Source of the DNA: Pseudonocardiales bacterium
Lineage (GTDB): Bacteria; Actinomycetota; Actinomycetes; Mycobacteriales; Pseudonocardiaceae
Direction of reading: 5' to 3'
Assembly: GCA_019241525.1 (NCBI GenBank)
Contig: JAFAWY010000137.1
Coordinates: 1-63,250 of the forward strand
DNA: 63,250 nucleotides
This document shows, piece by piece, positions 1-63,250 of the stretch. Below the pieces are notes generated by a model. It did no database searches and was not told where the DNA came from. It saw only the letters and a program-made list of their open reading frames with translations. Each line of letters opens with the position of its first letter. The first letter of the stretch is position 1. Made by a program: the position numbers and the translations under genes.

Positions 1-51
1 TGATCAATTTTGGGTTGGGAGTCCTGACCGGCGGCAAATAATGTCCGCTGG
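1..51 (-). repeat. Dispersed repeat, copy 1 (minus orientation)
   Basis: The reverse complement of this segment matches 8284-8334 at 49 of 51 positions. The outer tip reads TGATCA. Diverged relatives lie near 2543-2600 and 3425-3465. The copy touches the window edge, so its real extent is unknown. Together with 8284-8334 it forms an inverted pair around an accessory segment. Confidence 0.8.
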
Positions 52-389
52 GGATTCGTCTGCGGACACCGCTGGCGTTGCACACGCATCGCTTCGGCTG
101 CTGCTCCGGCGCGCCGTGAGGAATGACCAGGCTGCTTGTTCCTGACGAAGCGGTGCCGCGGCCGGGCGACGTCTGGCGGCTCTGTAACTGTGATCGTCGT
201 TAGTCTTGCCCATCGTGACATCCGCTGCAGGCCACCTCGCTGTCCTCGATGACGCGGTGGCCGGTCTCGTGGTCGGCGTGCACGTGGTCGGTTCGACAGG
301 TCTTGCACATTGCCCGACGCCGATGGCCTTGCGCGTCGCTTGCATGCAGTGCGGCCAGTCGGATGCGCGGGTCAAACGACATCGAGCCG
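52..389. other. Leader region without a supported gene
   Basis: No open frame here has recognisable protein character. The aminoglycoside kinase frame is open upstream to 249, but that extension is Arg/Ser/Cys-rich and unlike the family. A short inverted repeat GTCCGC/GCGGAC sits at 43-48 and 62-67, beside the repeat copy at the window start. Confidence 0.5.
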
Positions 390-1286
390 ATGACGATGCA
401 TGACAACCAGGTGGACATCACCACCGCCACGGTACGCACCCTCGTGGACCAGCAGTTCCCTGAGTGGCGTGACAAGGAGATCCGGCGACTGGACTCGTCT
501 GGGACCGTGAACACCCTCTTCCGGATCGGAGACGACCTATCCGCCCGGTTTCCGCTTCGGCTGGCTGATTTCGAGACGACCCGCAAGGATCTGGAACGTG
601 AGGCGCGGGCGAGCGCCGCTCTGGCGAAGGTGTCTCCCTTTCCTGCCCCCGAGCCCGTCGCGCTGGGCGAACCAGGCGCGGGTTACCCCATGCCGTGGTC
701 AGTACAAACCTGGCTGCCGGGCGTCCCGGCTTCGGAGGCGGACCCGAGTGCATCGGTGAGCTTTGCTCTGGATCTGGCTGCCCTGATCAGCGCCCTACGC
801 AAGGCCGACACCGAGGGCCGACACTTCAAGGGTGACGGTCGTGGAGGTGCGCTGACAGACCACGACGAGTGGATGGAGGAATGCTTCGAGAAGAGTGAGG
901 GCTTGGTCGACGTATCGACCCTGCGCGACCTATGGAGTCGTCTGCGGGCGCTTCCGCGCGTGGGCGAGGACGTCATGAATCACGGTGACCTGATCCCCGG
1001 CAACCTACTAGTGAATGCTGGCCGGCTCTGCGGTGTACTTGACACTGGCAACTTCGGTCCAGCCGACCCGGCGTTGGACCTGGTGTCGGCATGGCACTCG
1101 CTGGAGCGGGAGCCGCGCGAGGTACTGCAACGCGAGCTAGCCTGTGACGGCCTTGAGTGGCAGCGCGGAAAGGCTTGGGCCTTCGCGCAGGCGATGGGCC
1201 TGGTCTGGTACTACGTTGAGAGCAACCCGGTCATGAGTGCCATGGGGCGCCGTACGTTGGAACGCATCCAAGAGTCGATGCGCTGA
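390..1286 (+). CDS. Aminoglycoside phosphotransferase-family kinase
   Basis: Predicted small-molecule kinase of the APH/choline-kinase fold, 298 aa from the ATG at 390; a second ATG lies at 396. The catalytic loop HGDLIPGN is at residues 198-205, with D200 as expected base and N205 as metal ligand. The second metal motif DTG starts at residue 218. The N-terminal lobe carries the usual FRIGDDLSARFP strand. An upstream extension of the frame to 249 is rejected because it lacks family character. The phosphorylated substrate cannot be read from sequence: antibiotic resistance is one option, but many actinomycete APH-like proteins act on other metabolites. It appears monocistronic. Confidence 0.8.
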   Translation: MTMHDNQVDITTATVRTLVDQQFPEWRDKEIRRLDSSGTVNTLFRIGDDLSARFPLRLADFETTRKDLEREARASAALAKVSPFPAPEPVALGEPGAGYPMPWSVQTWLPGVPASEADPSASVSFALDLAALISALRKADTEGRHFKGDGRGGALTDHDEWMEECFEKSEGLVDVSTLRDLWSRLRALPRVGEDVMNHGDLIPGNLLVNAGRLCGVLDTGNFGPADPALDLVSAWHSLEREPREVLQRELACDGLEWQRGKAWAFAQAMGLVWYYVESNPVMSAMGRRTLERIQESMR

Positions 1287-1710
1287 GCCCGGATCCACGT
1301 GCGTCGAGCATGGTCGGACGTCAGGATGAAAGTTGTGATCGCGTAAGCTCGCGGTAGCCAAGCTGGAGAGCCGGGGAATTTCACACCCAACGTCTGCCTG
1401 ATACCAGAGCAACATCAATTGGGCACCCCGCGCCTTATGACTGGTCCAGAGTCCACGGGCCCTGCGAGTGTCCGGTTGAGGATCCGCTATCGAGACGGCT
1501 CGCGGGTCGTCCTGAGCATCTGCTACATGGTCTGCTGAGCCAGCACTTCGGTTGTCGGGCGTGCAGGCTACGGCGCTGGGGTGCGTCGCGGTTTCTGCTG
1601 CTCGGATTCGGCACCCGGTTCCAGGAAAGTCGGGTTTCCCTGCCGTGACCCGACCGGCTGGTGGTCGCGCGGGCTTGACGGGACCCTCCGAGAGGAGCTT
1701 GGCTCGGGCC

Positions 1711-2490
1711 GTGCAATTTGCGGTCCCGGCCGAGCATTACGACCGCTTCATGGGCCGCTATGCGCCCACGCTGGCCACCGCGCTGGCCGACACCGCCGGC
1801 GTGACCTCCGGAATGCGGGTCATCGATGTGGGCTGCGGGCCAGGTGGCCTCACTCAGGAGCTTGTCCGGCGCGTTGGCGCCGGATACGTCGCGGCGATCG
1901 ATCCCGCGCCACAGTTCGCCACAGCATGTCGCGATCGCCTTCCGGGTGTCGACGTCCGCGACGGCGTTGCCGAAAAGCTGCCGTGGGCAGATGGGGAGTT
2001 CGACGTGACGCTGTCCTCGCTGGTGCTCGGATTCATGAGCGATCCCGACCAGGGCGTGCGAGAAATGGCACGCGTCACACGGCCGGGCGGCACGGTTGCG
2101 GCCTGCATGTGGGACACCACGGCGGGCGGGATGACCATGCTGCGGATCTTCTGGGCCGCCGTGCGACAGCTCAACCCCGATGTCGAGGGTGAACGGCGGA
2201 TGGCAGGCACCGCCGAGGGCGACATCGCGGAACGGTTTAGGCGCGCTGGCCTCGAAGACGTCACCAGCGGCGCGCTCACCGCTCGCGCGGATTATAGCGG
2301 GTTCGACGACTTCTGGGAGCCGTTCACGTTCGCGGTCGGACCCGCCGGTCAATACTTGACCACGCTGACCGGCGAGCAGCACGCGCGTGTGCGCCGGGCA
2401 TGCCGGTCAGCCCTCCCGGAGGGGTCATTTACCCTCGACGCTCGCGCCTGGTGCGCGCGGGGCACTGTCCCCGCTTCGGCCTCGGACTGA
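1711..2490 (+). CDS. Class I SAM-dependent methyltransferase
   Basis: Rossmann-fold methyltransferase of the Methyltransf_11/25 type, 259 aa. Motif I is VIDVGCGPGG at about residues 37-46, followed by the acidic loop AAIDPAPQF and the motif around LPWADGEFDVTLSSLVL. The GTG at 1711 is chosen because AGAGGAG lies about ten bases upstream at 1691-1697. The frame is open to a TTG at 1552, but that segment does not look coding. The methyl acceptor is unknown. The gene stands alone, with a copy of the dispersed repeat just past its stop. Confidence 0.8.
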   Translation: MQFAVPAEHYDRFMGRYAPTLATALADTAGVTSGMRVIDVGCGPGGLTQELVRRVGAGYVAAIDPAPQFATACRDRLPGVDVRDGVAEKLPWADGEFDVTLSSLVLGFMSDPDQGVREMARVTRPGGTVAACMWDTTAGGMTMLRIFWAAVRQLNPDVEGERRMAGTAEGDIAERFRRAGLEDVTSGALTARADYSGFDDFWEPFTFAVGPAGQYLTTLTGEQHARVRRACRSALPEGSFTLDARAWCARGTVPASASD

Positions 2491-2542
2491 CACGGCGTTT
2501 CTGTAGCCGAAGGCCTAACGAGCCTTCTTGTGGCCGGTTTGA

Positions 2543-2600
2543 GACTCCCGACCGCAAGTTGATCATGCTGTCCGCTGGGGATCCCCATCCAGACACCCCC
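2543..2600 (+). repeat. Dispersed repeat, copy 2 (diverged)
   Basis: The first 23 bases match 8312-8334 at 20 positions, ending in TTGATCA. Similarity continues through TGTCCG and GATCCCCATCC-GACA, which recur at 8338-8368. The same TGTCCGCTGGGGAT string also occurs at 42-55. It lies in the gap between the methyltransferase and the zinc-ribbon gene. Confidence 0.65.
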
Positions 2601-2704
2601 CGCCCCTTCGACTTGGGGGGCGTGGCTTGGACGTGACGGGAGTGTCCGTACGTGCCATCGGTGATACTTGGAGTTGATCGCTTGGCAGATGGTCGGGGAC
2701 AGGT

Positions 2705-2869
2705 GTGGTTAAGGACGATCGGCGCCTGTACATCTGCACGGAATGTGGTGGCTCGCAGGTGGTTGTGAAGTGGAAGCGAGCTGACGTGGGCGAGGAACAG
2801 GAAACAGCGACGACGGAGCTATGCCCCACGTGCGATGGCTCCGGGCAGATTTTGGGACCCTCGACATAG
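2705..2869 (+). CDS. Small zinc-ribbon protein
   Basis: A 54-residue protein starting at GTG 2705. It has two CXXC knuckles, CTEC at 11-14 and CPTC at 40-43, separated by 25 residues rich in charged amino acids, followed by DGSG. The spacing fits a single zinc-ribbon fold. It ends 27 bases before the resolvase-like gene, suggesting one transcription unit. Similar zinc-ribbon/short-recombinase pairs occur on actinomycete integrative elements, from family knowledge. No enzymatic motif is visible; nucleic-acid binding is the simplest guess. Confidence 0.65.
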   Translation: MVKDDRRLYICTECGGSQVVVKWKRADVGEEQETATTELCPTCDGSGQILGPST

Positions 2870-2896
2870 GGCTCGCCGCCGTTTCACACCGACGGC

Positions 2897-3205
2897 ATGG
2901 CGCGCACCGCAATCCTGTATGCCCGGTCGAACCGTCGTGAGAATGTCGACCGGCAGGTACGGGAGCTGGAGGAGTGGTGTGACCGCGCTGGTGTGGTGCC
3001 GGTGAGCACGGTTGCTGAGGTCGCGATCGGTGTCCGAGCGTCACGTCGGTGCAAGCAGGTGTTGATGGACGCCGCGGCCGGTCTGGCAGATCTTGTCTTG
3101 ATCCGAGATGTTTCGCGTCTGTCCGAAGACCCAGCCCAGCTTGAGCAGATCATCGGTGAGCATCGGTCCCGGCTTGCTATCAGCCGAGAAGACCGACACC
3201 ACTGA
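2897..3205 (+). CDS. Short serine-recombinase N-terminal domain-like protein
   Basis: 102 aa resembling only the catalytic half of small serine recombinases. ILYARSNRREN at residues 6-16 matches the strand that normally reads YARVS with the nucleophilic serine; here the serine follows the arginine directly (S11) and the valine is missing. VDRQVRELEEWCDRAG and VLIRDVSRLSEDPAQL match later resolvase segments. No DNA-binding C-terminal domain exists. It is therefore either an inactive remnant or an accessory protein with a resolvase fold. The zinc-ribbon gene lies immediately upstream. Confidence 0.65.
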   Translation: MARTAILYARSNRRENVDRQVRELEEWCDRAGVVPVSTVAEVAIGVRASRRCKQVLMDAAAGLADLVLIRDVSRLSEDPAQLEQIIGEHRSRLAISREDRHH

Positions 3206-3600
3206 GGTACGGGTGACCATCGGTCGATTGCTTCCAGATCATGACGCGCGCTGTGAGAATACGTCTGGAATCATGATCGTCGCCGAGGCCAGCATGGGAT
3301 ACTTATGGCTCACCGTAGACGCTGCTGTGACTCAGCAACGGGGCTCTCCTGCTCCTCCTGGCCCCTTGAGGGGGCAAATGACCTGCCAGTAACTTCCTTG
3401 GCTGCAGCCATCGCTCCGCTGGTGTCCACCGCCGATCCCCAACCGGACATCCGGGCCGCTTAGCGCCGCTGCCGGCCGATGGGTTGCTACTTGTCGCTCG
3501 CTTGTCAAGCTGTCTGCACTCGCCTCCGGCGGCGGTGTACGCCCTGGGTCGTGGTCGCGAGTGTCGATGCTGTTGCGGCTGCAACTACCGGCCGCCCCGT
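3206..3600. other. Intergenic region with a diverged repeat copy
   Basis: No gene is supported here. At about 3425-3465 the sequence GATCCCCAACCGGACATC followed by GGGCCGCTT resembles the tail of the 8.3-kb repeat (GATCCCCATCCGGACATC, then CGGCCCCGCTT), so this is a third, partial member of the dispersed family. The rest is unremarkable and lies between the convergent resolvase-like and alcohol dehydrogenase genes. Confidence 0.5.
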
Positions 3601-4623
3601 TCACGGTTGTAGCAGGGTCTTGATGGCGCGGCGTTCGTCCATGGCTTTGTAGCCTTCGGCGACTTGGTTGAGCGGGAGGGTGAGGTCGAAGACGGAGCCG
3701 GGATCGATGGCTTCGGTGAGGATGCGGTCGATGAGGTCGGGCAGGAAACGTCGGACCGGGGCGGGTCCGCCGTGGAGGTGAACGGCGGAGAAGAACAGCT
3801 CGTCGCCGGGCAGGGTGACGTCATGTGAGACGCCCACGTAGCCGACGTGGCCACCGGGTCGGGTGGAGCGGATGGCCTGCATCATCGACTCCTGGGTGCC
3901 GACGGCCTCGATGACACTCTGGGCGCCGAAGCCGCCGGTGAGGTCTTTGATGATGGCGACGCCCTCGTCTCCGCGTTCGGTGACGATGTCGGTAGCCCCG
4001 AACGCGCGGGCGAGCTGTTGGCGTGACTGGTGACGGGAGAAGGCGATGATGCGCTCGGCGCCGAGTTCGCGGGCGGCGAGCACGCCGAGTAGTCCGACCG
4101 CGCCGTCGCCGACCACGGCGACCGTCTTACCGGGTGCGACGTCGGCGGCGATTGCCCCGAACCAGCCGGCGCCGAGCACGTCAGAGGCGGCGAGCAGAGA
4201 CGGGACGAGCTTTTCGTCGGGCATGGCGGGGGTGGCGACGAGCGTGCCGTCGGCCAGCGGGATACGTGCGTACTCGGCCTGGGTACCGATGGCGCCTATC
4301 AGCTCAGCGTGCACGCAGCGGGACTGATATCCGGCCCGGCAGATTTCGCAGGTGTTGTCGCTAGCGAAAAACGAACCGATGACGAACTGGCCGGGCTTGA
4401 CGGTGGTGACCTCGGCGCCGACCTCCTCGATGACACCGACATACTCATGACCCATCGGTACCGGACCATCGACGGCTTCGATGCCCCGGTAAGGCCACAG
4501 GTCCGAGCCGCACACGCAGGTCGCGGCAAGCCGGATGATGGCGTCGGTGGGGTGCTCGATGCGCGGGTCGTCGCGGGTGTCAAGGCGGACGTCGCCGGGA
4601 GCGTGCAGGACTGCTCCTCGCAT
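3601..4623 (-). CDS. Zinc-dependent alcohol dehydrogenase family protein
   Basis: Medium-chain dehydrogenase, 340 aa. The catalytic zinc site is Cys38 (CVCGSD) with His59-Glu60 (GHE). The NAD(P) fold has GDGAVG in VVGDGAVGLLG. The structural-zinc loop keeps three cysteines (CEICRAGYQSRC), but the usual first Cys is replaced by Asp (SDNTC). The ATG at 4623 follows AAGGAGA. The frame stays open upstream to 5160, which is a shadow of the neighbour. It lies 53 bases downstream of the MFS/SDR frame in the same direction and is probably co-transcribed. The substrate is unknown. Confidence 0.85.
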   Translation of the reverse strand: MRGAVLHAPGDVRLDTRDDPRIEHPTDAIIRLAATCVCGSDLWPYRGIEAVDGPVPMGHEYVGVIEEVGAEVTTVKPGQFVIGSFFASDNTCEICRAGYQSRCVHAELIGAIGTQAEYARIPLADGTLVATPAMPDEKLVPSLLAASDVLGAGWFGAIAADVAPGKTVAVVGDGAVGLLGVLAARELGAERIIAFSRHQSRQQLARAFGATDIVTERGDEGVAIIKDLTGGFGAQSVIEAVGTQESMMQAIRSTRPGGHVGYVGVSHDVTLPGDELFFSAVHLHGGPAPVRRFLPDLIDRILTEAIDPGSVFDLTLPLNQVAEGYKAMDERRAIKTLLQP

Positions 4624-4676
4624 GCTGGGTCTCCTTCGGTAGCTGTGGGTGGTCGGGATGGTGCAGGTCGGGGTCG

Positions 4677-5105
4677 TCAGCGGGCGGTGTATCCGCCGTC
4701 GACCGGCAGCGCGATACCGACGACGAAACTGGCGTCTGGGCTGCACAACCAGAGCACTGCGGCGGCCACCTTCTCCGCAGTGCCGAGCCGTCCGATGGGT
4801 TGGTTGGCGGCGGTCTCGTCGCGGTCGAGGTCCCCGGAGTCGATCATCTGGGTCACCATGGGGGTCTCGATGGTGCCGGGACAGATGGCGTTGATGCGGA
4901 TACCGCGGGGGGCGTACTCCAGCGCGGCGGAGCGGGTCAGTCCGAGCACGCCGTGTTTCGCGGCGTGGTAGGCCGCACGGCCGGGCAGCCCGACCAGCCC
5001 GCCGAGCGAGGAGCAGTTGACGATGGCCCCAGAGCCCTGCGCCCGCATCTGGGCGAGCTCGTGCTTCATGCTTGCCCAGATCCCGCGCAGGTTGATGGCG
5101 TTGAC
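4677..5105 (-). pseudogene. SDR oxidoreductase C-terminal remnant
   Basis: About 141 residues match the second half of a classical short-chain dehydrogenase: VNAINLRGIWASMKHEL, the serine segment IVNCSSLGG, the catalytic YHAAK, the PGTIETPM loop and the terminal VDGGYTAR. The N-terminal TGxxxGxG nucleotide-binding half is absent. Full-length members are about 250 aa. It can be read only as an in-frame tail of the upstream transporter, so enzyme activity is unlikely. Confidence 0.75.
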
Positions 5106-6683
5106 TCGGCACCCAGGCCCGTGGCGCCGTCGTCGCGGGCGGTGGTGATCTCGATTCCATCGGTCGTGCTCAGGAGGTCGGCCAGGTGGGTTGTCGAGTC
5201 GGGCATGACGGGCTCCGGGACGACAGTGGGTGTTGAGGAACAACGCGGCGACCGTGGTGAGGGCCAGGACGGCAGCGGCGAGCAGCAGGCTGGTGTGGAC
5301 GCCTCGCATGAAGGTCTCAGGCCGGGACAGCAGGCCACCGAAGACGGCGACAGCGAGTGCACCGCCGACTTGACGGCTGGTGTTGAACACCCCCGAGGCG
5401 GTGCCGGTGCGCTCATGGGCGACAACGTCGAGCAACAGTGCGATGCCCGGCGGTGAGATGGTGGGGCCGCCCACGCCGACGAACATCATGAGCACGGCAA
5501 GCAGCCACAGTGGTGTCGTCGACGGCAGCACTCCGAGTACGGCCAGCCCGATCGTCATCAGGGCCAGTCCGGCGACGATCACGGCCTTGCGACCGATCTT
5601 TTCGGTGATTCGGGCCGAGAGAGGCGTCAGTGCGGCGCCGATGAGCATCATCGGCAGGAACACCAGCCCGGTGCCGAACGCCGATAGCGCGCGCTGTTGC
5701 TGCAGGTAAAGGCTGAAGACAAAGGGCAATCCGTAGTAGCCGACCATGAAGGCGAACCCGGTCGCGAACACGATCACCGCCGTGCGGTTGGCGAACAGGT
5801 CACTCGGCATCATCGGGTGCTGTCCCCGAGCCTGGGCGAGGACAAACGCGGCCAGCGCGACCACGGTGATCGCGAAGGCGATCATCACCCGCTGCTGGGT
5901 GAACCCGCCGGCGCCGGCTTCGATGGCGGTGTAGGTCAGCCCGGCCATGGCCACGATGCCGGTGGCTTGCCCTGCCCAGTCCAAGGGCGTCGCCCGGCGC
6001 GGTGAGCGCCCCGCGGACCTGAGAAGCAGCGCCGCGACGATGCCGACGGGGACGTTGAGCAGGAAGATGAACCGCCAGTCGGCCACACTGAGGGCCCCGC
6101 CGAGCAACGGACCCGACGACGAGGCGACCGCCCCACCCATCGCCCACACCCCGACCGCGCGGCCCCGGGCCTTGGCCTCGGGGAACGCCTGGCGCACCAG
6201 CGCCATCGACGCGGGCATCATCATCGCCGCCGCGCCGCCCTGCACGAACCGGGCCACGACCAAGGCGAACAAGCTGGGCGCCGCGCCGCACGCCGCCGAG
6301 GCCAGCACGAACACGCCGAGGCCCGTGCCGAACGCACACCGAGCGCCAATGCGGTCGGTCAGCGAACCGGCGGAGAGCAACAGCGAAGCGAACATCAGCG
6401 TGTAGCCGTCGACCACCCACTGCAGCCCGGTCACTCCTCCGCCGAGGTCGTGTCGGATCGAGGGCAGTGCCACGTTCACCACCACCGCGTCCAACGTGAT
6501 GATGAAGAACCCGAGCACCGCCGCCGCCAACGTCGCCCGAGAATTCGACTCGTTGGACATCGTCGCGTTGGTGCGTGTCTGGGCGGCCGTGCTGGTTGGC
6601 GGCGCGGCGCTCACGACACTGTTGTTGGCGGCGGTAGCCGCAGTGGTCACCGTGTCGGTGAGGGCGTCGGTCATGGCATCCAT
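4677..6683 (-). CDS. MFS drug transporter (DHA2-like) fused in frame to a partial SDR
   Basis: One 668-aa frame. Residues about 48-485 form a DHA2-type drug/proton antiporter: first helix LAAAVLGFFIITLDAVVVN, then the D-R-x-GAR loop (LTDRIGARCAF) and successive hydrophobic helices. Residues about 486-526 are Arg/Pro/His-rich and look like out-of-frame sequence. Residues 527-667 are the C-terminal half of a short-chain dehydrogenase. ATG 6683 is the first start; ATG 6560 (MSNESN) just before helix 1 is an alternative. The divergent MmyB-type regulator is 92 bases away. The joint looks like a deletion that removed the transporter end and the SDR nucleotide-binding half. Confidence 0.75.
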   Translation of the reverse strand: MDAMTDALTDTVTTAATAANNSVVSAAPPTSTAAQTRTNATMSNESNSRATLAAAVLGFFIITLDAVVVNVALPSIRHDLGGGVTGLQWVVDGYTLMFASLLLSAGSLTDRIGARCAFGTGLGVFVLASAACGAAPSLFALVVARFVQGGAAAMMMPASMALVRQAFPEAKARGRAVGVWAMGGAVASSSGPLLGGALSVADWRFIFLLNVPVGIVAALLLRSAGRSPRRATPLDWAGQATGIVAMAGLTYTAIEAGAGGFTQQRVMIAFAITVVALAAFVLAQARGQHPMMPSDLFANRTAVIVFATGFAFMVGYYGLPFVFSLYLQQQRALSAFGTGLVFLPMMLIGAALTPLSARITEKIGRKAVIVAGLALMTIGLAVLGVLPSTTPLWLLAVLMMFVGVGGPTISPPGIALLLDVVAHERTGTASGVFNTSRQVGGALAVAVFGGLLSRPETFMRGVHTSLLLAAAVLALTTVAALFLNTHCRPGARHARLDNPPGRPPEHDRWNRDHHRPRRRRHGPGCRVNAINLRGIWASMKHELAQMRAQGSGAIVNCSSLGGLVGLPGRAAYHAAKHGVLGLTRSAALEYAPRGIRINAICPGTIETPMVTQMIDSGDLDRDETAANQPIGRLGTAEKVAAAVLWLCSPDASFVVGIALPVDGGYTAR

Positions 6684-6775
6684 GCAAGCGCCGCCCGTGC
6701 GGGCGTGGGAGGTCGACTCAGAGGGGGTACTAACTCAACCTCCCTGGCCGCGGGGGCGGTCGTAGCGTGGGTGCC
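6684..6775. promoter_or_regulatory. Divergent promoter region of transporter and regulator
   Basis: A 92-base gap separates the divergent start codons of the MFS gene and the HTH regulator. It contains GGTACTAACTCAACCTCC at 6726-6743, a plausible operator core, though no clear dyad could be confirmed by eye. Regulators of this family often control the divergent redox/efflux gene; that is inference here. Confidence 0.4.
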
Positions 6776-7690
6776 ATGGCAGAGCGGGACGACAATCGAG
6801 CAGCGATTCGGGACTTTCTGTCCAGCCGCCGGGCAAAGATCAATCCCGAGCAGGCCGGGCTTCCCGCCGGCGGGGGCACCCGCCGGGTTCCGGGATTGCG
6901 GCGAGAAGAGGTCGCCGTGCTGGCCGGGGTGAGTACCGACTGGTACATCCGCCTGGAAAAAGGGCACATCGCCGGGGTGTCCGAGGACGTCCTCGACGCC
7001 GTCGCCCGTGCGCTGCAACTCGATGAAGCCGAGCGTGAGCACCTGTTCAACCTGGCCCGTGCCGCCCGGCCCACCCGTTCGCCTCGGCGACGCACGCAAC
7101 CTCAGCTGCGGCCCAGCCTGCACCGCATCCTCGATTCGATGACCGGCGTCGCCGCGTTCATCCGCAACGCACGCTTGGACATCCTCGCCATCAACCCGCT
7201 CGGTAAAGCGCTCTACGCCCCGGTGTTCGATCTCGCCGACCAAGACCGGCGCGCACCAAACATTGCCCGCTTCAACTTCCTGGACCCTCGTGCCCGCGCC
7301 TTCTACCCCGAGTGGGACGCCTCCGCCGATACCACCGTGGCACTTCTGCGGACGGCTGCCGGGCGTGATCCTGACGATCGTGACCTGACCAACCTGGTGG
7401 GCGAACTGGCCACCCGAAGCGACGAGTTCCGCACCCGCTGGGGCGCCCACAACGTCCGGCTCCATCGGGGCGGGCTCAAACACTTCCACCACCCCGTCGT
7501 CGGTGACCTCGCCCTCGACTACGACTCGATGGACCTGCCCAGTGCCCCGGGCCTGACGCTGACCGTCTACAGCGCCGCCCCCGACACCCCCTCGGCCGAC
7601 GCCCTCACACTGCTGGCGGCCTGGAACGCCACCACCACACCCACATCGGCAGACGACAACACCGCAGCCCCCGACCAACAACACCCCTGA
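6776..7690 (+). CDS. XRE/MmyB-like transcriptional regulator
   Basis: 304 aa from ATG 6776; an in-frame GTG lies at 6767. The N-terminal helix-turn-helix spans about residues 10-75 and includes RRVPGLRREEVAVLAGVS, the usual signature of MmyB-type regulators, followed by TDWYIRLEKG. The C-terminal MmyB ligand-binding domain contains NPLGKALYAPVF, ARFNFLDPRARAFYPEW and VRLHRGGLKHFHHPVVGDL. Family knowledge suggests fatty-acid-like ligand sensing. It is divergent from the MFS/SDR and ADH genes and lies 18 bases before the cupin gene, so it probably regulates both directions. Confidence 0.85.
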   Translation: MAERDDNRAAIRDFLSSRRAKINPEQAGLPAGGGTRRVPGLRREEVAVLAGVSTDWYIRLEKGHIAGVSEDVLDAVARALQLDEAEREHLFNLARAARPTRSPRRRTQPQLRPSLHRILDSMTGVAAFIRNARLDILAINPLGKALYAPVFDLADQDRRAPNIARFNFLDPRARAFYPEWDASADTTVALLRTAAGRDPDDRDLTNLVGELATRSDEFRTRWGAHNVRLHRGGLKHFHHPVVGDLALDYDSMDLPSAPGLTLTVYSAAPDTPSADALTLLAAWNATTTPTSADDNTAAPDQQHP

Positions 7691-7708
7691 CCTGAGCAGG
7701 AGCTCGAA

Positions 7709-8125
7709 ATGGAACTCACCAAGCCCAGCGCCACCGCGAAGGCACCCGCCGAACGATTCACCGGCGACGTCTACGTCAATCCGATCAAGCAGAAGGCCGA
7801 GCCGTCACGGCTCATCGCCAGCATCGTGCGGTTCACCCCCGGCGCACGCACCAACTGGCACTCCCACGCCCTCGGACAGACCCTGTTCTGCACCGACGGC
7901 GCCGGCCTGGCCGTGTCCCGCGACGGCACCGTTATCCGTCTGACGCCGGGGGAGACCGTGTGGACCCCACCCGGCGAGGAACACTGGCACGGCGCCGGCG
8001 TCGACTGCATGATGAGCCACCTCGCGATGCTCGAAGGAGTCGAGGACGGCGACGGCACCACCTGGCTCGAGCCCGTCACCAACGAGCAGTACGCCGCAGC
8101 CAATCAGGCCAGCCTGCCAACCTGA
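7709..8125 (+). CDS. Cupin domain protein
   Basis: 138-aa single-domain cupin. Motif 1 is visible as GARTNWHSHALGQTLFC, and motif 2 as PGETVWTPPGEEHWHG, giving the usual His/His/Gln-Glu/His metal site. The start follows AGGAGC seven bases upstream. Proteins of this subgroup are often annotated as carboxymuconolactone-decarboxylase-associated or mandelonitrile-lyase-like cupins; the reaction is not known. It is likely co-transcribed with the MmyB regulator, and an aldo-keto reductase gene remnant follows. Confidence 0.8.
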   Translation: MELTKPSATAKAPAERFTGDVYVNPIKQKAEPSRLIASIVRFTPGARTNWHSHALGQTLFCTDGAGLAVSRDGTVIRLTPGETVWTPPGEEHWHGAGVDCMMSHLAMLEGVEDGDGTTWLEPVTNEQYAAANQASLPT

Positions 8126-8146
8126 ACCTGAGGCGAGGCGACTGTC

Positions 8147-8257
8147 GCGCACGAACGCACCCGAGGTCAGGGCCTGCGCGTCTGCGCGATCGGGCTGGGC
8201 TGCATGGACATGTCGCAAAGCTACGGACCCAACTTCGGCGACCGCGCCCCGCTCGCG
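8147..8257 (+). pseudogene. Aldo/keto reductase N-terminal stub
   Basis: Translation reads HERTRGQGLRVCAIGLGCMD then MSQSYGPNFGDRAP, matching the first ~40 residues of bacterial aldo/keto reductases (G-L-x-V-S-x-x-G-L-G-C-M-x-M-S). No start codon fits and homology stops abruptly near 8257, where GTCTCACATAGG begins. The gene probably once continued the regulator-cupin operon and was cut by the rearrangement that brought in the repeat at 8284. Confidence 0.6.
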
Positions 8258-8283
8258 GTCTCACATAGGGAATCGCCGAACGG

Positions 8284-8380
8284 CCAGCGGACATTATTTG
8301 CCGCCGGTCACGACTCCCAACCCAAAGTTGATCATCGTGTCCGAGATTGATCCCCATCCGGACATCGGCCCCGCTTCTTA
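8284..8380 (+). repeat. Dispersed repeat, copy 4 (plus orientation)
   Basis: Bases 8284-8334 match the reverse complement of 1-51 with two mismatches, ending in TTGATCA. The following TGTCCG and GATCCCCATCCGGACATC are shared with the copy near 2543-2600 and partly with 3425-3465. It lies between the aldo/keto reductase stub and the 3' end of the broken ectB, where ectC would be expected. Confidence 0.75.
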
Positions 8381-8708
8381 CGGCCTGTCGTCGGATCGCC
8401 CGGGTCGCCACCGTCGCCGCGCTAACTCCTGCATCACGCGATATCGAACCGCTATCGGATACATGTCCGGCACTGAAGCAGGGCACTAGGGCGAGATGAT
8501 CGGATGGTCATGCCTGCGGGGGGCCTACGGGACCGCTACGCTCGCCAAGATCCTTCGCTCTTCGGACCCTTGACGGTGAGCCTCCGCGGCCGTGTGCGGC
8601 GCTCGTTGCGGCGAGGTGAACCACCTCGCCCGCTCTCCGGGGTCAGCAGCATTACCCGCCGCGGTGGTTCTCACCGCTGGCTCAGGCATCCCTGCTGTGT
8701 TCGAGCGA
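8381..8708. other. Intergenic region downstream of ectB; no ectC
   Basis: No gene is supported. In ectoine operons ectC normally follows ectB, but no ectoine synthase frame exists here on the strand of ectA and ectB. A few short frames show no family character. Confidence 0.5.
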
Positions 8709-9949
8709 TCATCTCAGGGCTCTCTTCACGGATTCGGTGACCACCGCTAGTCCCTCGTCCAGTTCGGCGTCGGTCACGGTGAGCGGCGGCATCAGTTTGA
8801 CCACTTCACCCTTTGAGCCTGAGGTCTCCATCAGCAGGCCTCGCTCGAAGGCGTTGCGGCATACTCGGTCGGCCAGCTTTCTGTTAGGCAGCACCAAGCC
8901 GCGGGCGAGGCCCCGGCCTGCATTGGAGTGTCCTGATAAGTCTCTACCAGCTCGGTCAGCGCCCGGGCAATCTGCTCTCCCTTGGCCAGGGTGCTCTTCT
9001 CTAGCTTGTCGTCACACCAGTAGGTGCGCAGCGCCTCCGCGGACGCGACGAACGCGGGGTTGATTCCCCGGAAGGTGCCGTTGTGCTCGCCCGGCTGCCA
9101 GATGTCTAGTTCCGGCTTGATCAGAGTAATCGCGAGTGGGAGGCCATACCCGCTGAGGGACTTCGACAAGCACACGATGTCCGGGACCAGTCCGGCGATT
9201 TCGAAGCTGAAGAACGGCCCAGTACGACCGCAGCCCATTTGCACATCGTCGACGATGAGCAGGATCCGGTGTCGTTTGCACAGCGCAGCAAGGCCCTGCA
9301 ACCACTCGACGCGGGCGGTGTTGATGCCTCCCTCGCCTTGCACGGTTTCCACGATCACGGCTGCCGGGTCGTCCAGTCCGCTGCCGCTGTCGTCCAGCAG
9401 TCGATTCAAGAAACAGAAATCTGGGATCTGTCCATTGAAGTAGTTGTCATATGGCATGGGCGTGGCGTGTACCAGTGGAATTCCTGCCCCGCCGCGTTTT
9501 GTGGAGTTACCGGTTACGGACAGCGCACCGAGCGTCATGCCATGGAAGGCGTTAGTGAAATAGATGACTGACGGACGGCCGCTCACTTTGCGGGCTAGCT
9601 TGAGCGCGGCCTCCACAGCGGTGGCGCCCGCCGGTCCGGGGAACATCACCTTGTAGTTCAGGCCGCGCGGCCGTAGCACCACGTCCCGCAGCGTGTGGAG
9701 GAAGTCCCGTTTCGCTACAGTGTTCATGTCCAGCGAATGGGTGACCCCGTCGCGTTCCAGATAGTTGAGCAGGGCACGCTTGAGCACCGGATTATTATGG
9801 CCGTAGTTGAGCGCCCCTGCGCCGGCGAAGAAATCGAGATAAGCGCGACCGTTTTCGTCGTACAGACGGCTTCCGGTGGCCCGGTCGAAGATTGTTGGCC
9901 AGCTCCGGCAATAGCTCCGCACCTCGGATTCAAGTGTGAAGGCGTTCAA
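8709..9949 (-). pseudogene. ectB: Frameshifted diaminobutyrate-2-oxoglutarate aminotransferase
   Basis: Class III PLP aminotransferase of the EctB type. The main frame (8831-9949) begins [15 protein letters not shown] and contains GRLYDENG-like entry, the [18 protein letters not shown] segment, the aspartate of [14 protein letters not shown] and the PLP lysine in [11 protein letters not shown]. Near 8915-8930, at GGCCCCGGCC, the frame is lost; the correct C-terminus continues in another frame as [18 protein letters not shown] and METSGSKGEVVKLMPPLT to 8709. One missing base explains it. It lies 59 bases after ectA. Either a true pseudogene or a sequencing error. Confidence 0.8.
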
Positions 9950-10008
9950 AATTTTCCCCTCGGATCCCGATGATGTGGTATGCGATATCGGCGATATCGC
10001 ATACGGGT

Positions 10009-10542
10009 TCAGGCTGGTACCTGCGTGTGGACGAACGAAAGCGGACCTATCCGGAACAACTCCTCGCTGTCGTGTTCGTCCGGGAACTGCGCCGAGTGGA
10101 AAAGTTCTGACCGTTCCACGGTAGCGCCCCAGTGAGCAGCCAGCGCTCCAAACAACCCAATCGAGGCCTCATTCTCCGACGTAATAGTGGTTTCCACGTA
10201 TGTGACCCCGGCTTCTGAAGCGCGCCGCAACACATCGTGGAGGAGGGCAGTAGCGATACCCCGCCCGCGGTGTGCGGTCTGTACCGCGATCTGCCAAATC
10301 ATCAGGGTGTCCGGCACCTGCGGCCGTACATAACCGGTGACGAAACCGACCACGTCCCCGTCTGCCCTGGCGACTGCTGAGGTGCCGGCGAAATCACGAC
10401 ACCACAACAAGTAGGTGTACGAGGAGTTGAGGTCCAATTTTCTGGAATCACACGCGATTCGCCACATCTCCGAACCATCCGAAGTCGAGGGGGCATCGAT
10501 CGTCACCTCTGATCCGGCACAGTGCAGGTTCTTGCTCGACAT
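10009..10542 (-). CDS. ectA: L-2,4-diaminobutyrate acetyltransferase
   Basis: 177-aa GNAT acetyltransferase of the ectoine pathway, transferring acetyl from acetyl-CoA to diaminobutyrate. The EctA hallmark [16 protein letters not shown] is at residues 37-52, and the acetyl-CoA loop is [17 protein letters not shown]. Length matches the family. It is first of the ectA-ectB pair. Since ectB is frameshifted and ectC absent, ectoine cannot be made from this locus alone; the pathway may be decaying or completed elsewhere. The GC content is lower than in the core block. Confidence 0.88.
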
Positions 10543-10616
10543 GCACTAAATGTAACAGACATATTGCACTGCCAGCCAGCTGAATTGGTCACTAATAGTG
10601 CTGCGGCAGAAGATAG

Positions 10617-10835
10617 TCAACGCTGGAGCGGCCAGCTAATGCGGTAGCGCGCTTTCGCGGTCCTCCACAGCTCATCCAGCACCAAGTCGGTGACCGAGTG
10701 CCCGGCCTTGCTGTCGCTGTACTCAGGATATTCTGACGCAGCCGTGCCACCGCTCAGCAGCTTTTTGGCAAGATGTTCTCTCAGAATTGAGAGTGTGACG
10801 ACACGGATTCCATAGTGCGTCCCACCAGCGTGCGA
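10617..10835 (-). pseudogene. Unidentified coding remnant between egtD-like gene and ectA
   Basis: A stop-to-stop frame of about 72 codons with protein-like composition: THYGIRVVTLSILREHLAKK, then ASEYPEYSDSKAGHSVTDLV and LDELWRTAKARYRISWPLQR before the stop. There is no usable start codon or ribosome-binding site, so it looks like the C-terminal end of a lost gene. I do not recognise the family. Its position suggests a deletion between the EgtD-like gene and ectA. Confidence 0.35.
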
Positions 10836-10897
10836 TCAGTTGACGATCCGGCAACTTGTCAGCTCGCACTGAGGCCCCTTGGGGCCGAGTGCTCACT

Positions 10898-11911
10898 TCA
10901 GCATTTTACGAACGCGAAGACACCGTACTGGCGAGGGCCATGCACCCATTCCTTGAGCAAAGAAAAACCATACGATTCAACTTCATTCTTAATCTCGTCT
11001 CGATCAAACTTCACGGCATAGTCGACGATGATCCGCTCGTTCTTCTTAAGTGTAAAGGAAATACCCAGTTTCGGAATCGCGATGTTTTGCTGGGAGGTCG
11101 AATATAAGCCTGCCTCAACGGTGTTGGTGTCAGCGTTGTAGATGCTTGCGTCATAATACCTAGTCAAATCAAAGTTTGCATCGAATAGTCGGTTAATGTG
11201 TGCGAGGCGGTTGATCCGAAAATTTCCCCACAGGCTTTGGCCCGGAGGGTCGACGTATGCTCGTTCAAACTCGGCTACCGTCTTATGCAAGTCGGCGGTC
11301 AAAAGGAACTTGTCTCCCGTCTTGAGGCTGCGAGTGACCATGTTCAGAAACTCACCTCGTTCCACGGGGTCCATATTCCCGATCCCACTGCCAAGAAATG
11401 TGGTAGTGTACGCGTCAGTGACGTTTTCCCTCAGCCAACGCAGTCCCTGATCCCAGGGAGCGGCGATGGCATGGATTGAGAAGTTAAAGTCTGCAAACAG
11501 TCGGTGCGCGCTGACGCGAAGCATTTCCTCACTGATATCGACTGGATAGAATGTGGGCCTATCGCTAGATTTCAACGAGTCGAGCAGATGCCGAGTTTTT
11601 CGGGCGCTACCGCTCCCGAGTTCGATTAGCGTTCGGGTTCCGGTAATGGACATGATGTCGTGCGAGTACTGTTTTAGAAGCTCGGTTTCCACATGGGCGA
11701 GAAAGTACTCAGGTAGCCGCGTGATTGCGTCGAAAAGCTCCGATCCTCGACGGTCATAACCGTAGTGTGAGGGAATCCGTCGTGGTATTCCATGCAGGCC
11801 ATCTCTGAGATCACGCCCGTCAGCGAGAGATGAGCTATCGCCGAGCCGCAGGATGGTGACGTTGGGTTCACGTCTAGTCAATGGTCCACCATTCCTTCTG
11901 GAAGTGTCCAA
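10898..11911 (-). CDS. EgtD-like histidine-type SAM methyltransferase
   Basis: 337 aa, PF10017 family (histidine N-alpha-methyltransferase/EgtD-like). Visible hallmarks are LIELGSGSARKTRHLLDSL, PVDISEEMLRVSA, and FLGSGIGNMDPVERGEFL. The C-terminus has LKKNERIIVDYAVKFDRDEI, different from the usual EgtD substrate-binding end, so the amino substrate may not be histidine. No egtA, egtB, egtC or egtE is nearby, so ergothioneine synthesis from this locus is not supported. Base composition is distinctly AT-richer than the core genes, a sign of transfer. Orientation is shared with ectA/ectB. Confidence 0.75.
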   Translation of the reverse strand: MDTSRRNGGPLTRREPNVTILRLGDSSSLADGRDLRDGLHGIPRRIPSHYGYDRRGSELFDAITRLPEYFLAHVETELLKQYSHDIMSITGTRTLIELGSGSARKTRHLLDSLKSSDRPTFYPVDISEEMLRVSAHRLFADFNFSIHAIAAPWDQGLRWLRENVTDAYTTTFLGSGIGNMDPVERGEFLNMVTRSLKTGDKFLLTADLHKTVAEFERAYVDPPGQSLWGNFRINRLAHINRLFDANFDLTRYYDASIYNADTNTVEAGLYSTSQQNIAIPKLGISFTLKKNERIIVDYAVKFDRDEIKNEVESYGFSLLKEWVHGPRQYGVFAFVKC

Positions 11912-11938
11912 AGCAATGCGGCCACACCGACTATAGCC

Positions 11939-12406
11939 TTATGACACGCCTGTCGAAAGCCAGCGAGGAGTGTCCGTCGAGGACTGACATCTCCTGGTCT
12001 CATAGAGACCGTGGGTGTGGATTACACCCTTGAGGCTGCCTGTCGACCCGCCCGTACCCAGCAGGGTCCGCACCTGCTCACAAGGTGCGGCTGTTCCCCT
12101 TAGAGAACGGACATCGGCCTGCGCCCGCGCCTCGGCGAGCAGATCACGGCCCAGTGGTGCCGGCCCAATGGACAACAAATGCTGGGGTGCTGCCACCGCG
12201 GCCAAGGCTTTCGCCGACGCAGCACATCCAGGATCGAAGATCAGCACCACTGGCCGAGACTCACGAACAAACTCTTCCTGCTCAGGTCGTCCACTATGCT
12301 GCGGGATAAGATCTGACCGGCAGCCAATCAGGTGCGCCGCGAACGGCAAAGCAACCCCAACCAAACGCCCTCGATCTTGACCCGCATTGATCAGCGGGGT
12401 AGGCAC
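11939..12406 (-). pseudogene. Acyl-CoA ligase/AMP-binding enzyme fragment
   Basis: 155-codon frame matching an internal part of ANL-superfamily ligases: GVALPFAAHLIGCRSDLIP, PEQEEFVRESRPVVLIFDPG, and the AMP-binding loop LLGTGGSTGSLKGVIHTHG. Homology ends just after that loop, so the acceptor domain, the catalytic A5 motif and the C-terminal lid lysine are absent. Family members are about 500 aa. A decaying fragment. Confidence 0.75.
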
Positions 12407-12703
12407 TTTGCTGAGCTGCGACGTCTCACATAGGTGGTACGGAAGAGATTCTCACTTGGGGAGGGTCGAGCATTACAGCTCGATCATGTCAGCATTCTGA
12501 TCGCTACTAGCCAGTCGACGTCCTGGCTGCTTACCAGCGTGAGAATCTTCTGTGGCAGCCCACATGAATGATCATGCAAATTTGTCCGATGTCCATCCGG
12601 AGGATCGAAGGTGCGCTTCTCGGCAATACAGGGCGGTCGGCGTCAGGTGCCAGAGGCGACATAGGCGGCGAGGATATAGTTAAGGTGTTGTCGGCCCTGC
12701 TCG
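12407..12703. other. Gene-free stretch with possible diverged repeat
   Basis: No coding frame is supported. GTCTCACATAGG at 12423-12434 is identical to 8258-8269, the point where the aldo/keto reductase stub ends. TGATCATGCAAATTTGTCCG followed by ATGTCCATCCGGA at 12569-12601 faintly resembles the dispersed repeat. Confidence 0.35.
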
Positions 12704-12865
12704 TCACTTCGGGTTGAGCGCGAACGCCGGGATCTGTCTGTCGGTCTTCTTCTGGTACTCGGCGTAGGGCGGAAATGTCCTCACCGCCCGCTCCCACCTT
12801 TCGACCCGCTCAGCGCCCTCGACCTCGCGCGCATTTACGACCAACATACCGCGCGCCACGGTCAT
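12704..12865 (-). pseudogene. Ddn-like nitroreductase C-terminal fragment
   Basis: The frame reads [20 protein letters not shown] then [20 protein letters not shown] and ALNPK before the stop. This matches the last ~50 residues of actinobacterial deazaflavin (F420)-dependent nitroreductase/quinone reductase family proteins (AREVEG...FPxYAxYQxKTxRxIPV). The upstream codons to 12976 do not look homologous, so only the tail remains. Confidence 0.65.
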
Positions 12866-13051
12866 TCCTGTCAGACAGTCCGTGCGAGCGCTGTTTAAAT
12901 CCGCGCTCGGCGGCATTTCAGGATGTTGGCCTGTCCGGCCGCGCGCCGGCCCACTGTCCATGGTCGAGCCGCCCAAGGGGAATGCCCGGCTCTACCAGTT
13001 GGATCTTGAGCTTTGTGCGGCGCGCGGCGCGGCTCGACGATTTCGTGTGGT

Positions 13052-14275
13052 TCACACGGTTACAGGCGGCCGTTCCCGGCTGGCTGCGTCGAGGAGCAGT
13101 TTCGCGGCGACCGTCGCCCCGTCGGTGCGGATTTCGCCGGCCACCGCCCTGGCTCGTGCTCGGGTCTCGGGGGTCAGGGCCGTGGTGAGCGCGGCGGACA
13201 GGGAGTCGGTGGTCGGGGTCGGGCCGTCGTGTGCTGCGCCGATGCCCAGCTTGGCCACTCGGGTGGCCCAGTACGGCTGGTCCGCGATCTGGGGCACGAT
13301 CACCTGGGGCGCACCGGCTCGGGCTGCCGTTGTGGTGGTGCCCGCGCCGCCGTGGTGCACGACGGCGGCCACCCGGCGGAACAGTGACTGCTGGTTGACT
13401 TCCCCGACGACGAAGCAGTCGTCGGCGTCGTCGATCGGGGTCAGGCCAGCCCAGCCGCGGGCGAGCAGGACCCGGCGGCCCTGCGCGCGGCTCGCCTCGA
13501 TAGCCACCCGGGCGATGTCGGTCGGGGTGTGCGCGGCCATGCTGCCGAAGCCCACGTACACCGGTGGCGTGCCGCCGTCCAGGAACGCCTCCAGCTCGTG
13601 CGGGAGCGGGCGGTCGTCCGGCACGATCCACGCCCCGGTCTGCACGACGTCGAGGTCGGTCATTCCTTGCGACGGGCACAGCGTCGCGTCCGCCGCCAGC
13701 CACGGCTGGTCGGTGAGAACGTGGTCGCGAACGTTGTCCACCGGTGGCAGGCCGATCGCCGCCCGGTGCCGGTTGAGCGCCTCGCCGTACAAGCCGTTCA
13801 CCCGCTGGGCGTCCTGCTTCCACAGCACCCGCTTGTCGGTCTCGTCCTGCGGGGACGGCGTGCCCGGCCGCGCCAGCGGAGGGCGGTGCCGCGACGGCAG
13901 CCCGAGGAGGTGGAAGCAGGCGAGCACGTAGTGGATGCCCAGTTTCTCGGCCACATCCCGTGCGCCAGCCGGCATCAGGCCGGTCGCCAGCAGCGCGTCA
14001 CATCCCTCGGCCGCCGCGGTCAGCGTGTCGAACCGCGCGGCGACCAGCTCGGCCGCGAGCCGGAACGCGTCCGGCCGCTCGCCGGTCACCACCGAGCGCA
14101 CCGACGGGCCCAGCGGCACCAACGGCACACCGACACGCTCCAGCAGCGCCGCGAAATCCGCATCCGGCGGCGCGCACACCCGCACGTCCGCGCCGAGCCC
14201 CCGCAACCCCACCGCGAGCCCCGCCAGCGGTTCGACATCCCCGCGCGATCCCCACGCCGTCAACAACACACGCAC
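13052..14275 (-). CDS. GT1-family macrolide/glycopeptide-type glycosyltransferase
   Basis: 407-aa GT-B enzyme that should transfer a sugar from a nucleotide donor to a natural-product or lipid acceptor. The N-terminal domain opens MRVLLTAWGSRGDVEPLAGL. The C-terminal donor-binding site has VVHHGGAGTTTTAARAGAPQ and VIVPQIADQPYWATRVAKLG, typical of the vancomycin GtfA-E and calicheamicin groups. The GTG at 14275 has GGGAG eight bases upstream. No aglycone biosynthesis genes are nearby, so the acceptor is unknown. It is flanked by gene fragments on both sides. Confidence 0.85.
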   Translation of the reverse strand: MRVLLTAWGSRGDVEPLAGLAVGLRGLGADVRVCAPPDADFAALLERVGVPLVPLGPSVRSVVTGERPDAFRLAAELVAARFDTLTAAAEGCDALLATGLMPAGARDVAEKLGIHYVLACFHLLGLPSRHRPPLARPGTPSPQDETDKRVLWKQDAQRVNGLYGEALNRHRAAIGLPPVDNVRDHVLTDQPWLAADATLCPSQGMTDLDVVQTGAWIVPDDRPLPHELEAFLDGGTPPVYVGFGSMAAHTPTDIARVAIEASRAQGRRVLLARGWAGLTPIDDADDCFVVGEVNQQSLFRRVAAVVHHGGAGTTTTAARAGAPQVIVPQIADQPYWATRVAKLGIGAAHDGPTPTTDSLSAALTTALTPETRARARAVAGEIRTDGATVAAKLLLDAASRERPPVTV

Positions 14276-14650
14276 TTCGTGACTCCCATTTTCGCTGGTA
14301 CTGGCTTTCGGCCGACGAATTCTGCGGCACGACCCGGGCCTTGCCGCAAGCCCCCCCAGTCCGCCATACGTTGAAGGTGGTAGGCAGAGGGTCTCCTCGC
14401 CATCGGCATTTCTCGTCCGTTCTGGACCGACAGCCTCCCCGCGACTCGGCGAAACACCCGTTGAAGACCACAGACGGGACCGTTATGGGCATCCTCACCG
14501 AGGTCGGCCACCGCGACCCTGGAACGTCCAGCGCTGTCCTCACCCGGCTGACTGGACACCGGCTGCGGGACTCTCACGCCATGCTCAGACAAAGCGTCGA
14601 ACCAACCTCCTGACGAATCGACCCCGCAACCTCCGGTCATCGGCAGATGA
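14276..14650. other. Upstream region of the glycosyltransferase
   Basis: No supported gene. The region separates the glycosyltransferase from the broken recombinase-like gene, and frames here are shadows without family character. Confidence 0.4.
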
Positions 14651-14714
14651 GTGTGTTCCGGGCCGGACATCGTGGGGAGGGCGGCTCCGGGGTTGTATCG
14701 GTGGTTGGTCGGTT

Positions 14715-15156
14715 CAGGGTCGTGGTCGTCCGTGGGTGTCGCGGGTCGGGATGTCGTGTTGGCGGAGTGTGGCGAGCACGGTGGTGTGGTCGACGCCGAG
14801 GTGTTGGCTGACTCGGGAGAGGGATCAGCCGAGGTGGTAGAGGTGGATGGCGTCATCGACTTGGTCGGGGGATAGGCCGCGGCGGCGCATGAGCACGTCG
14901 TGTCGGTGAAGGATGTTGCTGACCGTTCGCCGTTCGATGCCGAATTGCGCCCCCAGTTCGTACACGGTTGCTCCGTCCTGGTAACCGGCGATGAGTTCCT
15001 GGACCTGGTCGGCATCGAGTTGCCGTGCCCGGCCGGGTTTCGGTCGGTTGACGGGTGGTGGGCCGGTGTGGTGAGGTCGGGTAGTTTCCGGATGAGGGTC
15101 TCTAGTGCTTCTACCTGGGGTTTTGTGTTGTAGTAAGTTCCCCCAAGGTCCACCAC
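14715..15156 (-). pseudogene. Doubly broken recombinase/HTH protein
   Basis: The 5' part reads [20 protein letters not shown] then [15 protein letters not shown]. After a shift of frame near 15050 the protein continues [20 protein letters not shown], a resolvase-type HTH ([20 protein letters not shown]), and [24 protein letters not shown] at 14825-14827 (complement) then replaces an expected Trp codon, followed by SLSRVSQHLGVDHTTVLATL. Two tandem HTH units resemble the C-terminus of actinomycete serine-recombinase relatives. One frameshift plus one nonsense codon indicate inactivation. Confidence 0.65.
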
Positions 15157-15388
15157 TGTCGGTTTCCTGCGGCGTTCTGTGACGACCGTGTCATTGCGCG
15201 AACCGCTGACCGTGACCAGGACTGGCTATATCAGCGTGATCAGGACAGTGGTGTGGACCACGCCGGACGTGTCTCCACCGCAGCTATCGATCCAAATGCG
15301 CATGGTGCTTGTCAGTACCCGCGAATGCAGTAGCCGCAAGATGCTGCCAGCCGCACTAAGCTGTGATTAATCCTGCATTGAGAAAGCG
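15157..15388. other. Intergenic region
   Basis: No supported gene or obvious repeat. It probably contains the promoter for the heptad-repeat membrane protein. Confidence 0.4.
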
Positions 15389-15865
15389 GTGGTGGAGTTG
15401 GCGAGGACGGATGCTCGGGCCGGGGGAGCTGGGCTGTTCAACGTTGTCAGTGTTGTAGTCCTCATTGTCGGCGTGGTCGTGATCGGTATAGCGGCTGCCC
15501 TACTGGCCCGCACGTTGGCGGCGGCACAGAGCATCGACAAGAAGGCGCAGACTATCGCGACTAACGCTGGCAAGATCAATGTTGCGACTGACCCGGTCGT
15601 CGAGTTGAACCGGACCAACGAGCTTGCATCGTCGATTTTGACCAGTGCTAAGCCACTTCAAGACCTGCTCAACACGACCGACGCCACTGCCCGTGACATC
15701 GCTGGCCTGGCGAAGTCGATCAACTCAACTGCGCAGACCATCAACAACACGGCTGACACCATTAACCACACAGCTGGCACGATCAACCACACGGCTGGCA
15801 CGATCGACCACACGGCTGGCACGATCAACCACACGACAGGCACGATCAACAAGAGCGCGTCGTAG
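15389..15865 (+). CDS. Membrane-anchored heptad-repeat protein
   Basis: 158 aa from GTG 15389 (GTG 15392 is equally possible). One N-terminal transmembrane helix covers about residues 17-43 (LFNVVSVVVLIVGVVVIGIA and on). The rest is a predicted extracellular coiled coil rich in Ala, Thr, Asn and Ile. Residues 117-152 form perfect seven-residue repeats of the type TINHTAG, five in a row, encoded by 21-base tandem repeats. Function unknown; it resembles surface rods or signalling linkers lacking an output domain. It stands alone. Confidence 0.65.
   Translation: MVELARTDARAGGAGLFNVVSVVVLIVGVVVIGIAAALLARTLAAAQSIDKKAQTIATNAGKINVATDPVVELNRTNELASSILTSAKPLQDLLNTTDATARDIAGLAKSINSTAQTINNTADTINHTAGTINHTAGTIDHTAGTINHTTGTINKSAS
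15737..15841 (+). repeat. 21-bp tandem repeat inside a coding region
   Basis: Five consecutive 21-base units with consensus ACGATCAACCACACGGCTGG plus C, coding for TINHTAG. Unit 1 has NNTAD, unit 4 has an Asp codon and unit 5 ends in TTG. Reading frame is preserved, so copy number could vary by slippage without frameshift. This is not a CRISPR array because there are no spacers. Confidence 0.85.
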
Positions 15866-16301
15866 GGCTGGGAGCCACAGGGGCCACGGCGCAAGTCAAA
15901 TATCTAAGCCGCATGCCTTCGGCCAGCTGACTCGGGTAGTGCCGCGCAGTGTGATCGGTCAGTGACCTGGCCTCCAGTGCGTCGCCTGCGGCGTCAGCTG
16001 GTGCTCTGTTTGCGCGGGGACTGCTGTGTGACCGTGAGTAGTCGACTGCTCACTCCTTGACTACAGTGGTCTGGCGATCTAGGCTGGCTTCCCGGTCGGG
16101 GACCGTACCCATCGAGGGGGTCTTCCTGCCCGAATCTTGTATCTGATGCCACTTGACCATGCTCGTGTTTATTCGAACGTTCAGTCGGTACATGGTTTGG
16201 CACCTCCCGCGTGACTGATTGCTGTAGATTATGTCGGCAAACGTGCTCAGTATCGGTTCGGCTCTGTGGGCTGGCATGTCTATCTGGAGAGCCGCAAAAT
16301 G
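15866..16301. other. Intergenic region
   Basis: About 430 bases between the heptad-repeat protein and the DUF6777-like gene. No supported gene on either strand. GGAGA at 16288-16292 belongs to the downstream gene. Confidence 0.45.
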
Positions 16302-17666
16302 AATATTCGCTCGTTGTACGCCCATCGGACGCTGTTGTCCTTACTGGTCGCCGCAGCCCTGGCGGTGGCCTCCCTCACCATCCTGGTAATTCGCCAACAG
16401 GCATCTCATGCGGACGGTCAAGTCTTTCTCCAAGCGGGCGGTAGCGTGGGTCCAAATCCATTTGTTCCCCTCGCGGTCGCACCCCCTGGCGCGCCCGCGG
16501 ACCAGGGCGGTCGCGGTGCGCCTTTGCAGCCGGCGGCCAGTACCGACGACCCGATGCACTGCGATCGTGACAAGCTCGCCTCGTACCTAACCGCCAATCC
16601 GCAAGTGAGTGGCGCGTGGTTGCGCGCGCTCAACTTTGATCGCACGCTGAGCTGGAGCGGCGGCCGCCGACTCGATGTTCAACAGATTCCGTCTTACTTG
16701 CGCGAACTCGCTCCGCGTCGCCTCACAGAGGACCTCGGGGTCACGAATTATCAATTCACCAACGGTGCCGCCCTGGCTGTGCAATCGGTCCTGGAAAAGG
16801 GTACTGCGGTCCTGGTCGACGCCACGGGTATTGCCCGAGTTCGATGCGTATGTGGAAACCCGTTGACGCCTATGGTGCAACTGAAGGTGCAGCCGATTTA
16901 TCGGGGTACGCCATGGCCCAATTTCCAACCTCAACGCGTGGTCGTCACTCAAGGTGGGGTGCCTAGTCAAGGGCAGCCGCCTGCTCGTGCGCCAGTCCAG
17001 CCACAGTCACCGGACCACGATCAGCAGTCGATTCCGCAGCATTGGCATGACCATTCGGCCCAGCCACCGCCGTATGCAGAGCAGCCCGGTCGACCGGATG
17101 AGCCCCCGTACCGGGATGAACACCAGGACCCGGACGAGCCGGGACGCCCTGACGGATCACCACACTGGGGCAAGCCCGGCCCCGACGGGCTGCCGCGGCA
17201 TTACCCCGACTCCCCACGACCCCCCGATCCCCCGCGACGGTCTGAGCAGCCGCATCACGTCCCGGCGCCGGATGTGCCGAAGCATCCGGACGAGACCTCT
17301 ATGCCCGATCGGCCCAAGCACACGGACATGCCGCCTTCGGCTGACAAGGACAAGCCGGCGGATATCCGACCGGCCGGCTCGAATACCGCGGGCCGTCCTG
17401 TACAACATGGTTCGGACCCAGACAGATCGGTGCATCCAGGCAGCCCGGCACGTCCCGGCAGCGGAGCGCATGACAACGACCTACCGCGGGAGCACCCCGG
17501 GCGACAGGACCGTTCTGATAAGCCGGCGCAGAGAGTCGTTGCCGGCTCCCCGGATCAGCGGGTACAGCCCGGAAAAGACAAGCCCGGCAATGAGGACAAC
17601 TTACGGACGCAGCGTACTTCGCGAGGATCTGATACCGGTGCCCATCGGGCTCAAGGGGATCACTGA
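16302..17666 (+). CDS. DUF6777-like secreted/membrane protein with proline-rich tail
   Basis: 454 aa from ATG 16302, preceded by GGAGA; an in-frame GTG is at 16266. An N-terminal hydrophobic segment, LLSLLVAAALAVASLTILVI, is a signal anchor. Residues about 40-210 match the DUF6777 pattern: GPNPFVPLAVAPPG, a Cys in MHCDRDKLASYLTANPQVSG, LRELAPRRLTEDLGVTNYQF, and a C-x-C-GNP element (RVRCVCGNPLTP). The remaining half is disordered, rich in Pro, Asp, His, Gln and Arg. Function unknown; the location is probably outside the membrane. It appears monocistronic. Confidence 0.75.
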   Translation, partial: NIRSLYAHRTLLSLLVAAALAVASLTILVIRQQASHADGQVFLQAGGSVGPNPFVPLAVAPPGAPADQGGRGAPLQPAASTDDPMHCDRDKLASYLTANPQVSGAWLRALNFDRTLSWSGGRRLDVQQIPSYLRELAPRRLTEDLGVTNYQFTNGAALAVQSVLEKGTAVLVDATGIARVRCVCGNPLTPMVQLKVQPIYRGTPWPNFQPQRVVVTQGGVPSQGQPPARAPVQPQSPDHDQQSIPQHWHDHSAQPPPYAEQPGRPDEPPYRDEHQDPDEPGRPDGSPHWGKPGPDGLPRHYPDSPRPPDPPRRSEQPHHVPAPDVPKHPDETSMPDRPKHTDMPPSADKDKPADIRPAGSNTAGRPVQHGSDPDRSVHPGSPARPGSGAHDNDLPREHPGRQDRSDKPAQRVVAGSPDQRVQPGKDKPGNEDNLRTQRTSRGSDTGAHRAQGDH

Positions 17667-17726
17667 AGTCTACCCATTCGAGCACCGCATGTTCATTTTT
17701 TGTTCATCAAGGCGCAGGATTCTTGT

Positions 17727-18071
17727 ATGGTGCTCCTTCACCGCGTTGGCGATGTCGACATTGACGAAGGCAGCGCTGAGCACCACTGCGTCGTTGCGGG
17801 GCGCAAGAGGGACGGCGCGCTGGCCGATGTGTGGAGCGACGCGCAGGCCTATCTCGACGGCTGCTACGTGGCCTACGTGCCGCGCTGTGACTGTGGCTGG
17901 ACCGGGCCGCCGTTTAGCGCAACGCCAAGTGGCTACGCCGCCTGCGAACAGCTCTGGCGGTACAAGCATCTTCAGCCGTTTCTCCGCGCCGCCGATCCAG
18001 CTCGTACGCGCCGTAGACTTGCCGTGGAGATCCAGGGCTGCACCAAGGCGGCTGGTTCGCCAGGGTACTGA
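17727..18071 (+). CDS. Small cysteine-containing hypothetical protein
   Basis: 114 aa from ATG 17727 with AGGA upstream. It contains HHCVVAGRKRDGALADVWSD and AYVPRCDCGWTGPPFSATPS, where CDCGW and the earlier Cys may bind a metal. The tail is basic. The composition and compact central domain look like a genuine actinomycete hypothetical, but I do not recognise a named family. It ends 29 bases before mobA and may be co-transcribed with it. Confidence 0.55.
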   Translation: MVLLHRVGDVDIDEGSAEHHCVVAGRKRDGALADVWSDAQAYLDGCYVAYVPRCDCGWTGPPFSATPSGYAACEQLWRYKHLQPFLRAADPARTRRRLAVEIQGCTKAAGSPGY

Positions 18072-18100
18072 TCAGCAGGCACCGAATTACGATCCAGCAG

Positions 18101-18961
18101 GTGGCTACGCGGGTCGGGCAGGAAGCGGCGGCTGTGGTATTGGCTGGTGGCCGTTCATTACGAATGGGCACGGCTAAGGCCGCTTTGGAATGGCATGGCT
18201 CCACGCTGCTTCGCCGCACTTTGGGCGTACTGGCCCGCGTAGTGGACGGGCCGCTGTTGGTGGTGTGCAGCCGTGACCAGCGCCTACCGAAAATTCCGGC
18301 GCATGTGAAGGTGGTGGAGGATCCCGAGCCGGGACTGGGACCGCTGCAGGGCATCGCGGCCGGCCTGGCCGCGCTTGCTGATCAAGCTCATGCAGCGTTC
18401 ATCTGTTCCACCGACCTACCGTTCCTGCATCCCGCTTTCGTTCGCCGGGTACTGACCGCGCTCACCGATGATTTCGACGTAGTGCTGCCCGTTGCTAGCG
18501 GCTACCCCCAGCCGCTGGCTGCCGCGTACCAGATCACCCTCGGGCCCCTGGTCGCTGAGTTGCTCGCGGCCGGCGAGCGGCGCCTGACGGGACTGTTTCA
18601 CCGGTGCGCCACGCTGCGCATGGACGATGCCACATTGCTGGCAGACCCAGTACTGATGAGGGTGGATCCGGCTCTAGACTCAGTCGCCAACATCAATTTC
18701 CCGGACGAGTACCAAGCCGCCCGGCGACAGCTTGCGCCGCAGATCACCGTGCAGTACAGCGACGCGGGGAGCAACAACGGTTGCGGCACCTCCCGCACCG
18801 TTCGCGCTGCCACATTGTCTGCTGCCGCTGCGGCGGAGGGGCTGGTGTTGCGCAGCCCGCTGATCGCCACGCTCAACGGCGAAACGGTCTGCCTCGACGG
18901 TGATATCCCGTTGGTTACCGGAGACATGGTTGCCTTCAGCTGTGCAGATGCAGGTGGGTGA
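18101..18961 (+). CDS. Molybdenum cofactor guanylyltransferase fused to a MoaD-like domain
   Basis: 286 aa. Residues about 1-205 are a MobA-type nucleotidyltransferase: AVVLAGGRSLRMGTAKAALE nucleotide loop, VVEDPEPGLGPLQGIAAGL, and FICSTDLPFLHP carrying the metal Asp. Residues about 212-286 form a beta-grasp domain (ITVQYSDAG, ATLNGETVCLDGDIPLVTGD, MVAFSCADAGG) ending in the Gly-Gly tail required by MoaD/ThiS sulfur carriers. The fusion would join guanylylation and the sulfur-carrier step of molybdopterin synthesis in one chain. The GTG start at 18101 has only a weak ribosome-binding site. No moaE or moeB is adjacent. Confidence 0.8.
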   Translation: MATRVGQEAAAVVLAGGRSLRMGTAKAALEWHGSTLLRRTLGVLARVVDGPLLVVCSRDQRLPKIPAHVKVVEDPEPGLGPLQGIAAGLAALADQAHAAFICSTDLPFLHPAFVRRVLTALTDDFDVVLPVASGYPQPLAAAYQITLGPLVAELLAAGERRLTGLFHRCATLRMDDATLLADPVLMRVDPALDSVANINFPDEYQAARRQLAPQITVQYSDAGSNNGCGTSRTVRAATLSAAAAAEGLVLRSPLIATLNGETVCLDGDIPLVTGDMVAFSCADAGG

Positions 18962-19126
18962 GATTCGATACCCCGATAGGATCCGTGCATACGCAGAGCA
19001 CGCAGCGCGAATCAGACAAACGCCGCGGTCAAGCTTAAGAAACCTCTTGATCAGGTGTCTTTACTCTTTGTAATCATTCGATACGGAAAGTTGCCATTGC
19101 GTTAACCACCCAGATGGCTTACTTTC
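18962..19126. other. Intergenic region before peptide unit A
   Basis: No gene is supported. The segment is comparatively AT-rich and may hold the promoter of the element A/peptide transcript, but no clear -35/-10 pair could be assigned by eye. Confidence 0.4.
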
Positions 19127-19219
19127 GAATTTGCTTGACCACGGGGAGTAAGGGGGAAGCCAGCTCGGATCATCTTGGGGGTTGCTACCGAGCGGCGGAG
19201 CGGCGGTTTGCAAGCTGCC
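19127..19219 (+). promoter_or_regulatory. Conserved 5' element A (candidate structured leader RNA)
   Basis: This ~93-base segment aligns with 19825-19908. Shared blocks are TTTGCTTGACCACG, GAGTA-GGGGG, CCAGCTCGGAT, GGGGG-TGCT-CCGAG and CAAGCTGCC. Two potential stems are kept in both copies: an outer GCTTG/CAAGC pair and an inner GCTCGG/CCGAG(C/T) hairpin with a G-rich loop. It lies about 155 bases before the first peptide gene. No known riboswitch class was recognised. Confidence 0.6.
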
Positions 19220-19374
19220 GGCGGTGAGACCGGCTTCGCCGGCGCAGGTAACGATGTCTGACGGGGGAATCTCTCGACTGCGTCATGCTCAGGTGGCTAC
19301 GGGCAAATTCGCAGGCTGATCCCAGCCTCTATGGCGTGCATGACTCCTACTCCATCAGCTGAGAAAGGAGCGAC

Positions 19375-19578
19375 ATGAGGGTCTCGGAAATCTTTACGAG
19401 CGGCACCGGACACAATGGTGACTACGAGAGCTGCTCTGGCAATGTCTGCAAGCCTGGCGGGTACTACCCGGACGACGGGCGCTGGACCTACGTCTACCCG
19501 AATGACTACAACTGGGCTGGCGGTGGCTACGGATACGGTTACACCCGCAGCCATGGGCTGGACGGCCTCGTAGGGTAA
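19375..19578 (+). CDS. Gly/Tyr-rich small peptide A
   Basis: 67 aa starting MRVSEIFTSGTG, with AAGGAGCGAC directly before the ATG. It has one cysteine pair in CX4C spacing (C20, C25), then a stretch rich in Gly, Tyr, Trp, Asn and Asp (GGYYPDDGRW, GGGYGYGY), and a short hydrophobic end GLDGLVG. It is a paralogue of the peptide at 20120-20344: same N-terminus, CX4C, Gly/Tyr tail and C-terminal Leu-Gly. No signal peptide or transmembrane segment is visible. A precursor peptide or secreted structural peptide is possible; no modifying enzyme is adjacent, so a RiPP assignment is inference. Confidence 0.75.
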   Translation: MRVSEIFTSGTGHNGDYESCSGNVCKPGGYYPDDGRWTYVYPNDYNWAGGGYGYGYTRSHGLDGLVG

Positions 19579-19584
19579 CGCGCT

Positions 19585-19607
19585 GGCGTCTGCCGCTAGC
19601 AGGCGTC
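19585..19607 (+). terminator. Hairpin after peptide A
   Basis: Nine-base-pair stem GGCGTCTGC (19585-19593) with GCAGGCGTC (19599-19607), including two G-U pairs, loop CGCTA. It begins seven bases after the stop codon. There is no T-run, which is usual for actinomycete terminators. Confidence 0.55.
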
Positions 19608-19704
19608 GGCGACGTATGAGGGTCGCCCACGCGACCTGGCACGGCCAAGATGCCGTGGCCGTCACGGTCGGCAAGCAAGCTGATTGTGCGGACAGTGACG
19701 GCCT

Positions 19705-19739
19705 GCCCGATGGCGGGCGGGGCATGCCCGCCACCGGGC
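19705..19739. other. Long perfect-type hairpin
   Basis: A 14-base stem, 19705-19718 against 19726-19739, pairs at 13 positions around a 7-base loop. It is the strongest inverted repeat between the two peptide units and could be a second terminator or a structured RNA. Confidence 0.5.
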
Positions 19740-19824
19740 TGAGGTCAGGGGCCTCTCCTCACTGTGCGTACCCAACCATGTACCGAGAGTGGCTTATTGC
19801 AATCACTCTCCGCATCCTTTATTT

Positions 19825-19908
19825 TGTGCTTTGCTTGACCACGCAGAGTAGGGGGCCAGCTCGGATACCTAGGGGGATGCTGCCGAGTACAGCGGATTGA
19901 CAAGCTGC
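19825..19908 (+). promoter_or_regulatory. Conserved 5' element B (candidate structured leader RNA)
   Basis: Second copy of the element at 19127-19219, slightly shorter through small gaps. GCTTG and CAAGC, and GCTCGG and CCGAGT, can pair as in copy A. It lies about 210 bases before the second peptide gene. Conservation in two copies across otherwise diverged spacers argues for function, not a chance match. Confidence 0.6.
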
Positions 19909-20119
19909 CTGTGTGTGGTGCTCGGAAGAGTTCGCTAAGACGCTGCATCGCGTCAACGTTTGGGGCGGATTATTTCGCGGACTCGTTCTAGCCGTGTACC
20001 GCACGATCAGATGAGGTCTGCCGACTTCGCAATGTGCCACGGCGGCACATCATGTCCTCGCGTCGGGTCTGGGTTTTTTCCTTGCATGGCTCTGTCCTCG
20101 AGCACGAATAAGGAGCGAC

Positions 20120-20344
20120 ATGAGGATCTCAGAAGTCTTCACCTTGGGCGGCGGCGGCGGTGACAACGGCGCTAGCGTCCCGGGCTACAACTGCAAGCGT
20201 GACGACTGCACCTACGGTTTCTACCCCTACTTCAACGGTTACGACTACGGCCGGGACTACGGCCGCAACCCTTACTACTACGACGGCTACAACTACGGTG
20301 GCTACACCTACAAGGGCCACTACCGGTTGTTGGGACTCTTGTAG
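20120..20344 (+). CDS. Gly/Tyr-rich small peptide B
   Basis: 74 aa starting MRISEVFTLGGGGGDN, preceded by AAGGAGCGAC as in peptide A. The cysteine pair is C25/C30 (CX4C). About half of the remaining residues are Tyr or Gly in motifs such as YDYGRDYGRN and YYYDGYNYGGYTYKG; the C-terminus is hydrophobic (RLLGLL). It lacks a signal peptide. A strong terminator follows, and an ABC exporter starts 133 bases downstream, which makes export plausible but unproven. The unit 5' element, peptide, hairpin is the same as for peptide A. Confidence 0.75.
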   Translation: MRISEVFTLGGGGGDNGASVPGYNCKRDDCTYGFYPYFNGYDYGRDYGRNPYYYDGYNYGGYTYKGHYRLLGLL

Positions 20345-20357
20345 TCGGCAGGTCATT

Positions 20358-20399
20358 GGCGGTGGCCCGGACTCCCGCTAGCGGGTAGGGGCCACCGCC
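20358..20399 (+). terminator. Strong terminator after peptide B
   Basis: Stem GGCGGTGGC (20358-20366) pairs with GCCACCGCC (20391-20399). An inner CCCGCTAGCGGG palindrome forms a second helix on top. It closes the peptide B transcript before the ABC exporter. Confidence 0.7.
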
Positions 20400-20477
20400 T
20401 TGCCGTGTGCGCAATTCAACGTGGCGTCACTATGGCCAGAGTAGAGTCGGCAGCCAGACCGAGAGAGTGGAGCAGCT

Positions 20478-22340
20478 GTGTGGGAAATGCTGCGGTCGTT
20501 GGTGCGTCCGGCGTCGGCTGACGGCGGTCTGGTGGACGCGGCACCGGCGGCGAGCTTGCGGGAGGTCTTCCGGCGGTTTTGGCCTGATGCTCGGCCGTTC
20601 TGGCGGTGGTTGTGGCTCAGCCTAGTGTTGATCATCGTGACACCGCTGGTGGACACCGGTGCGATCTTGCTGTTCAAAGAACTGGTCGACAAGGTATTGG
20701 CGCCGCGAGATTTCTCCGCTTTCCCACCGGTGGCCGCAGCCTTCGTGGGGATCACGCTGCTGGTCGGGGCGTTGACTTTTCTCGGCACGTATCTGGGAGC
20801 GTGGATCGGGGAAAACTTTCTCCACCGCATGCGTACCAGGGTGTTCGCCCACCTGCACAGCCTGTCGGTGAGCTTCTTCGATCGCCGCCCGCTAGGGGAT
20901 CTGCTGTCGAGGCTTATCGGTGATGTGACCGCCATCGAAAGCGTGGTGCTGTCCGGCGTCATCGGGATCATCGCCAACCTGTTGAAGATCCTCGTATTCG
21001 CCACCGTGCTGTTCTTCCTCGATGTACGCCTGGCGTTGGCATCTTTGATTGCGGTCCCGGTGTTCTGGATTGCTGCCCGGGTCTTCGCCCGGCGCATCAA
21101 GATTGCCTCTCGGGAGGTCCGCCGGCGCGCGGGATCGATCGGCGTGGTTGCCGAGGAGAGTCTGGGCAACGCTACCTTGATCCAGGCTTACGGTCGCGAG
21201 AGCGCCGAAGTCGACCGCTTCGCGGCGCAGAGTATCGGCAGCGTCAACGCTGAGCTGGCGGCTACCCGGTTGGGTGCGATGTTCTCCCCGTTCGTCGACC
21301 TGATTCAGGTACTCGGAGTGCTCACGATCCTCGGGGTGGGCATCTGGGAGCTGACCGCCGGTCGCATCACGCTGGGTGGCCTACTGGCTTTCCTGGTGTT
21401 CCTGTCGCAGCTCTACCAGCCGGTGCAGGGGCTGGGTTCGCTATCCACCTCGCTGTTCGCCGCCGCGGCGGCCGCGGAGCGGATCATCGAGTTGCTCGAC
21501 GAGCAACCCACCGTGACCGCGCCCGCCCAACCCCGCGAACTCGGCCCGGTTCGCGGGCAGCTACGCCTGGATCACGTCAGCTTCACTTACCCGCACACTG
21601 ACGCAGTGGTTCTCAACGACGTCAGTTTCACTGCTCACCCTGGTCAGACCACGGCCATCGTGGGCGCCAGCGGCTCGGGCAAGACCACCCTGCTCAAGCT
21701 GCTGCTGCGATTCTACGACCCGACCGCCGGCAAGATCACCCTCGACGGTCATGATCTACGCGAACTGCACCCCGACGAACTGCGCGCCAACATCGCGATC
21801 GTGCTCCAGGAGACCCTGCTACTCGACGGCACCGTCGCCGACAACATTCGAGCCGGTCGGCCTGACGCGAGTGAAGACGAGCTCGTCGCCGCGGCCAAGG
21901 CTGCTGATGCGCACGAGTTCATCACCGCGCTCCCCGACGGCTACCAGACCCGAGTCGGGCAACGCGGTCGGTTGCTGTCCGGCGGGCAACGCCAACGCAT
22001 CGCGATCGCCCGAGCGATGATCCGCGACGCGCCCATCCTATTGCTGGACGAACCCGCTACCGGCCTGGATGCCGATGCCGCCCAGCGGATCCTCGGCCCG
22101 CTACGCCGGCTGATCACCGGGCGCACCACGATCATCATTTCCCATAACCTGCTCGCCGTCACCGATGCCGATCAGATCATCTACATCGAACACGGCCGCA
22201 TCACAGAGACGGGAACTCACGACCAGCTGTTGTTGCGCAACAACAGCTACGCGCACCTCTACCACCTTCATCACCCCACTGACCCGATGCGCGGGCCCAG
22301 CCAGAACGGCCAGTTCGCCGGTACCGGAGCGCAGCCCTGA
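20478..22340 (+). CDS. ABC exporter, fused permease and ATPase
   Basis: 620-aa half-transporter of the MsbA/LmrA type, acting as a dimer at the membrane. The six-helix transmembrane domain spans about residues 30-335. The nucleotide-binding domain has Walker A GASGSGKTT at about 395, signature LSGGQRQR at about 500, Walker B ILLLDEPAT at about 521 and the switch histidine in IIISHN at about 555. The start is GTG 20478 after a GGAG-like site. The nearest upstream genes are the two small peptides, suggesting a peptide or lipid substrate; sequence alone does not decide. No peptidase C39 domain is fused. Confidence 0.88.
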   Translation: MWEMLRSLVRPASADGGLVDAAPAASLREVFRRFWPDARPFWRWLWLSLVLIIVTPLVDTGAILLFKELVDKVLAPRDFSAFPPVAAAFVGITLLVGALTFLGTYLGAWIGENFLHRMRTRVFAHLHSLSVSFFDRRPLGDLLSRLIGDVTAIESVVLSGVIGIIANLLKILVFATVLFFLDVRLALASLIAVPVFWIAARVFARRIKIASREVRRRAGSIGVVAEESLGNATLIQAYGRESAEVDRFAAQSIGSVNAELAATRLGAMFSPFVDLIQVLGVLTILGVGIWELTAGRITLGGLLAFLVFLSQLYQPVQGLGSLSTSLFAAAAAAERIIELLDEQPTVTAPAQPRELGPVRGQLRLDHVSFTYPHTDAVVLNDVSFTAHPGQTTAIVGASGSGKTTLLKLLLRFYDPTAGKITLDGHDLRELHPDELRANIAIVLQETLLLDGTVADNIRAGRPDASEDELVAAAKAADAHEFITALPDGYQTRVGQRGRLLSGGQRQRIAIARAMIRDAPILLLDEPATGLDADAAQRILGPLRRLITGRTTIIISHNLLAVTDADQIIYIEHGRITETGTHDQLLLRNNSYAHLYHLHHPTDPMRGPSQNGQFAGTGAQP

Positions 22341-22355
22341 CCCTGGCCTCTCTCC

Positions 22356-22426
22356 AGACCGCGTTGACGGATGCACACTGGGTTATCTGGCCTGAAAAGC
22401 CATGGCCTGCATCTTCAACGCGGTCT
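22356..22426. other. Large inverted repeat between ABC exporter and hydrolase
   Basis: AGACCGCGTTGA (22356-22367) is the perfect reverse complement of TCAACGCGGTCT (22415-22426). Inside, GATGCA (22370-22375) pairs with TGCATC (22408-22413). The whole forms an 18-bp stem with a small bulge and a loop of about 32 bases. It could be a terminator for the exporter or a small mobile hairpin. Confidence 0.6.
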
Positions 22427-22461
22427 AAGGCGCGTGCGGGGAGTGTGGTGGGATTTACGGC

Positions 22462-23169
22462 ATGGAGAATCCGGTACAGAACGTGACGTTCCCCAGCAAC
22501 GGGGGCACTGCGCATGGGTATCTGGCGCTGCCTCCGAGCGGTCGGGGACCGGGTGTGGTGGTGATCCAGGAGTGGTGGGGGCTGACCAGCCACATCGTTG
22601 ATGTCGCCAACCGGCTGGCTGCCGAGGGATTCGTTGCCCTGGCCCCCGATCTGTACGGCGGTACTACCACGCATGATGCCGATGAGGCCGGCAAGCTCAT
22701 GCAACAACTTCCGGTCGACCAGGCGGCCCGCGACCTGGGCGGCGCGGTCGACTACCTACTTGGACATGAGGCAGTCACGAGCTCGAAGATCGGCGTGGTC
22801 GGCTTTTGCATGGGCGGCGGATTCGTGCTGGTGCTCGCCGCTCAACAGGGCGATAAGATCGGCGCCGCGGTGCCGTTCTATGCAGTCTTCGGCCAGGACT
22901 ACCCGAGTTTTGACAACCTCTCCGCTCCGGTGCTGGGCCACTTCGGTGAGCAGGACGACTTTCAGAGCACTGAGGCGGTGCGCGAGCTGGCGGGGAGCAT
23001 CGAGCGGCAGAGCGGTCGGCGGCCCGACTTCCGGTTCTACCCGGCCGGGCACGCCTTCTTCAACGACGACAACCTGCTCGGCACCTACGATCCGGAGCAG
23101 GCTGGCAAAGCGTGGAACGCGACGGTCAGCTTCCTCCGCGAGCAGCTCGGGGCACCGCCAGCGCAATAA
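22462..23169 (+). CDS. Dienelactone hydrolase family protein
   Basis: 235-aa alpha/beta hydrolase. The nucleophile is Cys116 in GFCMGGG, characteristic of dienelactone hydrolases. The acid lies in HFGEQDDF and the histidine in YPAGHAFFND. VVVIQEWWGLTSHIVDVANR near the N-terminus carries the conserved Glu that pairs with the Cys. Family enzymes open lactone rings in aromatic degradation; no such genes are nearby, so the substrate is open. Probably monocistronic. Confidence 0.88.
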   Translation: MENPVQNVTFPSNGGTAHGYLALPPSGRGPGVVVIQEWWGLTSHIVDVANRLAAEGFVALAPDLYGGTTTHDADEAGKLMQQLPVDQAARDLGGAVDYLLGHEAVTSSKIGVVGFCMGGGFVLVLAAQQGDKIGAAVPFYAVFGQDYPSFDNLSAPVLGHFGEQDDFQSTEAVRELAGSIERQSGRRPDFRFYPAGHAFFNDDNLLGTYDPEQAGKAWNATVSFLREQLGAPPAQ

Positions 23170-23219
23170 GAAGCCCCGGAAGCTGGTTGCGCGGTCCTAG
23201 CCCGTAATGCGCACGGGTG

Positions 23220-23525
23220 TCACAGATTCATGCTGAGGTCGTCCCTGATCCGGCGGGCGAGCGACTCATCCATCAGCAGCCGAGCGACCAGGGCGCGGAT
23301 GACGTCCTGGCCAGTCACCCGAGGTGCACCGATGATCTCGGCGGCGTCGGCGCACCACTGGGTCAGCTCAGTGTGATACGCCGGCGACAGGTCGACGCTG
23401 CGCCGGACAGGTTTGGTGCGGCCGGTTTCTGCCCAGTGCAGGTGCTGGGGGGCCAGGTCGCGGTACCGGTTCTGCGGCTGCGCTGCGCGGGGTTGGTCCG
23501 AAGCGTGGTTGGCTGCGTTCCTCAT
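23220..23525 (-). CDS. Small putative ribbon-helix-helix protein
   Basis: 101 aa from ATG 23525, chosen because GGGAGG lies upstream; the frame is open to 23636. The N-terminus is polar (NHASDQPRAAQPQNRYRDL). A strand-helix-helix-like segment, RRSVDLSPAYHTELTQWC, then GQDVIRALVARLLMDESLAR fits a ribbon-helix-helix or partition-accessory fold. This is a structural guess from pattern. The palindromic site at 23641-23661 lies just upstream and may be its operator. Confidence 0.6.
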   Translation of the reverse strand: MRNAANHASDQPRAAQPQNRYRDLAPQHLHWAETGRTKPVRRSVDLSPAYHTELTQWCADAAEIIGAPRVTGQDVIRALVARLLMDESLARRIRDDLSMNL

Positions 23526-23640
23526 CAAGACCTCCCTACGGACACCGTTCGTTCCGGGAAGGGAAGTGGTTCGCCGGATCGTTAGCTCCGCGTTCCTGCC
23601 AGCCTGTAGGGCGTCCGCCGGATGAGTTAAGATCACTTAC

Positions 23641-23661
23641 ACTATCACTGGCGGTGATAGT
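23641..23661. promoter_or_regulatory. Palindromic operator
   Basis: ACTATCAC and GTGATAGT are perfect 8-base half-sites separated by TGGCG. It lies in the divergent space between the RHH-like gene (start 23525) and the Rieske gene (start 23729). The core resembles a lambda-type TATCAC-N5-GTGATA operator, though no phage gene is nearby. Confidence 0.65.
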
Positions 23662-23728
23662 ATTTGCCCGCATCGGGGCCAGCATCCACCCCGGAGTGTT
23701 TTATGCCCCGGCTGCCAAGGAGGGATGA

Positions 23729-24211
23729 ATGACCCACGATCCCCAAACCGGATCGGAGCTGACTCGGCGCGCCGTCGTGGCCGGTACTGGGCTTCTGGCC
23801 GTGTCCGCTGCGCTCGCTGCGTGCTCCAACAATCAGCAGCCGGCTGCGGCGCCTGGGTCGCAAGCCTCCTCGCCAACCACCCAGCCGCCGCCCGAAACCT
23901 CGACGTCGGCCGCTCCTCCGGGTGCACTGCTGACAACCACTGACAACATCCCCGCCGGTGGCGGCAAGGTGTTTGCCGCCGACAAGGTCGTCGTCACCCA
24001 GCCGACGTCAGGAACGTTCAAAGCATTCTCGGCTATCTGCACCCACCAGGGCTGCACGGTGAACAAAGTCGCTGATGGCACCATCGACTGCCCGTGCCAT
24101 GGCAGCAAGTTCGCCATCGCGGATGGCTCGGTCGTGCATGGGCCGGCGCAGCGATCACTCGCACCCCGTCAAATCGTCGTCTCGGGCGATGAGGTGCTAC
24201 TCCAGGACTGA
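23729..24211 (+). CDS. Rieske 2Fe-2S lipoprotein
   Basis: 160 aa with a strong AAGGAGGG site. The N-terminus has a twin-arginine signal (TRRAVVAGTGLLAVSAALAA) leading to a lipobox-like LAAC. A Pro/Ser/Thr-rich linker follows at about 30-70. The Rieske cluster motifs are CTHQGC and CPCHGSKF, with the C-x-H ligand pairs. It is an exported electron carrier, related to the small ubiquinol-cytochrome-c-type Rieske proteins of actinomycetes. The partner is not visible in the window. Confidence 0.88.
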   Translation: MTHDPQTGSELTRRAVVAGTGLLAVSAALAACSNNQQPAAAPGSQASSPTTQPPPETSTSAAPPGALLTTTDNIPAGGGKVFAADKVVVTQPTSGTFKAFSAICTHQGCTVNKVADGTIDCPCHGSKFAIADGSVVHGPAQRSLAPRQIVVSGDEVLLQD

Positions 24212-24217
24212 GCGCGC

Positions 24218-25762
24218 TCAGCGCCAGGAGGGTAGCCACAGTTCGGCGTTCCAGTGCTCTGGAGTGATCGAGCCGCCAGTGAGGATCGGCCAGAGCCAGA
24301 CGAAGTTCGCCACCGCCAGCCCGACATACAGCGAGACCACCAGTAACCCAGTTCCGCGCCGCTCCGTGCCGTCGGCGGACCGGCCAAGGATCTCGCCGAG
24401 CACCAGCGTCACGGCGATCACCAGAAACGGCGCCACCGGCGTCATGTAGAAGAAGTACATCTGGCGGTGGATGTTGGAAAACCAGGGCAGCCAGCCGGCG
24501 GCATAGCCGGTGAGCGCAGCGGCGTAGCGCCAATCGGCCCCGCTGGCGGCCCGCCACAGTGCCCAGGCCAGCACGGGCACGGTGAGCCACCACAGCGCTG
24601 GCGTGCCGATGAGCATCACCGTCGCCACGCAGTCTTGCCGGCCGCAACCTGGAGCTCCCGCCCCGGACTGGTAGTAGTAGAGCATCGGCCGCAGCCCCAT
24701 CGGCCAGCTCCACGGCTTGGATTCCCACGGGTGCGGATGGGCGGGCGTCACCAGGTTTTCATGGAAGCGCAGCACCGCAGCGCTGTAGTACCACAGCCCC
24801 CGCAGCGCGGCTGGGACGAAGGAGAACGGTCCGCCGGCACCGATCTGGTTGCCTACCACGTGCCGGTCGATCGCGGTCTCGCTGCCGAACCAAGCCCACC
24901 ACGTCGCCAGGTAGGTGAGGATCGGCACCGCCGCGAGCGCCCAGGACACCGGCCCGACATCCCGAGCCAGGGTGCCGGCCCAGGGCCGGTCCACCCCGGC
25001 GCGACGCCGAGCGCAGGCGTCCCATACCACGCTCATCACGGCGAACGCGACAAGGTAGTACACGCCGGACCACTTCGTGCCGCAAGCCAGCCCAAGCAGC
25101 ACCCCGGCGCCAAAGCGCCACCAGCGCGCCCCCAGCCGCGGGCCGAAGTCGGTATCTCGGATACGACCTTCCCGCACCACCATGGCCAGCCGCTGGTGCA
25201 CCTGTTCCCGGTCGACGACCAGGCAGCCGAACGCGGCAAGCACGAACATTGCCAGGAAGATGTCCAGCATCCCGATCCGGGACTGCACCTGGCTGACGCC
25301 GTCGACGATGAGCAAAACCCCGGCAATACCGCCCAGCAGGGTCGACCGGGTCATCCGCCGGACGATCCGCACGATCAGCAGCACGCATACCGTGCCGGAC
25401 AGCGCGGCGGACAGCCGCCATCCCCAGCCGTCATAGCCCATCACCGCCTCGCCCAGCGCGATGAGCTGCTTGCCCAGCGGTGGGTGCACGACGAGCTCGT
25501 AGCCGGGGTTGTCCTCCACCCCGCCGTTGCGCAGCATCTGCCACGCTTGCGGCGCGTAGTGCTTCTCGTCGAATACCGGGGTGCCCTGATCGGTGGGGAG
25601 GCCCAGATTCCACAGCCGCACCAGGCCGCCGATCAGGGTCAGGATCAGCGTCACCATCCAGCTGCGCAGCCCGTCGGTTAGCGGGGATGGGAGCAGCCGC
25701 GGCAGCGGACCGGCCGGCCTGGTCCATGCCGCCGGTGTGCCGGTATTCGCTGCCCTGACCAC
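24218..25762 (-). CDS. pmt: Protein O-mannosyltransferase
   Basis: GT39 dolichyl/polyprenyl-phosphate-mannose-protein mannosyltransferase, syntenic with mycobacterial Rv1002c beside rsmI. About 514 aa from GTG 25762 (GTG 25768 also possible); the frame runs to 25999 only by overlapping rsmI. The first loop has the catalytic acid motif PVFDEKHYAPQAW, then VVHPPLGKQLI. About ten hydrophobic helices follow, with the conserved end NAELWLPSW. It uses a lipid-linked mannose to modify secreted proteins across the membrane. Its stop is six bases beyond the convergent Rieske stop. Confidence 0.9.
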   Translation of the reverse strand: MVRAANTGTPAAWTRPAGPLPRLLPSPLTDGLRSWMVTLILTLIGGLVRLWNLGLPTDQGTPVFDEKHYAPQAWQMLRNGGVEDNPGYELVVHPPLGKQLIALGEAVMGYDGWGWRLSAALSGTVCVLLIVRIVRRMTRSTLLGGIAGVLLIVDGVSQVQSRIGMLDIFLAMFVLAAFGCLVVDREQVHQRLAMVVREGRIRDTDFGPRLGARWWRFGAGVLLGLACGTKWSGVYYLVAFAVMSVVWDACARRRAGVDRPWAGTLARDVGPVSWALAAVPILTYLATWWAWFGSETAIDRHVVGNQIGAGGPFSFVPAALRGLWYYSAAVLRFHENLVTPAHPHPWESKPWSWPMGLRPMLYYYQSGAGAPGCGRQDCVATVMLIGTPALWWLTVPVLAWALWRAASGADWRYAAALTGYAAGWLPWFSNIHRQMYFFYMTPVAPFLVIAVTLVLGEILGRSADGTERRGTGLLVVSLYVGLAVANFVWLWPILTGGSITPEHWNAELWLPSWR

Positions 25763-25805
25763 CGTCACGGGAGCAGATCGTAGGCTCGGAACGGTGGCGG
25801 GCAAC

Positions 25806-26699
25806 ATGGACTCTGCTGTCTCAGATGGTGGGCTGGTTGCGGGCAACCGAGCTGGCGGAGTGCTGGTGCTGGCGGCCACGCCGCTCGGTGACGCGCGAGA
25901 CGCCTCACCTCGGTTGGTGGCGGCGCTGGGCACAGCGGATGTGGTGGCCGCGGAGGACACCCGCCGGTTGCGGGCGCTCGCCGCGGCGTTGGGGGTCACC
26001 GTGCGCGGCCGGATCGTCTCGCACTATGACGCGGTAGAGGCCGCCCGGCTCCCGGCGTTGCTGGCGGCAATTCGCGGTGATGCGACGGTGCTGGTGGTGA
26101 CCGACGCCGGGATGCCTGCGGTCTCCGATCCGGGGTTTCGGCTGGTGGCTGCATGCGTGCAGGAGGGGCTGCGGGTGACCTGCCTGCCCGGTCCGTCGGC
26201 GGTGACCACTGCGCTGGCGGTATCCGGGCTGCCCTGCGACCGGTTTTGCTTCGAGGGCTTCGTGCCGCGCCGGGACGGTGCGCGCCGCCGGTGGTTGGCC
26301 GGCCTGGCCAGGGAGCAGCGCACCTGGGTGTTCTTCGAGTCGCCGCATCGGTTGGCGGCGACGCTGGCCGAGGCTGCGGAGCTGCTCGGTGCGGACCGGC
26401 GCGCGGCAGTGTGCCGGGAGCTCACCAAGCCGTACGAGGAAATCCGCCGGGACGGGCTCAGCGCGCTGGCCGAGTGGGCGGCCGGCGGGGTGCGCGGTGA
26501 GGTCACCGTGGTAGTGGCGGGTGCGCCGGCACCCGGTCCGCCGGAGGTGGCAGACCTCACCGACGAGGTGATTGAGCGGGTCGCCGCGGGCGAGCGGTTA
26601 AAAGATGCGGTAGCTGCTGTGGCGAGTTCCTACGGGGTCTCTAAACGCGACCTGTACCAGGCGGCTGTCGACGAGCAGGCCCGTACCCTGCCGTCGTGA
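25806..26699 (+). CDS. rsmI: 16S rRNA (cytidine1402-2'-O)-methyltransferase
   Basis: 297 aa from ATG 25806; GTG 25794 is an alternative. Tetrapyrrole-methylase fold with LVLAATPLGDARD, the AAEDTRRLRALAAALG motif, LVVTDAGMPAVSDPGFRLV and CLPGPSAVTTALAVSGL, all typical of RsmI. It methylates C1402 of 16S rRNA in the P site. It diverges from pmt as in mycobacteria, and its TGA overlaps the GTG of npdG, so the two are translationally coupled. Confidence 0.92.
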   Translation: MDSAVSDGGLVAGNRAGGVLVLAATPLGDARDASPRLVAALGTADVVAAEDTRRLRALAAALGVTVRGRIVSHYDAVEAARLPALLAAIRGDATVLVVTDAGMPAVSDPGFRLVAACVQEGLRVTCLPGPSAVTTALAVSGLPCDRFCFEGFVPRRDGARRRWLAGLAREQRTWVFFESPHRLAATLAEAAELLGADRRAAVCRELTKPYEEIRRDGLSALAEWAAGGVRGEVTVVVAGAPAPGPPEVADLTDEVIERVAAGERLKDAVAAVASSYGVSKRDLYQAAVDEQARTLPS

Positions 26700-27379
26700 G
26701 TGAAGGCAAGGCGGGAATCGTCGGCGTGCTGGGCGGCACCGGTCCGCAAGGCAGCGGTCTGGCGCTGCGATGGGCTGTTGCCGGGCTGCGAGTGGTGATC
26801 GGCTCGCGGGAGGCTGGGCGGGCCGAGAAGCTCGCTCGAGAGTTGGGGCAGCGAGCGGACCTGGATGCTGACGTGGATGGACTCAGTGGGACGGACAATG
26901 CGGGATGCGCGCTGCGCGCCGACATCGTGATGGTCACGGTGCCGTGGGAAGGGCACGACGCCCTGCTCACGTCGCTGCGGGAACCGCTCGCCGGCAAGAT
27001 CGTCATCGATTGCGTCAACCCGCTGGGCTTCGACGAGCGGGGACCGTACCCGCTCCAGGTCGCGGAGGGCAGCGCCGCGCAACGCGCCGCCGCGCTGCTG
27101 CCCGAATCTCGGGTGATCGCCGCCTTCCACCACGTCTCGGCTGTGCTCCTGGCCGATTTATCCGTCACCCAGGTGGACTGCGACGTGCTGATCCTGGGTG
27201 ATGATCGTGCGGCCGTCGACCAGGTGCGGGCACTGGCTGACGCCATCCCGGGGGTGCGCGGTGTATACGGCGGGCGGTTGCGCAATGCCGGCCAGGTGGA
27301 GGCGCTGACCGCCAATTTGATCGCGGTCAATCGCCGTTACCGGACGCACGCCGGTATCCGGGTTACCGGCCTGCCATGA
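26696..27379 (+). CDS. npdG: NADPH-dependent F420 reductase
   Basis: 227 aa. The N-terminal Rossmann loop GVLGGTGPQGSGLALRWA is the F420H2:NADP oxidoreductase hallmark, followed by VVIGSREAGRAEKLA for NADP phosphate binding. VTVPWEGHDALL, DCVNPLGFDERGPY and AAFHHVSAVLLADL are also conserved. It moves hydride between NADPH and coenzyme F420. GTG 26696 overlaps the rsmI stop. An F420-dependent oxidoreductase lies 680 bases downstream, so the pair may form a local redox module. Confidence 0.9.
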   Translation: MSEGKAGIVGVLGGTGPQGSGLALRWAVAGLRVVIGSREAGRAEKLARELGQRADLDADVDGLSGTDNAGCALRADIVMVTVPWEGHDALLTSLREPLAGKIVIDCVNPLGFDERGPYPLQVAEGSAAQRAAALLPESRVIAAFHHVSAVLLADLSVTQVDCDVLILGDDRAAVDQVRALADAIPGVRGVYGGRLRNAGQVEALTANLIAVNRRYRTHAGIRVTGLP

Positions 27380-27391
27380 ATGGTGGGCACA

Positions 27392-27985
27392 TCAGCGCGA
27401 TGGCCCACCCAGCGTGCACTCAACCGCTTCGACAGTGCGCTCGATCATCTCTGCCGTGACCGGCATACGCGACAGCAGTCGCCGGTAGAACAGCGGACCG
27501 AGCAACAGCTCCGCGACCGCCTCGGGGTCGGTGCCTGCGCTGATCTCGCCGCGTTCCACACCGCGGGCGACTGCGTCGTGCACGGGCCGGCGGCGACCGG
27601 CGGTGAATTCGGCCAGCAGCCGGCCTAAGCCGGTATCGTGCTCGGCGGCCGCCACGAGCCCGGGGATCAGCGCCGATGTCGGCGGGGTGGTCAGGATCCG
27701 AGCAAGGTCCTCGGCGAAATGCGTCAGGTCGCCGCGCACGCTTCCGGTGTCTGGTGCCGTCGCGGTGGGCACGATCGACTCCACAGCCGACCGCAGGACC
27801 GCTTCCTTATCCGGCCAGTGCCGGTAGATGGTGGTCTTCGCGACGCCGGAACGAGCCGAGATGGCTTCCACTGTGGCGGCCCCGAACCCGCGCTCCACCA
27901 GCAGCGCGACCGCTGCTTCGAGGATCAGTCGCCGGGACCGGGTCACCCGAGGGTCAACCGGATCCCTCGATACCTGCTCCGCCAT
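27392..27985 (-). CDS. TetR-family repressor
   Basis: 197 aa from ATG 27985 with GGAGGAG upstream. The N-terminal HTH lies at about residues 17-64: RSRRLILEAAVALLVERGFG, then VEAISARSGVAKTTIYRHWP. The C-terminal domain (TetR_C_16-like, with FYRRLLSRMPVTAEMIE) binds an unknown ligand. It diverges from the LLM oxidoreductase with the palindrome 28010-28030 between them, so auto-repression and control of that gene is the obvious model. Confidence 0.9.
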   Translation of the reverse strand: MAEQVSRDPVDPRVTRSRRLILEAAVALLVERGFGAATVEAISARSGVAKTTIYRHWPDKEAVLRSAVESIVPTATAPDTGSVRGDLTHFAEDLARILTTPPTSALIPGLVAAAEHDTGLGRLLAEFTAGRRRPVHDAVARGVERGEISAGTDPEAVAELLLGPLFYRRLLSRMPVTAEMIERTVEAVECTLGGPSR

Positions 27986-28009
27986 CACGCCACTCCTCCA
28001 CGTGTTTGT

Positions 28010-28030
28010 GCTACGCTACAGTAGCGTAGC
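28010..28030. promoter_or_regulatory. TetR operator palindrome
   Basis: GCTACGCTAC, one A, GTAGCGTAGC: a perfect 21-base palindrome, centred between the tetR start (27985) and the LLM gene start (28057). It contains GCTAC/GTAGC repeats, typical of TetR binding. Confidence 0.85.
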
Positions 28031-28056
28031 AGAACTCACTGTGCAGGAGGTGCTCG

Positions 28057-29076
28057 ATGAAGATCGGTATTGAGATCCCGACATGCACACCCGGAATGAT
28101 GTATCCGGTCCCGTTCGCCACCGTCTCAGAGGTGGTGGACACCGCCCTGGAAGCCGAGCAACTCGGTTATTACGACGCCGGGGGAAACGACCACCTCAGC
28201 ACCATGCGGTTCGTCCGGAACGCCTGGTCAAACCCACCAGACTATTTCGAGCCGCTGATCACCCTCGCGCACATCGCGGCGAAGACCTCGGTGCTGCGGC
28301 TTGCCACCGGCATCATGGTGCTGCCGATGCGCGAACCAGTCCTGCTGGCCAAGCAGGTGGCCACGTTGGACCAGCTCAGTAGCGGCCGGGTGACGCTCGG
28401 CGTCGCGGTCGGTGGCTACCGCGATGAATTCGAGGCGGTCCGTCCGGACCTCGCCGGCGCTAACCGGGGGGAGTTCGCGCGCGAGATCATCGAGTCACTC
28501 CGCGTGCTGTTCGAGCAGCGTCGTGCCACCTACCGGGGCAAGTACGTGCACTTCGAGGACGTGGAGAGCTTCCCGAAACCACACCAAGCACCACTGCCGA
28601 TTTACTCTGGCGGCAATGTGGACGGCTCGATTCGTCGCGCCGCCGAGCTATGCCAGGGTTGGCTGCCGGCCAAAATAGGGCCCGATCGGCTGGCTGAGGG
28701 TCGCGCCGCCTTGACCCGTTATGCCCGGGCGGTGGGCCGGGATCCGGCCACCATCGCCGTCGCGTTGCAGTCTGTCGTCTGCCTCGGCCCGACCCCAGAG
28801 CGGGCCCGAGAGACTTTCCTGAATTCCTCTTTTGACCTGTTCCGCACCTCGCTGCGCAACACCATGACCAAAGGTGTCGGCCTGGACGAATACCTGGACA
28901 TCAACCTGATCGGTACCCCGGACCAGGTTTGCGAGAAGATCGTTGCCTACCAGCGGGCAGGGCTGGATCACCTCACCGCGCTGCTGTTTGTGGGCAACAC
29001 GATAGGGGAGATGCGCGAGCAGATGCGCCAGTTTGCGCGGCACGTGCTTCCCGCGTTCCCCGACCAGGCAGACTGA
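28057..29076 (+). CDS. LLM-class F420-dependent oxidoreductase
   Basis: 339-aa luciferase-like TIM barrel. LRLATGIMVLPMREPVLLAKQVATLDQLS and GRVTLGVAVGGYRDEFEAV are split across the usual LLM cofactor-binding strands, and PLPIYSGGN is the late phosphate loop. The overall pattern fits the actinomycete F420-binding branch, not FMN luciferases. It probably reduces or oxidises a small molecule using F420. It is controlled by the divergent TetR through the palindrome. Prolyl oligopeptidase follows five bases later. Confidence 0.85.
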   Translation: MKIGIEIPTCTPGMMYPVPFATVSEVVDTALEAEQLGYYDAGGNDHLSTMRFVRNAWSNPPDYFEPLITLAHIAAKTSVLRLATGIMVLPMREPVLLAKQVATLDQLSSGRVTLGVAVGGYRDEFEAVRPDLAGANRGEFAREIIESLRVLFEQRRATYRGKYVHFEDVESFPKPHQAPLPIYSGGNVDGSIRRAAELCQGWLPAKIGPDRLAEGRAALTRYARAVGRDPATIAVALQSVVCLGPTPERARETFLNSSFDLFRTSLRNTMTKGVGLDEYLDINLIGTPDQVCEKIVAYQRAGLDHLTALLFVGNTIGEMREQMRQFARHVLPAFPDQAD

Positions 29077-29081
29077 TTGCT

Positions 29082-31109
29082 ATGAGTATCGATGACCCGT
29101 ACCGGTGGCTGGAGGACGTGACCGGTGAGCGGGCCCTGTCCTGGGTACGGGAACGCAACGCCGAAACGATGGCGGAGCTGGCTGGTGGAACTCGCTTCGA
29201 GGCACTGCGAGCAGAGATCCGTGAGGTCCTCGACTCGACCGACCGCATCCCGTACATCGCCCGGCGCGGTGAGTACCGGTACAACTTCTGGCGCGACCGG
29301 GAGCACCCGCGCGGTCTATGGCGGCGCACAACGCTCGCTGAGTACCGCAAGGAATCGCCGGACTGGGAGATCGTGCTTGACGTCGACGCGCTGGCCCGCG
29401 ACGAGGATGAGAACTGGGTGTATCACGGTGCCCAGTGTTTGCGGCCGGATTACCGGCTGGCGCTGATCTCGTTGTCGCGAGGTGGGGCGGACGCGTCAGT
29501 GGTGCGGGAATTCGACATCGAACGGCGGGAGTTCGTCACCGACGGCTTCGTGCTGCCCGAAGCAAAATCTACTGTGGACTGGATCGACGCCGATCATCTC
29601 TACGTCGCCACCGACTTCGGCCCGGGCACGCTCACCACCAGCGGCTACCCGCGTACCATCCGGCAATGGCGGCGCGGCACGCCGCTAAGTGAGGCCGAAC
29701 TCGTGTTCGAAGGCAAGCCCGACGATGTCAGCGTCTCTGCCTACCACGATGATACGGAGGGTTTCGAGCGCGACTTCGTCCGAAGAGCGATCGACTTCTA
29801 CCATTCTGAGCGGTACCTACGCGCCGATGACCAGCTACTTCGTGTCGATGTGCCGGACGATGCGCTCGTGGGTGTGCATCGGCAGTGGCTGCTCATCGAG
29901 CTGCGCAGTGACTGGACAGTCGGCCAAACGTTCCCCGCGGGTTGCCTGCTAGTGGCCGACTTCGACCAGTTCATGGCTCGGGGTGCGGGCGAGGCGGGAC
30001 TGCGAGTGTTGTTCATGCCCGACGAGCGCACGTCGCTGGCAGGCTACAGCTGGACGCGCCACCATCTGATCCTCAACGTGATGCGCGACGTGGTCAGCCA
30101 CGTGTCGGTGCTGGCTCCGGCTGAGGACTGGCGCGCCGAGCCGCTGACCGGCACTCCAGCACTGTCGAGGGCCAGCGCGTACGGCACCGATTCGCGCGTC
30201 GATGACGAGTACCTGGCCGACATCGACGGCTTCTTGACCCCGTCCACCCTGGCCATCGGCACCATCGGTGACGGCCCGGCTGTCGTGCTCAAGCAGGCAC
30301 CTGCCTTTTTCGACGCAGCGGGTTTCACCGTGGACCAGCACTTCGCGGTGTCCGAGGACGGGACCCGGATTCCCTACTTTGTGGTGGCCCCCGACTCTGC
30401 TGTGCCAGCCGGTGGCTGGCCCACCCTGCTCTACGGTTACGGCGGTTTCGAGGTTTCCCTGCAGCCCGGCTACCGGGGGGGCCTGGGGCGCGCCTGGTTG
30501 GCCCGCGGTGGCTGCTACGTCAGCGCCAACATTCGCGGTGGTGGTGAGTACGGTCCACGCTGGCATTCGGCCACTCTCAAGCACAATCGCCACCTGGTCT
30601 ACGAGGATTTCGCCGCGGTGGCCCGAGACCTGGTCGCTCGCCGCCTGACCACACCGGCTCGCCTCGGCGCCGAAGGGGGCAGCAACGGCGGGCTGCTCAT
30701 GGGCGTGATGCTCACCCATTACCCGGAGTTGTTCGGCGCCATCGTCGGTGCGGTTCCGCTGCTGGACATGCTGCGCTACCACAAACTGCTGGCCGGTGCC
30801 TCCTGGATGGCCGAATACGGCGACCCCGACGACCCGGCCGACCGCGAGCACCTGTTGCATTTCTCTCCCTACCACCAGCTGCGCGCCGATCGCCGCTACC
30901 CGCCGATGTTGCTGACCACCTCCACGCGTGACGATCGGGTGCACCCCGGCCATGCCCGGAAGCTGGTGGCTCGAATGCGGGAATACGGCTTGCCTGTGAC
31001 CTACTACGAAAACATCGAAGGCGGTCACGGTGGTGCCGCCGACAATGAGCAAGCCGCTTTCATGTCCGCCCTAGCCTACGAATTCCTCTGGCGCCACCTC
31101 TCCGCATAA
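29082..31109 (+). CDS. Prolyl oligopeptidase family serine peptidase
   Basis: 675 aa from ATG 29082; the frame is open upstream inside the LLM gene. N-terminal beta-propeller opens DPYRWLEDVTGERALSWVRE. Catalytic triad is visible: Ser534 in GGSNGG, Asp617 or 618 in RDDRVHPGH and His649 in GGHGG. It would cut short proline-containing peptides in the cytoplasm; no signal peptide is seen. It lies five bases after the LLM gene and is likely in the same transcript. Confidence 0.9.
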   Translation: MSIDDPYRWLEDVTGERALSWVRERNAETMAELAGGTRFEALRAEIREVLDSTDRIPYIARRGEYRYNFWRDREHPRGLWRRTTLAEYRKESPDWEIVLDVDALARDEDENWVYHGAQCLRPDYRLALISLSRGGADASVVREFDIERREFVTDGFVLPEAKSTVDWIDADHLYVATDFGPGTLTTSGYPRTIRQWRRGTPLSEAELVFEGKPDDVSVSAYHDDTEGFERDFVRRAIDFYHSERYLRADDQLLRVDVPDDALVGVHRQWLLIELRSDWTVGQTFPAGCLLVADFDQFMARGAGEAGLRVLFMPDERTSLAGYSWTRHHLILNVMRDVVSHVSVLAPAEDWRAEPLTGTPALSRASAYGTDSRVDDEYLADIDGFLTPSTLAIGTIGDGPAVVLKQAPAFFDAAGFTVDQHFAVSEDGTRIPYFVVAPDSAVPAGGWPTLLYGYGGFEVSLQPGYRGGLGRAWLARGGCYVSANIRGGGEYGPRWHSATLKHNRHLVYEDFAAVARDLVARRLTTPARLGAEGGSNGGLLMGVMLTHYPELFGAIVGAVPLLDMLRYHKLLAGASWMAEYGDPDDPADREHLLHFSPYHQLRADRRYPPMLLTTSTRDDRVHPGHARKLVARMREYGLPVTYYENIEGGHGGAADNEQAAFMSALAYEFLWRHLSA

Positions 31110-31206
31110 AGGCTATCTCCATGTTGAGGGCCAGTCCTTGACTGGCAGTGATCGGTTGGCGAGGATAGCGGAACGCAACTTCTCGCAACTAGGAGGTGGG
31201 GGCTTC

Positions 31207-31401
31207 GTGCGACTAACCTTCGTCGGCAAGGACCCGGATTCGAACCCGACCGGTTCACCCACGGTGTATCGCACAGATCGGGCGTCCTGGGTCGTGCAGG
31301 GCTGGCTCGTCACAGACCCAGAAGCGCTAGCGCAGATGAACATCCCTGACGGCGAGGGCTGTGTGGAGATCCCGGATAGGCTAGTTCAGTTTTTCAGGTA
31401 G
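31207..31401 (+). CDS. Small conserved protein of the DUF6879 cassette
   Basis: 64 aa from GTG 31207, with AGGAGG at 31191-31196; a TTG at 31138 would give 87 aa. The sequence VRLTFVGKDPDSNPTGSPTV, then YRTDRASWVVQGWLV and VEIPDRLVQFFR, matches a small beta-rich protein often found directly before DUF6879 genes in actinomycetes (family memory, not searched). No catalytic residues are obvious. It lies six bases before the next gene. Confidence 0.7.
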   Translation: MRLTFVGKDPDSNPTGSPTVYRTDRASWVVQGWLVTDPEALAQMNIPDGEGCVEIPDRLVQFFR

Positions 31402-31407
31402 GCGAAC

Positions 31408-31926
31408 ATGCCATCGATAACGGACGAGGGATTCAACCGTTTGCTGGCCAGCTTCAAACGTGAGGCTCTCCACCTGGAAACTCGGGACGAGTATGGCACA
31501 GCGGTCGAGCTACCTCATATGGCCAAGTGGGCGGCTGGGGAGCGTGACGATCTGGAATGGCTGCAAGGCTGGTGTTCTATGTTGCGCGAGCATGTCAAGG
31601 CGGGAAGATCGGTACGCCGCGCTCGGGTCGTATCCGAACCGCTTAGCGATTATCAACGTTGGTCGTACAGTATAGCCTACCCCATGGTTGATGCCGGGGA
31701 AGATATTCGCTGGGTCCCCCGCCGGCTTGTGTCATCGGTAGCCTTTCCTGGAAACGATTTTTACTTATTCGATAATCGCCTGGTCGTTTTTCTGATCTAC
31801 GCAGGAAATGGTTTAGGTACCGATAAGGTTACGTCTACGGATCCCGCCGACCTCCGACTCTGCCGGTCCGCCTTCGAGGCGGTGTGGAAGCTATCGATCC
31901 CGCATCGTGATTATCAGCCCCTCTAG
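31408..31926 (+). CDS. DUF6879 family protein
   Basis: 172 aa. Visible family features: FKREALHLETRDEYGTAVE near the N-terminus, the central RVVSEPLSDYQRWSYSIAYP, GEDIRWVPRR, and FPGNDFYLFDNRLVVFLIYA. The function is undetermined. It overlaps the next gene by 20 bases. The cassette small protein, DUF6879, Scr1-HTH recurs in actinomycetes and resembles a toxin-antitoxin-like or signalling module. Confidence 0.8.
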   Translation: MPSITDEGFNRLLASFKREALHLETRDEYGTAVELPHMAKWAAGERDDLEWLQGWCSMLREHVKAGRSVRRARVVSEPLSDYQRWSYSIAYPMVDAGEDIRWVPRRLVSSVAFPGNDFYLFDNRLVVFLIYAGNGLGTDKVTSTDPADLRLCRSAFEAVWKLSIPHRDYQPL

Positions 31927-32758
31927 CGTCGCTAAGCAGCAGCAGGAGGCACTCGGCCTCTGCCTCCGCGAACTGCGCAAAGATGCTGGCCTCACGGCGA
32001 GGGCGCTGGCAGCAGCGACGGGCCAGCACTACACCCGGGTGAGCAAAATTGAGCACGGCGTGCAGTCACCAACCGACAGCGACATTCGCAAGTGGTGTCG
32101 CGCCTGTGGCGCCGATCAGCAAGTGCCTGATCTGCTCGCGACATTACAGGCCATCGAGTCGGCGTACCTGGAATTTCGTCGACAAAGTCGCGCAGGCATG
32201 AAGCGAGTGCTCGGTGCCCACACGCTCGGGCTGTATGAACGGACGAACCTGTTCCGTATCTACGAGCACAACGTCATACCCGGCTTGTTTCAGACCGCTG
32301 CCTACTCGGCGGCGATGCTGTCGTTCTGGATCAAGTTCCTTGGTACGCCTAATGACATCGAGGAGGCGGTCGCTACTCGGATGGACCGTCAGCGTGTGAT
32401 CTACACACGCGGCAAGCGGTTCGTTGTGGTGCTTGAAGAACAAGCGCTACGGACATGGTTTGGGACAGCTGAGACTCAAGCCGGACAGCTCGATCGGCTA
32501 CTTGCCGTGATGTCATTATCCAACATCTCGTTCGGCATCGTACCCATGATGACTGAACGGGTCGCGGTCGGTTCTACCGGATTCTGGATATTCGACGACG
32601 CCTTGGTCGCCTTGGAGACGCCTACGGCTAGCATCGAGGTTAACCGGCCGCAGGAGATCGAGCTATACGCCCGCATGTTCGAGGCGCTCAAGGTTCCAGC
32701 CGTATACGGACGCGCTGCGAGGGCTCTCATCGCGAAGGCCATGGACGAACTGGGTTAG
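31907..32758 (+). CDS. XRE HTH regulator with DUF5753 (Scr1 family)
   Basis: 283 aa from GTG 31907. The helix-turn-helix is at about residues 15-70 (LCLRELRKDAGLTARALAAA, then YTRVSKIEHGVQSP). The DUF5753 domain follows: IYEHNVIPGLFQTAAYSAAM, ATRMDRQRVIYTRGKRFVVV, LEEQALRT and GTAETQAGQLDRLLAV. Scr1-type proteins pair with small DUF397-like or DUF6879 partners and regulate development or persistence. It is translated overlapping DUF6879. Confidence 0.85.
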   Translation: MIISPSSVAKQQQEALGLCLRELRKDAGLTARALAAATGQHYTRVSKIEHGVQSPTDSDIRKWCRACGADQQVPDLLATLQAIESAYLEFRRQSRAGMKRVLGAHTLGLYERTNLFRIYEHNVIPGLFQTAAYSAAMLSFWIKFLGTPNDIEEAVATRMDRQRVIYTRGKRFVVVLEEQALRTWFGTAETQAGQLDRLLAVMSLSNISFGIVPMMTERVAVGSTGFWIFDDALVALETPTASIEVNRPQEIELYARMFEALKVPAVYGRAARALIAKAMDELG

Positions 32759-32990
32759 CGCCTCAGGTTATGTCCTCGTCCCCTGCCGGCAACCTTCTCG
32801 TGGATCTTGCAACTTTTCGCAACTTCCTTCCGTCGTGGTGAGTCATAGCCGTAGCGTCACAGCTCATGATCCGCGACCACCCGCCAGTTCCTGGGCCTGT
32901 CGAGGCGGCAGCACCGCATAATGCACTTTCTTTGGTCAATGACCTGTTCAATAATGTCACTCGGCATTGTGATTCCCGGCAGGGTATCGA

Positions 32991-33278
32991 ATGAGCATTG
33001 TTCCTTGGAGGGTCGCGGTCAAAGGTCGGGAGGAAATTGTTGCCGCCGTTGTTGTGACGGTCTATCGGGGAAATGTATGGATGTCTATCGTGCCGCCGTT
33101 CACCTGGGAAGCGATCATGGAGCCTGGGAAGGTTGATGAGCTGATACATGTCCTGAGCCTGGCCCGGGAGCAGGTGAGACGGTCGGTCGCGGTCGCCGCA
33201 ACACGGACCGACCGTCCGGGCAACGAGGTCGTCCGAGAGATAACTGGCAGGCAACCCGGATTAGGGACGCAAGCTTGA
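32991..33278 (+). CDS. Small conserved hypothetical protein
   Basis: 95 aa from ATG 32991. The core VYRGNVWMSIVPPFTWEAIM and EPGKVDELIHVLSLAREQVR has a strong beta-alpha pattern and resembles a small actinomycete family usually found near DUF6879 or Scr1 genes. An ATG at 33081 would shorten it to the core. The first ~25 residues look less conserved. Function unknown; its stop faces the SnoaL-like gene on the other strand. Confidence 0.6.
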   Translation: MSIVPWRVAVKGREEIVAAVVVTVYRGNVWMSIVPPFTWEAIMEPGKVDELIHVLSLAREQVRRSVAVAATRTDRPGNEVVREITGRQPGLGTQA

Positions 33279-33668
33279 GTCACCCTGGGCCGCGAATTCC
33301 TGCTGGCGGGCTTCGTCCCAGTCACCAGTGCAGTACACGGCCAGCTCGCTGATCTGACCGTCGCGGAGGTCTGCCCGCAGCATTTCCCGGCAGTACCACT
33401 GCTGGCCGTCGTGTGCCCAGCGCTCTTCGAACTCGAGCACGAAGCCGGTCGGGGTCGGGTCGAGGCGTGTGCGGGTGACCTTGCCGGGCCACGGGTGGCT
33501 GTCCTTCCGTACTCGGATCAGCTCTTCCAGGCCGGAGACCTGGATGCGCCACAAGGGAACGCTGACATCAAGCGAGACATCGGCATGGAAGAGCCCCTCC
33601 GGCGCGGTGCCGGTTTCCAAGAACGCACAGATCTTCTCGCTGAGTTCGTCGATAAGCGCGGAGTTCAT
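33261..33668 (-). CDS. SnoaL-like/NTF2-fold protein
   Basis: 135 aa with a cone-shaped NTF2 pattern: LSEKICAFLETGTAPEGLFH, then VSLDVSVPLWRIQVSGLEEL, and FEERWAHDGQQWYCREMLRA. It could be a polyketide-cyclase-like enzyme or a ligand-binding protein. It starts three bases after the cupin stop, so the two are one operon, downstream of the AAA regulator. Confidence 0.7.
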   Translation of the reverse strand: MNSALIDELSEKICAFLETGTAPEGLFHADVSLDVSVPLWRIQVSGLEELIRVRKDSHPWPGKVTRTRLDPTPTGFVLEFEERWAHDGQQWYCREMLRADLRDGQISELAVYCTGDWDEARQQEFAAQGDSSLRP

Positions 33669-33671
33669 GAT

Positions 33672-34067
33672 TCACGCTCCGCTGCTAGCGCTGGCGGCCT
33701 TGGCGGCCTCCAGATTTTTCCCGATGACAGCCATCGTGGCGTTGAGCGCATCGGTGGGGCTGAACTCGATCAGCTCCGTTCCGGCGAACATCAGCGGCAG
33801 GTGGCCCGGGCGCCCGTAGTAGGCGTCACCGGCCTGGTAAACCTCGTCGTGGTCGGCATACCGGAAGATCACGCGTCCGGTGACCACGACGCCCCAGTGC
33901 GGGCACTGACAACGGTTGTCGGGCAGCCCGGCAAACAGCGGCCCGGGGTCCATGTCAGCTTTATGCGTCTCGAACCCGACGGTATAGCCGTCGAGTTCGA
34001 CGTAACGGGCTTCGATCACGGGTTCGTCGAAGGCGATGGGGGCGTCAGCCTTACTGGTACGGGGCAT
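33672..34067 (-). CDS. Cupin-like protein
   Basis: 131 aa from ATG 34067 with AAGGAG upstream; the frame extends to 34094. The beta-barrel motifs are PDNRCQCPHWGVVVTGRVIF and YQAGDAYYGRPGHLPLMFAG. Of the canonical metal ligands, PHWG and GH are present but the usual Glu is not, so metal binding is uncertain. Co-transcribed with the SnoaL-like gene and probably downstream of the AAA regulator. Confidence 0.65.
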   Translation of the reverse strand: MPRTSKADAPIAFDEPVIEARYVELDGYTVGFETHKADMDPGPLFAGLPDNRCQCPHWGVVVTGRVIFRYADHDEVYQAGDAYYGRPGHLPLMFAGTELIEFSPTDALNATMAVIGKNLEAAKAASASSGA

Positions 34068-34133
34068 CACCGGCTCCTTGAGTGGGTGCAGCAAGTGGTC
34101 ACCCGCATAGGCGTCAGAGCGCCCCGCACGGTG

Positions 34134-37100
34134 TCAGGTCGAAACTGACACCGACCAGTGCACCGGCGTGACGGGGTCATATACGCAGAACGTGCCGGTC
34201 CGTACCGAACGGGCGAGGTGTTCGCCGAGGTCGGGATCAGCCTGGGCGATCCGGCGGATGGTGTCGCGGATGCGCGTGGTCACTGCGGTGCGGGCACGCT
34301 CGGCGGGGGAGCCCATTCGTCTGGCCCGACCGCCGAGGCCGTAGGCAGTGGTCAGCGCGCTGAGCAGGGCATCGCGTTCGGCGGCTAGCCGCGAGCTGCG
34401 TTCGGCGTCACCCGTGGCGTCGGCGTCATCGGCCTCGTGCTCGAGTTCTTGCAAGCGCCGCCGGTAGGCCGTCCGGGCGGTCGCGTCGAGCACTTCACCG
34501 GCATCTGAGGGTGAATGCAGCCCATCCTGCGTAGGCCGCGACGATGAGCGTTCACCCAGCGAGGTAACCAGGTCCAGCGCAGCGATGGACGTTCCCGGGT
34601 GGGCTAGCAGTTCCCGCAGATCGCGCAGTCCCTTGCTGTCTCGCAACCGGAACTCGGTGCTGCGGTGCCGGATGGTCCAGTAGTCGCCGTCACGGCGAAA
34701 GACGTTGTCGGTCGGCGGTTTCTCCTCGTCGGCAGCGGCGCGGATGCGGTCGACGAGCCGGGCAGTCCCGAGGGCGCGGGCTGCCCGCCTGGCGGCGGCA
34801 AAATGCCGCGCGGCCGCGGCGCCGTCGCCCATTGCGACGGCGAGCAGACCCAGCGGGTAATGCACCGGCCCGCGCACCGCCGCGCCGATGCCCTCCACGA
34901 CGAACAACTCTGCGTAGGGCAGCAGGACCTTGTAGGTCCAGCTCGCCGCCGGGTGCGCCCCGATGATGCCAATGAGTTCGGCGACCTGGGCCATCAAGGG
35001 CAGCCACTCGGAGTCGCGCGGGGCGGTGGGTAATTGCGGTGCCGTCGCATCGAGTTGCGCCCGGGCGTCGTCGACATGCCCGAGCTGCGCGAGCAACAAA
35101 CCGCGGGTGATCTGCGGCCAGACGCCGGCCAGGTCGATTGCCTCGAACTGCGCCAACATCGTGGTTAAGGACTCCCAGTCACCCAGCTCGGCCAGCAGGC
35201 ACCAGCGCTGGGTGCCCACCAGTATGGCGGCGTTGTCGCTGGCCGCCCGCGCCCCCAGCGCCGCTGTTTCGTCCAGCGCAGCGCGACAGTCGTCGTAGCG
35301 GCCCTCCAGCAATGCGCGCATTCCGCGCCACAGCGGCACGTACCACAGGTACAGCGGGTGACGAAGCGACTGCGCGACGGTCCGGTAGGCCAACGCCTCG
35401 GAGTCAGCCTCGGCCATCGCACCGACTTCCAGCATCGCCACCAGCCTCAGCCGCCGGCCAAGCAGCTCCACAGCGGGATCGCGTAGCCGCTGACCCAGGG
35501 TGACGATCTCGCTGGCGTACCGCTGCCGTTCACTGCAGTGATCGGGGCCGGCCAGCGCGTCGCACAAGGCGGCAAGCGAGGCGGCGACCGCGCCGTCGTC
35601 GCCGGCGCGCCGCGCTGCCTGCACAGCGTCGTGGGCGAGATCGCGTCGCTGCTCCGGGGTCTCCAGCAGGGTCAGCGCGACCGACAGGCGTGCCGTCACC
35701 AACGCGGCGAGCGCGCCGTCATCAGCCGGCAGCGCGGCCCGCGCCTCCTTCAGCAGCACGATCTGCTCTTGATCCAGCAACCCGATCTCGAAGCCGACTG
35801 GTCCAGCGCTCAGACCCAGTGCCGCCCTCGCCAGCAGATCCGGTCGTCCTGCTCGCCTGGCCCGTTCGGCCGCTTCAAGGAGGTCTGAGCGGGCCTGGGC
35901 GCGATCGCCCGCTGCGTGCCGCGCCTCGCCGAGCGCCAGTTTTATCCGCGCCCGATCCTCGTCACCAGTGCCCACTGAGGCCAGTCCGACGTCTGCTCGG
36001 CTGTACCACTGCACCGCATCCTCGAACGCCAGCTGCCGCAATGCCTGATCAGCGGCCTGGACGGCGAAGTCCACTGCCTCATGCAGGTAGCCGGGCCCCC
36101 CGCGAAACAGATGGTCAGCAGCCTGCGCCGGCTCGATGTCGCGGCCGCGTTGGGCGAATCCCGCCAGCACCGCCCCGGCTCGCGCATGCCAGCGCATCCG
36201 CTGGTCGACAGGCAAGGCGTCGTAACCTGCGTCACGGATGAGGTCGTGGCGGAAACGTCCCTCACCAGGCTCCGCGTCCCCGAACAGACCGGTCGCGTGC
36301 GCCTCGCCCACCGCAGCGCCGAGCTCAGCGATCGGCAGCTCAGCCACCTCGGCGAGGACATCCAGACGGAACCGGGTACCGAGCACCGCAGCGGCCGACA
36401 CCACCCTGCGGGTGAGATCGGTCAACCCGGCCAACCGGGCACTCACGATTGCCCGCACCGACGCCGGCACCACCGCATCGAGATCATCGAGATCGGGGCG
36501 CGATCTGACCACTTCACAGACCAGCAGGGGATTGCCCTGGGTACGCGCGGCGATCGTGCGAACCGCCCCGGTCGGTGGCTGCGTACCCAGCGCCTGCGCC
36601 AGCAGCGACGCGATGTCCGCATCCCCGAACGGCCCGAGCGGGACAATATGTCCGAGCCGGTTCAGTGCTCCCCACACCTGCGCCGAGGAGGACCAGGCCC
36701 GCTCCCCCTCGCGTGCGGTGGCCAGCACGATCATCGCCATGGACGCAGCGACGGCGCCATCTCGGCCAACAGCTGCAGGGAAGACGGATCGGCCTCGTGC
36801 AGATCATCAATCACTACCAGCATGGGTTGCGACGCTGCCGAGGTGGCCAGCATGCCAGCGAGGTCCAGCGACAACCGCCACCGTGCCGTCTCCGGGTCAG
36901 CATGCGTCGTGTCTGAGTTCGCCGCTGCGGTGACCAGTTCGGCAAGGTGCGGCGATTGCTGCACCGCCCGCGCCATGCTGGCATCCGCAGCGGCCAGTTC
37001 CCGGACGAGGCTCGACCACGGACGCAGGGCGCCTCCGGCTCCCGCCGGCGTGCACCAGGTCCAGAACACCCGGAACCCATCGGCGCGGGCAACGACTTCC

Positions 37101-37237
37101 TCCGCCAGCCGGGTCTTGCCGGTCCCCGGTTCCCCCGTGATCAACACGAGGCCGCCGCGTGAGCGACGGGCGCCGTCCAGCGCCGCAGCGAGGTCAGCGA
37201 TGGCGCCGCCGCGCGCAATGAACGGCAGCCGCATCAT
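34134..37237 (-). pseudogene. AAA-ATPase/TPR regulator, split by a frameshift
   Basis: Two adjoining frames form one protein of about 1,030 aa. Frame 1 (36731-37237) has the P-loop GEPGTGKTRL and Walker B MLVVIDDLHEAD, ending LLAEMAPSLR then a wrong-frame stop. Frame 2 (34134-36740) resumes with MAMIVLATAREGER, the sensor-1 strand, then WHAR-like helical repeats to the C-terminus. The join is near 36740, where one extra base would restore the frame. TPR-type helices and the tail WTIRHRSTEFRLRDSKGL resemble AfsR/LuxR-type AAA regulators, but no LuxR HTH is seen. Programmed frameshifting or a sequencing error are alternatives. Confidence 0.75.
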
Positions 37238-37441
37238 GGGCGGCGCTCGATCCTCGACAGTGATCCCGTCGGTGACGCGGACATCACAGCAGAATTCTGT
37301 CCCGTCAATCCCGGCTCGCCTACTCCGCCGGACCCGGCGGATCCGCTACACGTCCGGGCCGGTGCACGTATCAACAACCCCCGGCTGAACCTCTGTCAAC
37401 GGGGGCGCTGCCGTGCCCGGCCGCCAGCGAAGGAGCCCTTT
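37238..37441. promoter_or_regulatory. Divergent promoter region
   Basis: A 204-base gap between the start of the AAA-ATPase regulator and the FAD monooxygenase. No dyad was assigned. The divergent layout suggests the regulator may control the monooxygenase. Confidence 0.4.
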
Positions 37442-39070
37442 ATGCAGTCGGATTGCACTACCTGCGACGTCCTCGTTGTCGGCGCCGGGCCCGCCGGTCT
37501 CACCGCGGCCATTGCACTGGCCCGCTACGGCGTCGACGTGCTTGTCGTCGAGCGGCACCACGGTACCTCTCCGTTTCCCAAGGCCACCGCGGTGAGCACC
37601 CGGACCATGGAACTGATGCGCATCTGGGGCTTGGAGCAGGCGGTTCGCGCCGGTGCCATGCCTGTCCGGTGCGGGGTGCGGGTGTCGTCGCGCACCTTGG
37701 TCGACTCTCGCGCGAGGGACTCGTCGGTCGGCTACCCCACCGACGAGCAGGCGCTGGCGGTCAGCCCGACCAGTCCGTGCGGCTGCCCGCAAGATCACCT
37801 CGAGCCCGTATTGCTGGAGCACCTGCTCGGCTGCGGTGGGCGTGTCCGGTTCGGTACCGAACTCATCCGCTACGCAACGGGTGCTACCGGCGTCGAGGCT
37901 GAGCTGCGAGACCGCCGCTCCGGTCGCGGCGAGCGAGTCGGGGCCCGGTACCTCGTCGGGGCGGACGGTCCGCGCAGCACCGTGCGGACCGGCCTGGGCG
38001 TTGAGGTTGATGAACTGGGCACCATCGGTGACGTGGTGGCCGTGACCTTCCGCGCGGACCTGACCCGCCGGCTGCCATACACCCCATCCGTCGTCAACGC
38101 CGTCGACGTGGAAGGCGCCAACGGCCTGTTCGTGCCCACCAGTCCCGATGATCGATGGATCTACGCTCGGGAATGGCACCCGGAACTGGGCGAGTCGATT
38201 ACGGACTGGACACCACAACGGTGTACCGAGCTGATCCGAATCGCCTCCGGTATCCCTGATTTAACGCCGGAAATCCTCACGGTGATGCCGTTTGTCATGG
38301 GCGGCCACGTCGCCACCGCGTTCCGCGCTGGCCCGGTATTCCTGGTGGGCGACGCCGCGCACCGGACCACTCCGGTCGGGGGCATCGGCATGAACACCGC
38401 CATCCACGGTGCGCACAATTTGGGCTGGAAGCTGGCCTGGGTACTGCGTGGTTGGGCCGATGAGGCGCTGCTGGACAGCTATGAAGCTGAGCGGCGCCCG
38501 ATCGGGGCGGACAATGTGCTGCGCTCGTTGTCCCCAGATCCTGTGCCGACCGGCGCGGGCCTGGCGTGGGACGTCGGCGTGCACTACACCTCGGCGGTGA
38601 TCGAGGCCGCGCCCGGTACTGGGCAACGGGCGCCGCATGCGTGGGTGCGGCGCGGCGGGTCCCGTGTCTCGACACTCGAACTGTTCGATGGCCACCTCAC
38701 CGTATTGACCGGTCCGCGAGGGTGGTCATGGTGCCGGGCAGCCGCCGAACTTGCCGCCGACGGTGTGCCCATCATGGCGTTGTCCGTGGGTCGCGACGTA
38801 TATGCGGAAGACGGCGGCTTGGCCGATGGTTACCGCCTTGGTGATGCGGGCGCAGTTCTCGTGCGCCCCGACGGGTTCATCGCCTGGCGCCGTCCCGGGT
38901 GCGTCGATGACGCTCGGGTGGCGCTGCGCTCAGCCGTCGGGTTGGCGACCGGGGCGTCCACCACTCTGCAGTCTGGATGCAGACTGCGGTTTTTGAGCCC
39001 GGATTTACCGCAGCCTGCATCCAGACTGCGAAGCGGGAGCGGGGCACTAAGCGCATACGGCGTAGCATGA
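37442..39070 (+). CDS. FAD-dependent monooxygenase with repeat-derived tail
   Basis: 542-aa flavin hydroxylase of the PheA/TfdB type (PF01494). The ADP-binding motif is VVGAGPAGLTAAIALARYGV at about residues 13-32; the second FAD motif is VGADGPRSTVRTGLG; the third is FLVGDAAHRTTPVGGIGMNT. The catalytic domain hydroxylates an aromatic substrate, unknown here. ATG 37442 follows AAGGAG. The last ~37 residues lie in a 65-base hairpin repeat and after, so the native end was probably near DDARVALRSAVGLATG. Confidence 0.85.
   Translation: MQSDCTTCDVLVVGAGPAGLTAAIALARYGVDVLVVERHHGTSPFPKATAVSTRTMELMRIWGLEQAVRAGAMPVRCGVRVSSRTLVDSRARDSSVGYPTDEQALAVSPTSPCGCPQDHLEPVLLEHLLGCGGRVRFGTELIRYATGATGVEAELRDRRSGRGERVGARYLVGADGPRSTVRTGLGVEVDELGTIGDVVAVTFRADLTRRLPYTPSVVNAVDVEGANGLFVPTSPDDRWIYAREWHPELGESITDWTPQRCTELIRIASGIPDLTPEILTVMPFVMGGHVATAFRAGPVFLVGDAAHRTTPVGGIGMNTAIHGAHNLGWKLAWVLRGWADEALLDSYEAERRPIGADNVLRSLSPDPVPTGAGLAWDVGVHYTSAVIEAAPGTGQRAPHAWVRRGGSRVSTLELFDGHLTVLTGPRGWSWCRAAAELAADGVPIMALSVGRDVYAEDGGLADGYRLGDAGAVLVRPDGFIAWRRPGCVDDARVALRSAVGLATGASTTLQSGCRLRFLSPDLPQPASRLRSGSGALSAYGVA
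38966..39030 (+). repeat. 65-bp hairpin repeat, copy 1, inside the monooxygenase gene
   Basis: 60 of 65 positions match copy 2 at 39288-39352. Left and right arms are reverse complements (GCAGTCTGGATGCAGACTGC against its mirrored right arm). Each arm is itself a palindrome: CGCAGTCTG and CAGACTGCG around a 4-base loop. This double symmetry is typical of REP/MITE-like elements. It is read through by the monooxygenase frame. Confidence 0.85.
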
Positions 39071-39098
39071 AGTAAGGGCGGCCATCGGACGGGTGCGT

Positions 39099-39286
39099 GT
39101 GAGGGTCACACCGTCCGGAGTGGTGCTCAACGTTGAGGGACGTTGCAGCATCAAGCGCATTTTTGGTTGAGCACTTCGGCTTGCGCGAGGAGATGGCGAC
39201 TGACGGGTTGGGGCCGAGCGCGCCTTCCAGGAGGTCCGCGACCCAACGGCATCATCGTGCAACTAGTCGACTGGAACGGCACTTAA
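39099..39286 (+). pseudogene. VOC (glyoxalase/bleomycin-resistance) family remnant
   Basis: Pieces of a VOC protein occur in three frames: VRVTPSGVVLNVEG, then DVAASSAFLVEHFGLREEMA with TDG, then PNGIIVQLVDWNGT ending in TAA at 39284. The middle is deleted and there are at least two frame changes. It lies between the two 65-bp repeats; its stop is one base before copy 2. Confidence 0.65.
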
Positions 39287-39287
39287 A

Positions 39288-39352
39288 CCGCAGTCTGGAT
39301 GCAGACTGCGGTTTTCGAGCCCCGATTTACCACAGTCTGCATCCAGACTGCG
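39288..39352 (+). repeat. 65-bp hairpin repeat, copy 2
   Basis: Intergenic copy of the element at 38966-39030, with five substitutions. It can fold into a full-length hairpin of 22-bp arms around GTTTTCGAGCCCCGATTT or two smaller hairpins. It starts one base after the stop of the VOC remnant and ends 52 bases before metG. Confidence 0.85.
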
Positions 39353-39404
39353 CTGGGAGTAGGGCAGGGGAAACAGTGTTGAGGCTGCCGCATAGGGTGG
39401 CGCT

Positions 39405-41207
39405 ATGAATGCATCCGTACTCACCGCCGTCGCCTGGCCTTATGCCAATGGGCCTCGGCACATCGGCCACGTCTCCGGTTTCGGTGTCCCGTCGGACATC
39501 TTCTCCCGCTACCAGCGAATGGCCGGCAACCGGGTGCTCATGGTCTCGGGAACCGACGAGAACGGCACACCGATCCAGGTACAAGCCGACGCGGAAGGCA
39601 TTACGCCACGCCAGCTCGCGGACAAGTACAACCGGCTGATCGTGGAAGACCTGCAAGGTCTCGGATTGTCTTACGACCTGTTCACCCGTACCACCACGGC
39701 CAACCATGCGCGGGTGGTGCAGGACGTGTTCCTCGCGTTGTACCGCAATGGCTACATCCTGACGAAAAAGGCGCTAGGTGCCATCAGCCCCTCCACCGGG
39801 CGCACCCTGCCCGACCGCTACATCGAGGGCACCTGCCCGATCTGCGGCTACGACGGCGCCCGTGGCGACCAGTGCGACAACTGCGGCAACCAACTCGACC
39901 CGGCCGATTTGATCAATCCACGGTCCCGGATCAACGGTGAGGTGCCCCAGTTTGTGGAAACCGAGCATCTGTTCCTCGACCTGCCCGCGTTCACCGGCGC
40001 GTTGGGCTCCTGGTTGCAGACCCGCACCGAATGGCGCCCTAATGTGCTGAAGTTCTCTTTGCACCTGCTCGACGACCTGCGCCCTCGCCCGATCACCCGC
40101 GATCTGGACTGGGGTGTGCGGGTGCCGCTGGACGGCTGGCGGGACGCGCCGATGAAGCGGTTTTACGTGTGGTTCGACGCATGCATGGGCTACCTGTCGG
40201 CGTCGGTGGAATGGGCCCACCGGGTGGGCAACCCCGATGCGTGGCAGGAGTGGTGGAACGACCCGAATGCGCGCTCCTACTACTTCATGGGCAAGGACAA
40301 CATCACCTTCCACACGGTGATCTGGCCCGCTACGTTGCTCGGCCAGAACGGAGCCGGGGACCGGGGTGGTCAATCGGGCAAGTTCGGTGTCCTCAACTTG
40401 CCTACAGAGATCGTGTCCAGCGAGTTCCTCACCATGAGCGGCTCGAAGTTCTCCACCTCCCGGGGCACGGTGATCTACGTCGGGGACTTCCTGCGCGAGT
40501 TCGGCCCGGACACGCTGCGCTACTTCATCTCGGTGGCCGGCCCGGAAACGCAGGACACGGACTTCACCTGGGACGAGTTCGTCCGCCGGATCAACTTCGA
40601 GCTGGCCAACGAGTGGGGCAACCTGATCAACCGGTCGATCTCGATGGCCCACCGCAACGTGGGAGCGGTGCCGCGGCCCTCCACACGGCACCCCGTTGAC
40701 GCTGAGCTGCTCACCACGTCGCGAGCAGCCTTCGACACGATCGGGGACCTGCTGGAGCGTAACCGGTTCAAGGCGGCGATCACCGAGGCGATGCGGGTGG
40801 TCGGCGCCGCGAACAAGTACCTGTCTGAGCAGGAACCGTGGAAGCGCGCCGACGACCCGGCACGCCGTGACACCATCCTGCACACCGCACTGCAGGTCGT
40901 CTCCGACGCCAACACGCTGCTCACGCCGTTCCTGCCGCACGCCGCCCAGCGAGTGCACGAACAGCTCGGCGGCACCGGGGTGTGGTCGGCCCAGCCGGAG
41001 ATCCGGAAGGTCAGCGAACTCGTCGAGGGCGAAGGGCCGGACTACCCCGTGATCACCGGGAACTACGCCGCCGAGCAAGCGCGCTGGGCCAGCGTGCCCA
41101 TCGAGGTAGGCCGCCCACTGGCCAAGCCCACTCCACTGTTCACCAAACTCGACCCGGAGCTGGCCCAAACTGGGCCCGGGTGGGCGCCGATCGAACCAGC
41201 CCCGTGA
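39405..41207 (+). CDS. metG: Methionine-tRNA ligase
   Basis: 600 aa. Class I signature HIGH is seen as [10 protein letters not shown] near the N-terminus; the KMSKS loop is KFSTS in [12 protein letters not shown]. The zinc-knuckle [20 protein letters not shown] (20 residues shown) carries two CXXC pairs. The anticodon-binding helical domain follows ([17 protein letters not shown]). No C-terminal tRNA-binding domain is attached. Order with tatD, rpfB and ksgA is as in mycobacteria. Confidence 0.95.
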
Positions 41208-41230
41208 GCGGGCCACAGATCTGGTAGCCC

Positions 41231-42073
41231 ATGCCACTGACAACCGACTTGCCGCCGCCTCCGCCGCCGTTACCCGTGCCGGTGGTTGATGCCCATACGC
41301 ATCTGGACGCCTGCGGTGCTGCCGATCCGGCGGGCGTTCGAGCCACGCTGGACCGGGCTGCGGCGGTGGGCGTGTCGGCAGTGGTCACGGTCGCTGACGA
41401 CATGGCCTCAGCGCGCTGGGTGGTGCAAGCGGCCGGCTGGGACCGCCGGGTCTTCGCCGCGGTTGCGCTGCACCCCACCCGCACCGCGGCGATGACCGAC
41501 GCAGACCGCACCGAGCTCGAGCGGCTGGCGGCGGCGCCCAGGGTGGTGGCGGTGGGGGAGACCGGCTTGGACTACTACTGGGACTACTCGCCGCACAAGG
41601 CCCAGCAAGAGGCCTACCGGTGGCACATTGACCTCGCCAAACGACTCGGCAAGCCGCTGATGATCCACGACCGGGACGCGCACCGCGATGTGCTGGCCAT
41701 ACTCGAGCAAGAGACCGCGCCGTCTACGGTGATCTTTCACTGCTTTTCTGGGGACGCCGCGATGGCGCGGGCCTGCGTGGACGCCGGTTACGTGCTGTCT
41801 TTTTCCGGCACCGTGACCTTCCGCAACGCCCGCGCGCTGCGGGAAGCTGCCATGCTGGTGCCCGACGGTCAGCTGCTGGTGGAGACCGACGCCCCTTTTC
41901 TCACCCCGCACCCACACCGTGGCAAGACCAACGAACCGGCGAATCTGCCCTACACGGTCCGCGACCTGGCTGTACTGCGCGGGCAGGACGAAGCGGAGCT
42001 GGCGGCGTCGAGCTCGGCGACCGCTGAGCGAGTCTTCGGGTTCGGCGCGACCGATACCGCTGACCGCAGCTGA
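41231..42073 (+). CDS. tatD: TatD family metal-dependent DNase
   Basis: 280 aa. TIM-barrel hydrolase with VVDAHTHLDACG (metal HxH), VGETGLDYYWDYSPHKAQQE (the GExGLDY motif), KPLMIHDRDAHRD, IFHCFSG and VETDAPFLTP, all TatD hallmarks. Likely 3'-5' exonuclease in repair or DNA turnover. It starts 24 bases after metG and precedes the Rpf gene. Confidence 0.93.
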   Translation: MPLTTDLPPPPPPLPVPVVDAHTHLDACGAADPAGVRATLDRAAAVGVSAVVTVADDMASARWVVQAAGWDRRVFAAVALHPTRTAAMTDADRTELERLAAAPRVVAVGETGLDYYWDYSPHKAQQEAYRWHIDLAKRLGKPLMIHDRDAHRDVLAILEQETAPSTVIFHCFSGDAAMARACVDAGYVLSFSGTVTFRNARALREAAMLVPDGQLLVETDAPFLTPHPHRGKTNEPANLPYTVRDLAVLRGQDEAELAASSSATAERVFGFGATDTADRS

Positions 42074-42233
42074 GTGTCCTTTGGGCAACACGTCTTGACG
42101 GGATGTTTGCACTTACAGCGACCAACCGTTAGCTTTCCGTGACTATCAGCCGGGATGGGGCAAATCCCGGCACGAGAAGGCGCGCATTGGTTCTCGTGCT
42201 GCCCCTGCCCGGACCTGCGACGACTGGACATAG

Positions 42234-43370
<1,137 letters not shown>

Positions 43371-43416
43371 TCGGCCAGGATGCATCACCAGTCCGGGGCA
43401 GTGGTAAGACCGCGGG

Positions 43417-44316
43417 ATGAGCTCCGAGGTTGACGGCGCTGCCGTGTCACCGCCCGCACTGCTGGGAGCGGCTGATTTGCGCGGGCTGGCCGATCGCCTC
43501 GGGCTGCGGCCCACCAAACGGCTAGGGCAGAACTTCGTCCACGACGCCAATACCGTGCGCCGGATCGTCGCGACCGCCGGTCTGGTCGCTGACGACGTCG
43601 TGCTGGAGGTCGGTCCTGGGCTGGGATCGCTCACCCTGGCTCTGCTCGGCGCGGTGGATACGGTGCTGGCTGTGGAGGTGGATCCGCGACTGGCCGGTGC
43701 GCTGCCGGCCACAGTGGCCGATCGTGCCCCGGACCGGGCTGAAGGCTTGCGGGTCTATCACGCTGACGCGCTGCAAGTTCGGCGCGCAGAGCTGGTCGAG
43801 GCAGCCGGTGGTCGGGAACCGACTGCGCTGGTTGCGAACCTGCCTTACAACGTCGGCGTGCCGGTGTTGCTGCACTTGCTGGCCGAGCTGCCGAGCTTGC
43901 GCCGCGGGTTGGTGATGGTGCAGGCCGAGGTGGCCGATCGGCTGACCGCGGCGCAGGGTACCCGAAGCTATGGCGCTCCCAGCGTCAAAGTGGCCTGGTT
44001 TGCGCAGGCTCGCCGCGCCGGGCAGGTGCCGCGGGCGGTGTTCTGGCCGGTGCCCAACGTGGATTCCGGCCTGGTCGCCCTGAACGCTCGGCCAGCGCCG
44101 TCCATGGAGTCCCGAGAGCAGGTCTTCGCGCTGATCGATGCGGCATTCGCGCAACGCCGCAAAACGCTGCGCGCGGCGTTGGCGACAGCGGCAGGCTCGG
44201 CGGCCACCGCCGAGCGGATCCTGCGTGCCGCCGGGGTGGATCCCGGATTGCGGGGTGAGCAACTCACCATCGATGATTTTGCTCGTATCAATCGAGAATG
44301 GCGACGACTGCAATAG
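43417..44316 (+). CDS. ksgA: 16S rRNA dimethyladenosine methyltransferase
   Basis: 299 aa. SAM motifs are [20 protein letters not shown] and [16 protein letters not shown]; the catalytic N-L-P-Y appears as [19 protein letters not shown]. It dimethylates the two adjacent adenines near the 3' end of 16S rRNA. The C-terminal helical domain is present ([19 protein letters not shown]). It precedes ispE, whose longest frame overlaps its 3' end, as in mycobacteria. Confidence 0.95.
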
Positions 44317-44360
44317 CTCGCATCACCACCCAAGTGGCCGAATGCCCGTACCCTGGGGCC

Positions 44361-45320
44361 GTGCTTGCCGTAGTGCCGGAACCGGTTACCGTGCGTGTGC
44401 CCGCCAAGGTCAATCTGCATCTGGCGGTGGGCAACCTGCGCGCAGACGGCTACCACGAGCTGATCAGCGTGTTCCAGGCACTGTCCATGACGGACGAGGT
44501 GACCGTCGCGGCCGCGGACGAACCCGGGATTCAGGTCTATGGCGAAGGCGCCGGGACGGTACCCACCGACGAGCGCAACTTGGCGTGGCGTGCCGTGCTC
44601 TTGCTGGCTGAGCACGCCGGGCGCCAACCGAGGGTTCGCGTCGTACTGCGCAAGTCCATCCCGGTGGCCGGCGGGATGGCCGGCGGTAGCGCTGACGCGG
44701 CGGGCACCCTGGTGGGGTTGGCCGGGCTGTGGCGCCTGGATCTCAGCCGCGAAGAGCTCGCTGGGCTCGCCGCCCAGTTGGGCAGCGACGTGCCATTCGC
44801 GTTGTGCGGCGGCACCGCACTGGGCACCGGCCGGGGGGAATCGCTCGTGCCGGTGCTGGCCCGGCACACCTTCCATTGGGTGATCGCACTGGACCACCGT
44901 GGCCTGTCCACCCTGGATGTGTACCGGGAACTGGACCGGCTACGCGCGCAAGGTTCCCCGCAGCAGCGACTCGGGGACGCCGAGCCGCTGCTGGAGGCGC
45001 TGGCTTCGGGCGACCCGCGACGGCTTGCCCTGCTGCTCGGCAACGATCTGCAAGCAGCTGCGGTATCGCTGCGCCCCACGCTGCGCCGCACGCTACGTGC
45101 TGGGGTGGATGCCGGTGCGCTGGCCGGCATCGTGTCCGGATCCGGGCCGACATGCGCATTTTTGTGCACCAGCGCCGATGCTGCGGTCCGGGTCGCTGCC
45201 GAGCTGGCCGGTGTCGGCGTGTGCCGGACCGTTCGGGTCGCCAACGGCCCGGTGCCCGGCGCCCGGATCGTCGACGATCCGCGCCCCGTGCCACCCCACG
45301 AACCTCTCGCGCGCGCCTGA
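44361..45320 (+). CDS. ispE: 4-diphosphocytidyl-2-C-methylerythritol kinase
   Basis: GHMP kinase of the MEP isoprenoid pathway, 319 aa from GTG 44361; ATG 44298, overlapping ksgA by 19 bases, would give 340 aa. [20 protein letters not shown] has the substrate-binding Lys; the ATP loop is [30 protein letters not shown] is the third GHMP motif. Its TGA overlaps the ATG of the ABC-F gene by one base. Confidence 0.92.
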
Positions 45321-47128
45321 TGGCCAATCTGATCAACCTCGAGGCGGTCTCCAAGTCCTACGGAGTCCGCCCGTTGCTCTCAGAGGTATCCCTTGGGGTC
45401 GATGCGGGTGATCGGATCGGTGTTGTTGGCCTCAACGGCGGCGGCAAGACCACACTGCTGGAGGTGCTCGCCGGCCTGGAACCGCCGGACTCCGGCCGGG
45501 TAAGCCGCGCCCGGGGGCTGCGCGTCGCCGTGCTGACCCAGCGCACCGAATTACCCGAGCGGGTCACCGTGGGCGACGCGGTGCTGGCACCACTGCGAGT
45601 CGGCGCCGAGCACGAGTGGGCAGCTGACCCTCGGATCCGCGCAGTGCTGGATGGGCTGGGTATCCCTCTGCTTGGCCTGGACCGGACAGTCGCCGGCCTG
45701 TCCGGTGGGGAACGCCGCCGCGTCGCGCTGGCCGCCACCCTGGTGGGAGAGCTCGACCTGCTGATCCTGGACGAGCCGACCAACCACCTCGATATCGAGG
45801 GCGTGAGCTGGCTCGCCGAGCACCTGCTGGTCCGCCGCTGCGCGGTGGTGGTGGTCACTCACGACCGGTGGTTCATCGACACGGTCTGCACCCGGACCTG
45901 GGAGGTCGTCGACGGCCGGGTAGACGGCTACGACGGGGGATACGCCGACTGGGTCTACGCCCGCGCCGAGCGGCTGCGCTTGGCCACCGCGGCTGAGCAG
46001 CGGCGGCGCAACCTGGCGCGTAAGGAACTGGCATGGCTGCGCCGGGGGCCACCTGCGCGCAGCTCCAAACCCCGCTACCGCATTGAGGCCGCCGAGGCGC
46101 TGATCGCCGACGTGCCGCAGCCGCGAGACACCGTCGAGCTGCATGCGTTCGCGCGTCGTCGGCTGGGACGCACGGTCCTGGAACTCGAGGACGTCACCGT
46201 CTCCGTAGGCGGTCGCCGGTTGCTGGACGCCCAGACGTGGCGGGTCGGCCCGGGGGAGCGGATCGGGCTGGTCGGGGTCAACGGATCCGGCAAGACGACG
46301 CTGCTACGGCTACTGGCGGGCGAAATCGAGCCGGAGGCCGGTCGCCGGGTGCAGGGCAAGACGGTCCGGCTGGCGCATCTGCGTCAAGAGCTCGACGACC
46401 TGCCCGAATCGCTGCGGGTCCTGGAGGCGGTGGAGGAAATCGCTAGCCGGGTGCAGCTCGGTCGGCACGAGATGTCGGCCTCGCAACTGGCCGAACGGCT
46501 CGGGTTCCCCGCCTCGCGGCAGTGGACGCCGGTGGCGGACCTGTCCGGTGGGGAACGCCGCCGGCTGCAGCTGACCCGGCTGCTGATGGCCGAGCCGAAC
46601 GTGCTCCTGCTCGATGAGCCCACCAACGACCTGGACATCGACACGCTGCAACAGCTGGAGGACCTGCTGGATGGTTGGCCGGGCTCCCTGGTCGTCGTCT
46701 CGCACGACCGATACCTGGTCGAACGGGTCTGCGACACGGTGGTGGCGCTGTTCGGTGACGGGCGCATCACCCAGCTACCCGGGGGCATCGAGGAGTATCT
46801 GGCTCGGTACCGGCCAGTGCCGGCACTGGTTGCGGCCCCGCCAGCAACGACCAGGTCATCAACCGCGGCTAGGTCAACCCCGCCTGGGTCAAGTGCGGCT
46901 GGGTCAACCCAGTCTGCCCAGCTGCGGGCGGCTCGCAAGGAGCTGGGCCGCCTGGAGCGCCAACTCGAGCGGTTGGCCAGCCGGGAAGCTGAACTGCAGC
47001 AGCAGATCGTCCAGCGGGCCGCCGACCCCGTCGCGTTCCGGGAACTCGACAGTGAACTTCGCGCGGTCCTCGCCGCAAAAGATGATCTAGAGACCCGTTG
47101 GTTGGAAGTCGCCGATGCAGCCGGTTGA
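45320..47128 (+). CDS. ABC-F family ATPase
   Basis: 602 aa with two soluble ATPase domains and no membrane helices, the ABC-F layout. Domain 1: GLNGGGKTT, LSGGERRRVALA, LILDEPTNHLD. Domain 2: GVNGSGKTT, LSGGERRRLQLT, LLLDEPTNDLD. The linker between them (EQRRRNLARKELAWLRRGPP) enters the ribosome in family members. A coiled-coil tail, LRAARKELGRLERQLERLAS, is present. Function is probably ribosome rescue or translation factor; antibiotic protection is possible. Translationally coupled to ispE. Confidence 0.9.
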   Translation: MANLINLEAVSKSYGVRPLLSEVSLGVDAGDRIGVVGLNGGGKTTLLEVLAGLEPPDSGRVSRARGLRVAVLTQRTELPERVTVGDAVLAPLRVGAEHEWAADPRIRAVLDGLGIPLLGLDRTVAGLSGGERRRVALAATLVGELDLLILDEPTNHLDIEGVSWLAEHLLVRRCAVVVVTHDRWFIDTVCTRTWEVVDGRVDGYDGGYADWVYARAERLRLATAAEQRRRNLARKELAWLRRGPPARSSKPRYRIEAAEALIADVPQPRDTVELHAFARRRLGRTVLELEDVTVSVGGRRLLDAQTWRVGPGERIGLVGVNGSGKTTLLRLLAGEIEPEAGRRVQGKTVRLAHLRQELDDLPESLRVLEAVEEIASRVQLGRHEMSASQLAERLGFPASRQWTPVADLSGGERRRLQLTRLLMAEPNVLLLDEPTNDLDIDTLQQLEDLLDGWPGSLVVVSHDRYLVERVCDTVVALFGDGRITQLPGGIEEYLARYRPVPALVAAPPATTRSSTAARSTPPGSSAAGSTQSAQLRAARKELGRLERQLERLASREAELQQQIVQRAADPVAFRELDSELRAVLAAKDDLETRWLEVADAAG

Positions 47129-47189
47129 GGACCGGTTCGCTGCCGGTTGAGGTGCGGCTTCGCCTTCCTCAGTCGTAAGGTGACTGGCT

Positions 47190-48869
47190 GTGAGCGCCTT
47201 CCTCCACGCCCTGGTGGCCCGCTGCGCGCCCGATTCACCGACCCGGTCGGACCGTGGCATGACCACCGGTGAACCCACCCAGCCGCACCGCACCACCTGG
47301 ACCGAGGTGCACCGCAAGGCGCTGCGCGCGGCCGGATCACTGATCGGTACCGCCGAGCCCGGCCTCCAGCATGGCGACGCGGTAGCCATACTCGCCGGTG
47401 ACCCTGCTCTGATCGCTCCCGCTGTGCAAGGGGTCTGGCTGGCGGGTGGCAGCGTGACGATGTTGCACCAACCAACCCCGCGGGCCGATCTGGCGAGTTG
47501 GGCGGCCGACACCGTGCGGGCGCTCGGCATGATCAATGCCAAGTTGGTGCTGCTCGGGGCTCCATTCGACCGGCTGGCCCCGCTGCTGGATCAGCGCGGC
47601 ATCAGCTACCTGATGCTTGCCGGCCTTGACAACCCGGCCGTCCGGCCGCTGACCGGGCCAGTGGAGGTCGACGAGGACGCCACCGCTTTGTTGCAGCTCA
47701 CCTCCGGTTCGAGTGCGGAACCCAAGGCCGTGCGGATCACCCACGGCAATCTCTACGCCAACATGACCGCGATGGCGCAGGTTGCCGCGTTGGACCCGGC
47801 CCACGACGTGATGGTGTCGTGGCTGCCGCTGTTTCACGACATGGGCATGGTCGGGTTTCTCACCATTCCGATGGCGCTGGGCCTGGAGCTGGTCAAGGTC
47901 ACCCCAGCCGATTTCATCTCGCATCCGCTGCTGTGGGCACAGTTGATCAGCCGGTATCGCGGCACGATCACTGCGGCACCGAACTTCGGCTACGGGCTGC
48001 TGGCCCGCCGGCTGGACAGCACCGAAGAGGACTTCGACCTGTCCAGCTTGCGCTTCGCGCTCAACGGTGCCGAACCCATCGAACCTGCCGCGGTGCGGAC
48101 CTTCATCCGCGCCGGGGCTCGGTTCGGGCTTCCGGAAACCTGCATGGTGTGCGCCTACGGGATGGCCGAGGCAACCCTCGGGGTCGCCTTCGCTCCGCAC
48201 GGCATTGGCATGCAGGTGGATTCGGTGGACGCCGACGCGCTGGAAACCCAACGCCGGGCCGTCGTGACCGATCTCTCCGGAGCATCCCACGTCCGGGAGT
48301 TCCCCCGGCTCGGGCCACCTCTGCCCGGCATGCAGGTGCGGGTGGTCGATGGCGGCGGCCAGCAGGTGGGGGAGCGCGCCGTCGGGCAGCTCCAGGTGCG
48401 CGGCACTTCCGTGACCCGCGAGTACCTGACCACGACCGGACCGCGTGCTGCCCAGGATCCCGACGGGTGGCTGGACACCGGCGACGAGGGCTATCTCGCT
48501 GAGGGCGACGTGGTGGTCTGCGGGCGGCGCAAAGACGTCATCGTCATGGGTGGCCGCAATATCTATCCCATCGACATCGAACGCGCGGCAGGACAGGTCG
48601 AGGGTGTGCGGCCCGGCAATGTGGCGGCGGTGCGCCTTGATGCCGGTGATCGGCGGGAGTCCTTCGCGGTGGCTGTCGAATCTTCCCGGGCAGGAGACCC
48701 CGAGGCCGAGCGCGTGCTGCGCAAGCAGGTCGCCTCCCGGGTAGTCGACGCGATCGGCGTGCGCCCAGGCGCCGTGGTAGTCCTCCCCCCGGCAGCGCTG
48801 CCGAAAACCCCGTCCGGCAAGCTGCGCCGCGCCGCCATCCGCGCCCGCATCACCGACCACCTCCCCTAG
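47190..48869 (+). CDS. Fatty-acyl-AMP ligase-like enzyme (Pks16-type)
   Basis: 559 aa from GTG 47190. ANL fold: LLQLTSGSSAEPKAVRITHG is the AMP-binding loop, YGMAEATLGVAF the motif with the stacking aromatic, and DTGDEGYLAEGDVVVCGRRK the hinge segment. LPKTPSGKLRRAAIRARI has the catalytic lysine. It resembles mycobacterial Rv1013 (Pks16), which keeps the same place before pth. It may adenylate a fatty acid for transfer to a carrier protein. The acceptor is unknown. Confidence 0.85.
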   Translation: MSAFLHALVARCAPDSPTRSDRGMTTGEPTQPHRTTWTEVHRKALRAAGSLIGTAEPGLQHGDAVAILAGDPALIAPAVQGVWLAGGSVTMLHQPTPRADLASWAADTVRALGMINAKLVLLGAPFDRLAPLLDQRGISYLMLAGLDNPAVRPLTGPVEVDEDATALLQLTSGSSAEPKAVRITHGNLYANMTAMAQVAALDPAHDVMVSWLPLFHDMGMVGFLTIPMALGLELVKVTPADFISHPLLWAQLISRYRGTITAAPNFGYGLLARRLDSTEEDFDLSSLRFALNGAEPIEPAAVRTFIRAGARFGLPETCMVCAYGMAEATLGVAFAPHGIGMQVDSVDADALETQRRAVVTDLSGASHVREFPRLGPPLPGMQVRVVDGGGQQVGERAVGQLQVRGTSVTREYLTTTGPRAAQDPDGWLDTGDEGYLAEGDVVVCGRRKDVIVMGGRNIYPIDIERAAGQVEGVRPGNVAAVRLDAGDRRESFAVAVESSRAGDPEAERVLRKQVASRVVDAIGVRPGAVVVLPPAALPKTPSGKLRRAAIRARITDHLP

Positions 48870-48888
48870 CGCCCCGTCCGCCACCCCT

Positions 48889-48956
48889 GGCGTGTCGCGC
48901 CCCCGTGCCCGCGTGTCGTCCCCTCGTGCCCGTGGTGTCGCGCGTTCCTGCGCGGG
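48889..48956. repeat. Intergenic tandem repeat, GTGTCG type, set 1
   Basis: Three successive units of 21-22 bases begin with GTGTCG: GTGTCGCGCCCCCGTGCCCG, then GTGTCGTCCCCTCGTGCCCG, then GTGTCGCGCGTTCC. A set of the same kind, in inverse orientation, lies at about 50415-50465 beyond rplY. Confidence 0.65.
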
Positions 48957-49553
48957 TCAGTGCACTTGGTTCTGCGTGGCGGCCAGCCCCTGGGTGAGCA
49001 ACTGCTCAACGACGTCAGCGCAGCGGTCCACCAGTAGACCGAGCTCCTCACGCTGGATGGATGAGAAATCACGCAGCACGTAATCTGCTGGATCCATCCG
49101 CCCAGGCGGCCGGCCGATACCGAATCGCACTCGCAGATAGTCCCGCGTACCCAGGCACGCCGACACCGAGCGCAGACCGTTGTGCCCACCCTCGCCGCCA
49201 CCACGCTTGAGCTTGAGCACGCCGAAGTCCAGATCGAGATCGTCATGCACGACGATCACGTCAGTCGGTGGGATCTTGAAGTAGCGCGCCGTGGCGGCAA
49301 CCGCTGGACCGGAGACGTTCATAAACGACCGTGGCCGGGCCAGGACGACGCGCCGCCCGGCCAACCGTGCCTCCAGCACGTCAGCCCCGGTCTTCTGTGC
49401 GGCGAAGCGACCACCCGCCCGGCGCGCCAACTCATCGACCACCATGAAGCCTGCGTTGTGCCGGTTGCCGGCGTAACCGGGTCCTGGATTGCCCAAGCCC
49501 ACGATCAGCGCAATATCACCGGCGACGCCGTTAGCACTGCCCGCAGCGGTCAT
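48957..49553 (-). CDS. pth: Peptidyl-tRNA hydrolase
   Basis: 198 aa. LIVGLGNPGPGYAGNRHNAG contains catalytic His (NRHNAG); PRSFMNVSGPAVAATARYFK and VVHDDLDLDFGVLKLKRGGG, with the Asp that orients the histidine, and GHNGLRSV follow. It frees tRNA from peptidyl-tRNA. It is syntenic with Rv1014c and reads toward the acyl-AMP ligase, next to rplY. Confidence 0.95.
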   Translation of the reverse strand: MTAAGSANGVAGDIALIVGLGNPGPGYAGNRHNAGFMVVDELARRAGGRFAAQKTGADVLEARLAGRRVVLARPRSFMNVSGPAVAATARYFKIPPTDVIVVHDDLDLDFGVLKLKRGGGEGGHNGLRSVSACLGTRDYLRVRFGIGRPPGRMDPADYVLRDFSSIQREELGLLVDRCADVVEQLLTQGLAATQNQVH

Positions 49554-49579
49554 GGCCGCATCGATGGCCTGCCTCGTGA

Positions 49580-50191
49580 CTATTCAGCAGCTGGCGTGGT
49601 AGCCGCTGCGGCCTCTTCTTCCGCGGCGCCCTCGCCCGCGGGCTCTTCGGTGCTCGGCGCGACGACATTGACGATGAGCTGGTCAGGGTCGGTCCGCAGT
49701 TCTACCCCAGGCGGCAGCGTGACGTCAGAAGCCAGCACCCGAGTGCCTACCTCGGCATCCTGCACGGATACCTCGATCTCCTCGGGGATCGCCAACGCGT
49801 CGGCCTCCACCTGGATATTCGTGATTTCCTGAGTGACCAGCGTGCCAGGGGCTGCGTCGCCGGTGACGACGACATGGACGTCTACCACCACCTTTTCGCC
49901 GCGCCGGACGATGAGCAGATCCACATGCTCGATGTAGCGCCGGATCGGGTGCACGGTGACGGTCTTGGTCAACGCCAGCTGCGGCGCTCCGCCCAGGTCG
50001 AGCCTGAGTATCGCGTTGCTGCCCTGCTCGCGCACTACCCTGGCGAATTCCAAGGCAGGCAACGCAAGATGCTGCGGATCGCTGCCGTGCCCGTAGAGCA
50101 CCGCGGGGATCTTGCCGGCGCGCCGGGTACGGCGGGCGGCGCCCTTGCCGAACTCGGTGCGCGGTTCGGCGGCCAGACGGACCTCGGACAC
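49580..50191 (-). CDS. rplY: 50S ribosomal protein L25/general stress protein Ctc
   Basis: 203 aa from GTG 50191 with AAGGAG upstream. The L25 domain ([34 protein letters not shown]) binds 5S rRNA. A C-terminal TL5/CTC domain ([20 protein letters not shown]) follows, with an acidic Glu/Ala tail typical of actinobacteria. 27 bases upstream of pth; likely co-transcribed. Confidence 0.95.
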
Positions 50192-50215
50192 GATGAACTC
50201 CTTAACAATTGCTAG

Positions 50216-50475
50216 GCGTAACGCCGGTTCGGCGGTGCTGCGGCGGTGAGTGAAACCCGGACTCCGCGGTCGGGCACGGGCGCGCTGAACGCGACACCGC
50301 CGCGTCGATCACGAAGAGCGCCGAGCTCTCCCTCGCCGAGGCAACCCTCAAAGTATAGGCAGCCTGATTTCATCAGCCGGGCACCAGGGCCGGACACACC
50401 AAGCATGGGGAAGAGACACAGGCGGCACAGGGACGCGACACGCCCGGTACGGGGGCACGACACGTGCGAGAAAGG
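50216..50475. other. Intergenic region between rplY and prs with tandem repeats
   Basis: No gene is supported. About 50415-50465, read on the minus strand, holds GTGTCGTGCCCCCGTACCGG, then GTGTCGCGTCCCTGTGCC and a partial GTGTCTCTTCCCC: the same 21-22-base unit as at 48889-48956. Confidence 0.55.
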
Positions 50476-51462
50476 TCAGGCGTTTCCGTCGAAGAGGCTG
50501 GTGACGGAGCCATCATCGAAGACCTCGTGGATCGCACGGGCCAGTAGTGGCGCGATCGACAGCACCGTCATACCCGGGAAACGCTTCTCGTCGGGGATGG
50601 GCAGCGTGTTGGTCAGGATGATCTCCCGGGCACCGCAGCTGGACAGCCGCTTGGTAGCCGGGTCGGACAGCACCCCGTGGGTAGCCGCGATCACCACGTC
50701 CGCCGCTCCGGAATCGTGGAGCGCCGCCACGGCACTGGTCACCGTGCCACCCGTGTCGATCATGTCGTCGATCACCACGCAGAGTCGGCCGTCGATGTCG
50801 CCCACCACACGGTTGGCCACCGCCTGGTTGGGCCGGGTGGGGTCGCGTGTCTTGTGGATGAACGCGAGCGGGGTCGCGCCGAGGGTGTCGGCCCAGCGCT
50901 CAGCCAGCCGCACGCGCCCGGAGTCGGGCGAAACCACGGCCAGCGGCCGTCCGGCGTAGGTCTGTTTGATGTGGTTGGCCAGCACCGGCAGTGCAAACAG
51001 ATGATCGACCGGGCCATCGAAGAAGCCCTGAACCTGCGACGTGTGCAGGTCCACTGTCATGATCCGGTTCGCGCCGGCGACTTTGAACATGTCCGCAACC
51101 AGCCGGGCGGAGATGGGCTCGCGGCCCCGGTGCTTCTTGTCCTGGCGGCTGTATCCCCAGAAGGGCATCACGGCGGTGATCCGTTTGGCCGACGCGCGCT
51201 TGAGCGCGTCCACCATGATCAGCTGCTCTATGATGGAGTCGTTGATCGGCGCGGTGTGGGCCTGCATGACAAAGGCGTCGGCGCCACGGACCGATTCCTC
51301 GAACCGTACGAAGATCTCACCGTTGGCAAAGGAGTATGCCGACTGCGGGGTGACGGCGACGTCGAGGTGCTTGGCCACCTCCTCGACGAGTTCGGGGTGG
51401 AAGCGCCCGGAGAGCAGCATCAGGTTCTTCTTCGGGATCGCTGACATGGTGGAAAAGCTCAT
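50476..51462 (-). CDS. prs: Ribose-phosphate pyrophosphokinase
   Basis: 328 aa from ATG 51462, with AGGAG five bases upstream; GTG 51468, overlapping the glmU stop, is the alternative. NGEIFVRFEESVRGADAFVM, MPFWGYSRQDKKHRGREPIS and the PRPP loop CVVIDDMIDTGGTVTSA are diagnostic. It makes PRPP from ribose 5-phosphate and ATP for nucleotide, His and Trp synthesis, and for decaprenyl-phosphoribose in relatives. Coupled with glmU. Confidence 0.95.
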   Translation of the reverse strand: MSFSTMSAIPKKNLMLLSGRFHPELVEEVAKHLDVAVTPQSAYSFANGEIFVRFEESVRGADAFVMQAHTAPINDSIIEQLIMVDALKRASAKRITAVMPFWGYSRQDKKHRGREPISARLVADMFKVAGANRIMTVDLHTSQVQGFFDGPVDHLFALPVLANHIKQTYAGRPLAVVSPDSGRVRLAERWADTLGATPLAFIHKTRDPTRPNQAVANRVVGDIDGRLCVVIDDMIDTGGTVTSAVAALHDSGAADVVIAATHGVLSDPATKRLSSCGAREIILTNTLPIPDEKRFPGMTVLSIAPLLARAIHEVFDDGSVTSLFDGNA

Positions 51463-51464
51463 GG

Positions 51465-52946
51465 TCACTCCTGCTGCGTCGTCTCGCCGACGGCCTGCTG
51501 TGCTGCATGCGCCGCCGGGGTGCCCGGGCGGCGCCGGCTCACCCAGCCTTCGATATTTCGTTGCCGGCCCCGGGCCACCCCTAGCGCGCCCGGCGGCACA
51601 TCCTGGGTGATGACCGAGCCGGCCGCGGTATAGGCGCCATCGCCAATGGTTACGGGTGCGACGAACATATTGTCGGCCCCGGTCCGGGCGTGCGCGCCGA
51701 CTACAGTCCGGTGCTTGGCCACGCCGTCGTAATTGACGAACACGGTGGCCGCGCCGATATTGGTGCCCTCGCCAATCGTCGCGTCCCCGACGTAGCTCAG
51801 GTGTGGCACCTTTGCCCCTGCGCCCAACTCAGCGTTCTTGGTCTCTACGAAGGTGCCAACCTTGGCGCCCTCGCCGACCCGGCTACCCGGCCGCAGGTAG
51901 GCGAATGGGCCGATCTGCGCCCGCTCGGCGACGACCGCGCCGACGCCATGGGTCCGCACCACGGCCGCCTGTGCCCCGATGCTGCAGCCGGACAGCGTCG
52001 AATCCGGTCCTATCACTGCGCCGGGGCCCACCACGGTGCCCGCCTGCAGCTGTACCCCGGGATGCAGCACCACGTCCGGGGAGAGTTGCACATCGGCGTC
52101 CAGCCACGTCGAAGCCGGGTCCACCACGGTGACCCCGGCCCGCATCCAGTGCTCGACCAACCGGCGATTGAGCTCGCTACCTACCGCGGCCAGCTGTACC
52201 CGGTCGTTCACCCCGGCCACCAACCATGGATCCCGGCACGGGTGCGCACCCACCGGCAGCCCGCTGGCGTGGACGAGGCCGACCACATCGGTCAGGTAGA
52301 GCTCACCTTGACTATTGGCTGGGCGTAGCCGGGCCAGTGCCTCGCGCACCACCGCGGCGTCACAGGCCAAGACGCCAGAATTGATCTCGCGGATAGCGCG
52401 TTGTGCCGTGCTGGCATCACGGTGTTCGACGATTCCAGACACCGCACCAGAGCAGTCCCGGAGAATCCGGCCGTACCCGGTCGGATCGGCCACCAACGCC
52501 GACAAAACGGTCACCGCATGCCCGGTGCGGTGATGTTCACTGATCAATTCGGCCAGCGTGGCGGTGTCCAGCAGCGGCACATCGCCATAGGTGACCAGCA
52601 CAGTGCCGGACAGGTCGCCTGGCAGCACATCCAACGCAGTGCGCACCGCGTGGCCGGTGCCGAGCTGTTGGGCCTGCACCGCCGGGTGTACCTGCCGCCC
52701 CAGAGCGACCGCAACCGTCTGCAGGTGGGCCTCTACCGCGTCCCGACCGTGGCCGATAACCACGACCAGGTAGTCGGGGTGCAGCCCAGCGACGGCTCGG
52801 AGAGCATGTTCCACCAGCGACCGGCCGGCCAGCGGGTGCAGCACCTTTGGGACCGCCGAGCGCATCCGGGTGCCTTCACCGGCGGCCAACACGATCGCTG
52901 TCGTGAGGCTCCCGCCTGGGAGCATCGCCAGGTGTCCTTCCCTCAT
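51465..52946 (-). CDS. glmU: Bifunctional UDP-GlcNAc pyrophosphorylase/GlcN-1-P acetyltransferase
   Basis: 493 aa. The N-terminal uridyltransferase has [20 protein letters not shown]; the central [15 protein letters not shown] and [10 protein letters not shown] are conserved. The C-terminal left-handed beta-helix acetyltransferase (hexapeptide repeats [20 protein letters not shown] and on) includes [20 protein letters not shown] and [14 protein letters not shown]. It makes UDP-GlcNAc for the cell wall. Its stop overlaps prs. Confidence 0.95.
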
Positions 52947-53722
52947 CGTGGTGCAGTGGGTAACAGCCGGATCCTACGTGGATGCCAGGCGTGGCAGCCG
53001 TCGCCCGGGCGTTCGTTGTTCAACTGGTAGCAATCCAGCCGTCTCATCTACGCCGTCACGTGGTCAAGCCGCTGCTGGACTGCTATTGCATGTTGCCTAC
53101 AGGCTGTAGTGAACTATGTGGCGATCATCGAGTTGACTGCGAGTTTGTCGTTGCCGCTGAGGCACTCGAAGTCGGTCGCAAGTAATGCATTCGTGGCCGT
53201 GAAATCTGTTCGGCAGGTGGTGCGGCTTTCGACCGACGGATGATTGTCAACGGTCATATTGCAAGGTCGCCGCGTCAGTGCGGTGTGATCGCTATTCAAG
53301 TGGCGCCACTACTCAGCGACAGCGATTTGGTTCGCTGTGTGGTAATTGATCCACTACGGCGGTATCGACTGTACCCACTGTCGCCAATCAGTTACGGTTC
53401 CCGCTCTTGTTCTGCCGGTGATACGGCGAGCGAATGATTGAGCTGGCCCCATGAACCGAGTTATTCTACATTCGTACCTAGGTGCACGGCTTCGACGGTA
53501 GCGCGACGTGTGAAATGGACGATCGGCCTTGGACTGCACAACCTATTGGGCAGCACGCGCGGCCAATGCGCGGAAACCTGACATGGTGGTCGGCCAATTG
53601 TTAGAAGGAACACCCGGTTACTACCGCTTCTCTGCTCCCCGCCCTGGCATCCCTGGCTCCCTCGCCGCGTGCGCTGAACCAGTTTCCCACGTCCCCACCA
53701 GGATATACTCAGCCTCCGGTCG
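52947..53722. other. Gene-poor region after glmU; break in core synteny
   Basis: About 780 bases without a supported gene. Short frames (53114-53299 minus, 53529-53735 plus) have no family character. Composition falls below the core level. In mycobacteria other core genes follow here; they are not seen. Confidence 0.5.
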
Positions 53723-53962
53723 GTGGCACCGGTGATCAACGGCAAGTCTACCGGGCGCATGGCTAAGTGGCTGGAGTCGGTACCGGACGAGCAGCGCGAA
53801 ATTTTGCACTTGCGGCTCGTGCGCGGATTATCCGTCGAGGAGATCGCCGATGCCTTGGGCTCGACACCGAGTGCCGTGCGGATAGCGCAGCACCGGGCGC
53901 TGAACCGTCTCCGCGAGTTGCTCACGGCACAGTCAGCCCCACTGACGCCGCCACGGAGGTAG
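53723..53962 (+). pseudogene. Sigma factor region 4 fragment
   Basis: 80 codons from GTG 53723. AKWLESVPDEQREILHLRLV, RGLSVEEIADALGSTPSAVR and IAQHRALNRLRELL match region 4 of ECF-type sigma-70 factors, the part that binds the -35 element. Region 2, needed for core binding and promoter opening, is absent upstream in every frame checked. It is either a truncated gene or a stand-alone anti-35 binding domain; truncation is more likely. Confidence 0.65.
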
Positions 53963-54065
53963 TGACGGCCCAGCGCCAGACTTCACACCCGTTGCTGAGT
54001 GACTGCACGCGGGCCACCAGCATGGCGAAGAAATAGATGCCCCAGTCCTTTTGCGGCCTCCGGCA

Positions 54066-54770
54066 TCAACTTATTTTACGCGGGCTCGCGCGGACTCGAG
54101 AGTCCGCATGTTCTTTAGCGTGAGACGCGGATCGGTGAACGTACCGTTTTTGTCCGGCGGCAACGATTGTATCCCATACGTAAGCCACGAAGAATGTGGC
54201 AACCATACAGAACAGCAACGCCGCGCCCGTTGCTGCGTACACGATGGTCATCACCGCTTTAGGTGGGGTAGCATCAACTACGCTTTCCAGCCTGATCTGG
54301 TTCTGGGGCTTTACCTTTGCGTCATTCTGGAGGTCTGTCAACTTTTGGCGCGCGACCGCGATAACGTCGTCTACAATCTCAGTACTTTTCTGGGGGCTTG
54401 AACTTTGTGTGGTAATATAGAGAAAGGGGTGATCGCCCCCGTCGGTCGCGGTTGTCTTACCGACGTTACTAATCGAAAAATCGTCCGCGCCTTCTTTGAG
54501 GCCGAGCTCTGCCTTGACTGTCGGCGTGTCTATGGCTTGCGTGAGGGTCAATGTGGCCGTGGTGAAAGTGCCATCGCTGCCGACTATGGGGTTGATGGTG
54601 TTCGGCACCGTCGGATTGTTTTGTCGGACCAGGACCGCGATGCCGCTTGAAGCATATTTCGGGGGCACATAATTGAAGACCGTGCTGGCAATAATGAGCG
54701 AAAGTAGGATGCCTGGAACTGTAATGTACCACCTGCGAAGCGCTGCTCTTAAGAGGGTCGACAGGCTCAT
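54066..54770 (-). CDS. Wzz/YveK-like polysaccharide chain-length protein
   Basis: 234 aa. Two membrane helices, at about residues 15-34 (YITVPGILLSLIIASTVFNY) and 173-193 (AVMTIVYAATGAALLFCMVA), flank a periplasmic-side domain. This is the polysaccharide co-polymerase layout, controlling chain length in exopolysaccharide synthesis. There is no fused tyrosine kinase, and no glycosyltransferases or flippase are close by. Its ATG overlaps the stop of the preceding gene. Confidence 0.7.
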   Translation of the reverse strand: MSLSTLLRAALRRWYITVPGILLSLIIASTVFNYVPPKYASSGIAVLVRQNNPTVPNTINPIVGSDGTFTTATLTLTQAIDTPTVKAELGLKEGADDFSISNVGKTTATDGGDHPFLYITTQSSSPQKSTEIVDDVIAVARQKLTDLQNDAKVKPQNQIRLESVVDATPPKAVMTIVYAATGAALLFCMVATFFVAYVWDTIVAAGQKRYVHRSASHAKEHADSRVRASPRKIS

Positions 54771-55093
54771 GCCCTTCGCCCCTTATCGGGCGAGGAAAAT
54801 TGTGGACAGCCGCGCATATTCGACACGACTTCCTTTCTGTCGGCAATAACTGCGGCTGAACCTGGGTTATAGTGGGAAACCGTGAGCCGCGCGGAGAGGG
54901 CGATCATGGACGTGCTTGCCGTGCTGCCCGCAAGCAAAATACTGGTTATAGCGAAATGTTGATCAATGGTGAAGTGCTGGTATACGGCGGCTGAACCGAA
55001 CATGGCTAGGGCCATCATCGTCAGAAGGCCAGGGTCGACCGCCGCTAGATGATCTCTTGGTTTTCCGTCACGCCACGTCTCGAAAACGGACAC
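54767..55093 (-). CDS. Small membrane protein upstream of the Wzz-like gene
   Basis: About 108 aa from GTG 55093; a TTG at 55120 is also in frame. Two hydrophobic stretches, LLTMMALAMFGSAAVYQHF and AITSILLAGSTASTSMIAL, suggest a two-helix membrane protein. The stop overlaps the Wzz start as ATGA, so coupled translation is likely. I do not recognise the family; it may be the tail of a larger lost membrane gene. Confidence 0.45.
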   Translation of the reverse strand: MSVFETWRDGKPRDHLAAVDPGLLTMMALAMFGSAAVYQHFTIDQHFAITSILLAGSTASTSMIALSARLTVSHYNPGSAAVIADRKEVVSNMRGCPQFSSPDKGRRA

Positions 55094-55120
55094 CCACCGT
55101 AACCTATCGAATGCTTGCAA

Positions 55121-55835
55121 TGGCTATCAGGGCGACGGCTGTTCAGACCACCCCGCTAGCAGATCGCCCGAAAGTGGCGATCGTGAACAGCTTGTCTCCT
55201 GATTCACCCTGTTGTCGTAAATTCCATGGTGTCTAAGTGACTATATCCTTGCACTTTGTAACCACCGCTGTGTCACCCTTGCCCGTCGTTGCTTGCGGGT
55301 GAGGTCGTCTGCTGTGTAGCGGACCTGGGTGTTGACCGCAATATTTGACGTTGAAGCAGAGGTGGGTAGCGATCCAGATCCGAGATCATGACACGCTGCT
55401 TCGAGAGACGAATACGTCGATGAGATATCGAGCGTCGAGAGCCGAGCACTGGCGCATCATCTCCGCATCACATCCACCCAGCACCATCGTTAGCACCACC
55501 TCCTGAGCGCTCGCGGCAAAGCGCAGTGCCTGTACCGCAAAGAGGTTGTGGATAAAGCCGGTTATTTCCAAAAATGGAATCTGTTGTCGCAATGTCGTGT
55601 AGAGCACAAACCGTGATCTTCTGTCACGCCGGGTAACTTTGTGCGTTAACCACCGACGCGGATCTCTAGTGGTGCACTACGTCATTCGAGTGGTCGGTCC
55701 ACGGTCCGGTTACGCCAGGGAATCCATAGACGATTATTTATAGCAGAGCCTCGGCGCGCTGCTTACGGCTAGCCAAACCTAGGCGATCCTCCCGAGGAGC
55801 CTGTCGGCGGCTCTCCGTCACGTGGTGGAGGATCG
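55121..55835. other. Intergenic region
   Basis: About 700 bases with no convincing gene. A 73-codon frame at 55386-55607 (minus) has no recognisable features. A short hairpin, GATCGCC (55162-55168) with GGCGATC (55175-55181), may terminate transcription. Confidence 0.4.
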
Positions 55836-58451
55836 ATGGGTGCGATTTTAATGATCGGACTCGCGACCCTCGCCTGGATCTTACTGGCCATCCTCTTTTC
55901 GCTTTTCTTGGGACGGGTAAATAGACTGAACAGGGCACCGGCCCTGACGGTCGGGCGGGCGCCGGCGCGCCCGGGGGGAATGCCGATCTCCAATGCTGCT
56001 GGTGAGGTGATGGCTGCATTCCCAGCTCGGCCGACACGGTTCATTGGCCGTACCGACGTGATTGCCACGGCCAGCAGTGCGTTGGCCTCCGTATCGGGCC
56101 GCGCCGCGGTGCTTTTTCATGGGATAGCCGGGGTGGGCAAGACCACCTGCGCGGTAGAGCTTGCCTACCGGCACCGGCACGCTTTCCGCACTTTTTTCTT
56201 CTGGTCCGCGTCAATCGACCCAGAGCAGCCGGATGATGCGCTGCGCGTGCTCACCATGGAATTGCAGGAGCAGCTACCGGACCGCAGGTTGCTAACAGCG
56301 GACAAGATCGTCACCGACACGGATGTGGAAAGGCTTGCCACCGTCTTCATTGATGCCGGCATGCTGCTCGTCTTGGACAATCTCGAAACCCTGCTCACGC
56401 CAGATGGCCAGTGGCGGAATCCCTATTGGGCACTGTTGATCAGCGCGTTAACCAACCACGACGGACCGTCACGGGTGATTCTGACCAGCCAAGTCGTGCC
56501 GGCGGGGCTCAACATCGACGCAGTATTGATTCGGCCGGTGCACGCTCTGTCCTTGGAAGAATCGCAGCTGCTGGTCGGGGAGCTACCCACGTTGCGCCCC
56601 TTGATGGACAGTGTGGCGCTGGCCCGCTGCCTGCTCACCCTCGTCCAGGGACATCCGCAGCTACTGGAGTTCGCCGACGCGGCGGCAGCCGATCCGCCTC
56701 GGTTGGCCTACCAGCTAGCTGAGATCGAAGCAGCGTTAAATGGCACGGCGTCGCTAGCCGCTTTCGTCACCTGCGGCCACACCCAACTCGACGCCGAGCA
56801 ATTGCTCCAGATCGTCACCACATGGACCATCACTGTTGCCGCGACGGTGCCTGCCCCCGGCCGGCTGATGCTGCAGGCACTGTGCCGGATGGCGGAGGAC
56901 GACCGAAACCCGGACATTGTCAGCGCGAACTGGCCTGCCCTGTGGCGGCGCCTGGCTCAACCTAGCGAACCACCGTCGGTTGCCTCTACTGTCGCTCCAT
57001 TGCTCAGCGCCGGGCTCGTTGGCGTCGATGACCTGCATTACCGGATCCATGCCAGTGTCACCAGGGCCATCCAGGCCGCGACCCCAGAGCCGGTCAGTGC
57101 CGCAATCGATGAGCAACTTGCCGCTTGGTGGACCTCTGTCATGAGTGGCAGGGAAGTCCGGCCGTCGCACGACGGCGAGGACTCCCATCACCGTACGGTC
57201 CGGGCCAGCCTGGCCGCCGCCCGGTATTTGTTGCGCCAGCACCACTGGGACGCCGCTAGCTGCCTGCTTGAACGAGCGCTGATCAAGGACGGCTACTCCC
57301 CGGCCACTTGCCTTGCAGTCATTTCTTTCCTGCGGCGGATCGCATTGGCGACCGGCGCTGTCAAAGACCTCGTCGTGCTCGGTGCCGCGCTGCGAAAAGT
57401 GGATCCACACGAGGCTGAGACAGTGCTGCACCACACCTATCACCTGGCCGCCACCGACGGCAATCATCAGATTGCCTCTACCTGCGCTGGTGAACTGGTC
57501 ACCCTGCTCCGTGATGAAGGCAGACTCCATGACGCTCTCGCGATGGCCACTCAGAAGATCGAACACACTGGCCAGGCCGGATTCGGTTCCTGGACGCGAC
57601 TCAGCGATCAAGGCCGACGGCTGCAGATACTCAATTTGCTTGGCCACCACGAGCAGGTTCTACTCGATTTACCAACACTGCGATCGCGGATGGCTGACCT
57701 GCCCGACGAGCGCGCCTACAACGACCGCGTGAACTCATGGAATGTCCGGGAGGGTGTCCTGGACATTGGCCGCTTGTCCGCGGTCGCGCTACAGCGCTGG
57801 AACGACGCGCTGGACCTCAACGATGAGATTGCCAGCACGAAACGTCGGCGGGGTGCTTCTCCGCAGGAGATCGCCGGCTGCCAGTTCAACGACTACCTGC
57901 CACTGCTTCACCTTGGTCGCTTAGCTGAGGCTGATCAGTTATTGCGCGACTGCCATGATGTCTTTGTCACCGTTCGTGACGTCACTCGGCTCGCGAAGGT
58001 CTATTGCGCTCGCGCCGAGATAGAAAACAAACGAGACGACCCCGAGAAAGCTGTTGACCTGCAGCGCACTTCCCTGCACCTGTGGTACCTCAACCCCGAT
58101 CCGTGGGAGATCGCCACGGCGCACCACAACCTCGCCGACTACCTGTCCCGTACCGCAGGTGATCCCGCCGAGCAACGCGCTCACCGTCTCGCCGCTGCTC
58201 TGCTCAACTACCTCAGCAGCAACACGCGCGGGCTCGCCAGGTCCCTGGCCACGCTGGCCGCCGAAGTTCACGGCGAAACCAGCTGTCGGGGGAAGCTCGC
58301 ACGTCCCGTAACGCTGCTCGAGGTCATCTGCCTAATAGAGGTCGATAACGGGATCTCCTTCAGGAATGTCGTGGTCGCCGTCTGCCCCGACGCGGCCACG
58401 GCCGAACGCGCTTTGGCCGCCCTGCTCTCCAGCGCGGGATGTCAAATGTAA
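55836..58451 (+). CDS. Membrane-anchored STAND (NB-ARC-like) ATPase
   Basis: 871 aa from ATG 55836, with GGAGG four bases upstream. One N-terminal transmembrane helix lies at about residues 4-26 (ILMIGLATLAWILLAILFSL). After FIGRTDV, the P-loop GIAGVGKTT is at 96-104, Walker B MLLVLDNLE at 176-184, and VILTSQVVP resembles RNBS-B. Helical repeats of TPR type occupy about 440-800. STAND proteins are signal-sensing switches in defence, regulation or cell death. The N-terminal membrane helix and lack of an obvious enzymatic effector are unusual. Confidence 0.75.
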   Translation: MGAILMIGLATLAWILLAILFSLFLGRVNRLNRAPALTVGRAPARPGGMPISNAAGEVMAAFPARPTRFIGRTDVIATASSALASVSGRAAVLFHGIAGVGKTTCAVELAYRHRHAFRTFFFWSASIDPEQPDDALRVLTMELQEQLPDRRLLTADKIVTDTDVERLATVFIDAGMLLVLDNLETLLTPDGQWRNPYWALLISALTNHDGPSRVILTSQVVPAGLNIDAVLIRPVHALSLEESQLLVGELPTLRPLMDSVALARCLLTLVQGHPQLLEFADAAAADPPRLAYQLAEIEAALNGTASLAAFVTCGHTQLDAEQLLQIVTTWTITVAATVPAPGRLMLQALCRMAEDDRNPDIVSANWPALWRRLAQPSEPPSVASTVAPLLSAGLVGVDDLHYRIHASVTRAIQAATPEPVSAAIDEQLAAWWTSVMSGREVRPSHDGEDSHHRTVRASLAAARYLLRQHHWDAASCLLERALIKDGYSPATCLAVISFLRRIALATGAVKDLVVLGAALRKVDPHEAETVLHHTYHLAATDGNHQIASTCAGELVTLLRDEGRLHDALAMATQKIEHTGQAGFGSWTRLSDQGRRLQILNLLGHHEQVLLDLPTLRSRMADLPDERAYNDRVNSWNVREGVLDIGRLSAVALQRWNDALDLNDEIASTKRRRGASPQEIAGCQFNDYLPLLHLGRLAEADQLLRDCHDVFVTVRDVTRLAKVYCARAEIENKRDDPEKAVDLQRTSLHLWYLNPDPWEIATAHHNLADYLSRTAGDPAEQRAHRLAAALLNYLSSNTRGLARSLATLAAEVHGETSCRGKLARPVTLLEVICLIEVDNGISFRNVVVAVCPDAATAERALAALLSSAGCQM

Positions 58452-59124
58452 AGAGAATCTGTGATATGCGGCGCCTGGGTAATTGGTGCGAAATGCCCCG
58501 ACCGCCCAAGCCGGCCAAACTGGTATTAGGTTACATAACGAGAGATACGTAACTATCTTGTTCGCCCTGGGTGTGCGGCCGGCCACAAGGGGAAACAATT
58601 TCAATATCTTCTTGGTTAGTGGAGTCGTGTCATCAAAATTTGCTACGCGTTGAGTAAAGTTTTACGCAACGACTGTGTCATCGCTTAATCACAAAAATGC
58701 GACTATTTGTCTCACGTTAGGCCAGATGGAGAAAAAGCGATGCAGGCTTGCCGCGATCTTGTTACAGTCGGTATCAGGAGCTACTCTGTTTGCCGCAGGC
58801 TAAGCCGCGCTGGAGGCTTCATGGGAGGACGGCAAACCAGCAGTACCGGTGGCGCTATGCCGGACGCTAAAAGGCAACGGGCCTAAGGGTACCGTATACG
58901 CCGCGCAGAATTCCGGTGGACGGCGGCGTTTTAATCTGGGCATGGAAAAGGTTGTTCACCATGGCCGGATGATATGCTGCGGCTACTCGAACGATTAGTG
59001 TCGCGGCCACAGACGAAAGTAGTTCGTTTCGGACCTGATCGCGCATGCGTTGGTGTGGCGCTCCTGTTGACGGTTGGCAAGGTCATCAATTAATCATATT
59101 GGCGGGCGTGGAAGGTCGAGTGAG
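58452..59124. other. AT-richer gene-free region
   Basis: About 670 bases with no convincing gene on either strand. Clearly more AT-rich than the core block. The only open frames are short and lack features. Confidence 0.45.
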
Positions 59125-59358
59125 ATGAGTCAGTTCGTTTCCCAGATTGTGTGGCTGGTAATCGTACTTTGGATCATTTGGCACTTAGGCCGGTCTATTG
59201 GTGGCCACAGAAAGGCTGTAAACGGTGTCATGGTGCGGGGCATTTTTCGGAGCACCACATGGTGGTCGGGTCGGGATGTACGTAGAGCGTGCCCTAGTTG
59301 CAATGGATCACCATGGGAATATCGAGTAGGGGCGCCTCGCCCATCAGACGACGACTGA
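59125..59358 (+). CDS. Small membrane protein with CXXC
   Basis: 77 aa from ATG 59125. One hydrophobic helix, VWLVIVLWIIWHLGRSIGG, is followed by a polar tail with one CXXC (ACPSC). No family recognised. The start is the best fit because upstream codons look non-coding. Confidence 0.5.
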   Translation: MSQFVSQIVWLVIVLWIIWHLGRSIGGHRKAVNGVMVRGIFRSTTWWSGRDVRRACPSCNGSPWEYRVGAPRPSDDD

Positions 59359-59382
59359 CGCTGGGCGCCGATTAGGTGCCGT

Positions 59383-59547
59383 TCAACTGTTCGGCACGTG
59401 TGTCCAATTTATCGGAGTGCTTCCGCCGGTTTGCTCGTCAACGATGTGCTCCACCTTGTTGAGGATTTGCCCAGTCCGCTCTGGATGCTCACGCGCGACT
59501 TCCTGGGTCTTGTTGATCAGATCTCTCAAGCTTTCACCGATGCCCAT
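59383..59547 (-). CDS. MT0933-like small antitoxin-type protein
   Basis: 54 aa from ATG 59547; GGAGG ends five bases before it, while the ATG one codon upstream (59550) is too close. SLRDLINKTQEVAREHPERT and GQILNKVEHIVDEQTGG resemble the small actinobacterial MT0933-type (PF14013) proteins, annotated as antitoxins. Toxin partner not seen. Confidence 0.6.
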   Translation of the reverse strand: MGIGESLRDLINKTQEVAREHPERTGQILNKVEHIVDEQTGGSTPINWTHVPNS

Positions 59548-59641
59548 CATTCCTCCAGTGTCGACATCGACCACCACATCAATAACTGGCCACCCGTCCG
59601 CATGGCGGCTTTATTCGGATCGCTCCGGGATTTAAACCCAG

Positions 59642-59998
59642 CTAGGAAAAAAGAAAGCTCGCTAACTGCCGGCGGCCTGAAAGTGTCCCAAGCTGGCTGC
59701 TGGTATACGTGAGGCTGCCCAGTAATGATAGCAGCCTGACGATACGCGAATGAGAGTCTTTACTGAAGTACTCGTAATCAAACTGCTCGAAAGGGAGGGC
59801 GCGCGTCCAGCTGGATGGTATCTGGTCTGATCCGAAGGTCGGAGTGTTGAGGAGTTCGCCACCCAGCCATCCGCTGGGATCCGCCAGTGAGGCGGCTACG
59901 GACAGCTGCCACAGCGCCTGGCCGACGCTGTGGGCGACAAGGTCGGCCCGCGCCCCGTCCGGGTTCGGGGGTGCGGTGGTGGAACCAAAGCAAGCCAA
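59642..59998 (-). CDS. Uncharacterised small open frame
   Basis: 118 codons with a plausible protein composition (LVAHSVGQALWQLSVAASLA, then WLGGELLNTPTFGSDQIPSS). No family, signal or strong ribosome-binding site was recognised. It may be a fragment of a longer gene. Starts next to the hairpin at 60006. Confidence 0.3.
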   Translation of the reverse strand: MACFGSTTAPPNPDGARADLVAHSVGQALWQLSVAASLADPSGWLGGELLNTPTFGSDQIPSSWTRALPFEQFDYEYFSKDSHSRIVRLLSLLGSLTYTSSQLGTLSGRRQLASFLFS

Positions 59999-60005
59999 AA
60001 ACTTC

Positions 60006-60041
60006 GCCGTGTCCTCCTATCAGTCAATAGGAGGACACGGC
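60006..60041. other. 15-bp perfect hairpin
   Basis: Stem 60006-60020 (GCCGTGTCCTCCTAT) with 60027-60041, loop CAGTCA. No T-run. It may be a terminator for the flanking frames or a remnant of a mobile hairpin element. Confidence 0.5.
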
Positions 60042-60223
60042 GCAGAGCGCGCCTCGATCACGGGTTCAAGGATGGGATCGCGAGCCATGAAGCCGTGCTG
60101 GGCTGCCATATGTGAGATATCGGTACGGCGGTCATGCAGCTGCACGGTAAACGCAGTCGTCACAATCGGAACAGCCAGAAGCGACCGATGCCGAACCCCA
60201 TTCGATGGAAGTCATCGATACGG

Positions 60224-60409
60224 TTATCGGTTGCCGTCTTCGCTCTCCGAAGGTGGCCGGGTGTCCGACGTTCCGCCGAGCCCGGGAGTTAGGTCGGCCG
60301 GGTCGGGCGTGTTGGGATCCGCCTCGGGCCCACCCTTAGGCGGCTCCGGTTCCGGTACCCCGACGAGGTTGTCGGCGTTGGCATCAGTGTTGTCGTTGTT
60401 GGCGGCCAT
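60224..60409 (-). CDS. Small acidic proline-rich protein (DUF6480-like)
   Basis: 61 aa from ATG 60409, preceded by AAAGGAGCACGAG. It is low-complexity and acidic: ANNDNTDANADNLVGVPEPE, then PPKGGPEADPNTPDPADLTP. The NPDP...TPGL pattern resembles DUF6480, a short actinobacterial family of unknown role. Likely intrinsically disordered. Confidence 0.55.
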   Translation of the reverse strand: MAANNDNTDANADNLVGVPEPEPPKGGPEADPNTPDPADLTPGLGGTSDTRPPSESEDGNR

Positions 60410-61141
60410 CTCGTGCTCCTTTCCACTGCGGGGGCTTCCCAGCAACATCCCGCGGCAAACGCGGCCGCCGGTTGCGCTGTCGGCTGGATGGATGTACCCA
60501 GTATTGGCCGGTGCCTCGTCTCACAAGCTGTTGCTGCTCGATGGCGCGGCCCGGATCCCGCATCTGGAACGAGAGAATCGTGATCTGCCTCGGGCGAATG
60601 GGATTGTGCGCTTAACTTCGCTTTCCGCGGCGGAGCTGTGCGCTACGAGGCGTGATGTCGATCGAGGGATGGTGAAAGACCGTTCCTGTCGGGCCGTGGC
60701 AGCGGGCTGATGAAGCGGGGGCAGCCTGACCGGGGAAGGCTAGGAAGGGTGGCAAGCGGACCGACGATGGTGAAGGTATCGGTACTGTCAGACCTGCCTG
60801 ACGTGTGAGGAACGACTGGACCGAGTCGGATAAGTCACCGCCAGTCGGGGATCATTCGTCTCGAGCAACTGCGCGATCATGCGCGGTGGTGGAGGCAAAA
60901 TGGTCCCGAGTCGTTCGTTGATCACGCGGTCTACCGCTCTTAATTATGCAGCCGCAGCCTTGTGCAGCATGACGCGAACTGACTTCCCCGGTAGGGCTAC
61001 TCCGGCCGGTCACCCACGGAAACAGTGTAGCTCCCTAGCCGTGCCGACTGATTGTGGCGGCAAATGCAGCAATGTAGGTAGGGTCAGAGAATTATGGTAT
61101 GGTAGTCTGAAACTTAATGCAGCCGGAGGGTGAAGGATAGC
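60410..61141. other. Intergenic region before the glycoside hydrolase
   Basis: No supported gene in about 730 bases. An 84-codon frame at 60879-61133 has no recognisable features. The AAGGA site at the 3' end belongs to the hydrolase. Confidence 0.45.
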
Positions 61142-62182
61142 ATGGAAGATGGCGATCAAAGCGGTCGTATCATTTCACGTCGCCAATCGCTTCGAATCGC
61201 TGGGCTCGTCGCAGTTGCCCCTCTCGCGTCGCCGTCCTGTAACGCCAATGCTGTGAATTCTGGGACGATCAAGGCGTCGGATTTCCCTGACTCTCGTCCA
61301 TCTCCCCAAGGCAGGGTTAAGGGAACAAACGTTCATCCTACGCCAGCACAATTCTTGGGACCGACTTCGGATGTTTGGGTGAACTTTTGGGCCGGTGGTT
61401 ACGACTGGGCATATGTTAAAGAAAGCATTGACCGTCCGGTACCCCTGGGAATTAATGTCGTTCGTATTATCGGGTCAACAAATGCTATCACTGATGGATC
61501 TATAGCTCGGACGCGGTATCTCGCAAACCACCGGCAGGTCGCTTCTTACTGTCGGTCGATTGGGATTCGGTATTACCCGTGTGCCGCGAGCTTGACGCAC
61601 CGTGGCGCAGCTACGGACTCGGCGATTATTAACGAAATAGTGGCGCTCTACCAAGCGATGATTCCATATGGGAATACAATTTTCGGGTTTGATATGTACA
61701 ATGAGTACCGGGATGACTCGGCTGGCCTTGCCCATGCTGCGACAATGGTAGCTAATACGGCGGCCGCTATTCGACGTATCGGTAATAATCCGATCCCGAT
61801 TACCGCATCTATTCATACGGACATCACCAATGCGGATCTTATTCGTGCTATCGCTCCACATGTCGATTATTTGGACTTTCACCTATGGCAAACCTTGTCA
61901 TTCATGCAGTCTAATCCGAACTTGTTTAGTTTCCTGCAACTGGTCACTCCAGGCCTAAAAGTGGTTGTTGGCGAGATGGGAACAAACCGCAGTGACGGGT
62001 CGAGTGCCCAGCAGCGGGCCGACTATTACACTGCAGCTCGCGTCATCCAACAGAACACTCCGCAACAGCTCGGCACCATTAACTGGGCGGCAATTGATGA
62101 CAATTTTGGGCTGTACGATTATACCACCCGTACTCTCCAGGCCGATATTTCTGGCGCTTGGGCGTTGTTTCCCAACACCTAA
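61142..62182 (+). CDS. Secreted GH5-like glycoside hydrolase
   Basis: 346 aa from ATG 61142, with AAGGA upstream. A twin-arginine type signal (SRRQSLRIAGLVAVAPLASP) ends near Cys36, a possible lipid-attachment site. The barrel shows retaining-glycosidase catalysis: acid/base Glu188 in FDMYNEYRD and nucleophile Glu278 in VVGEMGTN. It should cleave a beta-linked polysaccharide. Base composition is markedly lower in GC than the core, suggesting transfer. It lies beside a partial IS110 element and not far from the Wzz-like gene. Confidence 0.8.
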   Translation: MEDGDQSGRIISRRQSLRIAGLVAVAPLASPSCNANAVNSGTIKASDFPDSRPSPQGRVKGTNVHPTPAQFLGPTSDVWVNFWAGGYDWAYVKESIDRPVPLGINVVRIIGSTNAITDGSIARTRYLANHRQVASYCRSIGIRYYPCAASLTHRGAATDSAIINEIVALYQAMIPYGNTIFGFDMYNEYRDDSAGLAHAATMVANTAAAIRRIGNNPIPITASIHTDITNADLIRAIAPHVDYLDFHLWQTLSFMQSNPNLFSFLQLVTPGLKVVVGEMGTNRSDGSSAQQRADYYTAARVIQQNTPQQLGTINWAAIDDNFGLYDYTTRTLQADISGAWALFPNT

Positions 62183-62248
62183 CGTGTGATTGGACCCAAT
62201 CTCATCTCCCGCGAGCGGCCCGCAAGGGCCATCAAGATCTAATAGCTG

Positions 62249-63250
62249 TCAAGCCGCACCAGGGGTCGTAGTTTTCCGGGTGGACGGGCCGGTCGATGGA
62301 GCGCGTGGCGACTCCTTACTTCGTCGGTCCGTCCCCCGCGTGTGCACAGCGCGTCGGGCGGCGCGCAGCTCGGCGGAGATGGTGTAGCGCTGGGCGATGA
62401 TGGCTCGGGCTTCGGCGGTGGTCACAGCTCGGCCGTCGACATCGCGTAGTTGGTAATGCTCGCCGCGGCGCCAGCAGGCCACGATGCGGCCAAGCAAGCT
62501 GGTGGCGATGTGGCACAGCGCCGAGATGTGGTGTTTGCCGCTGGTGACCATGAGTCGGTGGTATTTGGCGGCGAGGATGGGATCGCTGCGGCGGGCGTGT
62601 TCGGCGGCCATGTACAGGGCTTCGCGCAGGCAGGCGTCGCCGGCTTTGGTGGGCCCATTGTGGCGTCCGGTGAGCCCAGAGGAGTCCAGGCGGGGCACCA
62701 GGCCGGAAAAAGAGCGCACGCCGGCTAGGGAGTCAAACCGGCAGGGATCGCCGAGTCGGCCCAGGATCTGGGCGGCGAGCACGGGTCCCACGCCGGGTAC
62801 TGAGGTCATGATCTGCTGTGGGTCGGCGTCGGTGAGCAAGGTGGTGATGCGTTGATCGAGTTCATGAAGCTCTGTGGTGAGCGCCAGGGCCAGGCGGGCC
62901 TCGATGGCGATGTCTTCGGCCAGGTCGGGGTAGTCCAGTTCGTCATCCCACAATTGGAGGGTTTCGGCTGCGACGGCGAGCAATTCCTCGGCCTTGGCCT
63001 GGCCCCAGGCGCCGCGGGAATGCCGGTAGAGGAACCGGGTCAGGCGTGCTCGGCCGAGGTGGATGACCTGGTGGGGATCGGCGTAGTGGGCCAAAAGCAA
63101 CAACGCGGTTTTGCTCATGTTCGAGCCCAGCGCACCCACCCACGCCGGGCTAAGGATCTCCAACAGCGCATTCAACCGAGCGAAGGTGGTGGTGCGCCGC
63201 TTGACCAGCATAGAGCGCAGCTTGACCGCCCGGCGCAACCGCGCTCCCGG
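62249..63250 (-). mobile_element. IS110-family transposase, partial at the window edge
   Basis: The frame (329 codons from an internal Met at 63238, open beyond the edge) shows the C-terminal Transposase_20 domain: IMTSVPGVGPVLAAQILGRL, then FDSLAGVRSFSGLVPRLDSS and GRHNGPTKAGDACLREALYM. The N-terminal RuvC-like DEDD half lies outside the window. IS110 elements usually lack long inverted repeats. Its presence supports a mobile origin for the 53-63 kb region. Confidence 0.85.

Follow-up and report, generated by a model that had tools for sequence, protein, structure and literature searches.

The window analysed here, a stretch of 63,250 nucleotides from a Pseudonocardiales bacterium, contains two small open reading frames whose products begin alike, which raises the question of whether these frames are genes and, if so, what kind of protein they encode. 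The two ORFs belong to a superfamily of translated proteins, 48 to 77 aa long, that has so far been found in one genus only. The preliminary description had reported frames of 67 and 74 aa with a common N-terminus, a Tyr/Gly/Asn-rich middle and a Leu/Gly-rich end, each with a sequence motif ahead of the ATG and a strong hairpin after the stop, and all of these features were found again: both frames are present with ATG starts, and the ribosome-binding sites and hairpins are listed below, with the hairpin z values referring to 200 dinucleotide shuffles.

19097..19125, + strand: putative promoter of gene 1 (TTGCGT, 17 nt, TACTTT), read by eye from the window and the relatives' alignment
19130..19219, + strand: conserved 5' element of unit 1 (core 19136-19156), 70 of 79 positions as in unit 2, core exact
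19364..19370, + strand: strong Shine-Dalgarno sequence of gene 1, AAAGGAG, from reading the sequence
19375..19578, + strand: gene 1, tagged small protein of 67 aa; an ORF with relatives in the genus and a dN/dS of 0.53 against its nearest relative, L011
19579..19615, + strand: terminator-like hairpin 3' of gene 1, z -2.39 for 19579-19650
19797..19825, + strand: putative promoter of gene 2 (TTGCAA, 17 nt, TATTTT), read in the same way as that of gene 1
19830..19909, + strand: conserved 5' element of unit 2 (core 19836-19856), from the alignment to unit 1, core with 3 mismatches
20110..20115, + strand: strong Shine-Dalgarno sequence of gene 2, AAGGAG, from reading the sequence
20120..20344, + strand: gene 2, tagged small protein of 74 aa; an ORF with relatives in the genus and a dN/dS of 0.09 against L011
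20346..20405, + strand: terminator-like hairpin 3' of gene 2, z -3.81 for 20345-20410
20478..22340, + strand: MsbA-like ABC exporter of 620 aa with ABC_membrane and ABC_tran domains and a close copy at a second locus, a possible partner

The DNA between the two frames had been described as different, which does not hold for the upstream regions: 19130-19219 and 19830-19909 are identical at 70 of 79 aligned positions, with a local alignment score of 71 against a maximum of 35 in 300 base shuffles. Because this upstream DNA is common to both units, the whole unit of upstream element, ORF and hairpin appears to have been duplicated and then to have diverged. The CX4C cysteine pair was confirmed in both window genes and failed as a family trait, since it occurs in 7 of the 67 members read; the pair is not conserved, and CX4C was rejected as the defining character.

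Members at other loci resemble the window genes mainly at the N-terminus, and the tag itself was therefore searched. The family-defining feature is a seven-residue N-terminal tag, MR[IV]x[ED][IV]F, often continued by one residue, then L or M, and then G. Homologues beyond the window, whose absence would have counted against the preliminary description, were found in 10 of the 11 genomes of the genus by profile (A2, built from 8 rows, and A3, built from 19 rows, alike) and in all 11 by tag pattern. A loose DNA pattern of the tag gave 83 sites in these 11 genomes against 2 for the reversed pattern, with 2 to 16 sites per genome and 11 in that of the window. The stricter pattern, in which a hydrophobic residue and Gly were added to the loose one, gave 37 sites in all 11 genomes and none when reversed, no site in 286 genomes from 45 other genera of the window's family, and, in the class sample, 2 sites in 393 other genomes, whose ORFs of 37 and 23 aa are unlike the members. 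A profile built from the two window sequences matched 6 of the 297 genomes of the window's family, every one in the window's genus. Outside the genus, profile A3 matched 0 of the 286 genomes in 45 other genera of the family at E up to 0.01 and 0 of the 393 other genomes of the class sample at E up to 0.001, the window's own genome being the sole match of 394. These searches demonstrate a family marked by its tag and restricted, among the sampled genomes, to a single genus; the preliminary description of a small-peptide family of no nameable class was thus supported, and the family is larger than was visible from the window. A phage or plasmid origin was rejected, as tblastn of gene 2 alone against phages and plasmids gave no match and none of 49 stretches found in viral contigs with the tag and Shine-Dalgarno pattern was member-like on reading.

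Protein-level selection was also demonstrated. Among pairs of members above 60% identity, dN/dS was below 1 in 38 of 39 (1.05 in the remaining pair), pairs that are not independent and were chosen by a filter favouring low dN, and the members are therefore translated. Synonymous variation was seen at codons 3 to 7, where the residue types are kept. Chance ORFs were rejected on the 83 tag sites against 2 for the reversed pattern and by the dN/dS values.

The 67 members read from fetched loci were those that passed the tag filter at 45-80 aa in the window, L038-L057, L163-L202 and L233-L240. Part of the 83 loose sites was fetched (left out were, for example, G080:C215, C242 and C349 and G154:C140 and C307), and some of the 83 read MQxxQVF or resemble chance. 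Also outside the 67 are the G080:C34 pair (L011), G154:C195 and G102:C46, which come from short loci only, L183 and L186 on account of length, and the profile match G168:C42:16816-17001, which failed the filter.

The cores of these members are of low complexity and Gly-rich, with Tyr, Trp, His, Arg or Asp, and are chemically very different from one another: Tyr/Gly in the window, WGGWGHG runs in L163 and L172, His-rich in L166 and L170, Arg/Asp/Trp in L165 and L171, and Gly/Cys in L175 and L200. By eye, the C-terminus is a short hydrophobic stretch such as GLLGI in many members and ends in Cys or WY in others, and a Sec-type hydrophobic signal was not seen by eye in the members. From residue 10 onward, Gly makes up 27%, Tyr 10.4% and Val 0.7% of the residues, against 9.5%, 1.8% and 8.9% in 380 neighbouring genes; the median fraction of Tyr, Phe, Trp, Arg and His over the 67 members is 0.34. 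In the charge-hydropathy plot, 55 of the 67 members fall on the disordered side of the line and 12 do not, and AlphaFold2 gave gene 1 a mean pLDDT of 40.6, a weak sign of disorder given the 4-row alignment. On its biased composition and predicted disorder (charge-hydropathy and this pLDDT value), the family can be placed among the intrinsically disordered low-complexity proteins. A hairpin with z below -2 (base shuffles) follows the stop codon in 51 of the 67 members. The family remains unnamed, and its members are probably floppy proteins with a fixed start and very different repetitive middles.

Two kinds of upstream element were found. Of the 67 members, 30 have the genus-specific 5' element upstream by the pattern used, and L040 was scored as element-less yet has the core with 3 mismatches. 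With 3 mismatches allowed, 48 copies of the core were counted in the genus and 3 of the reversed pattern; at up to 2 mismatches, 32 of the 33 core sites lie upstream of a member. In the relatives' alignment, read by eye, TTGNNN, 17 nt and TANNTT stand directly ahead of the core; the arrangement would be a promoter, and the core would then lie at the transcript start. Among the 37 element-less members, 12 have a TTCC-GGAA-like palindrome within 90 nt ahead of the ATG, whereas it was found in 0 of the 30 members with the element and in 5 of 382 control genes; the p value of about 1.6e-10 is optimistic, as the pattern was picked after the sequences had been viewed, and one of the 12 matches (L171) is loose. 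A second search pattern gave 14 of 37 element-less members against 3 of 382 control genes. The presence of two such elements suggests that the genes form two sets under separate control. Palindromes of this kind stand 24-51 nt before the ATG in L181, L188, L195, L200 and others, sometimes two in tandem.

Several minor features of the 5' element were recorded. One copy, in G048:C373 (L234:951), has no member downstream and is perhaps a decayed unit. One possible reading of the core is a mini-ORF that ends in GAC-CAC-GGR-GAG-stop (19131-19150 and 19831-19850 in the window); its last codon is a stop in all 29 sequences under a site pattern that allowed TRR only, with TGG permitted but unseen; an in-frame ATG, GTG, TTG or CTG lies upstream in 20 of the 29. 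Upstream of the members in L042, L043 and L052, an 18-nt in-frame tandem copy was seen, with GTG, GTG or ATG upstream. A riboswitch or structured leader was considered and found no support: no consensus fold emerged for the element (23 of 29 sequences used), the two window leaders showed no folding advantage over shuffles (z +1.33 and +1.53), and no Rfam match was found within 15000-25000.

Searches against known families returned little. Pfam and NCBIfam each gave one match to a single member of the 67 (E 0.047 and 0.0073, respectively), both judged to be chance, PHROGs and PADLOC matched 0 of 67 members at E 0.01, which places the family with neither phage nor anti-phage proteins, and no model of the family was found in these four libraries. 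No member matched PDB sequences at E 1, and no paper was recognised as dealing with this family in a literature search that mostly did not cover subscription papers.

Of the genes around the members, the ABC exporter of the window recurs at the same locus in seven genomes (window, L011, L047, L055, L072, L179 and L201) and is missing there in G138, G168 and G191. Its second-locus copy, 79-83% identical, lies directly downstream of Trp-Gly-type members at distances of 191 nt (L195) and 95 nt (L199), and genome G154 has the exporter at both loci (L199 and L201). Against a coupling of exporter and members stand these three genomes, the lack of such an exporter alongside most members read, and the choice of the loci around members. 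An MFS transporter recurs near L163, L172, L189, L180 and L187 (54-90% identity); MFS genes are common. By reading, the window locus lies in relatives among formate-dehydrogenase-like and molybdenum-cofactor genes, with Molybdopterin, Complex1_51K and MoeA matches near members at L042, L047, L052 and L179, and the window itself has a MobA-like gene (18101-18961) together with DLH, PMT and RsmI genes. At other loci the members have as neighbours a Ferritin_2 pair, DUF4147/MOFRL together with 2-hydroxyacid dehydrogenase genes, or TetR, HlyD, MFS and FAD genes. In addition, a DUF6777 frame at 16266-17666 of the window overlaps a second long frame, 16954-18177, which has no Pfam or NCBIfam match.

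For the function of the family, we infer as the most likely reading, at a rough probability of 0.38, that these are tagged, disordered small proteins that act through many weak contacts and are perhaps exported. The N-terminal tag would serve as a common docking or export signal, and the disordered core could work as it would in a matrix, coat or condensate, by numerous weak contacts of aromatic, Arg and His residues. Export of the window pair may run through the ABC transporter encoded directly downstream. This reading draws on the tag, present in 11 of 11 genus genomes and, by the stricter pattern, in 0 of 286 others of the family, on dN/dS, composition and disorder, on the 5' element, and on the exporter at two loci; against it stand the 12 members off the disordered side and an exporter seen beside members at two loci only and missing from the window's locus in three genomes. 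Bacillus-type small spore coat proteins are Tyr/His/Gly-rich and of low complexity; they share with this family small size and Tyr/Gly/His-rich composition, with no Pfam or NCBIfam sequence match. The high glycine-tyrosine proteins of skin appendages are small Gly/Tyr-rich structural proteins of several compositional classes, eukaryotic and unrelated, and offer the family an analogy only. Possible, and put forward tentatively, is a modular system in which one seven-residue tag routes chemically different disordered cores through a common exporter or scaffold while two gene sets choose the mix, either a bacterial analogue of a silk or keratin-associated toolkit or a new leader/core peptide class with an unusually short leader.

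The main rival, although unlikely, is that the members are dispersed RiPP precursors in which the tag acts as a very short leader for one promiscuous enzyme encoded elsewhere and the Tyr/Trp/His/Cys-rich cores are modified and exported. In favour of this, the N-terminus is conserved at many loci whose cores differ widely, Gly-Gly is frequent past the tag, and exporters adjoin some members. The FxLD lanthipeptide model TIGR04363 gave a weak likeness to one of 8 members (E 0.14) and matched 0 of 67 at E 0.05, so the members were not assigned to it. Against the RiPP route, C39 peptidase was found in 0 of 11 genus genomes (8 of 14 control genomes were positive in the same search), YcaO in 4 of 11 and LanC-like proteins in 7 of 11, and G002, G048, G102 and G154 are without all three yet hold members; the sole LanC-like match in the window's genome is weak (36 bits). 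These counts place the family with neither the YcaO/LanC-type RiPPs nor the C39-exported bacteriocins and weigh against the common RiPP and bacteriocin routes. Furthermore, no maturation enzyme was recognised among the Pfam-scanned neighbours, a part of all neighbours, and in most close pairs the cores of orthologues show conservation, not hypervariability. The nearest logic is that of the prochlorosins (ProcA/SyncA precursors and ProcM), for which many precursor genes per genome with one leader and varied cores are described (PMC10783134). The prochlorosin leader is about 60 aa long and works with a dedicated lanthionine synthetase, whereas the tag here spans 7 to 11 aa and LanC-like proteins are not universal.

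An improbable role is that of metal-binding or metal-storage peptides, in which His-, Cys- and Asp-rich cores would buffer iron or copper. His-rich and Cys-rich members do exist, one locus adjoins the Ferritin_2 pair, and an HlyD/CusB-like neighbour was found; each of the window members, however, contains just 2 Cys, His numbers 2 in one and 1 in the other, and 7 of the 67 members contain no Cys. An iron-box-like site with 2 of 19 mismatches to the IdeR/DtxR consensus lies 159 nt upstream of the Trp-Gly member of G000 (L163, G000:C56), but with as many as 6 mismatches allowed, the search for such boxes found them at no more than 2 of the 67 members. In L172, the counterpart from G080, the site has 6 mismatches to this consensus.

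Still less probably, the members are unmodified peptides with an antimicrobial or signalling role that dedicated exporters secrete. Small size, multiple copies and the ABC and MFS transporters recurring alongside some members would fit, but 38 of the 67 members are net negative, unlike cationic antimicrobials, the C39 peptidase is missing from all 11 genomes, and no immunity gene was recognised by eye. Double-glycine bacteriocins resemble the family in the Gly-Gly past a short leader in many members and in the ABC exporter adjoining in the window; they differ in having C39, whereas the exporter here carries no C39 domain and Gly-Gly is not strict. That the 5' element and its mini-ORF matter as a regulatory RNA or leader peptide, the small protein being incidental, is very improbable, as strong conservation of the element and the possible mini-ORF in 20 of 29 are set against protein-level selection, the 37 of 67 members without the element by the pattern used, and the fold and Rfam results given above.

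In this small-protein design, kept within one genus, the tag is fixed, the cores are interchangeable and an upstream element of its own goes with it. Should the tag direct sorting or modification, it would open up a new route of export or maturation and provide a portable tag, and if the cores form matrices or condensates, they would provide a natural series in which low-complexity sequence rules can be tested in bacteria. The 5' element provides a DNA handle for finding further members.

Further observations concern codon usage and one core type. Codon 2 is AGG in 41 of the 67 members, a codon that is rare nearby (631 of 12,227 Arg codons), and the stop codon is TAG in 40 of 67 members versus 89 of 380 neighbouring genes. 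The Trp/Arg/Asp-rich type, found in G168 (L052:12498-12656), G000 (L165), G080 (L171) and G191 (L194), has a WRNHWR or RRCWY end and a different upstream region, and in G168 the distance to a Tyr/Gly member is about 3 kb.
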